DNA of 64,000 bases from Methanosarcina sp. (GTDB lineage Archaea; Halobacteriota; Methanosarcinia; Methanosarcinales; Methanosarcinaceae), in the NCBI GenBank assembly GCA_003164755.1, contig PLUB01000059.1, forward strand, positions 40,751 through 104,750, given 5' to 3'. A program made the translations under genes and the position numbers. Below, in pieces: positions 1 through 64,000 of the stretch; within the stretch, counting starts at the first letter, position 1; every line of letters begins with the position of its first letter. The notes under the pieces were generated by a model. The model ran no database searches, was not told the DNA's origin, and worked only from the letters and a program-made list of their open reading frames with translations.

Positions 1-380
1 ATGAAACCTTTTTTTAGTCAAAAATCATTTATTCGACAATTAATGATTGGCGAGATACTAACGACTTTTCTACTTCTTTACTCTTGAGTATGGAATATAT
101 TTACAAGTAGGAGGGGCAAATAATGTAATTAAGAAAACAGAGTCGTTTTTATGAATATAAGATATGCTCTGCCAGTTGAATGCTGATATGTATTGATCGA
201 TATATTCGGAAAAATCTGTTCTCAAACCCTAAGATGTTGAAATGAATAGCCTGGAAGTATGTTTACCTAAAATAGCTCTTCGTTTTGAGCCTTCATCGAG
301 GGCTATAGGCGCTCTTCAGGATTACTTAATTGTCGTTTGCACTGATAAAAGTGGAGCAATTATTGAATGTCAGGTGGAGT

Positions 381-1028
381 ATGTTCAAAAACCGTAAAGA
401 TGCAGGAGAAAAGCTTGCCAAGGCTCTTGAAAAGTACAAGGCAGAAAACCCTCTTATTCTTGCTATTCCACGTGGGGGAGTGGAAGTAGGATTGCAGGTT
501 GCAAGGAAGCTTAAAGTGGATTTTTCCCTCATCATTGCAAGGAAACTGCCTTTTCCGGATAACCCTGAAGCTGGGTTTGGGGCAATAGCCGAGGACTGAA
601 GCACTATCATCTTTGAAAATGCGTATTACTAGCTCGAAGGAGAAAATATTGAGAAAATCAAACAGCAGCAGATTGCAGAGATCGATAGGCGTATAAAAAC
701 TCTTAGAGGAGGAAATTCCTTGCCTGATATGAAAGGAAGAACCGTGATACTGATAGATGATGGCATTGCAATGGGTTCTACAATGAGAGCAGCCATTGAA
801 CTCTGCAAAAATAGGGCAACTAGAAAAATTGTGGTCGCAGTACCTGTAGCTGGAAGAGAGGTGGCAGAAGAGATCGGCAATAAAGTCGACGAACTCGTAG
901 TGCTTGAAATTCCTCGATACTTCAGGGCTGTTGCGGAGGCTTATACGAAATGGTACGATATCACTGACGAGGAAGTTCTCGACCTGCTAAGAGAAAGCAT
1001 AAGAGAAAAAAACGCTGAAAAATTATAA
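381..1028 (+). pseudogene. Phosphoribosyltransferase, interrupted by two stops
   Basis: The reading frame encodes a type I phosphoribosyltransferase-fold protein. The N-terminal part reads MFKNRKDAGEKLAKALEKYK and is followed by an AIPRGGVEVG stretch. The PRPP-binding loop is clear in the second half (VILIDDGIAMGSTMRAAIEL). Members of this family salvage bases or transfer phosphoribosyl groups from PRPP; the substrate cannot be told here. The start at 381 is preceded by a GGTGGAG ribosome-binding site. Two stops lie in the same frame, TGA at 597-599 and TAG at 630-632, with clearly homologous protein between and after them, so there is no frameshift. TAG alone could be read as pyrrolysine in this genus, but TGA could not. 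The call is a nonsense-disrupted gene. It stands alone, with no operon partner. Confidence 0.8.
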
Positions 1029-1072
1029 TTTGGATGTACTCAAAGCTTAATAGAAGCCATTTTTGAGTTAAA

Positions 1073-1133
1073 TTTAGGACTTATGCAGTTGAAATGAAAA
1101 TCTATAGCTTTTAAACCTTCAACTGCCTAAATT
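1073..1133. repeat. Short MITE-like inverted repeat relic, family B
   Basis: The left end reads TTTAGGACTTATGCAGTTGAA and the right end is TTCAACTGCCTAAA, its reverse complement with six bases missing. The same termini flank a fuller copy at 61457-61577. It lies just downstream of the decayed phosphoribosyltransferase. Confidence 0.5.
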
Positions 1134-1930
1134 GTGATTTTGACCACAATATCTATTTGGCTTGATTTTTTACTTCACTTGCTTAATGTTTGCAATTTTA
1201 ATACAAAATTTAGTCTCATCTTTAATACTTTTTTTGCATTTACTGAGACGCAATCGGTCCTATATCCTATATGTTGTGTAATTTTGAGTAAGCAAATGAT
1301 TTTGATAAAATTAAAAAAATAAAAAGATAATTGTTAACTTATTAGTTGATCCTTTTTATACAACTGATAAATCAATATTGTTAACATTCTTACAACACAT
1401 GATGAAATACTAATTATTCTTTTTTTGTAGAGCAGGGGAACAAGTTAATTTTTGTAACTATGGGTATATTTGGTTAGATTGTTGCCCGATCAGTCATCAA
1501 AACCAAAAATTAATGATAATTTCGTGATCTTAGGCACATTTTTAGTTGCAAAATATCTCCTGTTTATTAAATTCCAAATTTTACGATAAATAGTATAAAT
1601 AAATTTTAAAATATTATATTTTGATGATGGAACAATTCCTTCCAAATGGCAACATTGAAAGAAGAAAATTTAGCCTACAAATAGGAATCGAGATAAATTG
1701 AGATTATAGTCACTTTAACATTGATAGATTACTTCATTAATTACAAATGAATATTATTTATAAATTTTAAAATTAATATTATTTATTTAGTATATATACT
1801 TACTGTAGTATATAACAATAGTAGGATAACATTCTCTAATATGGCAACAGAATTTCTAACAAATCTGAATCAAACACACCAAATTAAATGAGTTTTTATG
1901 TTTTATACCCTCAAACTTGGAGAGGAGTTG
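1134..1930. other. Non-coding AT-rich stretch with a likely promoter
   Basis: No supported gene is seen. A TATA-like element (AGTATATATA, 1789-1798) lies about 130 bp ahead of the MEDS sensor relic and could be its promoter with a long leader. Confidence 0.4.
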
Positions 1931-3047
1931 ATGAACGAAAACATGAGAAGATCTGGTATTGATATTATTGGAGATGTACCTTGGGGAACTCATATCTGCC
2001 AATTTTATAATTCAAAAGAAGATTTGACGGAAATTCTGGTTCCTTATTTCAAAGCGGGATTGGAAAACAATGAGTTCTGCCTCTGGATCACTGCACAACC
2101 TCTGGAAGCCGAGGACGCAAAAGAAGCTTTAAGAGGTGCTGTATCTGATTTTAATGATTATTTGGCTAAAGGGTAAATAGAAATCATCTCTTACACTTGC
2201 GTGCAAGTAGCTAGGCACATTTCCGATTCGGAAAGGATCATAAATTACTGGATCGAAAAACTCAATCATGCCCTGGAAAGTGGCTACAGTGGGCTGAGGT
2301 TCAGTGGAAATAGTTCTTGGGTGGGAAAAAAAGATTGGGTTTATTTTGTTGATTATATGGGAAAACTGGATGATATTATAGGTAAATACCGAATGATAGC
2401 TTTGGGCTCATACCTTGTCGACAAGTATAGCACAATCTATATTGTTGAAGTGGTCTCCAACCATCAATTTTCTTTGAGCAAAAAGGAAGGAAAATGGGAG
2501 AAGATAAATAATTTCGGGCGAAAGAAAGCTGAAGAAGCAGTTATTCATGCCACCAAAGGATTGGGAATATACCTTTGATGCTGTGCCAGACCTGATTGTT
2601 ATATTAGACACTGAATTTCGAATTGTTCGTGCAAACAACTCCATGGCAGCAAGTTTGGGGATGACACCCGAACAGTGCATTGGATTGACTTGCTACAGGG
2701 TTGTACATGGAATGGAGGAGCCTCCCCATTTTTGCCCGCACAGGCAGTTGCTTAGTGATGGGTTTGAACATACTGTGGAGATTTGTGAGGATTTTCTCGG
2801 TGGTTATTTTATAGTAAGCGTCTCGCCACTGCATGATTATGGGGGAAAACTCACTGGGTGCATTCATGTTGCTCGCAATATCAACGAGCGAAGAGAAGCA
2901 GAGGAAACTTTAAAAAAAGCATATGATAATTTAGATAAGTTAATTAAAGAAAGAACAAATCAACTTGAGAAAGCTTACAACTCGTTAAAGGAAAGTGAAA
3001 AAAGGCTTGGTGTCATGGCCCATAGTATCGTGATTGTGTACATTTGA
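1931..3047 (+). pseudogene. MEDS-PAS sensor protein (histidine kinase type), disrupted
   Basis: The N-terminal 180 or so residues match the MEDS domain (methanogen/methylotroph DcmR-type sensory domain): GIDIIGDVPWGTHICQFY, then YFKAGLENNEFCLWIT and later VVSNHQFSL. A PAS domain follows (YTFDAVPDLIVILDTEFRIV, then CPHRQLL), then a coiled coil (NINERREAEETLKKAYDNLD). In this genus such proteins usually continue into a histidine kinase, which is absent. ATG 1931 is preceded by GGAGAGGAG. A TAA at 2174-2176 replaces the usual Q in the KGQIEIISYT-type segment. A frameshift near 2560 separates MEDS from PAS, and the protein ends at 3047 before any HisKA motif. The gene is disrupted and 3'-truncated. 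Its ligand is unknown. Confidence 0.8.
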
Positions 3048-3101
3048 TACTATTTATTTAAAGATATTACTTTATATAAAATATGTGAAAAATGTATATT
3101 C

Positions 3102-3140
3102 TTTCATATTCAACTAATATATTTCATATTCAACTAATAT
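3102..3140. repeat. Two-copy tandem repeat, 20-bp period
   Basis: TTTCATATTCAACTAATAT occurs at 3102-3120 and again at 3122-3140, separated by one A. It lies directly after the end of the truncated sensor and may mark a slippage or end-joining event. Confidence 0.8.
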
Positions 3141-4042
3141 TCATGATTCAGAAATGCACTATTGCTTAGATCCCGAAATAAAATATTTTAGTGTAGTTTT
3201 GTGTCTGAAAGTAAAAAATTATCAAGGAGCTCTTCGATAGATCATGTCTCCTCCCACAACTTATGGGATCTATTTTTTGATACGTCATTGATGCTCATAA
3301 GGTCTCAGTTATTCACCACTATTTATCTGGTCAAGGATTGAGATTCCATATCTTTAGGATATCCCTGCGGGATCAGACTGCTGCAAAATATTAAGGATCA
3401 AGAATTAGAGCACTCTTCAAAATAAGTGCGTATCTTAAAATTAAATCAACTTCTGTAATTATATCATTAACAGGCTTGAGTTAAAATATAGATAGGGAAA
3501 AATTCCAAAATAAACATAGACATCTCTATCAATTCATATTCATGTAGAATTACTCTATATACTTTATTTACAGTTTTTATCTTTTGCAGTTTTTTTCCAT
3601 TGAAATATTATTACTATGTAACTATGTGGCACATTTTCATATTCAGAGATACGAGTAGCTGTATGTTGGACAAACCCACTTTTGGCAGAAGTCTTCATAA
3701 AAATAACATTCTATTGTAATTGTTTTTTTAAAAATTACTCCCAAATCGTAGTTATTTATCTCAACTGAATCTTCAGGAAGAAAGTTTTCTTCAATAAAAT
3801 TTAATATTAGGTATCTAAAGACTTTGATAAGGAGAATATTTTCACAGATTTGGATCCACAAAGTCGATTCATCATATATTTCTTACTTAATCAAAGATGC
3901 AAGAAAAAATATAATCGCATCACATCAAAGATTCAATTTATCGATGCAATCTCAAGCATAAGATTATTAGCCCTCAGTAGATGTCCATCTGATAAGCTGT
4001 TAGCATCAATCCAGTCTTCGAAAATGATCTATTCTGCAATTT
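3141..4042. other. No gene recognised
   Basis: AT-rich DNA with only short, non-homologous ORFs on both strands. No RNA gene or clear hairpin terminator was seen. Confidence 0.4.
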
Positions 4043-4237
4043 TTAATAGATTTCCTTAACCCTTCCAATCTGACCATTTGTTAATTGAACTTTTATTCCA
4101 TGCTGATGATTTGAAGAATTAGTCAAAATTCGCTTCACAATGCCTTGAGTAATTTTTCCGCTCCTCTGGTCTTTTTTTAAGACAATCCCTACATTCAACC
4201 CTTCTTTAATGTTTGCTCTAATACTACTGCTGTTCAT
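4043..4237 (-). CDS. ywbE: YwbE family protein
   Basis: This is a 64-residue protein with the hallmark YwbE/DUF2196 sequence: GLNVGIVLKKDQRSGKITQG, then IVKRILTNSSNHQHGIKV and a closing NGQIGRVKEI. The family is small (about 60-70 residues), widespread in bacteria and archaea, predicted to be a beta-rich KOW-like fold, and has no established role. I chose the ATG at 4235-4237 (MNSSSIRANIKEG) because the homologous region begins just after it; an open extension upstream has no family similarity. No strong ribosome-binding site precedes it. A decayed IS200 element begins about 45 bp upstream, so the native promoter may have been disturbed. Confidence 0.8.
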   Translation of the reverse strand: MNSSSIRANIKEGLNVGIVLKKDQRSGKITQGIVKRILTNSSNHQHGIKVQLTNGQIGRVKEIY

Positions 4238-4279
4238 GGAGGAAGGTAAATTTTGGAATATATCAACGTTGCTGTTGAG

Positions 4280-4435
4280 AATCCTGCTGCAAGTAACTGG
4301 GTATGTTAGTGCCACAGTAATGGGCAATATAGAAATTATTCAAAATCAAGTCTCTTTATTTGATTATATGCATTTTTGTTCTTGCTTCCCTTATTTTCAA
4401 CATAAATTTTGATAACATCGGAAGTTGTTACATAG
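4280..4435. repeat. IS200-type right-end segment, copy 1
   Basis: This segment aligns by eye with 55566-55715: both contain GGGTATGTT, GCCACAG, AAATTATTCAAAAT and ATTTTCAACAT in order. Here it overlaps the 3' end of a tnpA relic, so the repeat is the end of an IS200-type element. Confidence 0.6.
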
Positions 4436-4590
4436 TCAAGTATTCCAATGTTTTTTATCTTCTGCATAATTTTTGAAGGAGAATATTTTGGTTCAGCACC
4501 AACGAAAAGATGAATGTGATCACCATCATTATAAATTGCATCAAACTCAAAACAGTAATTTTGACAAATTCCAAGTATTATGTTCTTCAA
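4336..4590 (-). pseudogene. tnpA: IS200/IS605 Y1 transposase, internally deleted
   Basis: The protein has the HUH motif (NDGDHIHLFVGAEPKYSPSK) and the tyrosine helix (SDVIKIYVENKG) of TnpA. The two are joined by a short linker (IMQKIKNIGILDYVTT), where full-length relatives carry about 50 more residues including the WGGEFWSDG-like segment. The N-terminal strand is also missing. At 84 residues against about 135-145 it cannot be an active transposase. It may be a deletion derivative mobilised in trans, or a dead copy. Confidence 0.75.
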
Positions 4591-4732
4591 AAAGTTGATG
4601 ATTTATGTGGTTAAAAGAAAGTGTATACAATATTTGAAACAAAAAAAATATGTAGTGCTTTATTTTTTGTACACAATGATTTACATTCATCAGTTACATT
4701 TAAATTCCAAAGGAGTTAAGAACATATATCCA

Positions 4733-5155
4733 CTATTTAGCAACTGTTCTTGTGGAGGTTTCCACTTTTAAGCGAGCTGTGGGAGAATTAGACCTGAATG
4801 AGCAGTTATTTTTCAACCTCCCTGCTTTATTATTTAGCTCTTCGGACCCAAAACTGCTATTGCAGGTACTTTTAATCCCTCTTGCTTTCATGTAGATCTT
4901 ACATATCCTCGTTACAAAGTCGTCGATTTTATTGTCGATCAATTCCTGAGCAAGTTTTTTAATCAATTCCTTCGTCTCGCCCTTAGATTCAATCTTGTAC
5001 CCTCTTTTTCTCAAAATATACTGGGAAACTGCCGATGGAACAATACCCAGCAACTTTGCGGAAGTTGCCTGTGACTTTTCTTTATTTACAAGTTTGATTG
5101 CGATATTGTCTCTTATTGTGGGAACAATAGCCTATACAGCCTTCTGGCATGGAGG
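4733..5155 (-). pseudogene. COG2522-type HTH regulator, disrupted
   Basis: Minus-strand translation gives TIRDNIAIKLVNKEKSQATS and then AKLLGIVPSAVSQYILRKRG, an XRE-like helix-turn-helix, followed by a conserved tail ending in CKIYMKARGI. This is the architecture of archaeal COG2522 regulators. Upstream the frame continues as CQKAV-stop-AIVPTIR, where relatives have a tryptophan, so TGG has become TAG at about 5132-5134; another stop lies further upstream and no start codon is seen. The last 45 or so codons (SFGSEELNN and on) do not look like the family and may be out of frame. Confidence 0.65.
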
Positions 5156-5548
5156 GGGAGTTCACAAAAAAGGAATATATTTAGTCCAATACAGCCCCGA
5201 AAATCATTTACATGCGCTAAGAATAAATTTGTAGCTCAGGAAACAGCGACACCTTGGCTTATAAAGTTCCGGTCACTTTTTGGATGCTCGGAGGTACAAA
5301 CTGTAAATCAATATCATTTTGCAAATAAAATTCAGAAATGTAGTAGATATCCGCCTAACATAGCAATATTTATTAGAGTCCACAGTATATAACAGACAAA
5401 TAAAATTTCGGCCTTATCCATCAGTCATTGATCAAATATGTAAAAAGAATAACTATTCCATTTTTAGGAATTTGGAAGGGCTTTGTGTTCCAATTTCAAT
5501 AACTCAAAGACATGTTCAAAATTTAGATTTAAAGAAAGTAGGTATTGT

Positions 5549-6712
5549 ATGTCCGATCTCAAAGAAACTAGCTTAGGAATTACCTGTGATCCTACGAAAG
5601 TGGCTCAAAAAAAAACTCATTATTACCCAGAAATAAATTATTTAAGGGGGTTTGCAATATTATCTGCGATTAGTGTTCACGTTTCTGGTAATTTTACAGA
5701 AATGTCTAAAATTAATTTATTAACAATATTGTATATGGCAATTGATGCTCTTTCTGGTGTTGCAGTTCCAGCTTTTATAATTATTTCTGGGTTTGTATTA
5801 TATAATAGTTACAATGTAAATTTTCAAATCGGACATTTTTATTTAAAGAGATTTAAATACATTCTACCTCCATACTTCATCTTTTCTATCTTATATACTA
5901 TTTACGATTCCAAAATCCATCATCTAATAATAATAAATAAACCACTTAATTTGGATTTATCAGATTTTTTAATTAAGCTTCTTACAGGTGGAGCTTATTA
6001 CCATTTATGGTTTTTTGCTCTAATAATTCAACTATATCTTCTATATCCTATAATTTTGAAAATATATACTTATTTTGAAAATAAAAATAGTGTTGCGTTA
6101 TTTTTAGTAGTAGCATGTATATTCGGGATAATATACGATATTCTTCTGAAGAATCATATTTTATTTTTAAAAAATATTAAATTTATTAGCTATTTATTTT
6201 ATTTTATATTTGGGATGTTTATGAGAAGTAACTATGAATTCATTAAAATGAAATCGTTTTCAAAAAAATATTATTCTTATATATTTATTTTTTTGTTACT
6301 CGGGACATTCTTAAATATTGTGGATTCTGCAAAAGAGTACTTTTTTTACAATTTATTTAGTTTTGGTCCAGGGTATGAACAAATATGGGAAGTATTTGAC
6401 ATTGTTGTTCCACGGTTATATTTCACCATAATTGTTATAGTTATGTTATATATTTCAATATTTTTATCTAAGTCAAAAAGCTTACGAATTATCGATAAAT
6501 TAGGTTCATATTCATTCCCAATTTATTTGGTACATGCAATTATATTAAACTTGATTGTTCTAGTGTTATCTAAAATTGGATTTACTTGGAATAATTTATT
6601 ATTCTATCCTTGTGTATTTGTTCTGACATTGATTTTGAGTATATTTTCAGTAATAATTTTTGAACAAATACCATATGGTAAATATATAGATGGTGTTGGT
6701 AAAACGAGTTGA
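5549..6712 (+). CDS. Acyltransferase 3 family membrane protein
   Basis: This is an integral membrane O-acyltransferase of the acyltransferase-3 (OafA/NodX-like) family, which acylates sugars or glycans at the cytoplasmic membrane. Diagnostic segments are NYLRGFAILSAISVHVSG near residue 35, VPAFIIISGFVLYNSY near residue 80, and HFYLKRFKYILPPYFIF near residue 110. About ten hydrophobic helices follow, ending in SFPIYLVHAIILNL and a last helix. I take ATG 5549 (MSDLKETS) as the start; a TTG 66 bp upstream has a GGAAGGG too close to it. The gene is monocistronic, complete and very AT-rich, which with the surrounding IS and pseudogenes hints at transfer. The acceptor is unknown. Confidence 0.8.
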   Translation: MSDLKETSLGITCDPTKVAQKKTHYYPEINYLRGFAILSAISVHVSGNFTEMSKINLLTILYMAIDALSGVAVPAFIIISGFVLYNSYNVNFQIGHFYLKRFKYILPPYFIFSILYTIYDSKIHHLIIINKPLNLDLSDFLIKLLTGGAYYHLWFFALIIQLYLLYPIILKIYTYFENKNSVALFLVVACIFGIIYDILLKNHILFLKNIKFISYLFYFIFGMFMRSNYEFIKMKSFSKKYYSYIFIFLLLGTFLNIVDSAKEYFFYNLFSFGPGYEQIWEVFDIVVPRLYFTIIVIVMLYISIFLSKSKSLRIIDKLGSYSFPIYLVHAIILNLIVLVLSKIGFTWNNLLFYPCVFVLTLILSIFSVIIFEQIPYGKYIDGVGKTS

Positions 6713-7056
6713 GTAGCTAAAATTATGCTGGTCCCGCAAAATCCTAATAGTCATCAAATAAAACAACTGAGTGAATTTTAGAAAAATCATACTTTGTGCA
6801 CAAAAATAGTTGAATTATTTAAAACTATGGCTTGAAATTAGTTTTATCCCTTTTCAAAAAAAGACATCAGTTGCGAATTGACAGAAAAAGGATTTCAGAA
6901 AATTGGGTTTGAAGGTATACTTTAATCCATTATTTATCATTGGACTTGCGCGGCTGAACGAGAAATTGATGGCATTAAAACCCAAACTATTTAAGCATAA
7001 ATTAAATTAGGGGTATATTGCACTTGATTTTGTAACATAAATATATAAGTTATATA
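6713..7056. other. No gene recognised
   Basis: Non-coding by eye on both strands. No terminator hairpin was identified after the acyltransferase gene. Confidence 0.4.
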
Positions 7057-7524
7057 TCAGTAGTACTCTTGTTGATTGTTTAATATATCTTCGTAATCCC
7101 TAATATCAGAGTTTATGAAATAAAATAGCATTCTTATCGCGTTATCCTTTGTAGGGTCCTTACAGCATCTTTTAAATGAATCTTCGGTATGTATCGTTGC
7201 ATATCTAAAAGCCTAGGTTTCGAATTTTTGAAGATTTTCTTTTCCCATGATAGTACCGTTAGTTATACATTTCTCGAGATCCCTTTTAAGCGGATAATAA
7301 AAGCAATCTAGTGTTTCTTTTATTTTTTTTCTCGCCATAATATACAAATTGACGTGGACATACATATAAATTTCACACTGTTTGATCATATCGAATCTTG
7401 TCAGAATTATATAAATATCAAAGTTCTTATTACCAAAATCGCCACCATGGCTTCTTAGCTTCCGGTGTTTCTTAGCTTTCTGATTGATTAAGATCTGCAT
7501 TTGTAGCATGTAATTGTTGTGCAT
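7057..7524 (-). CDS. Hypothetical ORF with one in-frame amber codon
   Basis: A single frame runs from MHNNYMLQMQ to an end NNQQEYY followed by TGA (7057-7059). It is interrupted only by TAG at 7213-7215, within GKENLQKFET-TAG-AFRYATIHTEDS. Protein-like composition continues after the TAG for 51 codons (SFKRCCKDPTKDNAIRMLFY). In Methanosarcina, UAG can be decoded as pyrrolysine, so read-through is possible; equally this may be a plain nonsense mutation or chance openness. The N-terminal third overlaps an older relic in another frame and is probably not real; a start nearer MIKQCEIYMY is plausible. I do not recognise the family. Confidence 0.3.
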
Positions 7525-7790
7525 TGATTTGAGATCTTGTTCTATTTGAATTGAATTCTCTATTTCTTGCTTTAATGCTTCAATGTGATTCTGTAATTCT
7601 TCTGATCATGCGCATAATTGAGCCATTTTTACCGGATCTGGAGCAACATACAGGCCTTCATTTAGTCTTTGGATCTCAAATTTCAAGATACATTTCTGTG
7701 TCAGGCGTGTGCCCAAACTTATCCATTACATGTCCAAAAGTATCCACTGTATGTCTAATTGTATCCATTATGTGACCATTAAATAATAAC
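7430..7790 (-). pseudogene. Degenerate coding relic with short internal repeats
   Basis: One minus-strand frame reads IRHTVDTFGHVMDKFGHTPD, a short repeat of D-T/K-x-x-H type, then two stops, then Gln/Glu-rich coiled-coil text in a shifted frame (ALKQEIENSIQIEQDL). It ends with PEAKKPWWRFW followed by TAA at 7430-7432. Such a basic-aromatic tail after a coiled coil is typical of DNA-binding or plasmid-like accessory proteins in this genus. Several stops and shifts make it a relic. The family is not identified. Confidence 0.35.
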
Positions 7791-8682
7791 TCTAGCCCGT
7801 CACATACTGCTCACGTGGGGCTATCATACCTAAGTTACTCGACTTTTTCCCACAAAGAAACAGGGACCCAAGAATAAACTTTTCTTTTTTCTTCAGCTAT
7901 TGGTATAAGGACGGACACATAGAATAAAAACTTATATATTTATGCCGAAATATCTCTTGGATGTATCCTATTTTTAGGAGTTTGTATCAGAATTATTATA
8001 CAATAACTCCCCATATTTTTTCCTTGTAAATGGTAATAATAACGATTTTGTAATGTTCATGGGTATGTATCTTACTATTTTTTGATTTACTAAGTACTTT
8101 TCCAGAGCAAATTAGTATATTCGATCTGATATGTCATGATCGTTTTCTAGGTACATAAACAGAAATTAGGTTGTTTTCTGGAACCCACTAAAGAAAAATT
8201 ATATGTAACAAATGATGATCATTAACGATGTCTCTAATTGACACAACCAAAAGAACAGTTGTTTCCACTGTGACTTTCGGAAGTGTGGCTAATGAAATTG
8301 CAGTCAAAAAGGAGCTAACTTTTTAGGGGACAACCTTATAAAGGGTAACATTATATGAGCTAACCTGAGATAAGTTTATTATTTAATATTAAGCCTTTTA
8401 AAGTGAAAACACTTTATTATGCAAAATTAAACGGGGTATTTCTTAATTTATTTTATAGAATGTGTGCTTGCCTTATTAGAAACTAAATATCCTCACACCT
8501 ATTCAAAATCAATTTTTCTCATTTGCTCATATGCTTCATTGAGCAGATACCTGATTAAATTAAAGTATAGGAGAATTTACTTTTTATTGCTAAACGTTGG
8601 GTTTCCTATTAGAGATGAAGGATATCTATTATCTTCAATTTAAAACTTCAAAGTGTATAAAGCTGAATATGATTTAGTTACA
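7791..8682. other. Mostly non-coding; one 32-codon ORF
   Basis: A short ORF at 8228-8326 on the plus strand (MSLIDTTKRTVVSTVTFGSV and 12 more residues) has protein-like composition but no ribosome-binding site and no recognised family. Nothing else can be supported. Confidence 0.3.
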
Positions 8683-8692
8683 AAATATATAA
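8683..8692 (+). promoter_or_regulatory. TATA box ahead of small ORF
   Basis: AATATATAAA lies about 40 bp before the start codon at 8731, a normal distance for an archaeal promoter with a short leader. Confidence 0.45.
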
Positions 8693-8730
8693 ATAGAGTT
8701 AGTGTTATTAATATTGAATGGAGGGCATAA

Positions 8731-8820
8731 ATGGAAAATAATCTTGAAGAAGTCGAGAGAGATTACATAGAATTTAGAAAAGAAATTGAAGAGGAAGAAC
8801 ACAGAAAGAGTGAAAAATGA
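8731..8820 (+). CDS. 29-residue acidic/charged small protein
   Basis: ATG 8731 is preceded by GGAGGG with 7-nt spacing and by a TATA box at 8683, a full expression signal set. The product (MENNLEEVERDYIEFRKEIE plus nine residues) is almost entirely charged and predicted to be a single amphipathic helix or coiled coil. No family is recognised. Small charged proteins of this sort often bind a larger partner, but none is encoded nearby. It is followed by a relic-like repeat. The good ribosome-binding site is the main reason to believe it. Confidence 0.5.
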   Translation: MENNLEEVERDYIEFRKEIEEEEHRKSEK

Positions 8821-9399
8821 CATGTTAAAAACTCAGATAATGTAAGAGATCAATGAATAAATTGATGGACAAATAAAACCTCTTCCACTGTTTTTTTAGT
8901 ACGTAGATTTTTACGGCGGTTTATCAAAATTCTAGTATATCCTTAATATTCTATGTATCTTTTCGCATTCAGCTTTTAAGCATTTTAATGACTTGGCCAT
9001 GAAGTTTTGATTTTTTTGTACATTCCAACCTGTAATATTCTTAAATTTTGGTCTAGGAAACTTAGTTTATCTTCCATTTTTGCATAGCTTTCTCCCCAAT
9101 CTTTCTACATTTTATTGCTCAATGATCTATTCTCTCAACTTATCTTGCCAAATTGAATTAAGGCTCTAGCTTGATACCCTGTAGGAAAGATAGTTTTTAG
9201 CTCATGAACAGTAGATTCTAGTGCTATCATTACCTCATTTTTTACTTCGTTAAAGTCGCAGGAAAAACTTTTAAAACAATGTATATTAAAGAAATAGGTA
9301 ATTACAAATTGACCACAATTCAGGTTTTGCTTGTTCCCTTGCAAATTATCGAATTTATTATGAACGATCTTAATGTAAAATTTGTATTATATTACTATT
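8821..9399. other. No supported gene; possible minus-strand relic
   Basis: A 69-codon minus-strand ORF (9135-9344) contains protein-like text (VMIALESTVHELKTIFPTGY), and more such text continues past its stop, which suggests an old decayed gene of unknown family. Part of 8850-8950 loosely resembles repeat family D. Confidence 0.3.
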
Positions 9400-9486
9400 G
9401 AGGATTTGATAGACATCTAATTTTCACGAGTCATTTATATACCAGTTCTAAACATATGATAAATATAGGAGTTTATCGAAATCCTC
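9400..9486 (+). repeat. Family A MITE-like repeat, copy 1
   Basis: It starts GAGGATTTGATAGAC and ends GTTTATCGAAATCCTC, forming terminal inverted repeats around the shared core GATTTTCACGAGT-like box, TATATACCA and CATATGA. Other copies lie at 17203, 24457, 53651, 54541, 57437 and 63666. Confidence 0.7.
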
Positions 9487-9554
9487 GATTATCTATTGAG
9501 ATGATATGAATACCTGATATAAACATATTTGAATCAATTTTTATTTCATATGAT

Positions 9555-9935
9555 TTGCAAAGGACCGCTTTGGTTCTTGTGATAATTGGATTCATTGCTA
9601 TGATAATGAGATTAGGTATATTAAATAAATATAAATTGAAAATACATGATTTAATATTTACACTTGCTTATTTATTAGTAATTTTATCTCTTTCACCCAT
9701 GATAAATTCTGCATACTTTGTCATAATTTTTCACATAATTTCTTTTTTGATTTTAATCCACGGCTTAATAGGAATTGTGTTTTTAGTTATGGGATTTGTA
9801 TTTGTAATAAATAAAGGAAACTTAAAAATCAAAAGAGAATGGAAAAATAAAAGAAATATGCAAATTCTTGAAGCTTTGTGGTTTATAAACTTTATATTAG
9901 GCACTTATTTAGTAGTTGGTTTGTTCAATCACTAG
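9555..9935 (+). CDS. Small multi-pass membrane protein, DUF420-like topology
   Basis: A 126-residue ORF has four hydrophobic segments: ALVLVIIGFIAMIM, LIFTLAYLLVILSLSP, YFVIIFHIISFLILIHGLIG with its extension, and ALWFINFILGTYLVVGLF. A basic loop (NLKIKREWKNKRNMQ) precedes the last helix. Order and length resemble DUF420/YozB-type proteins (histidine in helix 3, basic loop, final helix), but the match is by eye only. The TTG at 9555 lacks a good ribosome-binding site; ATG 9600 is an alternative start that would remove helix 1. No neighbours share the strand except a small ORF after it. Confidence 0.45.
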   Translation: MQRTALVLVIIGFIAMIMRLGILNKYKLKIHDLIFTLAYLLVILSLSPMINSAYFVIIFHIISFLILIHGLIGIVFLVMGFVFVINKGNLKIKREWKNKRNMQILEALWFINFILGTYLVVGLFNH

Positions 9936-9996
9936 GTTTGTTGTTAACATAATTACATTAAAAAGAATACTTAAAAGGCAGATTAAGGATTCCATT

Positions 9997-10131
9997 ATGA
10001 TTATGAAAACATTCAGATACGAATTCATTGAACAAACAAACCGAAGAACGAAACAAAAGTCTATATTCTTTGGCGAGATTGAAAATTTTGATAAATTTGT
10101 ATATGAGTGCAAAAAGTACAAGCTTTTGTAA
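9997..10131 (+). CDS. Hypothetical 44-residue protein
   Basis: ATG 9997 opens MIMKTFRYEFIEQTNRRTKQ, continuing KSIFFGEIENFDKFVYECKK and YKLL. Composition is protein-like, but there is only a weak purine tract upstream. The family is unknown. It lies 61 bp after the membrane protein and could be co-transcribed. Confidence 0.3.
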   Translation: MIMKTFRYEFIEQTNRRTKQKSIFFGEIENFDKFVYECKKYKLL

Positions 10132-11068
10132 CAGTCATTAGCCAAAGATTCTATAATTTACTGTCTTGTTTTCTACATGTATTCTATTTGTATTTATTAG
10201 TTAAGTGATGCGATTTTTTCGATATGAATAGCTGTATGCCTGAAAACTAAATTAGAACCAAAATAAGGTTGTATAACTGTTGCAAATTAGGTCTCTCTCC
10301 ACAGGCACGATTACCAAAAAAGTTAATTGCCATAGAGCTACTACTTTAAGATATCTCAGAGAAACAGAGATCAGAATCAACAATACCTTGAACTTATGCG
10401 CCTTGAGGGTACTGTTTTGTCTAAAAGGATTCATCTCATAGATATATTTTCAAATCAACCAGAAACACTTATCACTTAGTTGATGTCACTCAAAAATGAA
10501 AGTTCATTCACCAAAAAGACTTAGCATTGGTTCTAAGAGAGTTAGAAAAAAAATTAAACGTACATTTTTTGAGGTGTATCATTTCAAACATTTAAGTCCT
10601 AATATCATAAAATTGGCTATTTGGTGTTTAGTGCGGGTTGAAAATAACTCTTTAGTTGAAGTGACCTTACTAAGGACCCACCACAAAATAAAATAGATAT
10701 TTTGGAACAATGTTTGAATTTATACATTTGAGATATATAATTAAGCTATAATTGATGTTGTGATTAAAATTTAAATTATAGAGATTTGAATCTTTAATGC
10801 TATTGATTTTTAGTTAACCTCCGTAAGTTCCATTAATTATATTTTTGAAAAATGCTTCCTTAGTAGGCATTATGTAGTGGCTAAAAAGACCGTTCAAATG
10901 GTAATATAAGCATCAAACTGAATGAAGAAGCGAAAATCAGATCTATTTAAGGTGCAACAAGCATGCTTATTGGAACGAATAATTAGGAAAAAATGACCGT
11001 CCTGGATATAGCAGAGTCAGGCAGTGTAAGATAAGTCTGATATATTAATTTTTTTTCAAGCGGTAAAT
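10132..11068. other. No supported gene
   Basis: Short ORFs on both strands are not convincing. About 10880-11040 on the plus strand contains coding-like scraps (SIKLNEEAKIRSI, then MTVLDIAESGSV) interrupted by stops, perhaps a remnant of an unidentified gene. Confidence 0.3.
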
Positions 11069-11566
11069 TTGATATCCTTAAAGGAATTGGTCATAGATAC
11101 ATGGACTAACTTTGGTGATAAAGCAGCCAGAATGAGGATTGATGATGCCCTAAATGCCACAAAAGCTGCAGTTGAAGAAGAGGTAGTTACCGGAGGCGGA
11201 GTAAGCCTTTTCTGCGCAGCTGCTACTCTAGATTCTCTGAAACTTGAAGATGACAGACAGGTAGGCGTAAATATTATTAAGAGGGCTATCGAAGAGCCTA
11301 TGCGTCAGATTGCTACAAATGCAGGTAGGGAAGGTGCTGAAGTTGTGGCAACTATTAGGGCTAAATCCAGCGAGCTATTCGGGTACAATGCAAAGAAAGA
11401 TGTATTTGAAGATCTTTTCGAAGCAGGTGTAATCGACCCGACAAAAGTAGTCAGAAATGCTCTCCAGAATGCTGCTTCAATTGCAGGAATGTTACTTACA
11501 ACTGAAGCCCTTATTACAGACTTCGATGAAGAAAAGGATGAGAAGACAGCTACAATCATAATTTGA
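11069..11566 (+). pseudogene. groL: GroEL (group I chaperonin) C-terminal fragment
   Basis: From residue 22 the ORF matches the C-terminal third of Gro[22 protein letters not shown], then [50 protein letters not shown] and MLLTTEALI. It is group I, not the archaeal thermosome. Methanosarcina is known to carry both types. Only about 145 of roughly 540 residues remain: the equatorial N-terminal half, the apical domain and the N-terminal nucleotide-binding segment are missing, and the first 20 codons are unrelated. It cannot fold into a chaperonin subunit. It is probably a remnant of a duplicate copy, since no groES lies upstream. Confidence 0.85.
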
Positions 11567-12051
11567 TTATATTTTTTACCGTAACTATTTAGGGTATAGT
11601 TAGCGGTGCTTCCCTTAGTGCCGCAAGAATACCCTCGATAACGGCAAACAGCTATTTTTTATTGTAGAGATTTAGGCTTTTGTTCTGTAAAAGATCCTTG
11701 TTAATGGTGTATTTCAGAAAATCCTTTATATTTTTTTATTTTAATTTGATCATCCGGATATTTTTTGCCCACTACCTGACCATGAAGCCTTAAAATGATC
11801 TCTCTTTGAGAAGGTCATGAAATATTTGAAATACCATCGTAACTGAGCAAGGTAGTAGGTCGTGACGAAGCCCAATTCCTTATTAATATAATTGACTGGA
11901 TAATTAAAATCCTCCTTGGACCCAGTTGTCATAGATGTACCCATTGGGATTAAGGATATGTGGGTGAAGCATAACCTTATTGATATTGTTCCAGGCTTTT
12001 AGTATCACTACGTTAGACTGTTTTAAGTCCATAAAATACTCTTAAAAAAAA
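11567..12051. other. No gene recognised
   Basis: A minus-strand ORF (11750-11944) is open but matches nothing I know. If kdpD once continued here, it is no longer readable. Confidence 0.35.
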
Positions 12052-12270
12052 TTACAAAATCAAATAAATATGGTGCAATCGATAGTCTGTTCCTTCCAGT
12101 AGCCGCTGAAGTGCATCTTGAAGCATTGAGTACGTCTTCCCAAAACCTGCGGAATAGCCAAAATAAACTATCAACTTTCCTTCATGTGCCTTTTTATCAT
12201 CACTGCGAGCAATAAAGAGTAAGTCTTCAGCCAGTGATTTTCTTTCTGCATCACGAAGATACGTTGCCAT
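12052..12270 (-). pseudogene. kdpD: KdpD N-terminal fragment
   Basis: The 72-residue ORF carries the start of the KdpD cytoplasmic domain: HEGKLIVYFGYSAGFGKTYS with a degenerate Walker A (GYSAGFGKT; usual form GAAPGVGKT), then MLQDALQRLLEGTDY. In bacteria KdpD senses low potassium and controls kdp transcription; archaeal versions are often shorter, holding only this domain and a Usp-like domain. The ORF stops right after this motif, so the regulatory protein is truncated. It sits 9 bp after the kdpC stop, as expected for the last gene of a kdpABCD operon. Confidence 0.75.
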
Positions 12271-12279
12271 AGTTTCCTT

Positions 12280-12834
12280 CTAGATACGACCCTTTTCATC
12301 AAGTTCTATGTTGAGCATAAGAACATTAACATAAGTTCCAGTGAATGGAAAGTTGATAGATTCTGAAAATACCAATTTTTTAAGCTCTTCTTCCGGAAGG
12401 TTTCGTGCTTTGCCACAGCAGGTATCTGTACAAGTGCAGCTTCCAAGCTTATGTGTGGATCAAGCCCACTTCCTGAAGCCATAAACCAGGTCAGAAGGTA
12501 TAGTGTCATTAACGCCAGCTTCCCTTAGGGCACTAGCCCTATTAGCTACTAATCCTAGAAGAATAGGATTTGTCGGGCCTAGGTTGGACCCACCTGAAGA
12601 GATTGGATCATATCCACTACCTTAAGGCCTACTCTGGAAGTACTGTGGTGCAGTAAAGTTCTGACCTATAAGCTTAGAGCCAATAATTGTGTTGTTATTG
12701 TCGACGATAAGGTTCCCATGTGCCTGAGAAGGAAATAAGCTCTCTGAGACTAGTATCACCGCAAGGGGATAGACAAGTCCTGTGATAATAAATAACACTC
12801 CGAATAGTAACGTGGCTTTTTTGAGAGATTTCAT
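12280..12834 (-). pseudogene. kdpC: KdpC, potassium-transporting ATPase subunit C, disrupted
   Basis: KdpC is the single-helix accessory subunit of the Kdp K+ pump. ATG 12834 follows a strong GAGGAGGT site. The N-terminal part is intact (LKKATLLFGVLFIITGLVYP membrane helix, then IIGSKLIGQNFTAPQYFQSR) and is cut by a stop near 12620. The conserved tail appears in other frames: SSGGSNLGPTNP, ASGSGLDPHISLEAALVQIP, AVAKHETF, and the family end NVLMLNIELDEKGR. At least one frameshift and two stops separate these blocks. The gene lies between kdpB (13 bp upstream) and kdpD. Confidence 0.85.
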
Positions 12835-12847
12835 GATCAATACCTCC

Positions 12848-14917
12848 TCAGATCTGCAGTAAACCGGCCAATATCAGGTCTATTACCTTGATTCCTATAA
12901 AGGGAGCGATAACTCCTCCAAAACCAAAGATGATTAGGTTATAGGCAAAAAGTTTCAACGCCGACATAGACTTGAACTTTATCCCGGCTAGTGCAAGTGG
13001 TATCAGCATTGGAATGATCACAGCATTGAATATGACTGCAGAAAGAATAGCAGACTACGGTGTTGCAAGACCCATGATATTCAGCACTTCAAGCTGCGGC
13101 TATATCCCTACTAGAGCAGCAGGAATGATTGCAAAGTATTTTGCGATATCGTTAGCTATAGAAAATGTGGTCAGAGCTCCGCGAGTCATCAGGATTTGCT
13201 TACCTATCTCGACAATGTCCAGCAGTTTGGTTGTCACTATCTAGATCAATAATGTTCGAAGCTTCTCTCGCAGGCTGTGTGCCATTGTTCATAGCTACAG
13301 CTACATCGGCTTGGGCAAGAGCAGGAGCATCATTTGTTCCATCCCCTGTCATGGCCAACCATGTAGCCTTCCTTCTGGTAGTCCCTGATCATCGTGAGTT
13401 TATCTTCAGGTTTTGCTTCTGCCAAATAATCATCTACTCCAGCTTCTGCTGCAATAGTAGCAGCCGTAAGAGGATTATCTCCTGTAATCATAATAGTCTT
13501 TATTCCGATAGTGCGCAAATCTGCAAATCTCTCTCGAATACCAGTTTTTAAAATATCTTTGAGGAATATCACACCGAGGATAGTTTCATTGCAAGCGACA
13601 ACCAGCGGTGTACCTCCTTTAGATGCAATCTCATTTACTTTCGCTTTCAAATCCGACGGAACTGTGCCTCCATGCTCAAGAACGAACGTAATTATTGCAT
13701 CCGAAGCACCCTTTAGGTAGATCGTCTCACCACACTGCGCACTACTAACCCTTGTAGAGGCCGAAAATGGTGTGAAAGTGACATTCTCTGAAGAAACTGG
13801 AACTGTTCCGGTCTTTTTTTGGATGAGATCAATAATGCTTTTGCCTTCTGGAGTCTCGTCTGCAGAAAAGGAAAGCATAGCAGCTTCCATCAGATCATCA
13901 TATGACTGGCCATTTACTGGCAAAAACTCAGTTGCCTGTCGGTTACCTAAGGTAATTGTACCTGTTTTATCCAGCAGTAGGACATTTACATCTCCTGCAG
14001 CCTCGACTGCTCTTCCGGAGAGAGCGATAACATTCAACTGGAATAAACAATCCATTCCAGCTATTCCGATTGCTGATTGTAGGGCTGCAATGGTTGTGGG
14101 CGCTAAACATACGAAAAGTGCAATTAGTACTGTGAAGCTCACTGCGGAACCTCTTCCGTTTGAAGCAGCACTATACGCAGAAGCGGAGTACATGCTGGAC
14201 CACAACCTCGAGAAATACAGCTGTCAGCGAAATGAGTAGTATGCTAAGAGCTATTTCGTTAGGAGTCTTCCGTCTCTCTGCACCTTCCACCATGGAGATC
14301 ATACGATCCAAAAAAGTATGTCCTGGATCTGCAGTAATTCTGATAATTATCTCATTGGCAATAACTGTGGTTCCTCCGGTAACAGCACTCCGGTCACCAC
14401 CAGATTCACGTACAACAGGTGCTGACTCCCCAGTAATTGCGGCTTCATTAACTACTGTAACTCCCTTCACAACGTCCCCGTCCCCAGGGATTACTTTGTT
14501 TGTCCTTACAAGGACAAGATCACCTTTCTGTAGATCAGAGGAAGGTACTTCGGTGAAAAGACTATCGAAAGATTCTGAAGTGAGCTTTCGGGTAGGAACG
14601 CTGGTTCTGGACAGCCGCAGAGATGCTGCTCTGGCTTTTCCACGCCCCTCAGACAGAGCTTCCACAAAGTTGGAAAAGAGCACTGTCAGCCATAGCCAGA
14701 GAGAGATAAAGCCAATGAAAAAAGGAGACTCAGTGGTAGCAGAGAAGAAGCTGATGAGAAAACTTATAGTAGTTAGGATGCCTCCGATTTCCACTGTAAA
14801 CATTACCGGGTTTTCGATCTGCTGACGTAGGTTAAGTTTCAACACTGAACTGAGGAGTGCTTCACGAATAAGTTTCGAATCAAAAGCGCCTAAACGGGAA
14901 GATTGAGTTCGTGGCAT
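12848..14917 (-). pseudogene. kdpB: KdpB, P-type ATPase subunit, disrupted
   Basis: KdpB is the ATP-hydrolysing subunit of the Kdp high-affinity K+ pump. ATG 14917 has a GGGAGGT site. Blocks in order: membrane helices from ENPVMFTVEIGGILTTISFL, the actuator TGES loop (NEAAITGESAPVV), the phosphorylation site DKTGTIT in LLLDKTGTITLGNRQATEF, the nucleotide domain, and the hinge [20 protein letters not shown]. Frameshifts lie near 14190 and 13340, another near 13220, and stops interrupt the last membrane helices. Catalytic residues survive but no continuous protein does. It starts 2 bp after the kdpA frame ends, so the operon order is preserved. Confidence 0.9.
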
Positions 14918-14919
14918 TA

Positions 14920-16627
14920 TTAATTACCTCCCATCATAATCAGGTGTTCGATAATCTGCCCGGTGGCAAAGAGTGGGAAGAACGTGAGAGCACCTATGAT
15001 CAGGATTACTAGTATCGTCCAAGTAGCAAATGAAAACGAAGCTGTGGGAAGAGTTCCTGAACTTGATGGAACTTTTTTCTTCTGCGTCATCGATCCTGCT
15101 ATTGCTAGCATGGCAATTGACGGGATAAACCTGCCTATCAACATTGCTATGCTACCTCCAAGTGTGTAGAATGACTTTGTTGCGTCAAGCCCAGCAAAGG
15201 CACTACCGTTATTATTAGCCATGGATGCAAAGGCATATACCACTTTATAAAGTCCGTTCGGGCCTGGATTTGCCATTAAATCTCCAACTTTTGGTAGAAC
15301 CAGTGCAATACCTGAAAACAGGAGAACAAGGATTTCAGGGACAAGAACTGTTATGACGGCCATCTTCATTTCCCATGCCTCGATCTTTTTCCCGAGATAT
15401 TCAGGGACTCGTCCGATCATAAGTCCTGCAATGAAGACCGAAAGCACTATAAATCCAATCATAGTGTGGAATCCCGATCCTACTCCACCGAAGACAACCT
15501 CTCCAAGGAGGATCAGGAACATGGTCACCAAACCACCTAATGGAGTAAGTGAATCATGAGCACAGTTGACTGCTCCACATGATGTTGCCGTAGTCGATGT
15601 AGCAAAGAGTGAGGACCCAAAAAGCCCGAACCTGACGTCTTTCCCTTCCATGGATATGCCGGAAACGCCAAGTTATTTAATTAGTGGATTATCTGCCAGC
15701 TCTGCTGCATAAAGTGCACCAAATCCCAATACGAACAGAACTAACATAATACCGTAGATAACCCATCCCTCTTTCATGCTCCCGACCATCCTTCCAAAGA
15801 CTAGAGGTAGAGCTGCAGATATTATGAGTATAAGAAAAATTGATATTATGTTAGTCAAAGGCGTCGGATTTTCATATGGATGTGCAGAGTTTGCATTGAA
15901 AAATCCTCCTCCGTTAGTACCAAACTCTTTTATCGCTTCCTGGGAGGCTACTGGTCCCATTGGGATTGTCTGAGATCCTGGCTGGCCATACCCTGTGACG
16001 TTTACGTAAGGATCTATATTCTGAATGACGCCCTGGGAAACAAGCACGAGAGCAAAAATAAAAGATATTGGAAGAAGGATGTAAAGAGTGCAGCGAGTCA
16101 TACCTACCCAAAAGTTGCCAATCTTATAGGGTAGACTGGCGGGTTATACCTCGCATCACTGCAATTGCTATGCATATGCCTGTAGCTGCGGAAAGGAAGT
16201 TCTGGACTGTAAACCCAGCCATCTGGGTAAAATAACTTGCTGCCGTTTCACCGCTATAGACCTGCCAATTTGTGTTAGTGACAAAACTAGATGCAGTATT
16301 GATGGCAAAACTCAGGTTAAAAGAGCCAAATTTTTGTGGGTTTAGAGGCAGTGAATCTTGAAGAAGAAGAATTAGAAAGAGAATTACAAAACCTATACCA
16401 TTAAAAATGAGCATATCCCGCGAGTAACCACGCCAGCCCTCTTCTTTATCAGGATCAGTATCTATTAATCTGTATATTACTTTCTCGAGATGGCCAGGAA
16501 TTCCTCTTGACAAATTTCCGTCAAAAACACGAACAATGAAACTGCTAAAAGGAAATGCCACCCCAGTTACGAGAACCAAAAAAAGGATTAGCATTATACT
16601 ATCTGAAAGTATATCTTGTGTTATCAT
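14920..16627 (-). pseudogene. kdpA: KdpA, potassium-binding channel subunit, disrupted
   Basis: KdpA is the K+-selective channel-like subunit in the membrane. The first selectivity-filter region (TNTNWQVYSGETAASYFTQM) and the second ([20 protein letters not shown]) are present, and the family end is intact. ATG 16627 (MITQDILSD) is chosen; TTG 16645 is an alternative. A one-base frameshift near 16130 splits RGITRQST from [20 protein letters not shown]. An in-frame TAA at 15673-15675 interrupts NPLIK-stop-LGVSG, probably from CAA. Total length (about 570 codons) equals the normal family size, so decay is by point changes and not deletion. Confidence 0.9.
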
Positions 16628-16645
16628 CTTATGATCAAATACCAA

Positions 16646-18379
16646 AATTTCTTCACTAATCTTAACCTAAACATGAACCGCTGAAAACAGAGATCTGGAA
16701 AAATTATTGTTGTATTTTTCTCTTCTTTAGTGTTTTCGGTGGTTATTGAACCTCAAATGAATCAAGTACAAATTTTTAGTTCGAAACCATAGTTTACAGC
16801 TGTTATATTAGTTCGAAATTAAATCCTACTTCCCAAAGACAGCAATCGGAAAGCATATGGCAATTTCTTAATAAATAATTTGTTCTTCATTAACTATCAC
16901 TTTCCCAAAAATCCATACATATGCCATATAATTATTCAATAGAGTTATATTTTAAAAATGCATCTACCCCTTTGATGTATAAAGTTGAGCAAATTGGCAA
17001 ATAAATTATTTATTTTTGTGCACTTTTGGAATATAGAACACATGAAAATATTAAGACAACGCAGTCGAACTAAAATTTCAGGAGAATTCAGCCCTTAACT
17101 ACTAAAAATAAACTTAAACAATAGTCTATTTCACTGCTTGTGTATATTTAGTGCATGAGTTATAATATAGTCAATCACAAAGCTCAAAATTTGCTTTTTT
17201 TGGAAGATTTCGATAAATTCTTAAATTTAATAACATGCTCATAAATGACATATAACTAATTCGTGAAAATCAAATGTTTATCTGAATCATCTTTAATATC
17301 CTCTTTTGAACCCAAATTGATCAGGAGCATCACCATGTCTGATTTTGATACTTGAATAAAACTTGAGTAGAGTTTAGTTGTAAAACGTAAATGTTCGATG
17401 AGCTAAATTATTTTGGCTTAGTAGTGTAAAAGCCAAGGATAGAAAAGCTATGTGGAAGAAGATTAGGCTTGTAGTTAGATGTAAAACGCAAATGACAAAT
17501 ACATAGTTTACCCCGAATATCCAGGTGATATGCATGCAGAAAATTGCTTTTCGCTTTTTTGTGTGATTTGAAAATAATTTCTCATTTAAAGTAACTAAAC
17601 TAAAGAGAAATTACCGATTCGGAATGTTATTTTTCACACAAAATGTTTTCAAATATTATATGAGTTATATCACATTTAAGAAAGTGATTTTAAATCTTCC
17701 ACTCTAAATAACAAAGAGCTTTATTTAGTTTGATTAGAATCTCCGCAAAATCCTTTGGTGACACAGATGACATATTAATTACATAATAATATATCTATTT
17801 TAAAATCTAGAGATTCTTTGCAAAGTTCATCCAGAAAGCTACTTTTGGAACAAGATTTAATATTGAGAAAGATATATATATATAATGTGATAACAAGATA
17901 ATATGGTATTGCTTTCGTTATTTATCTTCTTATTTGAATTCAAAACCTATGTCATCCCACAATTTAATAGGCAATACAATCAGTAATAAATACTTACAAC
18001 CAAACTCATCCTCCAAAGCCATTCTTCGCATAATCTTAAAAAATTTCCGAATTGTGATTATGATCCAGATTTGATCGATTATTTAGAATATAAGATTCGA
18101 GAAGTAAATTTTGAGTTATATATCAGCTCATTTAGAATAAAATAAGTTTTGGGATCAACCGAATATTATAAATTCAATAAACTTTAACTGTTAATCGGAG
18201 ATAGTTAAAAACTCCCTGAATCAAGCTTATAACAAAATAAATATCAGACAGTTTTTATGAGAGTTTCCTGGTGAAAATCCATACAGGTTAACTACAAAAA
18301 AGACCGAGAAGCAATAAAATTAAGCCAATTGATAAGATTATTTGATTGTCTATATTATTACTTTTTTTTGCTTCTAACA
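16646..18379. other. 1.7-kb gap without recognised genes
   Basis: AT-rich, stop-rich in all frames. It holds the family A repeat at 17203-17283. The kdp promoter must lie near its left edge, but no clear TATA box or operator could be assigned. Confidence 0.4.
17203..17283 (-). repeat. Family A MITE-like repeat, copy 2
   Basis: The reverse complement reads GATTTTCACGAATTAGTTATATGTCATTTATGAGCATG in two blocks and ends in GAATTTATCGAAATCTTCC, matching copies 4-6 in order and spacing. Confidence 0.6.
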
Positions 18380-18516
18380 TATAGCTTGAAGTCTTCTTAC
18401 CTGTAGGGCATCAGCTCAACAGTTGAGAGACGAAAGCTTTCAACTTTTAAACTATTAACTTTTTTCAAATATGAAACTTTATTTATAGAGATAGTTATAT
18501 CTATTTATTTATCACT

Positions 18517-18951
18517 ATGCAATATAATATGGATCATAGAAGCCATTCAGTGTATTCACTCCATTATCATTTTGTACAATGTATAAAATATCGAAGGGGA
18601 GTACTTTGTAATTCATTAATAATTGACTTCTTAAAAAGAAAAATCCATAATATAAGTAAAACGTATGATGTTGAGGTACTGAGCATAGAATGTGACAAAG
18701 ATCATTTTCATATGATTTTCACTTCAAAACCAACATTAGACATTCCAAAATATATCAATACTTTAAAAACTATAACTTCAAGAGAAATAAGAAAAGAATT
18801 TCCTGAAATTAAATTACTATTATGGGAAGAGACCTTTTGGTCAAGATCATATTTCATAGCTACAACGGGCCAAGTGACTTTAGATACATTAAACAAATAC
18901 ATAGACAGTCAAAATGAATCTAACTGTGAAAGTAAAAATATATCCAACTGA
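18517..18951 (+). CDS. tnpA: IS200/IS605 family Y1 transposase TnpA
   Basis: The 144-residue protein has the complete Y1 HUH transposase layout: SVYSLHYHFVQCIKYRRGVL at the N-terminus, the HUH motif in ECDKDHFHMIFTSKP, then LLLWEETFWSRSYFIATTGQ, and the catalytic tyrosine in TLNKYIDSQ. It cleaves and joins single-stranded DNA at the element ends (peel-and-paste). Length is normal for the family. ATG 18517 begins right at the conserved N-terminus, with no strong ribosome-binding site seen. This is the only transposase gene in the window that is not visibly damaged, although its tnpB partner is dead. Confidence 0.9.
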   Translation: MQYNMDHRSHSVYSLHYHFVQCIKYRRGVLCNSLIIDFLKRKIHNISKTYDVEVLSIECDKDHFHMIFTSKPTLDIPKYINTLKTITSREIRKEFPEIKLLLWEETFWSRSYFIATTGQVTLDTLNKYIDSQNESNCESKNISN

Positions 18952-19255
18952 AGAACAAAAGGTGTTTTATAGAGTATATCGAATCAATGTAGATACCTCC
19001 ATAATCTTTTTTCCCACTATAGAAAAGAATCCACGAAGCTCAAAAAAGAGAAAAAGATATTGAACAACATAAAAAATTTTCTAAATCTAAAAAAGATAAT
19101 CCTAAACTCAGAAGAGTATATTCTACGGTACTTAAATAGGTTCTTAAAAAACTTGATAATAATTATAAATCCTTTTTTGCTCTTTGGGAAATAGTTATAA
19201 GAACGCCAGAACTCCGAAGTAAAGATTATTTCATAACTATTTCTTATAATTAAAG
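18914..19255 (+). pseudogene. tnpB: TnpB remnant of the IS605 element
   Basis: ATG 18914 lies inside the end of tnpA and opens MNLTVKVKIYPTEEQKVFYR, the standard TnpB N-terminus. After about 40 codons stops and frameshifts appear, and the RuvC and zinc-ribbon regions are gone. TnpB is an RNA-guided nuclease linked to IS retention; this copy cannot make it. Confidence 0.75.
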
Positions 19256-19498
19256 TGGATTCATATGTTTAGAGGGCATATTTCTTTTTTTCATAATGCA
19301 AATTATACTAACTTGATCTTTAATTTGAGGAAAAAGCTAGGCATAACAGATAGATATTTCTTTATGTGGATCCCATATAGGACCTATGAAGAGATTTTTT
19401 AGTAAATTTTATACTAATAGGACTATAAGCACTTGAAGAGCAAAATCACGTTCATTAGATCGTGTGTTTAAAATAATTCTTTAGATATTTGAAGGATT

Positions 19499-19840
19499 TC
19501 AGGTCTTTTTATCGTATTCATAAAATATAATTTTAATTTTTTCTTCTGTAATCAATCCTTGGGTAATTATTTCATCTAATTTTGGTTTTATTTTATCAAT
19601 TTTTTCTTCGAGATCAGCTATTTCGAGAAGTATTGGCAAGTCAGTAGATAACTGCAATATAGATGTGGTATGGAAATGGCTGTGTTTTCCAAAACCTGCA
19701 ATGCCCCTAAAAACAGTTACTTCTGCCATCCCATCATTTTTAAGCATCTCAAGTATATGTATATACAACGACTTGCCTTTATACCTATCAGATTCTCCAA
19801 TGAATATTCACAATAATATAGCCTGAGATTCCTTTTTCAT
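19499..19840 (-). pseudogene. DUF190 protein with in-frame TGA at codon 11
   Basis: The frame from ATG 19840 (GAGGGA site upstream) reads MKKESQAILL, then TGA at 19808-19810, then IFIGESDRYKGKSLYIHILE and MAEVTVFRGIAGFGKHSHFH, all DUF190 hallmarks. Relatives have arginine at the stop, so CGA has become TGA. DUF190 proteins resemble PII-like proteins and are commonly encoded beside crcB. Here the first codons overlap the 3' end of crcB, so the two genes form one unit under the fluoride riboswitch. Re-initiation at ATG 19762 (MYIHILEMLK would start one codon group earlier) could still give a shortened protein lacking the first strand. Confidence 0.75.
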
Positions 19841-20234
19841 CTAATTCCCTCAGCATATACGTGCCAAAGTTCAAAGCCACAATTTTCCGTAAATATACTG
19901 CAAACATTGAAAATAATACTGTCGCCATCAAATTTATTACCATCAGTGTTAGTTTTGAATCATCGAGTAATCTGAATGACTTATAACTAAATGTTGATAA
20001 TGTTGTATAGCCACCAATTAATCCAATTGTCAAAAATATTCTGGTTTCTTCGCCAAAGAATCCTTGATATTCAGAAAGGTACATTATTAAACCTAAAAGG
20101 AAACTGCTACTAACGTTTACAACCAAAGTACCAACAGGGAAATTAACAAAATTGTTCTGTATCCATCCACTTAAAGTATATCTCAAGATAGAGTCTATGA
20201 AACCGCCTATGCCTACTAATAGAAAAGTGTACAA
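19788..20234 (-). CDS. crcB: CrcB/Fluc fluoride exporter
   Basis: Four membrane segments and Fluc motifs identify a fluoride channel that expels F- from the cytoplasm: GIGGFIDSILRYTLSGWIQN (family GAxxRY region), PVGTLVVNVSSSFLLGLIMY with the conserved Asn, and GLIGGYTTLSTFSYKSFRLL, the TTFSTF-type region. The start is TTG 20234, 8 nt after GAGG. At 148 residues it is about 20 longer than usual; the extra tail overlaps the DUF190 frame, which suggests the original stop moved. Fluc works as a dual-topology or paired dimer; only one copy is visible. A fluoride riboswitch lies 20 bp upstream and should control it. Confidence 0.88.
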   Translation of the reverse strand: MYTFLLVGIGGFIDSILRYTLSGWIQNNFVNFPVGTLVVNVSSSFLLGLIMYLSEYQGFFGEETRIFLTIGLIGGYTTLSTFSYKSFRLLDDSKLTLMVINLMATVLFSMFAVYLRKIVALNFGTYMLRELDEKGISGYIIVNIHWRI

Positions 20235-20254
20235 GTCAAAAGCCTCGATTAGTT

Positions 20255-20315
20255 TATAGAAGTCATCAGCATAAGCTATTTAGACTTAAGAGTCTAGGCG
20301 GACTTCATCACCTCT
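20255..20315 (-). promoter_or_regulatory. Fluoride riboswitch (crcB motif)
   Basis: The minus strand carries GGTGATGAAGTCCGCCT, a hairpin TAGACT-CTTA-AGTCTA, then AATAGCTTATGCTGATGACTTCTA. This matches the crcB RNA consensus: a GGxGAUG-x-GUxCGCC element, then AGC...GCUGAUG, with GAAGUC pairing to GACUUC and AGGUG to CGCCU. It directly precedes crcB and DUF190, the expected regulon. The ribosome-binding site GAGG is about 9 nt past the aptamer, so control of translation is likely; no terminator follows. An AT-rich TTATTTATTTAA at about 20338-20349 may be the promoter. Confidence 0.88.
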
Positions 20316-20379
20316 CAAAAAGAAATTTACCAACATTAAATAAATAACTTATGCGAGTATGAGTAGGTCATTATTATTC

Positions 20380-20495
20380 GGTTAGTTTTATTTCCAAAAT
20401 GAACTTAGCGCTGTTTTTTGGTTTTATTGTTAAACACTTTAGTGATGCTAGAGTATAAATACTTCAATGCGTGAAAATGCAAATATTCGCTAAAT
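20380..20495. repeat. Dispersed repeat, family C, copy 1
   Basis: Matches 45090-45205 in order: CGGTTAGTTTTATTTCCAAA then AATGAACTT, GTTTTTAT-type tract, a CATTAG/CTTTAG box and TGCGTGAAAATGCAAA against TGCATAAAAACGCGAA. It lies directly upstream of the fluoride riboswitch promoter. Confidence 0.55.
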
Positions 20496-21084
20496 TGGAA
20501 AACCTTAATCTTGAAAGAATTAACAAAAGAATATACAACGACCAACCTTTTAGACAGGCAAGAAAAACATGAAATTATTACTGATCACTGACATCTACAT
20601 AAATAAAAATTGGAAGAATAATATTGAAATAATATCTTGGTTCGTTTTTAAACCACAGAAAACAAGAAATAACGGAAATAAGTGAAAAATTTTCCCGTTT
20701 ATTTCTGTGTTTTCCGTGATTACAGAATTTTAAGCAGCTTAAGTGTAAATAATTACAAAAATTATTTATTATTATTTAATAAGTTCTTTTAAACTATTAG
20801 TCCACTCATAATCCTTTAAAGTCATCTCTTTTTTCCAGTTTTTGTATGCGATGAATCAATATAGATGACCTTTTTAATTCTAATACTAAAACAGATGCAT
20901 CTAGCAGAACTTTGCTCAATGATATTTTATAGAGTATACTAGCAGGGTTATTCTTGAGAACTATAGTGCCTTCTGCAATTGATTATGCAGATTATGATAG
21001 TATCTGATACTATATTATAGTTTGTAGAATCGCTTGTTGTGAAACTAGCATGTAATATATGCATATCTGTACTCAGTATAGTTC
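20496..21084. other. Gap holding a long imperfect inverted repeat
   Basis: 20651-20720 contains CCACAGAAAACAAGAAATAA and, inverted, TTATTTCTGTGTTTTCCGTG, a near-palindrome of about 28 bp per arm. It could be a terminator for the minus-strand peptidase relic or another MITE. No gene was seen. Confidence 0.5.
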
Positions 21085-23062
21085 CTAGGGGTGGGTATAG
21101 ACAAAGGCTCCATGTACTGAAGTAGTTGAATTAAGTTGAACGTTGCTCAATGGTGTACATAGAATATGTAAGCAGGTTTTCTCCAAGTAATTATATGAGT
21201 TTTTTTGTGAAATCTTTATCAAAATATTTATTGTAGCGAGCATTGAATCTGTACCAACTGCATTGCTTACTATCAGATTAACTGTATAGACTCCTGCTGC
21301 AAAATAAGTATTCTTTGGATTCAGCCCAGTTGAAATAGTTCAGTCTCCACCGTTCCATCCATATCCTGTGGCATTTGTCTATAGGTCTGTAAATTGAACC
21401 GTTCGGGGAACATAACCATTGGTGACATGGGTACTGAACTTAGCTACAGGAAGACCTTTTATAGAAAGACCTTGTGGATCAGTAAATGCTTTGATGCACA
21501 CATTAGTATTTGAGTAACCTAGCTCTGTTGTTATATCGATCCAGATGTTTCCACCCGGATTACAAAACTTTCTGATGCATTTGCTTTTGCTTGACTACTG
21601 TAACCAGAGATTGGCATTTCCACAGCAATTGGATAATTGTATAAAGGGTTTATAAGCTCCAGTACTACGGAAAATTTTTGGCCGGCGTTGAGCTTAACTC
21701 CGGAATTAAGGGGAACTGTATGATAGCCTGCATTTGGAATTGTTCCATTCTGGGTAAAAGCAGGAGCTTTTTGACTAATGGGATTGGACCCTGTATTATT
21801 AAGATATTAATTATATAACTATAGTTTAGGTCTGTCGTGTAGAAATTTATTGCTTTGAGAACTTCGTTAGATTTTGCAGTAAAGATATTTGCACCCCAGC
21901 CAGTCGTGGGATTAGTTTGAGATATGTTAATTTCCGGATCCATTCAAGTGGATCGTATTGGTAAATGTTTGTATAATCATTAGAATTTTCAGCCACGAAG
22001 AGTGTATTCTTATCATATCCTAAATTAGAATTATAATAGGAAACAGAGAAATACCCATTATTATTGTTTACATTACCACAATCTGCCACAGTTGCACCCC
22101 AGCTATTTTTTTGATAAACGCTCCATCTCCGGATGGAGTTGGGGAGAAATTGTTCTTACTAAAAGAGTCTTCACAGCCTACAATGGTCACTGCATGGTCA
22201 GAAGGTGTTGTTCAGCTATAGTAATAACGTATGTGTTTTGGTTATAACTAGTAGTATTGTGGGATCAGAATACATTGCATTAGTAACTGCTCCATAATTC
22301 AGAATTGCCTTTTTGATTTCCAGATTGTCCGTAGAACCATTTCTGCTCGGAAAAAAGGTTACATTTTGTACATGTTTATGTACAGGAAGGCCTATCTCAT
22401 TGGACAAAAAGCTTGATGTAGCACTATAAGGGCCATCGCTGGTGTTAACAGGTCCTGTCCAGCGAATCTGGTAGGCAATTGACATCGGAAAATCGCCCCC
22501 GTCGTTGGGGCCTCGATCAAAATCTTGCGGGCCATTTGCAGAAGAAAGTAGGTTTTAAATATTATTTTCTGAAAAGCTCCAGGTTTCTCTTGGCATTAAA
22601 TATGATTCAAGGGCTCCATAAGTTGCAAATGTCCAGCACTTACCTGCATTACCCTGATTTTCCACAGGGGTTACCCTTTTCAGAATTCCTAAGTCATAGG
22701 AAGTTGGAGTAGATGTGTTTGCTGAAGCATATACATCTGCGACTGAAGTATGCTTGAGATGACTAAGGTTCACAGGTATGGATGCGAAGCCAAATGTGTT
22801 TCCAACAGAGGAATGTGCCGTTTTAGAGACATATTTGTTATTCAGGTATTTGGTAAATGTAGGATTTTCTGGTGCAAGTCCAACCTTTGGAGAAAATTCA
22901 GTTTTGTTTACACCATTTTTTTAAATAAATTTATGATCAGTAGGCACGGATATTGGTTTATTTTTTTCTGAAAATCCTGCAGATGCCATTGCTATTGATG
23001 AACCTATCACCAAAAATAAAACCAGGATTTCAGTGAAAATTACTAATTCTTTTACGATATTT
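21085..23062 (-). pseudogene. Secreted papain-family (C1A) peptidase with PKD domain, disrupted
   Basis: An N-terminal hydrophobic signal (ELVIFTEILVLFLVIGSSIA) is followed by a linker, then the peptidase. The catalytic Cys is in TPVENQGNAGKCWTFATYGA, the His in HAVTIVGCED, and the Asn in KKNSWG. A beta-rich lectin-like region and a C-terminal PKD domain follow (PRTVQFTDLQTNATGYGWNG, then TYFAAGVYTVNLIVSNA). Such proteins act at the cell surface of Methanosarcina. A stop interrupts the linker near 22920, several frameshifts and stops lie at 22550, 22205, 21840 and 21560, and no ATG is present at the expected start. All catalytic residues survive in pieces. Confidence 0.8.
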
Positions 23063-23998
23063 ATATTATTTTTGGTATAGGTATCCTTTTTAAGGATATA
23101 TCCTTATTAATTAATCTATTAATAGCTCACCAACTCTATTTTTTTACACCCACTATATTTTGAAAATTATCTCGCCCTAAAACCTAACGTTTACTTTTTA
23201 AATTTCAAGTAATCTTCGATAGCTATTGATCAAAAACTAAAAATGGTGTATAGATCTTGTTTGGGCATAATTTAGAGAGATTTTAGTGCTTACCACTTCC
23301 AGCAACTCCTAATAGTAACGTTGATAGTTTTCACTTTTTTTAAATACATTGTTTTGATATATTGACACATACTTTAAAAATAATGATATAAATGTCCTTA
23401 GTGTATAAAATAATTTGTTTTTATTCAGTTTTATGTAATTTATATGCTGTTGAAAATCTGAAGTACAAGATTCTATTTACATTTTTCCAATAATCAGTTC
23501 GCAATGTCTAGTTTGACGCAATATATACTTCTGATTAAGAATTGATGGAAAAGAATAAAAAAGAATCCTTAGACAACAATTGAAGAAAATAAGCCCAACG
23601 AAATTGTTCATTGAAACTTAAGAAAGATTACTACATACATTGTTTTGCCCAAAACAGATCTTTTTCATTAGTTTTCGTTTAGTATTAATTTAAATTTATA
23701 AGTTACTAAATAAAAATTAGTACATATATTTCTCAATAAATTATATTGGAAGATGAGAAATACACTAATGTTAGCATTGGATAACATCTATTTGAATAAA
23801 TAATATATATTTAAAATTTATAGTTATATTTGTTTTTTAATCTGCTAGTCAGATTTGCCAATTTAGTGATGGCATCTACGCAGTGTATCTGTCACTGGGA
23901 AAGGAATTGAAAATGTAACTGTCTTAAAATAGTATTCACTATCAATCTACTTATTTCTACTAACATTAAGTTACATACAAGTTTGGAGAGGAGTTTTA
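23063..23998. other. Non-coding gap with family D repeat
   Basis: No gene is seen. 23525-23640 resembles 47945-48060 (ACTTCTGAT, TGATGGA, AATAAA and TTCATTGAA boxes in the same order). Confidence 0.45.
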
Positions 23999-24419
23999 AT
24001 GGGAAAACAAATATTTGACAGAACAAAAAGTATACTGAGTGTTCTATTAAGTAGTCTTTTTTTTAGCATCCATCATGACTACAGTAAGTGCAGCTAATAA
24101 CTGTAATGAAAAATGGAGATTTAATACAGGTAGCTTAAACGGAAACTGTAATGGAAATACAAATCGTGGTTCCCTTAATGGAAACAATGACTGAAACAAT
24201 AATTTAGGTTCTCGAAACGGGAACAATAACGGAAACTTGAACGTCGGCAACGACAATGGAAACATAGGAAACGACTATTGGAACATAGAAAACTATAATA
24301 AGAACACAGAAAATGTCAACTTCAACATCGGTAACGTCAACATAGGTAACTATAACTTCAACAACGATAACTTAAGTAACAATAACTTAGTCTTCAATAA
24401 CGCAACAACCGTGACTTGA
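23999..24419 (+). pseudogene. Asn/Gly-repeat surface protein, shifted in a T tract
   Basis: ATG 23999 follows GAGAGGAG and opens a signal peptide (MGKQIFDRTKSILSVLLSSL). After the run of eight T at about 24055-24062 the protein-like frame moves: SIMTTVSAANNCNEKWRFN continues as tandem GN-x-N/NGN-type repeats (SLNGNCNGNTNRGSLNGNND, then NVGNDNGNIGNDYWNIENYN). A TGA near 24192 replaces what is probably TGG. The repeats could form an Asn-ladder beta-helix. The product would be exported. The homopolymer position inside the signal peptide could allow phase-variable expression, but the downstream TGA argues for decay. Confidence 0.6.
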
Positions 24420-24456
24420 ATAATGGCAACAGAAATAGTATGTAAATATACCTGTT

Positions 24457-24550
24457 GGAGAATTTCGATAAGCCGTTGATTTCACGAGTAATATGTATAT
24501 AATTAATAAGGATATAATTAAATTTTAAGGATTTATTGATACTTTTTTGA
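24457..24550 (+). repeat. Family A repeat, degenerate copy 3
   Basis: Left end GGAGAATTTCGATAAGCC and core TTGATTTCACGAGTAATATG match the family; the right end has decayed. Confidence 0.5.
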
Positions 24551-24690
24551 TTTTTGCCTATATTTGTTATAACTCGATTATTTCATGATTTTACTGCAAT
24601 GTACAAGTCCCTACCGATTCCCTTCAGTTAATTCTCGATGGTTATGTTTCCATGTAGTAGGTGTTTTTCATGAAATTGAATTATCATTAG

Positions 24691-25692
24691 TTATATTCCA
24701 GATGATCGAATACCCTGCTCTGTATTTCCAAGAGTTTCAACAGGAGCACTAAACTTGTTTTCGCCCCGCCCGCGTAAAAATGTTTTTCGTTCCTTTTGCT
24801 GGGACTGATACCCTGAAGTCTACAGTAAAAGCATCGGTTTTTAGTATTTATCAGGACTTTTGATTATTTTCCAACCCCATAAAAATAGTGAATTGGCTGT
24901 GACTCGTAGATACTATGGATATCTCCTACCACCATTTTTAGCCTTGTATTATCAAAGGAAATACCTGCTTTATTGCTAATACTTACCCTATATCTGTTAG
25001 CTGCATTTGTAGAATTGGCATTCGTTTGTACGATATAATTCGCATTCCAACTAAGACCTCCAGTCAGCTAAGAAATAATAAAATCCCGTTTTCTGGAAGT
25101 TAGTGAGTAAATATGCAAAAAAAGTGTTGGTTCTATAAGAAGCCACGAAACATCTGGGAATTCTATTTTTATGGCAGCCAGAGCCAAAAAGCTTCAATCA
25201 TCTCTTTTAAGAACAACATCATTTTCATCCTGGCTAAGCAATTTGCTATTATAGTTTGTGCCTGCAAAGTCCGTTACAGTAACTTTCTTCTCCAAGTATT
25301 ATGTCAAGGAGATTTGAGCTACTAAAATCGTATTCATAATGTTGTTCGAGCACAACTGTAGTATTATTTGTAGTACCTCCCACCAAGACCAGAGGAGGAT
25401 AAATCTTATAAAGCATATTTGTATACTCGATACTATTGTTTCCATTATTTAAATAAACCACTTTTTTTCTTTCACTAGAAATATACCCTCTTGTATAAAC
25501 CGTAACTTCAGTGTGTCCATTTATTTTTTTTGTGCTTGCGATAAACTCTTTAGCCGCATCTGTGTTGCTGATCCTAGTTTCAGTGATCGTGAGTTAGGCA
25601 CTTTGTGCAATAGCTGCCGGTAATGTAGATGAAACAAAAAGCAGAAATAAAATCAGAGCTGCTGATGGTAAATTTTTTGAAGTAAAATCACC
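24691..25692 (-). pseudogene. DUF4139-type secreted protein, disrupted
   Basis: The minus strand encodes a signal peptide (NLPSAALILFLLFVSSTLPA, then AIAQSA), then TEVTVYTRGYISSERKKVVY and NSIEYTNMLYKIYPPLVLVG, and further on LSWNANYIVQTNANSTNAAN and ISNKAGISFDNTRLKMVVGD. These are hallmarks of DUF4139 (mucoidy inhibitor MuiA-like) proteins. A stop follows the signal peptide, and there are others near 25175 and 25065, with frameshifts between. The region before the signal peptide has a GGTGAT site but no start codon. A TnpB relic abuts the 5' end. Confidence 0.65.
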
Positions 25693-25959
25693 TAGACCTG
25701 ATAATTATTGGAATCCTAAGGTTGATAAGCTAAATCAAGAAGAGATTATTGTATTGGTGTTAAAAAAACTCCTACAAAAAGTAAGACATACCTGAAAATA
25801 GCCAAATAAGTTCCAAAAAATGAGTAGATAGAAAGCAAATTAAATTAAAGCTTTCCAACACAAACTTTCCAAAACTATGATTAAAAACACTAAAGCGAAT
25901 ACTATCATAGTATGTTACCTGACTATACAACAAATGCTCAACCTAAGTAAAAAATGGTA

Positions 25960-26400
25960 AAAATGACAGAGGATCAAACAAAAGAAAGATCAAAATCGTT
26001 TTACTCAGAGTCTAGGAAACTTAGGTAGATTTGTCCAATTCTGGACCTATAAAGCAAAACTTGTAGGTAAAAATGTAATAAGAATTGATGAAAAACACAC
26101 AACTAAGAAATGTTGTTATTGTGGAAAACTACATGATATGCCTTCTTGGAATCTGGTTATGATTTGTGATTGCGGAAGCAATATTTATAGGGATCGAAAT
26201 AGTTTTATCAATATTATGTTACGTTTCCTATCACAAAATGCCTTGTTAACGGGCTATCAACAATTAGTTGATAATCTTCGACAATACAGAATTCCAATGG
26301 ATCTCAAATTTGAGAATATATGAAAGAATTACTAGAATGAAGTCTCTTCCTCGGAGTGTATCGACCCGACATGAGGGAGAGTTCACATGTAGAACTAACT
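25960..26400 (+). mobile_element. tnpB: TnpB relic with IS1341-like right end
   Basis: Only the C-terminal part is readable: LGRFVQFWTYKAKLVGKNVI and the zinc ribbon CCYCGKLHDMPSWNLVMICD followed by CGSNIYRDRNSFINIMLRFL, the third RuvC-like acidic motif (DRN). The frame then ends at 26323. Downstream AAGTCTCTTCCTCGGAGTGT and the GTTAATAAGAC-type end are the usual right end after tnpB in this genus. The N-terminal two thirds are lost. Confidence 0.7.
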
Positions 26401-26473
26401 CTTGAGTTAATAAGACATTTTGACGAGCTCTAATCGGAGAGGATACAGAATCAAACAGATTTCACATAACTTT

Positions 26474-26999
26474 CGATACGCTGACAAAAAAGTTTTTGTC
26501 GGAGTTGACGGTTGCAGCGCAGGTTGGTTTGCAGTTTTCCTGGCTACAGAAGCCGAAAAAAACTGTGAGTGAGGAATAGGACTTTTCACAAAATTTCAGT
26601 TTCGTATTGATTTCTTGATAAAGAAATATGAACAAATCGAACCCCTCATTCTTATCGACATACCTATTGGATTAAAAAACGGAGGTAAGGGGGAACGGCT
26701 TCCCGACCTTGGAGCACGCAGAATTTTAAAAGCCCGAAAATCCAGTATATTTCCAATACCCTGCAGGGAAGCTGTATATATGGAGAGCTATAAAAAAGCC
26801 TGTGAAGTTAACGAAAAGCTTACAGGAAAACGCATCTCAAAACAGGCATGGAATATAGTCTCTAAAATCCGAGATGTGAATAATTTCCTTGTTGAAAACG
26901 AAATTTTCCGGAAAAAAAAAGGAAGTGGGACCTGAAATATGTTTTCAGGTATTTGCAGGTTTTCCTATGGAAGGCTTTGCACCTAAAGTACCATTTTAG
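26474..26999 (+). pseudogene. DUF429 protein (RNase H-like fold), disrupted
   Basis: The frame gives VFVGVDGCSAGWFAVFLATE, then a TGA near 26570, then LILIDIPIGLKNGGKGERLP, FPIPCREAVYMESYKKACEV and SKQAWNIVSKIRDVNNFL. After the nine-A run at about 26915-26923 the frame shifts to EVGPEICFQVFAGFPM. These are the conserved DUF429 blocks, including the acidic residue in VGVDG expected at an RNase H-like centre. No start codon precedes it, and the C-terminal quarter is missing. The function of the family is unknown. Confidence 0.75.
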
Positions 27000-27139
27000 C
27001 TCGACTTTAGGTGCAGAATTCGGACTTTAGCTGCAAGTTCAGAATTAGAGCGAAAATTTGGATGTTAAAAAGTTCTTAATTAGAATGATTAAGGATTAAA
27101 TATATTGAGAATGTATTTTACATATTGATAAAAGAGTTT

Positions 27140-27163
27140 GAGATGGGATTTTAATCCCATCTC
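27140..27163 (-). terminator. Perfect hairpin after small membrane peptide gene
   Basis: GAGATGGGAT-TTTA-ATCCCATCTC is a 10-bp perfect stem with a four-base loop, 14 bp beyond the stop at 27178. It could end transcription or protect the mRNA 3' end. Confidence 0.6.
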
Positions 27164-27177
27164 GAGTACGGAATTAC

Positions 27178-27294
27178 CTATTCTCGTACTATTTTTTGTA
27201 GTCGAATACTCACTTTATTTATAACCCACATGAAAATCATCTGGATTATAATACCTATAGTAGTATCGACTACTATGGTGAATATATTTGCCAT
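27178..27294 (-). CDS. 38-residue single-span membrane peptide
   Basis: ATG 27294 is preceded by an ideal GAGGTGA site (27299-27305) with 4-5 nt spacing. The peptide MANIFTIVVDTTIGIIIQMI continues FMWVINKVSIRLQKIVRE: one hydrophobic helix and a basic tail. A TATA-like TATTTATAG (27361-27369), a GGGGC-loop-GCCCC hairpin in the leader (27326-27340) and a perfect hairpin after the stop make a compact expression unit. No family is recognised. Size, topology and RNA structure resemble small stress or toxin-like membrane peptides, but this is only an inference. Confidence 0.65.
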   Translation of the reverse strand: MANIFTIVVDTTIGIIIQMIFMWVINKVSIRLQKIVRE

Positions 27295-27325
27295 TATTTC
27301 ACCTCGTTTTTGTTTTTTAAGTAGT

Positions 27326-27340
27326 GGGGCATGTAGCCCC
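27326..27340 (-). promoter_or_regulatory. Leader hairpin of the 38-residue peptide gene
   Basis: GGGGC-ATGTA-GCCCC forms a five-GC stem in otherwise AT-rich DNA, about 20 nt ahead of the ribosome-binding site. Confidence 0.45.
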
Positions 27341-27513
27341 TAAAGTATGTAAGTAAGTTTCTATAAATACAAACAGGATAATTAATATCCATCTTAAAAA
27401 AATCAAAGATACAAAATAAGACGTAATATAATTGTTCAAAAATTTAATTCAAAATACCGATATAATTCGGCAAGTTTATAATAGATTTAGTTGTTTTCTT
27501 TTGTATTTGATGT

Positions 27514-27850
27514 TTAAAACTCTGGACTAATCCCATTCTCATACATCTCATGAATTATTACCGTCAAATTATATGCAATTATTTTTGCCAATAATTCATT
27601 TTCTTGAGCGACTTTATTTTTGGATTTCAAGGTTTCTCCAAACTTTTTTTTAATAGCTGCATTTGTAGATTCGATATTACTTCTCTTATGGAAGTGCTCC
27701 ATAAACTCTTCTCTGTTAAGCTGGAAGTAATGATACATCTTTTTCCACATAGCTGAACCAGCCGCCCGTCCAGTCGCATTTTTCTTAAAAGGGATATATG
27801 GTTTTGTGCGCCAATACTATTTGCTGCATTAATAATGACTTTCTGATTGT
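27514..27850 (-). pseudogene. IS5-type transposase C-terminal relic
   Basis: The readable frame gives MWKKMYHYFQLNREEFMEHF, HKRSNIESTNAAIKKKFGET and NELLAKIIAYNLTVIIHEMY, the conserved C-terminal third of IS5/IS1182-like DDE transposases; the E of HKRSNIEST is the last catalytic acid. Upstream text in another frame (NSIGAQNHIS) extends it a little, then homology stops abruptly near 27850, where a small gene begins on the other strand. Confidence 0.7.
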
Positions 27851-27903
27851 TTACGTATCTTAATAAACAATAAAGTACAATAAATAGCTTGGAGGGAATA
27901 ACT

Positions 27904-28083
27904 GTGCATAAAGGTATGAAAATCGTGGGTTGTATCTTAGCAACAATAGGACTTGCTTGTGTTATAAAACACATCATATATTACAAAGAGAATTGCTGTT
28001 TGTGTGGTTGGCATAAAATAAAAGTAGAAGACAAAAAATCAACTGGTGTAACTGCACCACATAAAATAGAAGTGCATGACTAA
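27904..28083 (+). CDS. 59-residue membrane-anchored small protein with CxxC
   Basis: GTG 27904 is preceded by GGAGGG at the right distance. The product starts MHKGMKIVGCILATIGLACV, one membrane helix, followed by KHIIYYKENCCLCGWHKIKV with a CCLC cysteine cluster and a polar tail. The CxxC could bind metal or form a disulfide. No family is recognised. It sits between an IS5 relic and an IS605 relic and is the only intact frame for 2.5 kb on its strand. Confidence 0.55.
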   Translation: MHKGMKIVGCILATIGLACVIKHIIYYKENCCLCGWHKIKVEDKKSTGVTAPHKIEVHD

Positions 28084-28440
28084 AAATCAACTGATTTGAC
28101 TAGATATGCGCTTAATGTTATAATTGGAGAAACATAACTAACACGCCTGTGTGTTGGCTGTGACTTTGGAAATATTTCAGCAAAAGTTCTTCGGTTTGAT
28201 CAGCTTTTACCTATCGCAGTAATTGAGTCTCATATCTATTATAAAGCACTTCACTCTATCAGTCGCTTCCTCACATCTCAGAATCAGTAAACGATATGAC
28301 TGATAATGCTGAAGAGAAGTAATTGTATCATGACCTTGATGTAAGTGAACTAGCACTCAGATGAAGACTAAGTGACTTCTAGGTTCATTCCATTCTCTTT
28401 TTAAAACAAGTCCCTAAGCCCATCCCAACATTCACGGGTG
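28084..28440. other. No gene recognised
   Basis: No coding frame or RNA gene could be supported. Confidence 0.35.
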
Positions 28441-28451
28441 TCAGATTCCAA

Positions 28452-29530
28452 TTAGATTTTGATTAATGAGAGTAAGTTTTTAGATATTAATTGTAGCATT
28501 AATGTTACTGTCATGTTTTGTCTTGAAATCAGGAATTTCCATTCTCTATCTTTTAGTGTTAGCTCACAGTTATGATATTTACAAACATGACAGATCTTAG
28601 ATGATGGTTCAAATTTACCTATCTTAAGAATAGTTTTTCCTGACCATTCTGATTTATCTTCTAATTTTGTTACAAAATATACTCCAAGCCAAATCACCTA
28701 TAGACTGTGCAAAATGATGATTCTTAATCATGCCTTTAACATTCAGAGTTTCAACAGCTATTGCTTGGTCCTCGATAACAAGTTTAAAAGAGAGTTTGGG
28801 TTTAAAATCATTCCTCCGATTTGTTATTTTCTCGTGAAGTACAGCATATTTTTATTTGGCTTTTTCTCTGTTTTTAGAACCATTCTGCTTTCGACTAACT
28901 CTTCTTCGGAGTACTTTAAGTCTCTTCAAAGAGTTTTTCAAGTACTTAGGATTTTCAAACTTTTCTCCAGTTTAAATAAAAGCAAAATCTTTTATTCCAA
29001 CGTCTACACAAATAGTCGTAGATTCAGAAAACACTTGTTTAACTGGAACTTCTTTTCCATCTTCCACTAAGATGCTGAAATAGTATTTTCCTTTGCAATA
29101 TTTCGAAATAGTATCGGTTTTTAGTTCCTCTTCAAATATTTTGTGAATAACTGCTTTGATTTCTCCAATCTTAGGAAGCTTAATAGTACTGTTTTCAAAA
29201 TCCACTTGTAGTATGATAGTATCTGAATGAGTGAATTGGATTCTTCTTTGATTTGAATTTAGGAAATCATTCTTTTCTCTAAAAAATCTAGTGAATGCAG
29301 ATTATACCGTTTAGTCATACCCTTAAGTGCTTGGAGATTAACTTTTTCTAACCACGAATGTTGCTTTTTTAGATTTGGAATTAGTTTGTTTAAGTCAAGC
29401 CTATAAATTGATTTCCCAATTTGCTCATCTGTTTTTACTTTCGGATCAAGTGCCCAATTATAGACGAACCTACAACTATCAATATGTTGATTAAGTTGGT
29501 TAGATTGGTCAATTGTTAGATATAGCCTAA
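28452..29530 (-). pseudogene. tnpB: TnpB relic
   Basis: N-terminal text QLNQHIDSCRFVYNWALDPK and later LDLNKLIPNLKKQHSWLEKV is followed in another frame by DFENSTIKLPKIGEIKAVIH, the RuvC start VFSESTTICVDVGIKDFAFI, and the zinc ribbon FEPSSKICHVCKYHNCELTL. Family order is intact, but at least four frame changes or stops separate the blocks. The last cysteine pair of the zinc ribbon is mutated. Confidence 0.75.
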
Positions 29531-29599
29531 AATAGAATTATTTCGTCATAAAATAATTAATCTGCTTTATCAATAAATATATTTTTTGGTAAAACATGA

Positions 29600-29998
29600 A
29601 ATCAGAACATAGTAACTATAGCCTATTTTTGTGAATATACCACATTATCTTTGCGTAAAAGTCTCGAAAAAAGATATTAGAACCGATTGATAAAGAACTC
29701 AAACAGAGAATTCATGACATTGAAAAGGAGGAAGATTTTGAAATACTAGAAATGGGAACGGACAAAGATCACATCCACCTACTCGTTAAGAGCGAACCAA
29801 AGGTCAGCACTCTTGAAATCATTTGAAAACTGAAACCAGAGATAATAATTATGCTATTGAAAACAAAAAAGAGTATTTGAAAAAATATTGTTGGAAAGAA
29901 TATACACTATTAATTGATTTATATTTCGCATCATATATCGGCAATTTTAGCAAAGAAGCAACCGAAAATGATATACGGAGTCAGGATTGAAGTTGACG
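29600..29998 (+). pseudogene. tnpA: IS200/IS605 TnpA relic
   Basis: The frame reads PIDKELKQRIHDIEKEEDFE, then the HUH region GTDKDHIHLLVKSEPKVSTL, a stop (TGA near 29825), and a degenerate C-terminal part ending NFSKEATENDIRSQD, where relatives have a catalytic tyrosine (ENYIRSQ). Tyr has become Asp, so the copy is inactive on two counts. Confidence 0.7.
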
Positions 29999-30020
29999 CT
30001 TACATCCATTGAGCTGGAGA

Positions 30021-30417
30021 CCCAGTGATTTTATGCTTTGTCCTAGAAATTACTTTATCATATGCTTTTATTGGTTCATCAGACTTATTTAAATTAGAAA
30101 CATTATTACTGTCAGAGTTCAGAACACCTTCAAATGCCGCTGCTTCTGCGATACTCACTCGGATTTAAAGCAGAAGTATGGTGTTCCAAGAAACAAAAAG
30201 AAATTATGGAAAATTTGAATTTATGTGCTTAAAAAAGTGGAAGTTAGGATTATACTCAATCAAAAGAATATTTGAGAAATATTTACAAATATTAATTTAC
30301 AAAAATATCAACAGCCTCATCATTTGAAAAAAATGAGTGAAAACTTACCAATCAATGATAAAAAATATAATCCATAGAGTTAAAAACTATTAACAAACCT
30401 TCTAAATTAATTTTTGC
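30021..30417. other. No intact gene; possible short minus-strand relic
   Basis: 30010-30170 read on the minus strand gives AEAAAFEGVLNSDSNNVSNL and more protein-like text ending in an ITGSPAQW block, possibly a TnpB tail. Nothing can be assigned. Confidence 0.3.
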
Positions 30418-31788
30418 TTATTTTACCACAATATATCCAGCGTTCTTCCAAGCAGACATGCCTCCAAGAACATTGTATACTTTACCATAACCGTTCTTTT
30501 TCAAAATTGAAGCTGCTAAATTAGCACTCCGAGCAGTGCCACAATAAACAATTACAGGCCAATCTTTTGGAACCTCATCCAATTTCTCCTCCAAATGACC
30601 AACATAGATGTGTCTGGCTCCATTAATATGTCCTTTATCCCATTTTCTCTTGTCTCTCACATCAAGAATTACCATTTTCTCTCCGTTCTCCAATTTGCCT
30701 TTCAAATCATGAACGGATATCAGATTAAAATTATCTATCTGTAGAGCTTTAACGTACCAGGCTGCAATTCCACCTTTCAGTATACCTGCTATATTATCAT
30801 AACCCAATCTGATTAAATAACTCACAGCAGTTTCCAGTTGCTCTTTTTCTTCCAGAACTAGAAGTATGGGTTTATTATAAGGAAGCACCCAACCGACAAA
30901 GGAAGGTACACCCCCTAACCAGACACTATAAGTATTTGGGATATGTGCCCCGCCAAAAGAATCTGGCATGCGTGTATCTATAACTATAGCTCCTTTTTCT
31001 ACCTCTGCTTTGAATTTTTCTGGTGAAAGAAACTCTGGAGCTGGCAAGCTCTGCAATAGAGGAGGTCCTTGAAGATTATACTGCTCCATTTTCTGGAAGT
31101 AAGGATTAAATTCAAGATGCTCTTCAACTTTATATTTTACAAACTCCTCCTTCTCAGTTTTTTGGAGAATAGGATTCTGGATACGTTCAATTCCGAGGGT
31201 ACTATGCTCCCGTTTAGCAATAGCAGATCCGCAAACAGAACCCCCACCATGTGCAGGACAGAGTATTACCTCATCTCCCAGTGGTAATATTTTATTAAAA
31301 ATACTATCATACAAATTTGATGCTAGTCTTGAAGCTTCCTCTGGACCGTAGAGATCGATCCTCCCTACATCACCTATAAATAAGGTGTCTCCTGTGAAAA
31401 CCATAATGGGATCTTCGCCTGTATCAAGATCTATCAGAGTATAGGATGTACTTTCGTCAGTATGACCCGGAGTAGGTAAAGCAGTCAGTTTCATTGAGCC
31501 AAAACTGAACTCTTGACCATCATCGAGGTAATTTCCATATTTAAAATCCACACCACGACCATGGTAAATTTCTGCATCTGTAAGATTTTTCAGTTCCAGA
31601 GAACCTATTACATAGTCCTCGTTTCTGTGGGTTTCAAATATGTATTTTATCTTCATCTCCTCTCTTCGAGCAAGGTCAAGATATACCTGGCAATCCCTTC
31701 TAGGGTCAATAACTAAGGCTTCGTCTCCAGACCCAATGAAATAAGAAAGATGAGCTAAACCTTCAGATTTAATGCGTTCAAATATCAC
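30418..31788 (-). CDS. MBL-fold hydrolase with two rhodanese domains (persulfide dioxygenase-like)
   Basis: 456 residues. Residues 1-250 are a metallo-beta-lactamase fold of the ETHE1/glyoxalase II type, then come a first rhodanese domain (about 260-355) and a second (about 370-456). The metal motif is THRNEDYVIGS: the first His is kept but the second His and the final His are Asn and Tyr. HTDES after TPG and FTGDTLFIGD keep the His and Asp that with the first His form the mononuclear iron triad in ETHE1-type enzymes. Rhodanese 1 lacks a catalytic Cys; rhodanese 2 has it in VIVYCGTARSAN. Likely role: persulfide or polysulfide metabolism in the cytoplasm. GTG 31788 is chosen because AGAGAGGT lies 6 nt upstream. 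The gene stands beside a dead peroxiredoxin. Confidence 0.85.
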   Translation of the reverse strand: MIFERIKSEGLAHLSYFIGSGDEALVIDPRRDCQVYLDLARREEMKIKYIFETHRNEDYVIGSLELKNLTDAEIYHGRGVDFKYGNYLDDGQEFSFGSMKLTALPTPGHTDESTSYTLIDLDTGEDPIMVFTGDTLFIGDVGRIDLYGPEEASRLASNLYDSIFNKILPLGDEVILCPAHGGGSVCGSAIAKREHSTLGIERIQNPILQKTEKEEFVKYKVEEHLEFNPYFQKMEQYNLQGPPLLQSLPAPEFLSPEKFKAEVEKGAIVIDTRMPDSFGGAHIPNTYSVWLGGVPSFVGWVLPYNKPILLVLEEKEQLETAVSYLIRLGYDNIAGILKGGIAAWYVKALQIDNFNLISVHDLKGKLENGEKMVILDVRDKRKWDKGHINGARHIYVGHLEEKLDEVPKDWPVIVYCGTARSANLAASILKKNGYGKVYNVLGGMSAWKNAGYIVVK

Positions 31789-32089
31789 AAAAACCTCTCT
31801 CAAAAATACCCTGAATTTTCTGCATAACCCTGTATACTGTATTGGTTCGTCTATCATAAGTTCAAATTTATCAGTACATAATAATTTTAATTCCAGTTTA
31901 TCTATAAGGACTTCAGCGGTTGAACTGAAAAATCAATCTCATAAACCCCCAATAGTCCAATTAGTGAATTTGACCAAAACATCTCTTACTTTGATTTTGT
32001 ACTTCAAGTTCAAAACACTGTCGAGTTTTCGATTATTTTTTGCTCCCTTTTTCCAGGCACTAAAATCAATCAAGGCAATATTTTCCTTC

Positions 32090-32724
32090 CTATTTCTTTT
32101 TTAGTCTTTCTTTTGCTGCTTTCATTGAACTAGGAGCTGAAATAATAACATCCTACCCGGATTGCCAATTTGCCGGAGTTGCTACATTCTCAGCATCATT
32201 TTTCTGCAGGTCAATTACTAACCTCTTGATTTCTTGCATATTTCTTCCAGTTGATAGTGGATAGTAGATAATTGCCCTTATTTTTGATTCTGGATCAATA
32301 ACAAATAATGCTCTTACAGCTGGAGTTATTGAAGCGTTTGGCTGAACCATACCTTACTTTTTCATCACTTCCATTTTAAGGTCAGCAATAATAGGAAACT
32401 TAATTTCAATTTATTCCATCTCTTTATATTCAATATTTTCCTCAATCCTCTTAAGCCAGGCTATATGGGAAAAAACGTTATCTATAGAAAGCCCTATCAA
32501 TTCAGTGTTCATTTTTATGAATTTTTCCTGCATACTGGCAAAGGTAACGAATTCAGTAGTATATACGGGTGTGAAATCTGTACGGTGACTGAAAAGGATC
32601 ACCTACTTTCCTTTCTATAGTCTTTTGAAAAATGGATTTCTCCTCGAGTCGTCACTGCTGTAAATGAGAGTGCATCGTCTCCAATCAAAGGTATACGTAT
32701 CTGTTTAAACTCAGTTTTTACCAT
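32090..32724 (-). pseudogene. Prx6-type peroxiredoxin, disrupted and missing its catalytic Cys
   Basis: ATG 32724 starts MVKTEFKQIRIPLIGDDALS, and the family continues through [60 protein letters not shown] and [20 protein letters not shown] to [11 protein letters not shown]. The peroxidatic Cys of PVCTTEF is Tyr, and the preceding Pro of HPADFTP is Arg. A frameshift and TGA lie near 32602, a stop near 32412, one near 32352 and one near 32153. This former thiol peroxidase is dead in sequence and in active site. Confidence 0.88.
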
Positions 32725-33340
32725 GTCTGAACATCTCTCTTAAGAATATGAGTCTACAATTGGAATTAAGTATTTAAGTTTAGTTATTATCTGGTAAACT
32801 TGTCTCTCACTGGCATTAGAGGTACGATGTCTGTGTCAAATAGCCATTCAAAATCATCAATATAACATTTCAAAACCAAGGACCATAAGGGAATTTTTTG
32901 AAATGTCATATAAATAAGCGTTAATTACTCACTTCGTTATTTTAAATTAATTATACAAAAAATAGTTTATGAATAAAACTTAATTTCCCATAAAATGTTT
33001 TAAGACCAACAAATAATTTGATATTAATTATGTTTTTATTATTTGAAGAGATATTCACAAATTTAAACTTAATATTTTTTTTCCTAAAAAACCAATGCAT
33101 ATTCATTTTTTATCAAATTCTAAATTTTAAGAGCCTGATAAGAGCTGTTACCAACACTTTATGATTAAAATAAAAATTTTTAAATTTAGAGGCATGTCCT
33201 TAAGTCATTGAACAAATCTGGGAAATGATTATACCCCCCATTTCAATGAAATTATTAAAGAAAAAGTTATATAGCGGCTTTCAATATGTTCAAAATAACA
33301 CAACTACTGTGTTCTAATTTTATTAATATGTGGAATTTTA
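32725..33340. other. Non-coding gap with a promoter for the Hsp20 relic
   Basis: AAAGTTATATAGCGG (about 33262-33276) resembles a TATA element ahead of the hsp20 relic. No gene is seen. Confidence 0.4.
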
Positions 33341-33794
33341 ATGAACTGGCCTGCTAAGAGAACATTTTCAGAGCCCATACGCTGGGATCCTTTTGAAGAG
33401 ATTAGGAAGACACAAGAACACCTGAATTTGTTGTTTGAGGACTTAATGCCTATGAAAAAATGGGGGAGAAAAATGTATTTACCCCTACATTTGACATCAA
33501 GGACAAAGAAAACAAACTTGTTGTAACTACCGACTTACCAGGAATCAATAAAGAAGATATTGAGATAAACCTTAAAGGAGCATGCTTGAGATAAGTGCAA
33601 AGATCGGAAAGAAAAAAGAAACCGAAGAAGAATATACTCGTAAGGAAAGAGAATATACTCACTTTTACCGAGCTTTCCGCCTGCCTACTAGTATTAAAGA
33701 GGAAGAGAGCACTGCAAAAATTGAAAATGGTGTTCTGACTATGACACTTCCAAAAATGAAGCTGGAAGAACCAGCAACAAAAATACAAATTTAA
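33341..33794 (+). pseudogene. Hsp20 small heat-shock protein, two frameshifts
   Basis: The N-terminal part is MNWPAKRTFSEPIRWDPFEE. After the GGGGGAGAAAAA tract the frame changes to VFTPTFDIKDKENKLVVTTD with LPGINKEDIEINLKGACL, the start of the alpha-crystallin domain. A second shift near 33580 leads to LEISAKIGKKKETEEEYTRK, FYRAFRLPTSIKEEESTAKI and the GVLTMTLPK motif that ends the domain. Together the three pieces make a normal 150-residue Hsp20. The two shifts do not restore one frame, so no complete protein is made. Confidence 0.88.
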
Positions 33795-33852
33795 TAATCT
33801 TCGAGAGTAGGTGTGATACTTTTCGATTAAATAGGAAGCTTAGTTATACAAG

Positions 33853-34318
33853 GAAATTGGACGATTATTGAACATCTAAATGCTCGTTTGGCCGATGAAC
33901 TGACCGTTAGTAACTAATACATTGTCCATGCCGAGATGTGCGAAAACTGGAATTAAAGCAACTGGAAGAAATGATCCAGAAGCGAGCCATCGCCGAGATG
34001 AAACACGCTGAGAAACTGGTCTCACGGATCCTCTTCCTCGAAGGGAAACAAATAGTCAGCAAACTGAACCAAATAATCATCGGCACATGATTGCGAAATA
34101 TACATTAGTGAGAGAATATAGCCAAATACTTGGCCATTAACAGTTAAGAAAATAGCATCAATGTACCAGCTAAGGTAGAGGATACTAACACCAAAGTGCT
34201 TCTCAAATCGATCCTGACGGAGAGCAGGACCATGTAGACTGGATCGAAGCTCAACCCGATCAGATCAAACAGATTGATGTCGGGAACTGTCCAGCGGAGG
34301 AGATTTACTGACGGAGTA
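33853..34318 (+). pseudogene. bfr: Bacterioferritin relic
   Basis: Text in one frame: HLNARLADELTVSN-stop-YIVHAEMCENWN-stop-KQLEEMIQKRAIAEMKHAEK, LVSRILFLEGKQIVSKLNQI. A later block in shifted frames shows VLLKSILT and the WIEAQLDQIKQID-type end. This is the Bfr/ferritin four-helix bundle with the diiron residues E (DEL) and ExxH (EMKHAEK) visible. Several stops and shifts and a deleted middle helix make it a pseudogene. It directly follows the Hsp20 relic. Confidence 0.75.
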
Positions 34319-34468
34319 CTTGCTACATCTATTCACTTTTGCGTATGGGCCACTAGAGTTCACCTATAAAAACTCCTCAATAAAGAGCAAAAAAAGGATT
34401 TATCAAAAAATTCATACACACGCATGATGTTTATATACCAGGAATGTACATCCAAGTAGGTGATTACC
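34319..34468 (+). promoter_or_regulatory. Promoter and leader of the cimA-like gene
   Basis: TTTATATA at 34430-34437 is a good TATA box; AGGTGA at 34458-34463 is a ribosome-binding site just ahead of ATG 34469. Confidence 0.5.
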
Positions 34469-34493
34469 ATGAATGTAAGAACTGAAAGAAGGA

Positions 34494-36023
34494 ATCGATT
34501 TTTACATCGAATCCCTGCAGAATAAAACAGTAACTGTTTTTGACACAACACTGCGCGACGGAGAACAAACTCCTGGAGTATCCCTAAATTCTGCTCAGAA
34601 GCTAGAAATTGCCCATCAACTTGACAAACTCGGGGTAGATATAATAGAAGCTGGATTCCCCATCTCCTCAGAAAGCGACAAGGAATCCATAAAATCAATC
34701 TCTAATGCTGGGCTGGATGCTGTCGTCTGTGGACTCGCTCGTGTATTGAAGAACGACATAAATGCATGTTTTGAAAGCGACGTCGGCCTTGTGCATACTT
34801 TCGTTCCCACCTCAGATGTTCAAAGGATATATACTATCAAAAAAAGCCAGGAAGAAGTTATCCAACTAGCTGTGGAAGCTGTCCAGTATATCAAAGACCA
34901 TGGCCTTAAGTGCATGTTTTCTGCAATGGACGCAACTAGGACTGAGCCTGAGTATCTCATAGATGTCTTCAAGGCGGTCCAAGAAGTAGGATGCGATATA
35001 ATCAACGTACCAGATACTGTTGGCATTATGGTTCCATCCGCAATGTACAGGCAGATAAAAGACATTGCATCTGAAATAACAATTCCTATAGATGTGCATT
35101 GCCATAACGATTTTGGGCTTGCGGTAGCAAACAGCCTCATGGCTGTCGAAGCCGGAGCATCACAGGTCCAGGTTACTATAAATGGAATCGGAGAGAGGGC
35201 AGGAAATGCCGACCTTCCACAGACAGTTATGAGTCTTAAGGCAATTTATGGGATAAAAACGAATATTAAGACCGAATACCTTGTGGAAACTTCAAAAATG
35301 GTTGAAAACTATACTGGAATAAGGCTTCCTCCAAACACTCCTGTGGTGGGCCAAAATGCTTTTTCCCACGAGTCTGGGATCCACAGCCAGGGAGTGATGG
35401 AGAAATCCGATACTTTCGAGCCTGGAATAATGACTCCGGAAATGGTCGGTCACAGAAGACGTATTGTTCTTGGAAAACATACCGGCAAACATGCAGTTAA
35501 ACAGTCCCTTGAATCTGCAGGAATAATAACCAATGATAAGCAACTCGATGAAATAGTGTACAAGATCAAGGAGATTGCAAATAAGGGCAAACAGATAACA
35601 GATGTTGACCTTTATGCTGTTGCTTCTGCAGTACTCGGGAAGGCAAGCTCCGAAGAAGAACGTATCAAGCTTAAAGAAGTATCCGTGATGACCGGAAATA
35701 TCCTTACGCCCACTGCAGTTGTCAAAGCAGACATAGATGGCAAAGAAGTCATTGCTGCAAGAGTCGGAGTTGGCCCTGTAGATGCCGCACTCAATGCAGT
35801 AAGAGATATCCTGGGAGAGAATCACCACTTCAAACTTCAGGAGTTCAGAATCGATGCCATCACTGGAGGAGCAGATGCGCTTGCAGACGTGTATATAGGC
35901 ATTGAAAACGAAAACGGAAGAATTGTAACTGCTAGATCTGCAAATCCAGATATAGTTATGGCTTCTGTAGAAGCCCTCGTGAATGCAATGAATTTGCTCT
36001 ACAAAAATAAAGAAAAGAGCTAA
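34494..36023 (+). CDS. cimA: Citramalate / 2-isopropylmalate synthase family protein
   Basis: Full-length DRE-TIM metallolyase-type acyltransferase that condenses acetyl-CoA with a 2-oxo acid (pyruvate for CimA, 2-oxoisovalerate for LeuA). Motifs: TVFDTTLRDGEQTPGVSL near residue 14, VHCHNDFGLAVANSLMAVEA near 205, NAFSHESGIHSQGV, and a complete C-terminal LeuA-type allosteric domain (LQEFRIDAITGGADALADVY, then ANPDIVMASVEAL). CimA is favoured over LeuA by recall of Methanosarcina relatives, not by proof. The frame has no ATG, GTG or TTG before codon 85. A well-placed RBS and ATG lie at 34458-34471 but are one base out of frame. Here the frame is given from 34494 (ATC), where similarity begins. 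See findings. Confidence 0.8.
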   Translation: MDFYIESLQNKTVTVFDTTLRDGEQTPGVSLNSAQKLEIAHQLDKLGVDIIEAGFPISSESDKESIKSISNAGLDAVVCGLARVLKNDINACFESDVGLVHTFVPTSDVQRIYTIKKSQEEVIQLAVEAVQYIKDHGLKCMFSAMDATRTEPEYLIDVFKAVQEVGCDIINVPDTVGIMVPSAMYRQIKDIASEITIPIDVHCHNDFGLAVANSLMAVEAGASQVQVTINGIGERAGNADLPQTVMSLKAIYGIKTNIKTEYLVETSKMVENYTGIRLPPNTPVVGQNAFSHESGIHSQGVMEKSDTFEPGIMTPEMVGHRRRIVLGKHTGKHAVKQSLESAGIITNDKQLDEIVYKIKEIANKGKQITDVDLYAVASAVLGKASSEEERIKLKEVSVMTGNILTPTAVVKADIDGKEVIAARVGVGPVDAALNAVRDILGENHHFKLQEFRIDAITGGADALADVYIGIENENGRIVTARSANPDIVMASVEALVNAMNLLYKNKEKS

Positions 36024-37076
36024 AATTTCAAAAATTGACTAAAAAGCTAGAAAACTTAGCTCAGAGTTTAGATCGAAGTATAGTTCAAAGAACAGTCAAA
36101 AGACAAAAAATAGGATAAGAACTATATATATTCTTTTTCAGGTTTGTATTCCAGAATTTTGTGTAAAAAGTGAAATAAAATGAGATGGAATAAAGAAAGA
36201 TCCATGCCATATCAAATATAGTGATTCTCGCTGTCACCTTGATTTTATTAAATTCAACCGCAAAAGAGAAGAGACTATTTTTGAGCAAGGGAAATAAAAA
36301 TTGTAGAAAAGATCAATTCAGAAATTTTCCTGACGGACAACGGCATGAACCTTTGACTTGAGAAAGATTAGGAACCAATTTATTTCACATTTAACCTAAT
36401 TTTATATATAGGCATTAAAGGCTAATATGAAGAAATGAAAACGATTATTGCTCAAATTGAAGCTAACTAAGGAAATGCAGTAAATATCGGATAGCAGGCC
36501 TAAATTTCCAGGAATGCAAAAAAAATGATGAGATTGGAAGGCAGACAAATTAGTTCACAAAAGAGATAGACATTCAAAAATACATTGAAAATCACCTTAT
36601 AGATACACATTCAGTTGGCTGAAGCTTAGATTTTTAAACTTTATAGATCTGTGGATATAGTTATTTAGCATTGCCACAGCTGCTCTATTGAGACAAGGAA
36701 GTAATAGTGGACATAAGATATCATATTTTTCCGACAAATCTTGTATATTTTTTTAACATCATCAGCTTTTTGCAGCAAAAATGCCACTTGAACACCTGCT
36801 TCTTGGAACTAACAATCACTATTTTTCGTCATGCAAAGGCAGAAATAACATATATTTACAATTGATTCAATTCGTATAGCAGCGCAAATTAAGTATATGA
36901 GAACTATAGAGATCACAAAATTATAGACTGAAAATGTGCACAGGGTTTTAATGTAGAAATTTAGACTTACTCATTTAAAGTAAAAAACTTATGGGGAATG
37001 ATCAAAAAAATGTAAGAAAAAAGTAGTAAAGATATGAAAAAGAATAGAGTAAAATAAAAATAAAGGAGGAAAAAAT
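36024..37076. other. 1-kb gap without genes
   Basis: A TATA box (TTTTATATATAGG, about 36400) precedes an 11-codon ORF at 36435 (MKTIIAQIEAN) that may be the remnant of a gene. The strong AGGAGGA at 37064-37070 belongs to the next gene. Confidence 0.4.
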
Positions 37077-37718
37077 ATAGAAGTCCGGTACATCTGCCCC
37101 ACAGCCTACGACTCCAGTGTCTACCTAGTAAATAGAAAAGTTCTGATCGATGCAGGCATGAATAGTGACCTGATCATTAAACAACTGGAAAAATATATCA
37201 AGTTTACAGATTTGGAACTCATTATCCTGACTCACTGCCATTATGATCATACAGCAGCAGCAGCAGCAATTGCAGAAAAGACCGGGGCAAAAGTAGGAGT
37301 GCACGAAGACGACCGAGAAGGCGTAAACGATGAATATTTGAGTGTATCTATGCTTTTCGGAGACCACGCACCTGCTGTCAAACCAACAATTACGTATAAA
37401 GGAGGAGACAAAATTGAAATAGGAAATGGGGAATACCTCGAAGTGATTCACACACCTGGTCATTCAAAGGGAAGCATCTGCCTCTACGAACCGATTTCAA
37501 AAAGTCTCTTTTCTGGGGACACTGTATTTACGAGTGGAGGATTCGGAAGGATGGACTTTGAAGGTTCAGAACCTGATAAGATGCTGGGATCAGTTGAAAA
37601 ACTCATAAAACTAGATGTGAAGAACCTATATTCTGGACATGGAGCTCCTACGGACAAAGACGGAAACAACCAGATTATGGCCTCATACACTATGCTAAAA
37701 ATGATGATGAAAGCATAA
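37077..37718 (+). CDS. MBL-fold metallohydrolase, apparent AUA start
   Basis: 213 residues, metallo-beta-lactamase fold of the glyoxalase II/hydroxyacylglutathione hydrolase group. Metal ligands: ILTHCHYDHTAAAAAI near residue 58, IHTPGHSKGSICLYEP near 125, FSGDTVFTSGGFGRMD near 147 and YSGHGAPTDKDG near 185, a complete dinuclear set. Homology starts at EVRYICPTAYDSSVYLVNRK. The codon before it is ATA (37077-37079), placed 6 nt after an ideal AGGAGGA, exactly where ATG should be. Next internal ATG (37158) would remove the first strands of the fold. The substrate is unknown; the gene is monocistronic. Confidence 0.85.
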   Translation: MEVRYICPTAYDSSVYLVNRKVLIDAGMNSDLIIKQLEKYIKFTDLELIILTHCHYDHTAAAAAIAEKTGAKVGVHEDDREGVNDEYLSVSMLFGDHAPAVKPTITYKGGDKIEIGNGEYLEVIHTPGHSKGSICLYEPISKSLFSGDTVFTSGGFGRMDFEGSEPDKMLGSVEKLIKLDVKNLYSGHGAPTDKDGNNQIMASYTMLKMMMKA

Positions 37719-37927
37719 CGAAAATCCAGAGAAACCTAGTGTCCAAACAATTTAATCATTAATTACCTAAATAAAATCTTGAACTTTTGGATGCCGATAA
37801 GAAGCTATCTAATTATTAGGTTATTTAATTAAATTGCCATGACACTAAAAAAAAGCAGAAGTATGAAAATAACTATAGCATCTGTGTAACTTGGAATCGA
37901 AGAAAATGAGGAGCTTGGAAACATATT

Positions 37928-40090
37928 ATGCCGACAAACAGACCATTTCCGAAAGGAAATAAAAAATATGTTATGGAAAAATCAAATAAAGTAAGATTAT
38001 ACAGAAAAATCGGCTTATTTGTCCCCATAAAAGTAGAAACAATAGAAGCCTTAAAATCAGGATCGAAGCCAAGAATAAAATCAGAAATGCTGAAAATCAA
38101 ATTTCCAGAAAAAGTTGAAAAAAAACCTGAGAAAGGATTCGAAAATAAAACTAAAAAAAAGGAAAAAAAAGGAAATAAGTCAGAAAAATATCTTTCTTCA
38201 CTTACCCCTACATCAAAATTTCTTCCAATGAGCTCTGAAGAAGTAAAAGCCCGCGGATGGAAAGAACTTGACATTATCCTTGTCACTGGAGATGCCTATG
38301 TTGACCATTCTAGTTTTGGAACTGCAATTATTGGAAGGGTTCTTGAAGACGCTGGTTTCCGAGTAGGAATCATTGCTCAGCCAAGATGGGATAACTCAGA
38401 GGATTTCAAGAAACTTGGAATACCAAGGCTTTTCTTTTCCATAAGCGCTGGAAACACAGATTCCATGGTCAGCAATCTGACCCCAGGTCTAAAACCGCGG
38501 AATAAGGATGCTTATTCCCCTGGAGGCAAAACAGGACTCCGCCCAAATCGTGCAGTGATTATTTACTCTAACAGGATAAAAGAAGCCTTTCCTACGATAC
38601 CGATTATAATGGGGGGCATTGAGGCTTCCCTGCGACGTTTTGTACATTACGATTACCTTTCGAATAAAGTCAGGCAATCAATTCTGGCTGATGCACCTGC
38701 AAATTTAGTTGTTTACGGTATGGGCGAGCTGCAGATTGTAGAGCTTGCAAGACGATTACAGGCAGGGGAAGATATCAAGGAAATCAGAAACATTCCAGGC
38801 ACGGTCTGGAAGATGGAAGTTAAAGCCTGGAAAGAGCTTAAAGAAAGAGGTAATAGGGCGGACAAAAAACAATCTGTAGTATTTGAAGGAAAAGATGGAG
38901 AGGCATATGAGGAAGCAGCAGAATTTTACAACGATTATATAGAAATACCCTCCTTTTCCGAAGTTACTCAGGACAAAGTAGCCTTTGCAAAGGCTTTTCG
39001 TATGCAATTTTTGGAACAGAATCCTCTTATTGGAAAAGGTGTTCTCCAGCCTCACCCAAAAACCATCATCGTTCAGAATAGGCCTATGAGACCTCTGACA
39101 GGCACTGAAATGGACCACGTATATGAGCTGCCATTTACTGGCGAAGCTCATCCATTCTACTCTGAACCAATCCCTGCCCTTGATATGATAAAATTATCCA
39201 TAACAACGCACAGGGGCTGCTTTGGAGGCTGTGCATTCTGCGCCATTACCCAGCACCAGGGACGCATGATTTCAAGCCGCAGCATCGAGTCCATCCTGCA
39301 TGAGGCGAAAAAACTTACCGAAAAATCAGACTTCAAAGGAGTTATAACCGGAGTTGGAGGTCCAAGTGCTAATATGTATGGAATGGAGTGCAAAATCTGG
39401 ATGAAAAAAGGAGCCTGTCTCTACAAATCTTGCCTCTACCCTCACATATGCTCTGCTCTGGATACTAGCCACAAAAAGTTACTAGAACTCATGCGCTGCA
39501 TACGCGAACTTCCAAGAGTCAAGAAGGTCTTTACAGGCTACGGAGTGCGCTACGACTTGGCTCTTGAGGATGAAGAATATCTTGAAGAACTGTGCGCTCA
39601 CCATACAAGCGGGCAACTTCGGATCGCACCGGAACATTTCTCAAAGCGGGTCACGAGCTCGATGCGCAAACCAGGTAGAGAAACATACGAAAAATTCGTC
39701 GATAAATTTGCTGCCCTTAACAGAAAATACAGCAAAGAACAGTATATAGTAAATTACCTGATGTCAGGACATCCGAGCTGCACCCTTGAAGATATGATCG
39801 AAATGGCAGAATATGTGCGAGACTATGGAGGTTATACAGAAAATGTACAGGATTTTACCCCAACGCCCATGACCGTAGCGACCTGCATGTATTATACAGG
39901 GTTTGACCCGTTCACAGGCAGAAAAATGTACATTGCAAGAGACAAAAAAGAAAAAGCAATGCAAAGGGCCCTTATGCACTACAGGAGTCATGAAAATTAC
40001 GAACTTGTGTATGAAGCTTTGGAAAAGGCAGGAAGATTTGATCTTGTGGGAAATGCCCATAACTGTTTGATAAAAAGAAATAAGAAATAA
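37928..40090 (+). CDS. YgiQ family radical SAM protein
   Basis: 720 residues, UPF0313/YgiQ. An N-terminal basic extension (residues 1-85, Lys-rich, low complexity) is followed by LPMSSEEVKARGWKELDIIL, VTGDAYVDHSSFGTAIIGRV and IPIIMGGIEASLRRFVHYDY (cobalamin-like fold). The radical SAM domain has the 4Fe-4S motif CFGGCAFC in THRGCFGGCAFCAITQHQGR near residue 440. A second cysteine cluster (CKIWMKKGACLYKSCLYPHI with C) follows, then RIAPEHFSKRV and the family C-terminus. The reaction is unknown. The extension is odd but common in archaeal versions; an internal ATG at 37970 is possible. Confidence 0.92.
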   Translation: MPTNRPFPKGNKKYVMEKSNKVRLYRKIGLFVPIKVETIEALKSGSKPRIKSEMLKIKFPEKVEKKPEKGFENKTKKKEKKGNKSEKYLSSLTPTSKFLPMSSEEVKARGWKELDIILVTGDAYVDHSSFGTAIIGRVLEDAGFRVGIIAQPRWDNSEDFKKLGIPRLFFSISAGNTDSMVSNLTPGLKPRNKDAYSPGGKTGLRPNRAVIIYSNRIKEAFPTIPIIMGGIEASLRRFVHYDYLSNKVRQSILADAPANLVVYGMGELQIVELARRLQAGEDIKEIRNIPGTVWKMEVKAWKELKERGNRADKKQSVVFEGKDGEAYEEAAEFYNDYIEIPSFSEVTQDKVAFAKAFRMQFLEQNPLIGKGVLQPHPKTIIVQNRPMRPLTGTEMDHVYELPFTGEAHPFYSEPIPALDMIKLSITTHRGCFGGCAFCAITQHQGRMISSRSIESILHEAKKLTEKSDFKGVITGVGGPSANMYGMECKIWMKKGACLYKSCLYPHICSALDTSHKKLLELMRCIRELPRVKKVFTGYGVRYDLALEDEEYLEELCAHHTSGQLRIAPEHFSKRVTSSMRKPGRETYEKFVDKFAALNRKYSKEQYIVNYLMSGHPSCTLEDMIEMAEYVRDYGGYTENVQDFTPTPMTVATCMYYTGFDPFTGRKMYIARDKKEKAMQRALMHYRSHENYELVYEALEKAGRFDLVGNAHNCLIKRNKK

Positions 40091-40124
40091 AACACTTACA
40101 ATAGCTCAAATTCTTAGAAAAGCA

Positions 40125-40493
40125 CTATTCTATTTTGAAATATTCTGCCACACAATATATATCTTCGTGATTCAAGAGTCGGATGTACTGCCACAACCCC
40201 TGACATTCATGCACCAAATACCTCAGTTTTCTGCTTACCTGCCCACAGTAAGTATTAAGAGAACGTTCTTTGATCTCAATTACTCCATCCCAGCTAAAGT
40301 GTGCAACGATTCCATCCCCTTTAAACACTCCGAAATTTCCAAATAAAACTACGATCCCGTAGCTCCTAAGTTTCGTCTTCACACAGAAAAACACCTCCAT
40401 AGTCATATTATTAAGCTTAATGCCCTGACAACCTTCAGTATCCAGTTTCCTACCACTCATGCTCTTAATTCCAAAAGTTTCCTCATGAACCAT
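40125..40493 (-). CDS. Hypothetical protein, paralogue of the upstream gene
   Basis: 122 residues. The central part (VKTKLRSYGIVVLFGNFGVF, GDGIVAHFSWDGVIEIKE, KLRYLVHECQG) aligns with residues 20-85 of the gene at 40483-40740, so the two share a domain of about 65 residues with a G-I-V-A-x-F-x-W-D-G core. The C-terminal extension (LWQYIRLLNHEDIYCVAEYF) is unique. The frames overlap by 11 bp and are probably translated together. ATG 40493 has no clear site; the inner ATG before SGRKLD is an alternative. The function is unknown. Confidence 0.6.
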   Translation of the reverse strand: MVHEETFGIKSMSGRKLDTEGCQGIKLNNMTMEVFFCVKTKLRSYGIVVLFGNFGVFKGDGIVAHFSWDGVIEIKERSLNTYCGQVSRKLRYLVHECQGLWQYIRLLNHEDIYCVAEYFKIE

Positions 40494-40740
40494 GGCATTC
40501 TAGCACGAATTTTTGTATTTTATAGGCTGCGACATCACAACTGATGAAAATAGGTTTTTCCGTGATTTTGATAGTAAGAATACACTTCCCATCCCATTCA
40601 AAATCTGCCACAATTCCAGCCCATGAAAGCTTTCCTTTATTTCCAGGGGGTATATAGATGTCTGCATCCTGAAGCTTATTCTTCATGCACGTAAAAGTAT
40701 CAGGCGAAACGTTACAAAAAGTAATAGGTTTACAACTCAC
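40483..40740 (-). CDS. Hypothetical protein, G-I-V-A-x-F-x-W-D-G domain
   Basis: 85 residues from a GTG start preceded by GGAG at 9-10 nt. Sequence MSCKPITFCNVSPDTFTCMK leads into IPPGNKGKLSWAGIVADFEW and ILTIKITEKPIFIS, a small beta-rich domain ending with an amphipathic helix. It appears to be a tandem duplicate of the next gene. Both face away from the YgiQ gene (convergent, 34 bp from its stop). No function is inferred. Confidence 0.6.
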   Translation of the reverse strand: MSCKPITFCNVSPDTFTCMKNKLQDADIYIPPGNKGKLSWAGIVADFEWDGKCILTIKITEKPIFISCDVAAYKIQKFVLECHGS

Positions 40741-41274
40741 AATTCGCTTCTCCGAACTTACATCTAAAATTTATACCCAACTTAGAATTAAGTAAACAAA
40801 AGTAGTTTTTCGAAAATAAAAACATTCTGTTGGCATCCACTTTCATAGATGCACACAAAAATACTATCCATTTTCTCAATATCACAGTAACTTAAAAAAA
40901 AATCTAACTTTGTATGAATAATAGTGGGCAAATAGGCAAACAAATTATACATCTGTGTCAGCTGTAGAATGTAGGTTGGTATTAGAGAGAACTACTATTG
41001 TGAGATCCGGAAAAATAAAAATTCTTTCTCAGGAAGTATTTCCGAATCTCACAATTCGAAACCATTTCTAAAAACAACCATGAAATTTTGTGAATGAAAA
41101 GCTTGAATAAATGAAAGTTTAATTCATCTTACTCTTTTTTGAACATTGACTTAATAGCTATTTTGAGCAAGAATTTTGTTCTAAGTTTGGTTTTCAAACT
41201 AGTCTAAATATAGAGAAACAATGATGAATTTTTGGAGCATGAGAAAAACGTACCTGTATTAGTTGTTCTGTGGC
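40741..41274. other. No gene recognised
   Basis: Likely holds the promoter of the 40740 gene; no coding frame was seen. Confidence 0.4.
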
Positions 41275-41685
41275 TTAAAGTACTGAATTTTCAGTGTCTT
41301 CCAACTCAAAGAGAAGAATATCTTCTTCTGAAGGAAGCACAATCTTTGATCGCAGCTTTTGAGAACCTGCAGGGAAACTCCGTCCAGGACTTACAAGATT
41401 GAGAGAAGAACACCATTTGAAAAAGTCTGTTATAACTACCTGTCCTAGAATTTTTGCATTTTCAAAGGAGGGGAGATAATCAATTTGCGAGTTATAGGAA
41501 GAGGAGAAATCTTCAGGCAGATTTTGTGACAATTCCGAGCATACCTTCAAGCCGAGAATAAAATGCGTTCGATCATAGCCTACAACAGATTTCAGCATTA
41601 TTGAGCCTGTGTGGATGATTGGTTCCATCCACAAGAACCACTTCCAAGTCGCGAACATCGTTTCTGGTAGTATAGTATTTAACAC
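41275..41685 (-). CDS. Hypothetical 136-residue protein
   Basis: The ORF from GTG 41685 has coherent protein composition: VVGYDRTHFILGLKVCSELS, YLPSFENAKILGQVVITDFF, SKIVLPSEEDILLFELEDTE. No family is recognised. The first 25 codons (TWKWFLWMEPIIHTGS) look less protein-like, and the ATG at MLKSVVGYDR may be the true start. It is divergent from arcS with a 184-bp shared upstream region. Confidence 0.4.
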   Translation of the reverse strand: MLNTILPETMFATWKWFLWMEPIIHTGSIMLKSVVGYDRTHFILGLKVCSELSQNLPEDFSSSYNSQIDYLPSFENAKILGQVVITDFFKWCSSLNLVSPGRSFPAGSQKLRSKIVLPSEEDILLFELEDTENSVL

Positions 41686-41869
41686 AGTGTATCAACTTGC
41701 ATTGTGAGCTATCATATCAAATATTGCAAATAGAGGAACTTGAATGATTTGGGGAAAGAAAAATACGCAAGAGAGCTTTCAAATTTAAAAAAAAAATTCA
41801 TTTCAGGAAAAATTTTTAGAATTAGAGGAGGATAAACCTTTACATTATAATAGACATAAAAGAACAAAC

Positions 41870-43744
41870 ATGACACAGTACTTTGAGATAGAAAAAAGAG
41901 ATGGAGCAGCTAGAATCGGGAAACTTCTGCTAGTACCAAAACTTCGTACTCCCTGCATTATAAGTACTTCAGAGCTCGGGAACATTGAAAATCCTGGCGC
42001 GGTTGTCGATGTAGGTAGCTTTTGGGGTGTCGAATCCGATGTAAAGCTTGAAGAACGCGTAAAACAGATCCGGGAAAAAACAAAAAATGGAACTCTTCTG
42101 ATCCTGCCGCATCAAGTTTATTCTCCTTCTATCTCAGCCGAATCAAGGGGAAAAATCAGAAAATTAACAATTGACTGTGGGGAAAAAATGGAAGGCCCCA
42201 TAGGTTCCCTTCTCAGGACAGAAGGAGATATTCTGAAAAGTGACCTTTATATAATGGAAGGTGCAGGAACCCTTGAAAACAATGCTCGAAAGTTTCTTGA
42301 AACCCTTTTTAAGCTGAAAGACCGCATTCCACCAGATACGGCATTATATGCTCCAAACCTAGCGCTTCCTGAAAATGTAGCGATGCTGACCTATTTTGGA
42401 ATCGATATTCTTGACGATACCCGGACAGTGATTGCAGCCTATTTAGACACTTATCTCATAAATACAGGCAGTTTTCATCTTGAAACCCTGACAGAATTTC
42501 CCTGCAGATGCAGGGTATGTGCTCACACAAGGCCCGCAGAGCTAAGAAATCTTCCGAAAAATGATAGAGCAAAATTCCTAATAGCCCACAATAGAAATGC
42601 CCTTGAGTCAGAGCTTTCCCTTATCCGTGAAAGAATACGGGCAGGAACACTTAGGGAATATGTTGAAGGCCAGTGCAGGGTCAGACCCTGGCTCACAGCT
42701 CTGCTACGCCTTGGAGATTTCGAATATTCTTATCTTGAGGAAAAAGTTCCCGCTTTCCGGCAAAACCAGCTCCTTGCAGATACTTCGGAAGCGTTATCTC
42801 GAATAGAAGTGACACGATTTGCAAAACGTGTACATGAAAGATATAAGCCTCCAGATCTTGATATTCTCCTTATTCTCCCATGTGCAGCCAAAAAACCCTA
42901 TTCAATCTCTCAATCCCATCAGAAATTCATTTTGAGCCTTGGAAAATATCGCAAGTTTATTCATGAAGTAATATTAACCTCACCCCTTGGAATAGTGCCC
43001 AGAGAACTAGAACTAACATACCCTGCAGCTCATTACGATACTGCAGTTACTGGACATTGGGACGAAGACGAAAAAAGTTGGGTTTCCGGCTGCCTTGAAG
43101 CCTATCTTTCAAAATATAGTTATAAGAAAGTGATAGCACATGTAGAAGGAGCATACAAAGAAATTTGTGAAAGAGTGGCAAATAAACTTGAAATTAAAAT
43201 CATCTACACAGCTAAAGAAAAACTTGCGTCGATAGAAGCTCTTTCAAATCTAAAAAATGTTGTTGAATCCTTTTGCACAGCCGAAGATTTTAGCAAGAAA
43301 AGCTTGAATGCAGAAGAGAAAAAGAAGAATATTATGGAAGCAATTGCAACTTATCAGTTCGGAGAAGCTAGCAGACTTCTCTTCTATGAAAAAACAGAAA
43401 AGCTTGTTGTAAAAGGCCATTTCCCAAAGTACCAGCTGTTTGTCGGGAAAAAACAATTTGCAACTTTAGTTCCACAGTATGGTATGCTTGCTCTTTCGCT
43501 TGACGGAGGGGAACTTATGTCAAAAACCGGGAAATACGTGGTAAACATTGATGATTTTATCCCATGCAATTCCATTCTTGCTCCAGGAATACTGAAAGCG
43601 GATCCGCAAATAAGACCTAATGATGAAGTGATTGTTCTTGGAGATCGAGCACTCTGTGTAGGCAGGGCACTCATGAGCGGAAATGAAATGATAAAGTCCA
43701 ATAGAGGAGTTGCTGTAGATATTCGGCACGTTAAAAAACGTTGA
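41870..43744 (+). CDS. arcS: Archaeosine synthase subunit ArcS (TgtA2)
   Basis: 624 residues. ArcS converts preQ0 at position 15 of archaeal tRNA on the way to archaeosine, after the tRNA-guanine transglycosylase TgtA. The N-terminal TGT-like domain (FEIEKRDGAARIGKLLLVPK, STSELGNIENPGAVVDVGSF) lacks a full TGT active site, as in ArcS. A cysteine cluster (FPCRCRVCAHTRP) sits near residue 210. The ArcS signature PCAAKKPYSISQSHQKFI is near 340. A C-terminal PUA RNA-binding domain ends the protein (FIPCNSILAPGILKADPQIR, then GRALMSGNEMIKSNRGVAVD). The start ATG 41870 directly begins the family sequence. No partner gene is adjacent. Confidence 0.93.
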   Translation: MTQYFEIEKRDGAARIGKLLLVPKLRTPCIISTSELGNIENPGAVVDVGSFWGVESDVKLEERVKQIREKTKNGTLLILPHQVYSPSISAESRGKIRKLTIDCGEKMEGPIGSLLRTEGDILKSDLYIMEGAGTLENNARKFLETLFKLKDRIPPDTALYAPNLALPENVAMLTYFGIDILDDTRTVIAAYLDTYLINTGSFHLETLTEFPCRCRVCAHTRPAELRNLPKNDRAKFLIAHNRNALESELSLIRERIRAGTLREYVEGQCRVRPWLTALLRLGDFEYSYLEEKVPAFRQNQLLADTSEALSRIEVTRFAKRVHERYKPPDLDILLILPCAAKKPYSISQSHQKFILSLGKYRKFIHEVILTSPLGIVPRELELTYPAAHYDTAVTGHWDEDEKSWVSGCLEAYLSKYSYKKVIAHVEGAYKEICERVANKLEIKIIYTAKEKLASIEALSNLKNVVESFCTAEDFSKKSLNAEEKKKNIMEAIATYQFGEASRLLFYEKTEKLVVKGHFPKYQLFVGKKQFATLVPQYGMLALSLDGGELMSKTGKYVVNIDDFIPCNSILAPGILKADPQIRPNDEVIVLGDRALCVGRALMSGNEMIKSNRGVAVDIRHVKKR

Positions 43745-44074
43745 GCCTATTGTCTCAACAATTTAATTATTTATCACAGTAATCTCTGAATCCCTTCACA
43801 TCTTCATTTCAGAGACAAAAAACGTCGTATACAATTATGAAAAAGTGGAAAAAGATTGGCAAACTTCAGGAATAATAAAACTTTATCTCAAAAAATGAAA
43901 AGTGATATTTTATCGTTGTTAGTCCCCTACAAATGGAAAATCGATATCAGGAATAAAAATTAAGATAAACACTCTAAAAAATAAACTTGGAATGAACGAA
44001 AGAATCTTAGTACATGAAGAGTAAGACGTAGAGTATATCGTGATAAGGAAAGTAAACGATGTCGGAAAGAGAAA
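43745..44074. other. No gene recognised
   Basis: Convergent spacer between arcS and the RNase H-like gene. No obvious terminator stem was identified. Confidence 0.35.
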
Positions 44075-44902
44075 TTATTTAAAGCGTGAGGCTCGCCTGA
44101 GAAGATTTTGAGGGGATCTGTCAACTTCATCACAGATAATTCTGTGAGGGACAGGAAAAGGCAAGATGGAGTATGCCTGATTATCAGCACCTCGTAGACC
44201 CCAGCTTTCATCTGTTAGCAGGAAATAAGAATCTTCAAGCCTTATCCCCTTTGCTTTCAGGACAGAAATGACCTTTGGATCAGACAGATTTTTCCTGATC
44301 TCCTCTCCAACTTTTATTTGAGTGCCTAGACCCCCCTTTTTTACAATATAAAGTAGCTCATCTGATAGGATTTTGTCCATGGTACGGATTATTAGCCTGT
44401 AACATATCTTTTTTTTCGTAGACAATTCCTCATCTTTTTCGAGATAAAAAATGCTACGTCCGTTTCTGGCAATATCTGATAGAATATCTTCGCGCCGTGA
44501 AAAAGATTCAACTTTAAAGGTAGGAATATTCAGATAAAAGATAGGAAACTTTTTAGAAAGGCTGTCAGCAATTATCTGGTTTACTTTTTCTCTGGGTATG
44601 TATTCAAAGCTGACACTGGATCCCAAAAACTCCTTTTCAACTTCTCCCCTTTTAGCCTGAAAAAACTTTACAGCCTCAGTGGAGTCATTATAGATAATGA
44701 TCTCCTTGTCATTCCCAGAAAAGATTTTAGCCAGGATGACTGCTAAATCAAGGGCTTCAAGTTCGCAATTAAGATTGCTTCCAAGGCAATTCTGGACTTT
44801 AGTGGTGGATTGGTGGAGCTGCCTGCCGTTTAGAAACACCGTACAGCCAATATATGAGTCATCATTATCATAATAAGAAGAATCACAGTACACTTCAAGC
44901 AT
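44075..44902 (-). CDS. RNase H-fold protein with unknown C-terminal domain
   Basis: 275 residues from ATG 44902, 8 nt after AGGTGGA; an upstream ATG at 44938 has no such site. Residues 1-115 look like a type 1 RNase H fold: MLEVYCDSSYYDNDDSYIGC (first Asp), ELEALDLAVIL (Glu), EIIIYNDSTEAVKFF (Asp) and NQIIADSLSK (Asp), so the four acids of an active site are present in order. Residues 130-275 (VESFSRREDILSDIARNGRS, KKKICYRLIIRTMDKILSDE, VISVLKAKGIRLEDSYFLLT) form a second domain I do not recognise. A role in RNA-DNA hybrid removal is possible but unproven. Confidence 0.65.
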   Translation of the reverse strand: MLEVYCDSSYYDNDDSYIGCTVFLNGRQLHQSTTKVQNCLGSNLNCELEALDLAVILAKIFSGNDKEIIIYNDSTEAVKFFQAKRGEVEKEFLGSSVSFEYIPREKVNQIIADSLSKKFPIFYLNIPTFKVESFSRREDILSDIARNGRSIFYLEKDEELSTKKKICYRLIIRTMDKILSDELLYIVKKGGLGTQIKVGEEIRKNLSDPKVISVLKAKGIRLEDSYFLLTDESWGLRGADNQAYSILPFPVPHRIICDEVDRSPQNLLRRASRFK

Positions 44903-45739
44903 GCTTAATTCCACCTGATTAATAGAAGGGCTTATCATACTTCAAACTCATAAACATAAACCAAGCATATGAACAATAATATAATAAGGCTAAAGATCAA
45001 TGATTATTTCTACTAATAAAATATCATCTAGAAATATGTTGCGTATTAGTAAAATAAAAAAAGTTCTTAGTTTTTGATCGCCTTATATCGTTTGGTTTAT
45101 TTTATTTCCAAAATGTACTTGGTGCCATGTTCTACTCTTTTGTTTTTACCTCATTAGGCTATTTAGATCAGATCTATATCAGTGCATAAAAACGCGAACT
45201 TTCGTCACACTAGAGACTTAAGAGAATTTAGATAAAACACCTTTGCATTTTATTATTGGATAGCTTAAATTCTGAACAATAATTTTTATTCATGAAGACT
45301 TTTACTTGTTTCACTTTTGGAGAAAAAATACATAAGTATTAAGTCAGTTGGTGACAAATTTGCTGAAATTGATCCCTTTATTTATTAGAAACCTTTTCGC
45401 ATCATTTTTAAGCCAGATATTTAAACCGAACAGTTTTTTGAGGCAGACCTGGAGCTGAAGTAATCATTATTTTTGAAATTATTTCTTTAAAGCAATGGCT
45501 TAGTCTTTCAGATTTTGAACTTGAAAAATAATGTATTGATTGATTTTTGTAGGTAATTTATTGGTTTTCCTGAGTACATACAAGCAGTACCACAGTCTGA
45601 TCATTCGGCAAAAGAATTATTGATAACTGTAAAGAAGAATAAATATAGGAACAGTTTTCAAATTCAACTTTATTGCCTTGGTTTGAAAATAAAACAGAGA
45701 ATAATTCAGAACGCTACTTTTATCCATCCAGATCCTGGG
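44903..45739. other. Gap with family C repeat
   Basis: 45090-45205 matches 20380-20495 (TTTATTTTATTTCCAAAATG, TTTTGTTTTTA, CATTAGG and TGCATAAAAACGCGAA). No gene is seen. Confidence 0.4.
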
Positions 45740-45886
45740 CCTTAACAGCGGATAAACCTGAGAAAATTAAGAAAAAACGCAAAGGCCTGTATTGAATGCG
45801 GTGTCTGCGAAAAGAACGGCCCGTTCCATGTGGACATCCACGGCAAGATACGGGAGGCAATATATTATTTTGATAAGTTATGATAA
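45740..45886 (+). pseudogene. Aldo/keto reductase C-terminal tail relic
   Basis: The frame reads KPEKIKKKRKACIECGVCEK followed by NGPFHVDIHGKIREAIYYFD and a stop, the ferredoxin-like Cys cluster that ends iron-sulfur aldo/keto reductases. The last Cys of the usual CEKNCPF is Gly. Nothing of the TIM barrel remains upstream. Confidence 0.55.
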
Positions 45887-45910
45887 CTCCGAATCTGGAG
45901 GATAATTTCA

Positions 45911-46421
45911 ATGAGTAAAAAAGTATTTGTGCATTCAGCCACGCCCTGCGAAAGCGCAAAAAAAATTCATGTAGCTTATTTTTCACATTTCCGGCAACAC
46001 GCGCGTAATTGCTAATCAAATACACGAAAGCATCGCGGCGATATCTTTGAAATTGTGACCGTAGATCCGTATCCCAGCGATTACAATAAAGTTGTGAAAC
46101 AAGCAAAGCAGGAACAAGAATCAGGTTATAAACCTACGCTGAAAACAAAAATTGAAACATCTCGAGTCGTATGATGTGGTTTTCATTGGCTATCCTAATC
46201 GGTGTGGTACGATACCTAGGCTGGTTGCAACCTTTTTGTCGGAACACCATTTTTCCGGAAAAACCATTGTACCGTTTTGTATATACGAGGGAAGCCGTCT
46301 AGGGCGAAACGCTACGGATATCACCAAGCTTTCCCCGCAGTCAACTATGCTGGATGGTCTTGCAGTCCGGGGCAGAAAAGTAAAAAATGCGCAGAATGAG
46401 GTATCCGAGTGGCTGCATTAA
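45911..46421 (+). pseudogene. Flavodoxin, disrupted
   Basis: ATG 45911 opens MSKKVFVHSATPCESAKK, then in another frame HVAYFSHSGNTRVIANQIHE (phosphate-binding loop; the sequence itself needs a shift here), DIFEIVTVDPYPSDYNKVVK, and in a third frame YDVVFIGYPNRCGTIPRLVA, VPFCIYEGSRLGRNATDI and VKNAQNEVSEWL. This is the whole length of a flavodoxin_4-type protein in three frames. FMN-binding NWWGT has become NRCGT. At least three frameshifts lie at about 45960, 46030 and 46155. Confidence 0.75.
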
Positions 46422-46504
46422 CTTGGGCTGCATGAACTCGAAATGACAGAATAAAAAGTTTGTTTTGACATCAAAACACGACTAAGGATATGGAGGAGCA
46501 TAAG

Positions 46505-47096
46505 ATGAGCAAAAAAGTATTAGTGTTATCTGCAAGTCCAAGGAGAGGCGGAAATTCAGACCTCTTATGCGACCAGTTTATGCTTGGGGCAAAAGAATCA
46601 GGAAATCAGGTTGAGAAAATATTCTTAAGAGATAAAAGAGATTAATTATTGCCTGGCATGTGATGACTGTCAAGGTAATGGAGGCAACTGTGTTCAGAAG
46701 GATGACATGGCTGAAATCCTGGATAAAATAATAGCTTCCGACGTTATTGTTATGGCAACACCTGTTTATTTTTACACCATGAACGGACAGATGAAAACCT
46801 TGATTGACAGAACCTATTCTAGGTATCTCACAATAAGCAATAAGGAGATGTATTTCATTGCGACTGCCGCTGACAGCAGAAAGCAGGCAATGGAAAGGAC
46901 TATGGAAGGATTCAGAGGAATTACCTCCTGCCTGAGCGGAGCAAAAGAAAAGGGTATTATTGATGGAACTGGTGCCTGGAATATGGGAGACATCAAAGGA
47001 AGCAAAGCAATGAAGCAGGCATATGAAATGGGAAAAAATATTTGCTTGGAGTGGAAATACAATGAACAGAGTAGAATCATGCGAACAGAAATTTAA
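46505..47096 (+). pseudogene. NADPH-dependent FMN reductase family protein, one frameshift
   Basis: The first frame gives MSKKVLVLSASPRRGGNSDL (FMN phosphate loop), then FMLGAKESGNQVEKIFLRDK. One extra base near 46640 shifts the frame to EINYCLACDDCQGNGGNCVQ, MATPVYFYTMNGQMKTLIDR and a family C-terminus. The CxxCxxC cluster is typical of flavodoxin-family oxidoreductases related to iron-sulfur flavoproteins. A good site is not evident, but GGAGGA lies 10 nt before ATG 46505. Removing one base restores a normal protein of about 197 residues, so this is a recent lesion or a sequencing error. Confidence 0.8.
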
Positions 47097-47309
47097 GGAA
47101 TTATTGTACCCTCTTCAAATTACATGGTAAAAAATAAATTTATATGGTCTTTCAAAAATAGCATATGATACAATCACAGATAGAATTTGGAACCCTAAAA
47201 TAATAATTGATTTTATCCACATAAATTAGTAAGCAAAGAATATTCAACCCTTACAAAATAATTATTCTATAGGATTGAAATAATGGGAGAAAAATTGGAA
47301 CCTTATTAA

Positions 47310-47470
47310 GTTGATAGAGAATTTTTTAACGTGGAAGTTATCTCAAAAATGTATGAGAAAAAGCTTGAATTTGTAATTGTAGCTAAATCCAACCGAAAAA
47401 TTGAGAAATTTTTGAAAAGCACCTGGATGAGAATGGATTAAGATTTATAGATGAATTTTTTATTTGTTAA
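47310..47470 (+). pseudogene. Short transposase relic
   Basis: The frame DREFFNVEVISKMYEKKLEF followed by VIVAKSNRKIEKFLK and, shifted, DENGLRFIDEF resembles the region around the second catalytic Asp of ISH3/IS4-like DDE transposases (D-R-x-F-F). Only about 50 codons remain. Confidence 0.4.
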
Positions 47471-48271
47471 TTTTTAAGGAAAAGTTGTAAATGAATATAA
47501 ATAGTTATCAGCGACTACATAAAATATGAAATGTGATCTTTTAGAGGCTAACTAATTTTTTATCTCTAGATTACAAGAATCTTACACTTTTAAGGGGATT
47601 GAAAATATATAGAAAAAAATCTTTTTTTGAGAAAGTATCCAACTAGTTGAAAAAAAACAAATTAAGTTATAGAGAGTAGGAGCCGATAAGTAGCATTTAT
47701 TGAGCTATTCTCTTAGTCTTTATTGCTCGATTATTCATAGAGATGATGAGATACTAATTCAAGGAGATTAGATATAGATCCACTAACTTCATCAACAAAA
47801 ACTAAATTAACTTATACCTACAATAAACTTCATGAAAAATGATATCAAAATGTATATTTTTGCTAATTTAGACGATATTAATAGCTCAATTGATAACTAT
47901 TCAACCTACTAAAAATAAGTTAATAAAATATATATTTTGATGCAACAGATACTTCTGATCACTAACTGATGGATAAATAAAAATAATGATCATATCCCAA
48001 AGTTAAATAAAATTAGTCCATCAAAATTCTCTCATTGAAGTTTAGAAAAGATAACTATAGATATTGCTTTGTTCATGTCGAATAGTTCTTATAATTGTGA
48101 CAAAAATCTAGACTGTTTTAAATTATATATAAAATGGTATTATACTCATAAATATTATCAAATAAATTTGAGCTGAAAATAAGCTTGATTTCATCAAAAA
48201 TTAGTAGATACTGTATAAATTAAGTTAGAAGTAAAAAAGGGATTGCTGTTAATAGAGGACATTTATTTTCT
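47471..48271. other. Gap with family D repeat
   Basis: 47945-48060 resembles 23525-23640. Otherwise nothing coding was seen. Confidence 0.4.
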
Positions 48272-48889
48272 CTACCCCTTTCCAGCAAAAAAACCCATAA
48301 TAAGAAGTATAAACCCCAGCCCCAGGAGAAAAAGAGGCAGATCAAAACCTTCAACTTGAGTTTCTAAGCCCTGTGATTCAGAAGGTTTATTGTCCGAAGA
48401 ATTGTGTAGAGACCCATCAAGTGTTTGTGGAATAGGAAGCTTAGGATCTAGGTATTGATATTGATACACAGGTGAGAACTTGACCAAGACCCCGTCTGCA
48501 CCTGCGTATACGGTGCTTACCGTTAGATTAAGAATTTCTAGAGAGTCACTTGAATATATAAATTGAGATCCTTCAGTGACAATGTCATTCTTAAGCAGAG
48601 TCCCTTTTCTACGAAGCTCAAGCCATACCCTTTTCCCTTCAGTATCTGTTCCTTTCACATAAAGCTGATAATCCTGCAAAAAAATATGATAGCTTCCAGA
48701 TTTCACATAAATTTTATCTCCATTGATCAGAACATTAGAGAGCTTCTTCCCAGAACCGGTAGCTAAGGCAGGTGACATAGAGTAAAAGATAACTGAAAAG
48801 AATATAGATATAATAAGGAAAAAGGAAAATAAAGGGAGAATATTTATTATCTCATCTTCTTTCCTTTCGGGTTTACTTGGGGCGAGCAT
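48272..48889 (-). CDS. Membrane-anchored protein with one S-layer duplication domain
   Basis: 205 residues from ATG 48889 (MLAPSKPERKEDE); TTG 48907 is an alternative. A hydrophobic segment (ILPLFSFFLIISIFFSVIFY) acts as signal or anchor. Residues about 55-150 match half of a DUF1608-type S-layer duplication domain: YHIFLQDYQLYVKGTDTEGK, RVWLELRRKGTLLKNDIVTE, FIYSSDSLEILNLTVSTVYA and VLVKFSPVYQYQYL. A Ser/Asn linker and a C-terminal helix (LFLLGLGFILLIMGFFAGKG) follow. Full S-layer proteins have two domains; this has one. It overlaps the 3' end of birA by 17 bp, so translation is likely coupled to the pyc-birA cluster. Confidence 0.75.
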   Translation of the reverse strand: MLAPSKPERKEDEIINILPLFSFFLIISIFFSVIFYSMSPALATGSGKKLSNVLINGDKIYVKSGSYHIFLQDYQLYVKGTDTEGKRVWLELRRKGTLLKNDIVTEGSQFIYSSDSLEILNLTVSTVYAGADGVLVKFSPVYQYQYLDPKLPIPQTLDGSLHNSSDNKPSESQGLETQVEGFDLPLFLLGLGFILLIMGFFAGKG

Positions 48890-49853
48890 AAATGCATCTG
48901 CCTGCAATAATTTCTTCCCTGGTATCGTCTGCTTTTCTTATTACAAGAGCTCCGTCAGGAGTTACTCCCACAGCTTTACCTTCTATAATTCGTGAAGGCG
49001 TTATGACCTTAACATCTCTGCCAATGGTATCTGAAAGAGCAAGCCAGTCATTAAGGATATGTGAAAACGGCCGGGTCTTGAAATTTATGTACTGCTGCTC
49101 AAGCTCGAAGAGAAAGTTCTGAAGGAACGAAACTCTTTTTATATGTCTTCCAAGCTCAACTTTCAGAGTTGTCGAACCCGAACGTAAAGACTCTGGAATA
49201 TCTGTTAAGTCCATATTCACATTAATCCCTATTCCCAACACTACATAGTCCACTCTATCCATCTCAGCATTTGCCTCGGTAAGGATTCCACATACTTTCT
49301 TCCCATTGATGCATACATCATTTGGCCATTTGATGCGTGCGTCAAGGCCTAAATCACGAATAGCATTTGCGACAGCAAGCCCGGCAACTAGAGTAAGTCT
49401 TGAAGCATGCCTGATAGGAATTCCTGGTTTGAGGATCACAGACATCCATATACCGCCGTGTGGGGAGATCCATTCCCTGCCCATGCGGCCTCTGCCTCCC
49501 TTCTGTATTTCAGAGATTACAAGCGTGCCTTCCTCTTCCGAAGCCGCTATTTCCTTTGCAATACTATTTGTAGAATTCACCTCCTCGAAATAATGAATCT
49601 TCTGCCCTAGAAGAGTTGCTTTGAGCCCCATCTGGATTTCTTCCGGGTACAGGAATTGAGGTACGGATTTAAGGACATAACCTCTTTTTGGGAATGATCC
49701 TATCTCATAACCATCAGTCTTGAGGGCCTTGATATATTTCCAGACCATTGTCCTGGAAATCCCTAGCTTGAGCCCCAGTTCTTCTCCAGAAACAGGGCTT
49801 TTCTGTGCATCTTTAAGTTCCTTGATAATTTGAGATCTTTTATCTCCCATCAA
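48873..49853 (-). CDS. birA: Bifunctional biotin protein ligase / biotin operon repressor BirA
   Basis: 326 residues. An N-terminal winged helix (SGEELGLKLGISRTMVWKYI, KALKTDGYEIGSFPKRGYVL) is followed by the ligase domain: NSTNSIAKEIAASEEEGTLV, the biotinyl-5'-AMP loop GGRGRMGREWISPHGGIWMS, the catalytic KWPNDVCINGKKVCGILTEA, and a C-terminal SH3-like domain (GVTPDGALVIRKADDTREEI). It activates biotin and attaches it to the Lys of PycB; the HTH suggests it also represses transcription in response to biotin. It lies 128 bp after pycA, a cluster described for M. barkeri pyruvate carboxylase. Confidence 0.95.
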   Translation of the reverse strand: MMGDKRSQIIKELKDAQKSPVSGEELGLKLGISRTMVWKYIKALKTDGYEIGSFPKRGYVLKSVPQFLYPEEIQMGLKATLLGQKIHYFEEVNSTNSIAKEIAASEEEGTLVISEIQKGGRGRMGREWISPHGGIWMSVILKPGIPIRHASRLTLVAGLAVANAIRDLGLDARIKWPNDVCINGKKVCGILTEANAEMDRVDYVVLGIGINVNMDLTDIPESLRSGSTTLKVELGRHIKRVSFLQNFLFELEQQYINFKTRPFSHILNDWLALSDTIGRDVKVITPSRIIEGKAVGVTPDGALVIRKADDTREEIIAGRCIYARPK

Positions 49854-49981
49854 TGCACCCCATATAAATCTCTATAAGTTCCACAGTATTTATTTCTTTA
49901 GTTTATTTTCCCATATCAAGATCATAAAAAATATGGTGCTAAGCAAAAAACCTGGTTCATGTTTTTTGGAAGGGAAACTTG

Positions 49982-51463
49982 TTAACGCTGCATTTTCTGG
50001 GCCATGCTGACATAGGCATACACTGCAGCTGTAATAGCTGCAACCTTTTTGTCTTTTGCTTCAATTGCCGAAGCTAGAGTATCACCCTTTTCAGCTTCTG
50101 ATTTGACAATCTCTTCAACAGATTCCAAAATTTTATTATCTTCAATAAAAGCAGTTGTAATATCACCACTGCGAAAATCTGGGTTGCGCATGACAGCTTT
50201 ATGGAATGGGATATTAGTCTTTACTCCCACAACTACATACTCATACAGAGCTCTTTCCATCCTGGCAATCGCTAAATCTCTTGTCCTTTCCCAGACACAT
50301 AGCTTAGAGATCATTGAATCGTAATAAGGAGAAATTGTATAACCGGTATGTACTCCACTATCAACTCTGACGCCCGGGCCACCTGCAGATCGGTATCCTC
50401 GAATCTTTCCAGGGGAAGGAGCGAAGTCATTTAATGGATCTTCAGCGTTGATCCTGCATTCAATAGCATGCCCATTAATACAAATATCTTCCTGCAAAAA
50501 ATCAATCTTCTCTCCCCACGCAATCCTGAGCTGTTCCTTTACAATATCAATACCAGTAACCATTTCAGTAATCCCATGTTCAACCTGCAAACGTGTATTG
50601 ACCTCAAGAAAATAGAAATCACCCCTTGAATAAAGAAACTCTACAGTCCCTGCATTTACATAGCCAATTGCCTTCGCTACTTTTACTGCGGCTTCACCCA
50701 TTTGTACCCTGAGTTCAGGGGTCATGATAGGAGAAGGAGCTTCTTCGATAAGCTTCTGATGTCGTCTCTGAATAGAACATTCCCTATCAGAGAGGTAAAT
50801 TGTATTCCCATATGAGTCGGCCAGTATCTGAATCTCTATATGCCTGGGTTCCTCTAAATATTTTTCAATAAAAACCGAAGAGTCGCCAAAAGCCGAACCA
50901 GCCATCTGCCTTGTAGAACCGAAAGTAGTCACCAATTCTTCCCTGCAATGAGCTACTTTCATTCCGATTCCGCCACCTCCTGCAGATGCTTTAATTATAA
51001 CCGGGTATCCGATGTTTTCTGCAAATACCTTAGCCTCGTCCACATCATCTACTGCATCTTTCGTCCCAGGTACAACAGGTACACCGGCTTTCATCATAAG
51101 ATGCCTGGCCCGGATCTTGTTTCCCATCTCAGCAATCACATGGCTCGGAGGGCCTATGAAAATAGGTCCTTCCTCTTCACAACACTTTGCGAATGAAGGA
51201 TTTTCTGAAAGGAAACCATAGCCTGGATGTATTGCATCAGATCCCGTATTTTTTGAAACTGCAAGAATAGCTGCCATATTCAAGTAGCTTTGGCTGGAAG
51301 GAGCCGGACCTATCAAGTAGGCCTCATCTGCATATTTGGCAAAAAGTGCATTTTTGTCGGCTTCAGAGTAGACACCTACAGTAGAAATTCCAAGCTCCCG
51401 ACAAGCGCGCATAACCCTAATTGCAATCTCACCGCGGTTTGCAACGAGTACTTTTTTGAACAT
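49982..51463 (-). CDS. pycA: Pyruvate carboxylase subunit A (biotin carboxylase)
   Basis: 493 residues from ATG 51463, with GGAAGG upstream; the ORF extends four codons further to a GTG without support. The biotin carboxylase layout is complete: [20 protein letters not shown], the ATP-grasp glycine loop [16 protein letters not shown], the metal/substrate motif [20 protein letters not shown], and the C-terminal [20 protein letters not shown]. It carboxylates biotin on PycB with ATP and bicarbonate, giving oxaloacetate for the partial reductive TCA route to 2-oxoglutarate. pycB ends 19 bp upstream of this start. A Lys/Ala-rich C-terminal tail of about 40 residues is typical of the archaeal enzyme. 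Confidence 0.96.
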
Positions 51464-51482
51464 AGTACCTTCCACAGGTTAT

Positions 51483-53204
51483 TTATCGAATTGACAGTAT
51501 AATATCATCAGGAGATACAGTGTCCCCTTCTGAAACAAAGATTTCTTTAACGATACCTGAGTGAGGAGCATGAATAGAGTTCTCCATCTTCATAGCTTCG
51601 ATGACAGCGATTGTATCACCTTCCGTAACAACGTCCTCAACTTTTACCTTAATAGAAAGAACCATACCCTGCATTGAGCTTCTCACAGCGCCTTCAACGG
51701 ATTGAGCAATCGATTTTTTGGGAGACAATTCGGATATGGAAACTCCACTGTCTAGAGGCTCAACCTTTACTATATAGACATCTTCGTCCACCTCAACCTT
51801 GAAATGGTTTGGGATTGTATACTCATGCTGAACTGCAGTCGCATGGGTAACCATAGTGAGAGATTCTTCTTCGACTTCTCCTTTTAGGAACTTGGGAGCG
51901 ATAGCTGGATAGAGAATGTAGGTAAGAATATCTTCCTCGGATTTTACGATACCCATGTTCTCAGCTTCTTTTTTTTTCGTATTATATTCAGGCTTCAGGA
52001 GGTCTGCAGGACGACAGTTAATGGGTTCTTCGTCTCCGATAATCTGACCTATGATCTCAGGCCTTAATGGAGAAGGGGATCTTCCATAAAGCCCGCGGAC
52101 ATAATCCTTCACTTCTTTTGGGATAACTTTGTAGCGTTCACCCATGAGCACATTAAGCACTGCCTGTGTACCCACTATTTGGCTCGTGGGAGTAACAAGA
52201 GGTGGATATCCGAGTTCCTCTCTAACTCTGGGCATTTCAGCTAGAACAGCCTCGTATTTATCAAGAGCATTCTGCTCCTTTAATTGAGATACCAGATTTG
52301 AGAGCATTCCTCCAGGTATCTGATAGATAAGGACATTGGTATCAATCTGTTCGGAGATAGGATCAAGAATTCCCCTATATTTTTCTTTTAAATTTTTGAA
52401 ATATGCAACAACTTCCTTGAAAAGCTCCAGATCCAGACCAGTATCATAAGGTGTACCTTTAAGGGCCGCTATAACAGTCTCAGTGGCAGGCTGAGAAGTC
52501 CCCCAGGCAAGAGGGGAAAGTGCTGTATCCAGAATATCCACTCCTGCGCCGCAGGCTGCCATATAGCTCATCGGAGCCATTCCAGAGGTGCAGTGGCAGT
52601 GCAGAGAAATAGGGATGGAGATTTTTTTTTTCATTGCAATGATTATGTTAGTGGCTTCATTGGGGGAAAGCAAACCTGCCATATCTTTGATACAAAGGGA
52701 ATTGCACTCAAGTTCTTCAAGTTGTGTCGCAAGTTCTACATACTTTTCAACCGTATGCACTGGACTTAGGGTATAGCAAACCGTACCCTGTACATAAGCA
52801 CCAAGTTTTTTTGCCACTTTGATAGAAAATTCCATATTTCGGATATCGTTGACAGCATCAAAAATCCGAAAAACATCGATTCCATTTTCATAAGATTTCG
52901 TAACGAATTTCTCGACTACATCATCCGAATAGTGCCTATATCCAACAAGATTCTGGCCCCTTAAAAGCATCTGAGCATAGGTATTTTTCATCCTCTTCTT
53001 TATGTCTCTTAGGCGTTGCCAGGGATCTTCATTCAGATAACGGATACAACTATCAAAGGTAGCGCCTCCCCACATTTCAAGTGAGAAATAACCAATTTTG
53101 TCTAATTGTTCAACCACTTCGAGCATGTCCCTTGTTCGCATTCTAGTTGCCAGAAGAGACTGGTGCGCATCCCGAAGGACTGTTTCAGTAATTTTCACAC
53201 TCAT
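51483..53204 (-). CDS. pycB: Pyruvate carboxylase subunit B (carboxyltransferase-BCCP)
   Basis: 573 residues from ATG 53204 (MSVKITETVLRDAHQS), with AGAGGTT upstream; the ORF is open 150 bp further but without similarity. The carboxyltransferase TIM barrel has ETVLRDAHQSLLATRMRTRD, metal ligands in SLHCHCTSGMAPMSYMAACG, and the carboxyl-Lys in SLCIKDMAGLLSPNEA. A C-terminal biotinyl domain has Lys in VIEAMKMENSIHAPHSGIVK. It transfers CO2 from carboxybiotin to pyruvate. It is first of a four-gene minus-strand cluster, pycB-pycA-birA-S-layer-domain protein, consistent with co-regulation by BirA. The gene is undamaged. Confidence 0.96.
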   Translation of the reverse strand: MSVKITETVLRDAHQSLLATRMRTRDMLEVVEQLDKIGYFSLEMWGGATFDSCIRYLNEDPWQRLRDIKKRMKNTYAQMLLRGQNLVGYRHYSDDVVEKFVTKSYENGIDVFRIFDAVNDIRNMEFSIKVAKKLGAYVQGTVCYTLSPVHTVEKYVELATQLEELECNSLCIKDMAGLLSPNEATNIIIAMKKKISIPISLHCHCTSGMAPMSYMAACGAGVDILDTALSPLAWGTSQPATETVIAALKGTPYDTGLDLELFKEVVAYFKNLKEKYRGILDPISEQIDTNVLIYQIPGGMLSNLVSQLKEQNALDKYEAVLAEMPRVREELGYPPLVTPTSQIVGTQAVLNVLMGERYKVIPKEVKDYVRGLYGRSPSPLRPEIIGQIIGDEEPINCRPADLLKPEYNTKKKEAENMGIVKSEEDILTYILYPAIAPKFLKGEVEEESLTMVTHATAVQHEYTIPNHFKVEVDEDVYIVKVEPLDSGVSISELSPKKSIAQSVEGAVRSSMQGMVLSIKVKVEDVVTEGDTIAVIEAMKMENSIHAPHSGIVKEIFVSEGDTVSPDDIILSIR

Positions 53205-53650
53205 GGATGAACCTCTTAAAATAGAATCAAAATAAATAGTATACTTAATGGATGGATGGGGGTTAATCAAAAGTTTCTGAGCTCGATAGGGTTGAGATTT
53301 GGATTCTATTTGAGTAAAACGCATACGTTTTCTGATCACGATTCTTGGTACCATTTCGTGCGATTTTACCGAAACAAGTATTTTTTTGGTCAGATAAAAA
53401 AGGCATCAGAATCGAAAGCATGAGATAATCACTTTAAAGATCAAACGGCAATATTCTATGGATATTGCCCTTTGATTTTTAAATATACAATTGTTAACAA
53501 GTATATACTTTTCGCCTGTTAACATTAAATAAGTATATAGTAGGAAAAATAACAGAATTATTAGGCCCCCAAAAAAATCCATTCTTTAAGGGGTAACAAA
53601 CCTTATTTGTAGATTAGAGATGGTTATAGTTCTCTCACAATAGAAGTACA

Positions 53651-53738
53651 GAGAATTTTGATAAACATCTGATTTTCAAGAATCAGTTATATACCAGTTA
53701 TAAATACACGACAACATCTACTGGTTTATCAAAATACT
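53651..53738 (+). repeat. Family A MITE-like repeat, copy 4
   Basis: GAGAATTTTGATAAACATCT at the left and CTGGTTTATCAAAATAC at the right are inverted copies; core GATTTTCAAGAATCAGTTAT and ATACCAGTTATAAATACACG match the family. Confidence 0.7.
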
Positions 53739-54540
53739 TTACATATAATACGAATTTTGTTACCATTTAAAAAATCACAATTTTATTCTGAAATAATTCC
53801 GCCTCAAAACTAATTTAACATGATAGTAAGTAATGAACTAGTTTCCCCACGTACTCTCATGGCAAATCTACAACAGAAAGGTCAGAAAATTCCTTAATCG
53901 ATGAACAATGAATGATACTGTGACATAAACTTTGCCTCCCTAGCTCGCAAAAGCTCCTGCCCAATGACTCAATGGACATGTAATACCTCCCTTCTCCATC
54001 TATCCCGTAATCCTATTTAATCTCAGCCCATACACTTTAATCCACTTTAATCCATATTGTGATTTTCCTATTCTAATATAAAGGCGCTTTAAATCATCTT
54101 AGCCTTCTCATCATCAATTTAGGATGCAACATTCTAAATTGTCCTGAATCACTAAGAACGTTCAGAAAGCAAAAAAGAGATTATCTTTATAAATTTATAC
54201 TAATAAATCTTCTTTAACTATTCAGGTAGCCTTAATATGTGACTACACAATTTTACCTCGGGAAAAAAATTGGACGTAAAATGAATTTATTTTTATTGCT
54301 GATAAAACATGAAGAAATTCTTGCTCTTTGTGCTTCAAATCCTAAAGTTATTGCTTATTATTTCTATCGGCGCTCAAGGAGCTAAGTCAACTATAACCTT
54401 AATGGTTACAAATTTCGTATTATTTTCGAATTTTGAATTGATTGTAATTATAGTCAACTAAGGAAATATTCATACATATATACAACGATAACCGTAGTTA
54501 ACACCTTGGAAAAAGGAGTCAATCGTTGAATTGACTATAA

Positions 54541-54628
54541 CGGATTTCGATAAGCCACTGATTTTCACGAGTACTGTATATACAATTTATAAGCATATGA
54601 CAAAATTTGTAGTTATCAAAATCTCCGA
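54541..54628 (+). repeat. Family A MITE-like repeat, copy 5
   Basis: Left CGGATTTCGATAAGCCACTG, core GATTTTCACGAGTACTGTAT then TATAAGCATATGACAAAATT, right AGTTATCAAAATCTCCG. It is closely related to copy 6. Confidence 0.75.
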
Positions 54629-54970
54629 TAGTTTGGAAGATATTTGACAAAAAAAGAGTCATTTTAGAAAAAGTATTAACTTTGTTTGTACAACCCTGTA
54701 TTAGATATGTTTGTAGAGGCTCAGCATAGTTTTTTTCCAAAGCTTCATATTGGCTTTTATTTAGTCGAATATTTATTTGTTAGGCCTATAATTAAGTATA
54801 AATAATATGTACAAAGTATATAAATATATCCATTTGTTACGAATAAGAGAGGATTCGATTGATACTCTATTGATGTAGGTAATCTTTTTTAAAATCCACA
54901 CTCCTATCTCATAAACTGGATAACTGATTCCAAAATAAAAAAAATGGATCAGAATATATCTTTTAGTTTT

Positions 54971-55354
54971 TTACTGTTGCTTTTTAAGCCTTTCTAAAAA
55001 ACCATTCAGACCTGCTTTATGTCTGGCTTCATCCAAAGAAGCTCTTTCAAAAAAAAGAGCAGCTCTTATGTTGCCTTGCTTTCTAGCTATTTTTGCAGCT
55101 TCAGCTTTCTCAAATTCAGCTTTGCTTTCTCCTGATAGCATCATTTCCAGATTATCAAGGGTTTTTTCTTTAACAAGTCCAAGAATCTCAGCTACTTCTG
55201 TAGCATGCCAGGCCTCATCCATAGCTATCTGGCGGAGGTATACTGCAATATCTGCAGGTCCTTCACTCTCAGCAATTTTGGACATTGCAAGATACCATCC
55301 AACCTCAGTGGTTTCCCCTCTAAAAGTGTCGTTTAATATCTGTTCAAGATTCAT
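54971..55354 (-). CDS. Ferritin-like / rubrerythrin-type diiron protein
   Basis: 127 residues, one four-helix ferritin-like domain without a rubredoxin domain. Iron-ligand motifs in order: FRGETTEVGWYLAMSKIAES (Glu, helix 1), RQIAMDEAWHATEVAEILGL (ExxH, helix 2), KAEFEKAEAAKIARKQG, and FFERASLDEARHKAGLNGFL (E..ExxH, helix 4). Such proteins reduce peroxides or handle iron under oxidative stress. ATG 55354 is preceded by GGTGAT. It is the only intact oxidative-defence gene apart from the MBL-rhodanese gene, while Prx, Bfr and catalase here are broken. Confidence 0.85.
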   Translation of the reverse strand: MNLEQILNDTFRGETTEVGWYLAMSKIAESEGPADIAVYLRQIAMDEAWHATEVAEILGLVKEKTLDNLEMMLSGESKAEFEKAEAAKIARKQGNIRAALFFERASLDEARHKAGLNGFLERLKKQQ

Positions 55355-55565
55355 TAAATCACCATTTCTTCTTTAAAATAATCGCATCAATGACTTTAAT
55401 TATGTATTGGCCTTCGAAAGTAGGTTCTAGCTGCATTTCAGGAATAATAGAACTGGTCCTACAGCTTTATTTTTATATCTGATCCAACAAACTTAAATCT
55501 AATATATTTGGGAAAATTAATAAAAGTTCTGGCTGCAAATCAAAATCGCGGTTTTACACCCCACT

Positions 55566-55715
55566 ACAAGCAGTTGGGTATGTTCAAGCCACAGATTTGA
55601 ATATATATAAATTATTCAAAATGAAATCTTTTAATTTGCTTATATGCTTTTTCCTTTTCTGGTTCCCCTAATTTTCAACATGGCTTTTAATTACATCGGA
55701 GGTGGTACCATTACC
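55566..55715. repeat. IS200-type right-end segment, copy 2
   Basis: Matches 4280-4435 (GTTGGGTATGTT, AAGCCACAG, TAAATTATTCAAAATGAAAT, CCTAATTTTCAACATG). No transposase frame remains here. Confidence 0.55.
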
Positions 55716-56471
55716 CCAGTTTATTTCCTCAGATGAAAAATGAATTTTTTCAATCGAATTGTAATTGATATAATTAAAAGATGAGATCATATGAGGAAAT
55801 TATTATTTGTGGTATTTTTGAGCCGGAATCACTTATTACTGTTTCAAAAGAATTATTCGAAAATGTTGCAGCATGAAATAAAAAATTAAGAACTTTTTGA
55901 TAGTTATAATTTACTTTATAAGGTAAAGGTATTATATCAACAATACTATATAATATAAAGGATGCATAAGTAAATTGAATGTATATGTAGAAAAAGTAAA
56001 ATAATTTTTGTGTTATAATCAGCGACTTTATTACCTTAAATGGTTTTAGATATATCTTTTGATTTGTATAAATTACTACGGGGCCGGAACTACTGACAGA
56101 AGTTAAAATACTTATATGAGTAAACAAATAAGTGATTTAGCGCTAGAAGTATACTTGAATTCTCGATTGCTCAAAATGAAAAACTTCAGAAAAATTAAAA
56201 GATAACATTTTTGAGATTCTGGGTCCTTCCTTATAGTGTTCAGAAAAGTCTGGCGTAACATAAAATTAAAATATAAAGTGATTAATAAAAATATTCAATT
56301 ATTGAAACAAAATAATTTTTGAGTATAATTAAAAACCTCTAACGAACAAATAAAATAAATTCCCAAACTGAGAGATTATTTGTAATTTAAATTTGTACAA
56401 TTGTATTATGTCTGCAATATTTAGATTAATCAATTAAAAATCTTAAGTACGAGATAAGGAAGCTATAGAGC
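55716..56471. other. No gene recognised
   Basis: The 117-codon minus-strand ORF at 55774-56127 is AT-driven and not convincing. Nothing else is supported. Confidence 0.35.
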
Positions 56472-56669
56472 ATGATTTTTATGTTTACTATGGAGAATAC
56501 AGAAGGTTTCGATCAGAAAACTCTTGATAAAATGAACGCTGAAGTCAAAAAAACAATGAACAAACACGACCCAAAATCGAACAATTATACTAAAATCTGT
56601 GAGCAGGTTGAAGATCATATCTTCGACAAATATTGTTCAGAAATATTTAGTCCATCTCTTAAATTATAA
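56472..56669 (+). CDS. Small hypothetical protein, conserved-looking
   Basis: 65 residues; starts ATG 56472 (AAGGA about 13 nt upstream) or the inner ATG before FTMENTEG or ENTEG. The body, GFDQKTLDKMNAEVKKTMNK followed by NNYTKICEQVEDHIFDKYCS, is helical, charged and protein-like, with two Cys. I do not recognise a named family. A stem-loop follows within 4 bp of the stop, so the unit looks complete and monocistronic. Confidence 0.6.
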   Translation: MIFMFTMENTEGFDQKTLDKMNAEVKKTMNKHDPKSNNYTKICEQVEDHIFDKYCSEIFSPSLKL

Positions 56670-56672
56670 TAA

Positions 56673-56706
56673 TTTACCGGCAGTGTAAACTGTATTCCCG
56701 GTAAGT
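56673..56706 (+). terminator. Hairpin after the small ORF
   Basis: TTACCGG at 56674 pairs with CCGGTAA at 56698-56704, with an inner CAGTGTAAACTG stem (CAGT/ACTG). T-rich DNA follows after about 15 bp. Confidence 0.55.
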
Positions 56707-57436
56707 TGCAATTTGATTTATTTTTCACCTAGTTTTTAATTTTTGTTCATGTTTATAAATTGTGGTAAATCATAACCTCAAGACTCTCTTGACAATATTC
56801 CTAAAAATTAAGGCACTCTTGCTTTTCGGATTTGATCGAAGACTCCAGAATACCACCATAAGTGTATTTCTACCATGTCCAGTAGCGCCTTCAACTCCAC
56901 AAATGGTTCCTTTTTCAGGAATCATATGATGTTCCTAACGTTCTTTTCTTTGGAAGTATAGAATTCAAAAAATGTTGTCTCTCATGCCCCTTTAGGAATT
57001 AGATTCCCTTAATTTTTCATCCATAATCAAGACAATCTTTACCCCAGGAACAAAACTCAGATAACCCCTATACTTAAATAATTTTAACAATACTGCTGAG
57101 ATCATAATAGGATCCATAAGAGAGAGTATTTGATAAATTTCAGGCATTTGAGTATTGGGAAGGTTATCGAAATTCTCTGTAAATTATCAAACTTTCAGTA
57201 CATCAGCAACGTTTTAGATTCCCATTCCTTTCATAGCTATTTTTAGGGTTAACTGGACAATTAATTCATCTCTGTGAAGATTATTTTAAAAGGTATTTGT
57301 TCGATCATTGAACACTTTACCTCATTCGCGGATAATATTTTTTTTGAACCCTCTGGTTATTTATTTAACATATGCTTTTGCCTTCTACATTTTTTTCTCA
57401 GGAATTCCACAAAATCGGCGTTCTACACTTTTGAAA
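56707..57436. other. No intact gene; possible transposase scrap
   Basis: Minus-strand text around 57180-57270 (LIVQLTLKIAMKGMGI) resembles the N-terminal HTH region of IS1-like transposases, but stops abound. Low support. Confidence 0.3.
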
Positions 57437-57522
57437 ATGTAGATAAACTCCTAAATTTCGTCATTATGATTATAAATGGCATATATAGTACTCGTGAAAA
57501 TAAGAGGTTTATCGAAATCCTC
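57437..57522 (-). repeat. Family A MITE-like repeat, copy 6
   Basis: The reverse complement reads GAGGATTTCGATAAACCTCT, TATTTTCACGAGTACTATAT, ATGCCATTTATAATCATAAT and ends GAGTTTATCTAC. Closest to copy 5. Confidence 0.75.
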
Positions 57523-57929
57523 TTGTTTACATCTGAGAATGTCTGATTAATTAAAAGTCAGATTATTTTTTAAGCAATAATTATATTGAGAAAAAATATA
57601 TGGTATTTTTGTATACATATATGGAAAGTGGATAGAGTTTACAACCCGGATTTGGATAGAAAAGATCAGTTAACTTCGATTTTTTTTATTAATTCGTCCA
57701 TCAAAATTCTAGAATATATAGCATGATATTATACTATTAAATAAGTATAACCCGGGTCCAAAAATCGCCTAACCTGTAAAGAGAACTGTAACAACTATTG
57801 GTTCAACAAATTAAATTCTCCAAGTTTCATGGAATCTTGTAAATAACTGTTGATCTTCTGCCAAAGGGCATCCCAGAAAATATTAGGGAAACATGCAATA
57901 TATACATCTAAGCCCTCAAACGAGGCTTA
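57523..57929. other. No gene recognised
   Basis: Spacer downstream of wecB; CCATCAAAATTCTAG near 57697 resembles part of family D. Confidence 0.35.
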
Positions 57930-59003
57930 TTATTCGATTATCAGCGTATCAATAATTTTCTCTGCAGCCTTTCCATCTCCAAAGGGATTGTTCCAGCTCT
58001 TTTTTCCATTCGTCATTTTGACAGCTGATTGCATGATGCGATCCGATTCAACCCCTGCCAGTATGTTCGAGCCTACTTCAAGTGTTTCAGGTCTTTCCGT
58101 ATTATCTCTAAGTGTTATGCAGGGTGTTCCAAGAATGCAGGTTTCTTCCTGAACACCGCCAGAATCAGTAAATACAAGTCTTGCATTAGCTTCAAGCTGA
58201 AGGAACTCCAGAAAACTCACTGGCCTTATAGACGTGATATCTTCCAATGAAAAACCAAACTCTTGAATCCTTTTCTCAGTACGCGGATGTACAGGAAATA
58301 CCACAGGCATAGAGTATTCTTTTTGAATCATGGAAATACCTTTCAATAGTTTACTCATCTGTTCCCTATTATCGACGTTTTCAGCCCTATGGAATGTGAG
58401 AAGGAAGTATTCTTTTGATTTCAATTTCAAATCATTCAAAACATTTCCTTTATTATTAGAAATCTCTAAATTTTGAAAAACAGCGTCAACAATTGTATTA
58501 CCAGTTACAAATATTTTGCTTTCTTCAATTCCTTCTTTCAGCAAATTTTGCTTTGAGAGCTCGGTGGGAGCAAAGAGAATATTCGAAACATGGTCCGCAA
58601 CAACTCGATTTATTTCTTCTGGCATGCTTCTGTCATAACTTCTTAGGCCGGCTTCCACATGTCCAACTTTTATGTTCACTTTGGAAGCAGCAAGAGAACC
58701 AGCAAGTACAGTATTTGTATCGCCCTGAACTAACACCACATCTGGCTTTTCATCAAGAATGACTTTTTCTATACCTACCATAATTTTACCTGTCTGCTCT
58801 GCATGACTTCCAGAGCCTATCTCAAGATTATAAGCTGGTTTCGGCAATTCAAGATCATCGAAAAAAGCCTTATCCATCTCAAAGGAATAATGTTGGCCAG
58901 TATGCAAAACAAAATAATCAAGGTTCCTTTTTTCACATTCTCTTATCAGAGGAGACATTTTAATAATTTCGGGTCTTGTGCCTAAGATTATAAATATATT
59001 CAT
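57930..59003 (-). CDS. wecB: UDP-N-acetylglucosamine 2-epimerase (non-hydrolysing)
   Basis: 357 residues, full-length GT-B fold. It interconverts UDP-GlcNAc and UDP-ManNAc for surface glycans and N-glycosylation. Motifs: MNIFIILGTRPEIIKMSPLI, VLVQGDTNTVLAGSLAASKV (Asp), VGHVEAGLRSYDRSMPEEIN (Glu), FLLTFHRAENVD (His), VFTDSGGVQEETCILGTPCI and LRDNTERPETLEVGSNILAG. All catalytic residues match the family. It stands alone; no wecC or glycosyltransferase gene is adjacent. The acyltransferase at 5.5 kb is the only other candidate surface-sugar gene. Confidence 0.95.
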   Translation of the reverse strand: MNIFIILGTRPEIIKMSPLIRECEKRNLDYFVLHTGQHYSFEMDKAFFDDLELPKPAYNLEIGSGSHAEQTGKIMVGIEKVILDEKPDVVLVQGDTNTVLAGSLAASKVNIKVGHVEAGLRSYDRSMPEEINRVVADHVSNILFAPTELSKQNLLKEGIEESKIFVTGNTIVDAVFQNLEISNNKGNVLNDLKLKSKEYFLLTFHRAENVDNREQMSKLLKGISMIQKEYSMPVVFPVHPRTEKRIQEFGFSLEDITSIRPVSFLEFLQLEANARLVFTDSGGVQEETCILGTPCITLRDNTERPETLEVGSNILAGVESDRIMQSAVKMTNGKKSWNNPFGDGKAAEKIIDTLIIE

Positions 59004-59739
59004 TTTGAGATCCCCATTTTAAGAATAAAACTATCTTAAAGTTGATTTTATCAAATTTGTAAATTTTATAGCTGAAGTATAATATCTCCGATAATTAAAT
59101 TTAATGCTACCTCATTAAATAGTTAAAATTCTGATAAATATGTACTTTAACAACTCTGCTGATGCCCATTTACTTTGGATAATTCCTCTTTCCCTTGCAG
59201 GCGTGTTCATCTCTAAAACTTCATTTTCTCTTTTTTTGCTTAATCCTCTTGACTCTGAAAGAGTTAAAAATAAATGCAATAAAACCTCATCTAATTATGT
59301 ATCCTTTTATTCTCCTTGAAAAGCCTACTATTTTTTCCCTTTAGATCCTTTATGATTCAGTCAAAAAAAACAATATCAATATCCATTTTCAGAAGAATTC
59401 AATTAGCAAATTTCGATTGACTTGTATTATATAATTGTCGGCTATTGATTATGTTTTTTTTAATTTTTCATCAATTAGTAATCAAAAGTACCTATTGAAT
59501 CAAAATAAATATCAATCAACTGATTTTTGGTAGGCTAAGATAGTTGCGAGATTCGGGAAGATTTTGATAAATCCCTACTTAATACTCTCTATTATTATTC
59601 TGTCAAAAAGTTTTATTCAGTTTCCCGTAAATTTATTGATATTTCAACTTTGATTATATACATATTTTTAATAGTTCTAAGCAAATATTATTTCTCAACG
59701 TTGTTTGGATCTTTTTTGCCTCGACATTGGAGCAGGTAT
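59004..59739. other. No gene recognised
   Basis: AT-rich spacer. GAAGATTTTGATAAATCCCT near 59558 resembles one end of a family A repeat. Confidence 0.35.
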
Positions 59740-60103
59740 TTGAGCTGGCGTAGGAGTTGATTGACGAGTACCAATAAATTGTCCAAAAGCAGCTCCACTG
59801 GGTTATGAATATTTAGTTGTAATTCTATATCTATTAAATGATTGTTATCAAAAAATAACGACAAATCCAAGTGGTTAGAATTTGATTGCTGATGGGCTTA
59901 AGTGTGAGTATAGTTCAACGATATTTGATAGTTCATTAGGCTATCAGGATATAAAAATTGTTAAAGGTGGGGATATTGAGACAAAAATAGTATACCTAGT
60001 AAAAGGATATTCAACCATGCTCATGTATAATATAATGGAATATGTGGTATGGGTCCGAGCTTTAAACAAGTTAACCATTATGGGACTCAAAGTTTATCAT
60101 TAA
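59740..60103 (+). pseudogene. DUF4352 surface protein relic
   Basis: Readable blocks are PAPAQ-like linker text, GYEYLVV with stops, TTNPSGWNLIADGLKCEYSS and TIFDSSLGYQDIKIVKGGDI with ETKIVYLVKG. These match the immunoglobulin-like DUF4352 domain of Methanosarcina lipoprotein-type proteins. The 5' part with the signal is lost and several stops occur before 59885. Confidence 0.6.
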
Positions 60104-60485
60104 TTGGAGAGTGAGTTACCGTTAACGATGCACACATCAACAGTATCGTATTTACTTCATGAATTTTAGTTATCTGTTTTGCAAAACAGTATTGAATCCC
60201 TTACTTTATAAAGTTATTTATTTCAGCTCTTTTTGAACTCTGACCTTTTTTCTATACAACCCACAAACTGCATTTGCTCAATATTCCACAGCATCTTTTA
60301 GTTCTTCTATTCATTTGTTTCCTGATAATACTCAACGTATCATTTACGGATAAGATCAATGGGAGATGTAATAAGTAATCAATTATTAACTTGTAAAATA
60401 CAGAACATGAATATTTTCCAGCAGTATTTTGGTTTTTGGCAGCTTTTGTATCTTTGCCCCCGATTCCAAACTTGATTGAACCCGA
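60104..60485. other. No gene recognised
   Basis: Spacer ending at the abrupt start of catalase similarity. Confidence 0.35.
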
Positions 60486-61376
60486 GTTGAATATTTATGG
60501 GTGCAGTATCATTTCAAGACTGACCAGGGTATGAAGAACTTGACCCGTGAGGAAGCGGAGAGATTAAGTGGAACTGATCCTGATCACGCTACTAAAGACC
60601 TATATGAGGCTATCAAAAGAGGCGATTATCCATCCTGGACTCTAGAAATGCAAATAATGACCCCGAAACAGGCTGAAAATTATCGTTTTGATATTCGGGA
60701 TATTACCAAGGTATGCCCACATGGAGATTTTCCGCCTATCAAGATAGGTAAGCTTGTATTGAACCGAAATCCAACAAATTACTTTGCTGAAGTGGAGCAA
60801 GCAGCTTTCAATCCTTCAAACCTTGTGCCAGGCATTGGCATTTCTTCAGACAAGATGCTGCAGTCAAGGCTTTTTTCTTATCACGAAACTCATATTCACC
60901 ATCTTGGTCCCAATTATCACCTGATCCCTGTGAATGCGCCAAAGCACTCGCCTGAAAATAATTACCAGCGTGACGGATTCATGCGTGTTGATGCCAATGA
61001 TGGCCGCGGACCCAATTACTGGCCAAATAGTTTTGGTGGTCCTGTTCCAGATCCTGCTTTTCTGGAACCCTCATTCGAAGTATCGGGACTCTCAGCTCGT
61101 ACGCCTTATATATACCCTAACGATGACTTTGTACAACCAGGCAATCTGTACCGTGACGTCATGATGGACCAGGACCGTGAGAACCTAATAGGAGATATTG
61201 TTTCCCATCTCTCATCTACCCAGAAACTGGTACAGCTCCGGCAGACAGCCCTATTCTTCAAAGCTGATCCAGACTATGGAAGCCGTGTAGCTAAGGGTCT
61301 CAGTCTCGATATAAAGGAAGTTGAGCGCCTTGCTAACATGACCGCGGAAGAGCGTGCCAGAGCAACTGAAAAATGA
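60486..61376 (+). pseudogene. kat: Catalase, 5'-truncated
   Basis: Similarity to monofunctional heme catalase begins at LWVQYHFKTDQGMKNLTREE and runs to the end: SWTLEMQIMTPKQAENYRFD, PPIKIGKLVLNRNPTNYFAE, FNPSNLVPGIGISSDKMLQS, the heme-ligand region RLFSYHETHIHHLGPNYHLI (usual SYPDTHRHRLGPNY; Tyr kept, Arg lost), and the family C-terminal helices. About 205 N-terminal residues with the distal His and Asn are missing. The remaining 291 codons are open with no stop. Catalase is known in M. barkeri; this copy cannot be active. Confidence 0.85.
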
Positions 61377-61456
61377 AATAATTTTGGATAATGGCTCCAT
61401 TTAGCTGTAAAATTCAAATAAATATTTTTTATGGTGAAAACAATTTATTTATTATC

Positions 61457-61577
61457 TTTAGGACTTATGCGGTTGAGGTACAAAATCAAGCTCAATAGAA
61501 ACTGATGTATATTTATAGTTTAGATAGCTAAAGGTCCAATGCTATTAATTTTCCAGTTCAACCGCACAAGTCCTGTT
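61457..61577. repeat. MITE-like element, family B, fuller copy
   Basis: Terminal inverted repeats AGGACTTATGCGGTTGA (61460-61476) and TCAACCGCACAAGTCCT (61558-61574) differ at one base. The interior is about 80 bp and non-coding. It lies about 85 bp downstream of the catalase relic. A relic with the same ends is at 1073-1133. Confidence 0.75.
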
Positions 61578-62428
61578 AAATGCAAATATTTACTTTCAAA
61601 ACTGTGAGCCACCACCTGCAAATTCTCAAATTCAAAATTTGTCTTTTTTTGATTCAATATCAAGCTGGAGTCTAATTCAATCTGATAGCAACATTTTGAC
61701 TTTATGAGATCCAGTTATCGCAATAACATCTATGCATTTTTCTTTGGATCAAGGTAAAAATGTCCTATAATTTTGGCTGAAAAATTAGAAAATACATAGG
61801 TTTTGATACAAAAAAACGATTATGTGTTGAAAAGACACGGGTTAAGATAGTAGTGAAACGGTTTATGTAAATTAATAGGGTAAAAAGTGGAGAAGAAAAT
61901 TTAGCGAATTATTGAATTTGTATGCATCAAACTCTCTATAAGTTTATCCATCATTATATGGTTGATATTTTCAGGATAAGTTTTCAGTGTAATAAACGCT
62001 TGCAATTTATGCATTAAAGCATATGCTCTTGCTGCACAAAGACGGAACAAAAAAATTTGCGATGAAATTTAAAAGTATTCTTGGAATAACACCACCAGAT
62101 AATAGAAGACGACTTTCGATAGTGTTACACTTATTTCATCACTGGATTTTGGAACTGAGTCAATAAATAAAAATATATATATACAAAGTTAGTTTTGAAT
62201 CTGTACATATATCTACATATTGTTTAATCTAATTAGGAGTCCTGAGAACAGATCAATGAATAAGTGCCTTAGAATGCCTCAATGTGAATTTTTTAGAATA
62301 AACTTTTTGTAGATCTAAGATAAGATAGAGCTTCTGCAGTCGAATGGCCAAATTGGTTAATAGGGTTAATTTTATTAGCTTTTCGGATTACTATAGACCT
62401 ATAGAAAAGCATCCGAGTTGATAACAAA
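61578..62428. other. Gap with one 47-codon ORF
   Basis: 62023-62166 on the plus strand encodes MLLLHKDGTKKFAMKFKSIL, GITPPDNRRRLSIVLHLFHH, WILELSQ. It is strikingly protein-like and may be the tail of a lost gene, perhaps a transposase. Not assigned. Confidence 0.35.
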
Positions 62429-63547
62429 GTGCGACCTGTCTCACAAAGAGTGAACGTAAAAAAAATCCATGAAAGTAATCCCAAATTTGAAAAATATACC
62501 TCTGAGCTTCTGATCCTTAAGCCTGAAGGATACCCCTTAAGCGGCATGATGGAAGAATATCCTGTAATTGAAAATAGGGATGTTTTTGAGTTTTATGCTC
62601 GAGAACAGTGGAATGGGCACATTGCTCGCAAGGGAGATTATCTTTTTGACCGACGAATGTTTCCAGATTTTGCTTACCGAATTATAGAAGTGGAACCTGC
62701 AGAATCAATAATAGGAAATTCAACATCGATTATTGTAACTGAAGAAAAAAATGGTTCCCCCTCCACGTTAGAGATAAAGGATAGCATTAAATTTGAAGAC
62801 GTAATTGGACAGGAACTTGCAAAGCAGAAGTGTAGGCTGATAGAACGATTCCTGGAAGATCCCGAGCGTTTTGGAAAATGGGCTCCAAGAAACATCCTTT
62901 TTTTTGGGCCCTCAGGAACCGGAAAAACTATGCTTGCAAAAGCCCTTGCAAATAAGACCGATGTGCTCATCATCCCTGTCAAAGCTACCCAGCTTATTGG
63001 AGAATATGTAGGAGAAGGAGCCCGCCATATTCATCAGCTTTATGACCGGGCAGAAGAGATGGCTCCCTGTATAATATTCATAGATGAACTTGATGCTATA
63101 GCTCTGGACAGAAAATTCCAGGAATTAAGAGGAGATGTAAGTGAAATCGTAAACGCGCTTTTGACAGAGATGGATGGCATTATGGAACGTGAAGGGGTAT
63201 GTACAATTTGCTCCACAAACAGAATTTACTCACTTGACTCTGCTGTAAGAAGCAGGTTCGAAGAAGAGATCGAATTTGTTCTCCCAGGAGAAGAGGAAGC
63301 TCTTCGAATATTCGAATCAAATATGAAGACATTCCCCTTGCAAGTAGAAAATTGTAATTTCCAGGCCCTTGCAAAAAAAACGAAAGGACTTTCAGGAAGG
63401 GATATTGTAGAAAAGGTCTTGAAATCAGCTTTACACCAGGCAATTATTGAAGACAGAGAGATAGTGACGTGTAAGGATTTCGAAAATGTCCTTGCAAAAC
63501 TTGGAAAAAAGGAATTCCCGAAGGATCCCTCTGAACTCTATGTTTAA
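62429..63547 (+). CDS. AAA+ ATPase (Cdc48/PAN-like single-domain)
   Basis: 372 residues. The N-terminal 125 residues have no recognised domain. The AAA module follows: IKFEDVIGQELAKQKCRLIE, Walker A LFFGPSGTGKTMLAKALANK, pore-loop region ATQLIGEYVGEGARHIHQLY, Walker B CIIFIDELDAIALDRKFQEL, sensor 1 GVCTICSTNR, Arg-finger region SAVRSRFEEEIEF, and the C-terminal helical lid with GLSGRDIVEKVLKSA. All catalytic parts are present. The GTG at 62429 has no good site. Protein-like text continues nine codons upstream to a TAG without a start codon, so the true start is uncertain. Substrate unknown; stands alone. Confidence 0.85.
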   Translation: MRPVSQRVNVKKIHESNPKFEKYTSELLILKPEGYPLSGMMEEYPVIENRDVFEFYAREQWNGHIARKGDYLFDRRMFPDFAYRIIEVEPAESIIGNSTSIIVTEEKNGSPSTLEIKDSIKFEDVIGQELAKQKCRLIERFLEDPERFGKWAPRNILFFGPSGTGKTMLAKALANKTDVLIIPVKATQLIGEYVGEGARHIHQLYDRAEEMAPCIIFIDELDAIALDRKFQELRGDVSEIVNALLTEMDGIMEREGVCTICSTNRIYSLDSAVRSRFEEEIEFVLPGEEEALRIFESNMKTFPLQVENCNFQALAKKTKGLSGRDIVEKVLKSALHQAIIEDREIVTCKDFENVLAKLGKKEFPKDPSELYV

Positions 63548-64000
63548 ACTGCAAAAATATAACAGTGTATAGAGTTTTCCTACAAAATTACAACTTTCAA
63601 GAAGTTATAAGAAAGGAAATTACACATCTGAAGAACCAAATTACAGAAAGTACACTAAAGAAGACTTCGATGACCCCAATCTTTCGACATGTGCTTATAG
63701 ATGGTATATAATCAACTTATAAAAATCATAGGTTTATGAAATCCTCTCAAATTTAATCTTGACTTCACAACAAAATCTGCGACATTAACAACGATATATT
63801 ATGCCACTTTTTAAGGTATAACATTTTTAAGGTACTATTATTTTTGATAGTATCCAGGAGTTATTAATTATTTCAGTCGAATACCCAGTTACTTGCTGCG
63901 GGGATGGAACTTCTTGACAATCATTATTAACCAACTGATTTGTATTTTAAGCTACCTTTGCATTACAAAATGGGATTCCGTTGCAAAAAATCCTTTCTAA
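63548..64000. other. No gene recognised
   Basis: Contains the degenerate family A repeat at 63666-63746; the rest is non-coding by eye. Confidence 0.4.
63666..63746 (-). repeat. Family A repeat, degenerate copy 7
   Basis: The reverse complement begins GAGGATTTCATAAACCTATG and contains TTATATACCATCTATAAGCA then CATG, as in the other copies; the far end is eroded. Confidence 0.5.

What the first reader, a model, noticed from the sequence alone, without database searches (positions are those of the whole stretch)
19499..20350. Fluoride riboswitch controlling crcB and a nonsense-bearing DUF190 gene in an archaeon
The minus-strand leader carries the crcB RNA core (GGUGAUGAAGUCCGCC and GCUGAUGACUUC) with pairings intact, just before a Fluc channel gene with a TTG start. 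The DUF190 gene overlapping the crcB end has TGA for the expected Arg codon 11. Seen: RNA core, motifs and stop. Known: crcB RNA senses fluoride. Inferred: an intact sensor driving a partly broken two-gene unit, probably at translation since no terminator is present and the RBS is close.
Basis: partly seen in the sequence, partly recalled or inferred. Interest (0 to 1): 0.72.

Follow-up and report, generated by a model that had tools for sequence, protein, structure and literature searches.

The report
Fluoride sensor over a decaying exporter
A methane-making archaeon carries an RNA of the fluoride-riboswitch family, likely a fluoride sensor, in front of two fluoride-defence genes that are both altered: the channel gene has a pore change predicted to silence it, and the second gene has an early in-frame stop codon.

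Summary
The minus-strand leader at 20256-20314 is a crcB/fluoride-family RNA: Rfam scores it just under its cut-off (32.7 vs 34 bits), but a model built from 19 related leaders, none from this genome or from its relative G090, gives 75.9 bits, E 1.6e-21. A TTG-started crcB follows; DUF190 overlaps its end and has TGA at codon 11.

Added here: (1) CrcB is open but has Lys where Fluc-Bpe has pore residue Glu88; E88K abolished fluoride efflux there, so the channel is probably silent too. (2) The genome has a second crcB-DUF190 unit with the reverse damage (sensor core mutated, pore Glu kept, DUF190 stopped by TAG), and the relative G090 (Methanosarcina fen_51) has two more units, each damaged differently. 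(3) The aptamer's linker/P3 strand is complementary to crcB codons 8-12; pair counts and synonymous-codon tests give modest support for a coding-region expression platform in Methanosarcinaceae, while ensemble folds of the window itself do not.

Archaeal fluoride riboswitches, including translational ones, are known, so this is a new member of a known kind in a decaying locus. Nothing was tested at the bench.

The parts
20335..20344 (-). TATA-like box (TTTATTTAAT), centre 27 nt before P1
   Evidence: inferred promoter
20309..20312 (-). aptamer P1 5' strand GGUG
20301..20306 (-). pseudoknot 5' strand GAAGUC
20297..20300 (-). aptamer P1 3' strand CGCC
20281..20296 (-). extra hairpin UAGACU-CUUA-AGUCUA inserted after P1
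20269..20276 (-). P3, GC-UUAU-GC
20257..20268 (-). core UGAUG, pseudoknot 3' strand GACUUC and linchpin U (position names recalled or from cited papers)
20243..20246 (-). GAGG, likely Shine-Dalgarno, 8 nt before the TTG
19788..20234 (-). crcB (Fluc) gene, TTG start, 148 codons open
20200..20213 (-). crcB codons 8-12 (GGCAUAGGCGGUUU), complementary to the aptamer linker/P3 strand
20193..20195 (-). GAC, Asp14 where 56 of 56 other heads have Gly
19980..19982 (-). AAG, Lys85, equivalent to Fluc-Bpe Glu88
19499..19840 (-). DUF190 frame from ATG 19840, interrupted by TGA
19808..19810 (-). in-frame TGA, codon 11

Best explanation
This is a fluoride-riboswitch-family leader RNA, likely a translational ON switch, in front of a crcB channel gene whose pore glutamate codon reads lysine (a change predicted to silence the channel) and a DUF190 gene cut by an in-frame TGA. 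Shown by sequence: the aptamer core (P1, pseudoknot, P3, UGAUG and the linchpin U), GAGG and TTG just downstream, the Lys85 and Asp14 codons, the TGA, and a second unit in the genome with reciprocal damage. Inferred: with fluoride and Mg2+ the aptamer docks; without fluoride its strands are free to pair with the early crcB message (P1/pseudoknot strand with the GAGG-start region or with codons 9-13, or linker/P3 with codons 8-12) and so hinder initiation. Inferred: the unit was duplicated in this Methanosarcina lineage and its copies are decaying, so the surviving sensor now probably drives no working exporter on its own.
For: Aptamer. TTG/GAGG geometry, no terminator. Lys at the E88 position: TLSTFSYK, third residue after the F of STF; aligned to Glu in the three solved chains shown; Glu 38, Gln 17, Lys 1 of 56 other CrcB heads; E88K in Fluc-Bpe <100 ions/s, while Ala, Asp, Gln were tolerated (PMC8315801 passages). 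DUF190 stop. Second unit on C4: core UGAUG reads UACCG, crcB keeps Glu, DUF190 TAG at codon 18. G090: one unit with core and start changed and DUF190 TAG, the other with crcB TAA and P1 changed but DUF190 open. Stops in the DUF190 of 3 of these 4 units, in the crcB of 1 of 4. Not general assembly noise: 23 of 24 ABC ATPase domains of this genome have no stop. DUF190 omega 0.23 for window vs G090C109 against 0.00, 0.04, 0.03 in three pairs from intact units. Archaeal translational precedent: text and citation in PMC11077080.
Against: No ligand or expression data. In one search the window's predicted GAGG and start openness do not rise on docking (0.22 to 0.22; 0.34 to 0.27); over 19 leaders GAGG openness rises on average from 0.24 to 0.38 but falls in three. 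The favoured fold depends on how much coding sequence is included. The linker reads UA where relatives read CC, so ligand binding is uncertain. crcB still shows low omega against G090C109 (0.11), and window vs C4 gives omega 0.26 for crcB and 0.18 for DUF190, opposite to faster DUF190 decay. The Lys may be recent, or tolerated in a heterodimer with the C4 protein. Single-base calls come from one assembly.
Confidence: 0.6

Rival explanations
1. The whole unit is a relic: the RNA keeps the fluoride-riboswitch sequence but no longer switches, because the linker changed and the genes it served are damaged.
For: Linker UA unlike 24 and 25 of 25 other leaders; the other three units of G000 and G090 have damaged aptamers; Lys85, Asp14 and TGA in the genes; no predicted opening of the window's start region on docking.
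Against: P1, pseudoknot, P3, UGAUG and linchpin U are all kept in the window copy alone of the four; crcB omega 0.11 against G090C109.
Confidence: 0.25
2. The unit works as it stands: the TGA or the Lys codon is an assembly error or strain variant, or an 89-codon DUF190 started at TTG 19768 and a Lys-bearing channel are functional.
For: crcB and DUF190 still show omega below 0.3 in window comparisons with G090C109 and C4; the frame after the stop still scores 91.4 bits to DUF190.
Against: Independent stops in the DUF190 of three of four units in two assemblies; E88K not tolerated in Fluc-Bpe; stops rare in ABC domains of this genome, 1 of 24.
Confidence: 0.12
3. Within the ON-switch reading, the platform is only local: the P1/pseudoknot strand GAAGUCCGCCUAGA pairs with UCGAGGCUUUUGACUU, covering GAGG and the TTG, and the match to codons 8-12 is a by-product of the common aptamer AACCGC and the Gly-Gly codons.
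For: Minimum-energy fold of the 106-nt leader and of transcripts ending up to codon 7; AACCGC is common in aptamers of other archaea (23 of 28 matches); the codon helix has probability 0.01 in the longer window fold.
Against: This local pairing is weak or absent in several relatives by inspection; longer windows fold otherwise; codon choice favours pairing in 21 of 21 leaders.
Confidence: 0.3

Closest known systems
crcB / fluoride riboswitch, Rfam RF01734 (Weinberg 2010, PMC2864571; B. cereus and T. petrophila studies)
   Same: P1, six-pair pseudoknot, P3, UGAUG and linchpin positions; leader of a Fluc gene
   Different: hairpin inserted after P1, two-pair P3, UA in the linker, no terminator, 1.3 bits under the Rfam cut-off
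Translational fluoride riboswitch of hyperthermophilic archaea (Speed 2018; seen only as a sentence and citation in PMC11077080)
   Same: archaeal, fluoride family, proposed control of translation
   Different: untested here, and the controlled genes look damaged
Fluc channels (PDB 5a40, 5a43, 5kbn and relatives; the names Fluc-Bpe and Fluc-Ec2 for these entries are recalled)
   Same: PF02537 match, GTLxxN and STF motifs
   Different: Lys at the Glu88 position, Asp in the GGxxG motif
DUF190 / UPF0166 proteins PH1503 (2dcl) and TM0021 (1o51)
   Same: sequence match over the part after the stop
   Different: in-frame TGA at codon 11

Membership tests
Fluoride riboswitch RF01734 | covariance-model score at or above Rfam's gathering score | tested here: not met
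   32.7 vs 34 bits, E 6.6e-7. 75.9 bits to a model of related leaders; 17 of 111 genomes of the taxonomic family have an RF01734 match over the cut-off
Fluoride riboswitch RF01734 | P1, pseudoknot and P3 with conserved core bases | tested here: met
Fluoride riboswitch RF01734 | 5' leader of a fluoride-related gene | tested here: met
   TTG of crcB lies 15 nt past the Rfam match
Fluoride riboswitch RF01734 | binds fluoride and changes expression | not testable with these tools
   needs in-line probing and a reporter
Fluc/CrcB fluoride channel | PF02537 over its cut-off | tested here: met
   82.9 vs 32.9 bits
Fluc/CrcB fluoride channel | Glu, Asp or Gln at position 88 | tested here: not met
   Lys85; PMC8315801 gives >85% Glu, ~10% Asp, ~5% Gln
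Fluc/CrcB fluoride channel | conducts fluoride | not testable with these tools
   needs efflux assay
DUF190 | PF02641 over its cut-off | tested here: met
   91.4 vs 23.4 bits for 19499-19768
DUF190 | uninterrupted frame over the domain | tested here: not met
   TGA at codon 11

The most novel reading that the evidence does not exclude
In Methanosarcinaceae the first codons of the fluoride channel gene are themselves the off-switch: codons 8-12 (Gly-Ile-Gly-Gly-Phe) form a 14-pair helix with the aptamer's linker and P3, so a protein motif doubles as the riboswitch's expression platform, and the head of crcB travels with the aptamer when it is recruited in front of pyrophosphatase.
Probability: 0.25. 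Interest if true: 0.65.

Novelty: new member of a known kind. Interest (0 to 1): 0.4.

Why it matters
It is a natural case where a fluoride sensor seems to have outlived the exporter it controls, with a reciprocally damaged unit in the same genome, so the order in which sensor, channel and DUF190 are lost can be read from sequence. DUF190 sits beside crcB in many Methanosarcina genomes, and the paper searches made here (listings only) returned no study linking it to fluoride. If the codon-pairing idea holds, an archaeal riboswitch would use coding sequence as its platform, which a synonymous-codon experiment can test directly.

Tried and rejected
Pyrrolysine read-through was considered for the TAG stops of other units and set aside: the window stop is TGA and the stops lie at different codons. 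Base errors as the general cause were tested with ABC ATPase domains: 1 of 24 with a stop in this genome, 1 of 20 in G090, 0 of 39 in G091, 1 of 68 in G097; rejected as a general cause, though the individual bases stay unverified. The extra hairpin was first thought to be limited to Methanosarcinaceae: 28 pattern matches in the 29 best outside loci have 2-6 nt there (the pattern allowed no more than 6). Fifteen longer or weaker outside matches were then fetched; 7 could be parsed: L165 (G142) has a perfect UUGGC-UUAU-GCCAA at the same place and L151, L153, L154 inserts of similar length, so exclusivity was dropped. Sigma-70 promoter matches do not bear on an archaeon. A weak RF01734 match at C53 (21.8 bits) was not found by R1 and was dropped. 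GAGG opening as the switch read-out was weak and uneven. The ANME-3 relative (L112) shows no clear P1.

Rows dropped: of 26 leaders, 7 were left out of the 19-row alignment A1 (G052 contig end; G041a, G068a, G070a without the crcB motif; G078 identical to G099 in that stretch; G088b and G090C38 decayed). Five of the 26 could not enter. R1 left out the four G000/G090 leaders on purpose and three exact duplicates. In one search the two crcB comparisons with G090C38 were out of frame and are not used.

Full report
Observation. Rfam does not list the RNA at its gathering threshold but gives RF01734 at 20250-20321, 32.7 bits against 34, E 6.6e-7 in 1.3 kb. The insert and the short P3 probably cause the shortfall. 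A covariance model made from 19 leaders of other Methanosarcinaceae has one match in the window at E <= 1, 75.9 bits, E 1.6e-21. In the whole genome it has two strong matches, the window and contig C4 (63.0 bits), and one at E 0.08.

Anatomy. P1 is GGUG/CGCC, the pseudoknot GAAGUC/GACUUC, P3 GC-UUAU-GC, followed by UGAUG and the linchpin U. In 19 leaders 95.3% of the cells of this structure pair, against 27-48% when partners are slid. A hairpin sits between P1 and the A-rich linker; it folds in 24 of the 25 leaders printed and has one pair with a two-sided change. It is not exclusive to the family: G142 outside it has a perfect one, while 28 matches in the 29 best-scoring outside loci have 2-6 nt there, by a pattern that allowed at most 6. 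The window's linker reads AAAUAGC; of the other 25 leaders, 24 have C at the first changed position and 25 have C at the second. A TATA-like box is centred 27 nt before P1, so transcription probably starts near the aptamer (inferred). GAGG ends 8 nt before the TTG.

The genes. CrcB is PF02537 at 82.9 bits. Against 56 other distinct CrcB heads in the loci fetched, the window has Asp at a position that is Gly in 56 of 56 and Lys at a position that is Glu in 38, Gln in 17 and Lys in 1. Counting from the Fluc-Bpe residues named in PMC8315801 (F82, S83, T84, F85), this Lys is residue 88; in the three alignments shown it also stands on Glu. In Fluc-Bpe, Ala, Asp and Gln at 88 were tolerated but not Lys (PMC8315801, passages seen). 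A silent channel is predicted, not shown. DUF190 matches PH1503 and TM0021. Its codon 11 is TGA where 12 of the 13 other rows printed have Arg.

Copies. The genome has a second unit on C4. There the sensor core reads UACCG instead of UGAUG, CrcB keeps Glu but has Ser at a Phe found in 55 of 56 others, and DUF190 has TAG at codon 18. A U41A change made the B. cereus riboswitch unresponsive (PMC11077080 passage), so the C4 sensor, changed at 40 and 41, is probably dead (inferred). It has one unit with a changed core, CTG in place of the start and TAG in DUF190, and another with P1 changed and TAA in crcB but an open DUF190. Omega for window against G090C109 is 0.23 for DUF190 and 0.11 for crcB; three DUF190 pairs from intact units give 0.00, 0.04 and 0.03. 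Against this, window vs C4 gives 0.18 for DUF190 and 0.26 for crcB, and intact crcB pairs range from 0.04 to 0.22; differences are few, so these numbers are rough. Of 24 ABC ATPase domains in the genome 23 have no stop, which speaks against base errors as the general cause. The three CLC matches of the genome also carry stops, one of them a short match at a contig end.

How it would work. No terminator is present. In RNA folds the aptamer strands pair with the early message in several ways: P1/pseudoknot strand with the GAGG-start region (for ends up to codon 7), linker/P3 with codons 8-12, or P1/pseudoknot strand with codons 9-13. For the linker/P3-codon helix, 92.9% of cells pair in 19 leaders against 29-47% slid, with one pair changed on both sides in two rows. 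Natural codons give a stronger duplex than the synonymous mean in 21 of 21 leaders and lie in the best 5% in 11; for the window 0.1% of 1000 recodings do as well. In a whole-ensemble test 17 of 19 are on the expected side, mean z -0.98, window -2.1. The P3 loop is nearly fixed (mean 0.19 bit) while the extra hairpin's loop varies (1.25 bit). crcB paralogues without the RNA use mixed Gly codons and other residues in place of Ile. Against: the rows are related; in the longer folds the codon helix has mean probability 0.35 over 19 leaders and 0.01 in the window; GAGG openness on docking rises on average from 0.24 to 0.38 but not in the window; and AACCGC is a general aptamer feature, 23 of 28 outside matches. 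I commit to translational control as the likely mode and give the codon platform 0.25.

Related leaders. In five leaders the same aptamer stands before other fluoride-sensitive enzymes: enolase in G041a, G068a, G070a and inorganic pyrophosphatase in G088b and G103, the two pyrophosphatase ones with a broken crcB head in between. Enolase and pyrophosphatase behind fluoride riboswitches are known (PMC11139923 passages).

Known background. The crcB motif was reported in bacteria and archaea in 2010 (PMC2864571 passages), in Thermococcus transcripts (PMC4247193 passages), and as a translational inducible system in hyperthermophilic archaea (sentence and citation in PMC11077080; that paper was not read). 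The finding is a new member in a decaying setting; the search for fluoride riboswitch plus Methanosarcina listed one unrelated paper.

Noticed in passing
L018, L016, L015, L043, L028: The Methanosarcinaceae fluoride aptamer precedes enolase (three loci) or inorganic pyrophosphatase (two loci), the latter with a broken crcB head in between, as if leader plus crcB start were copied as a module.
   Followed up: partly
G360:C16:70098-82052, G427:C3:201740-214613, G127:C1:2421352-2434128, G222:C5:54775-67971: Clusters of several fluoride aptamers on both strands within about 12-13 kb in some Halobacteriota.
   Followed up: no
window 13330-16645 (-): kdpA is split into three ORFs (PF03814; one frameshift and one in-frame stop by ORF spacing), and the neighbouring ORFs that look like the P-type ATPase subunit are split too.
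   Followed up: partly
window 21665-22773 (-): Pieces of a broken papain-like protease gene with a lectin-like domain.
   Followed up: partly
window 18517-19063 (+): IS200-type Y1 transposase about 0.5 kb from the DUF190 end, followed by a 49-codon ORF that resembles a TnpB start to the eye but has no Pfam match.
   Followed up: partly
G000:C4:18717-19733: A CLC channel gene with one in-frame TGA lies near the second crcB unit; the three CLC matches of the genome carry stops.
   Followed up: partly
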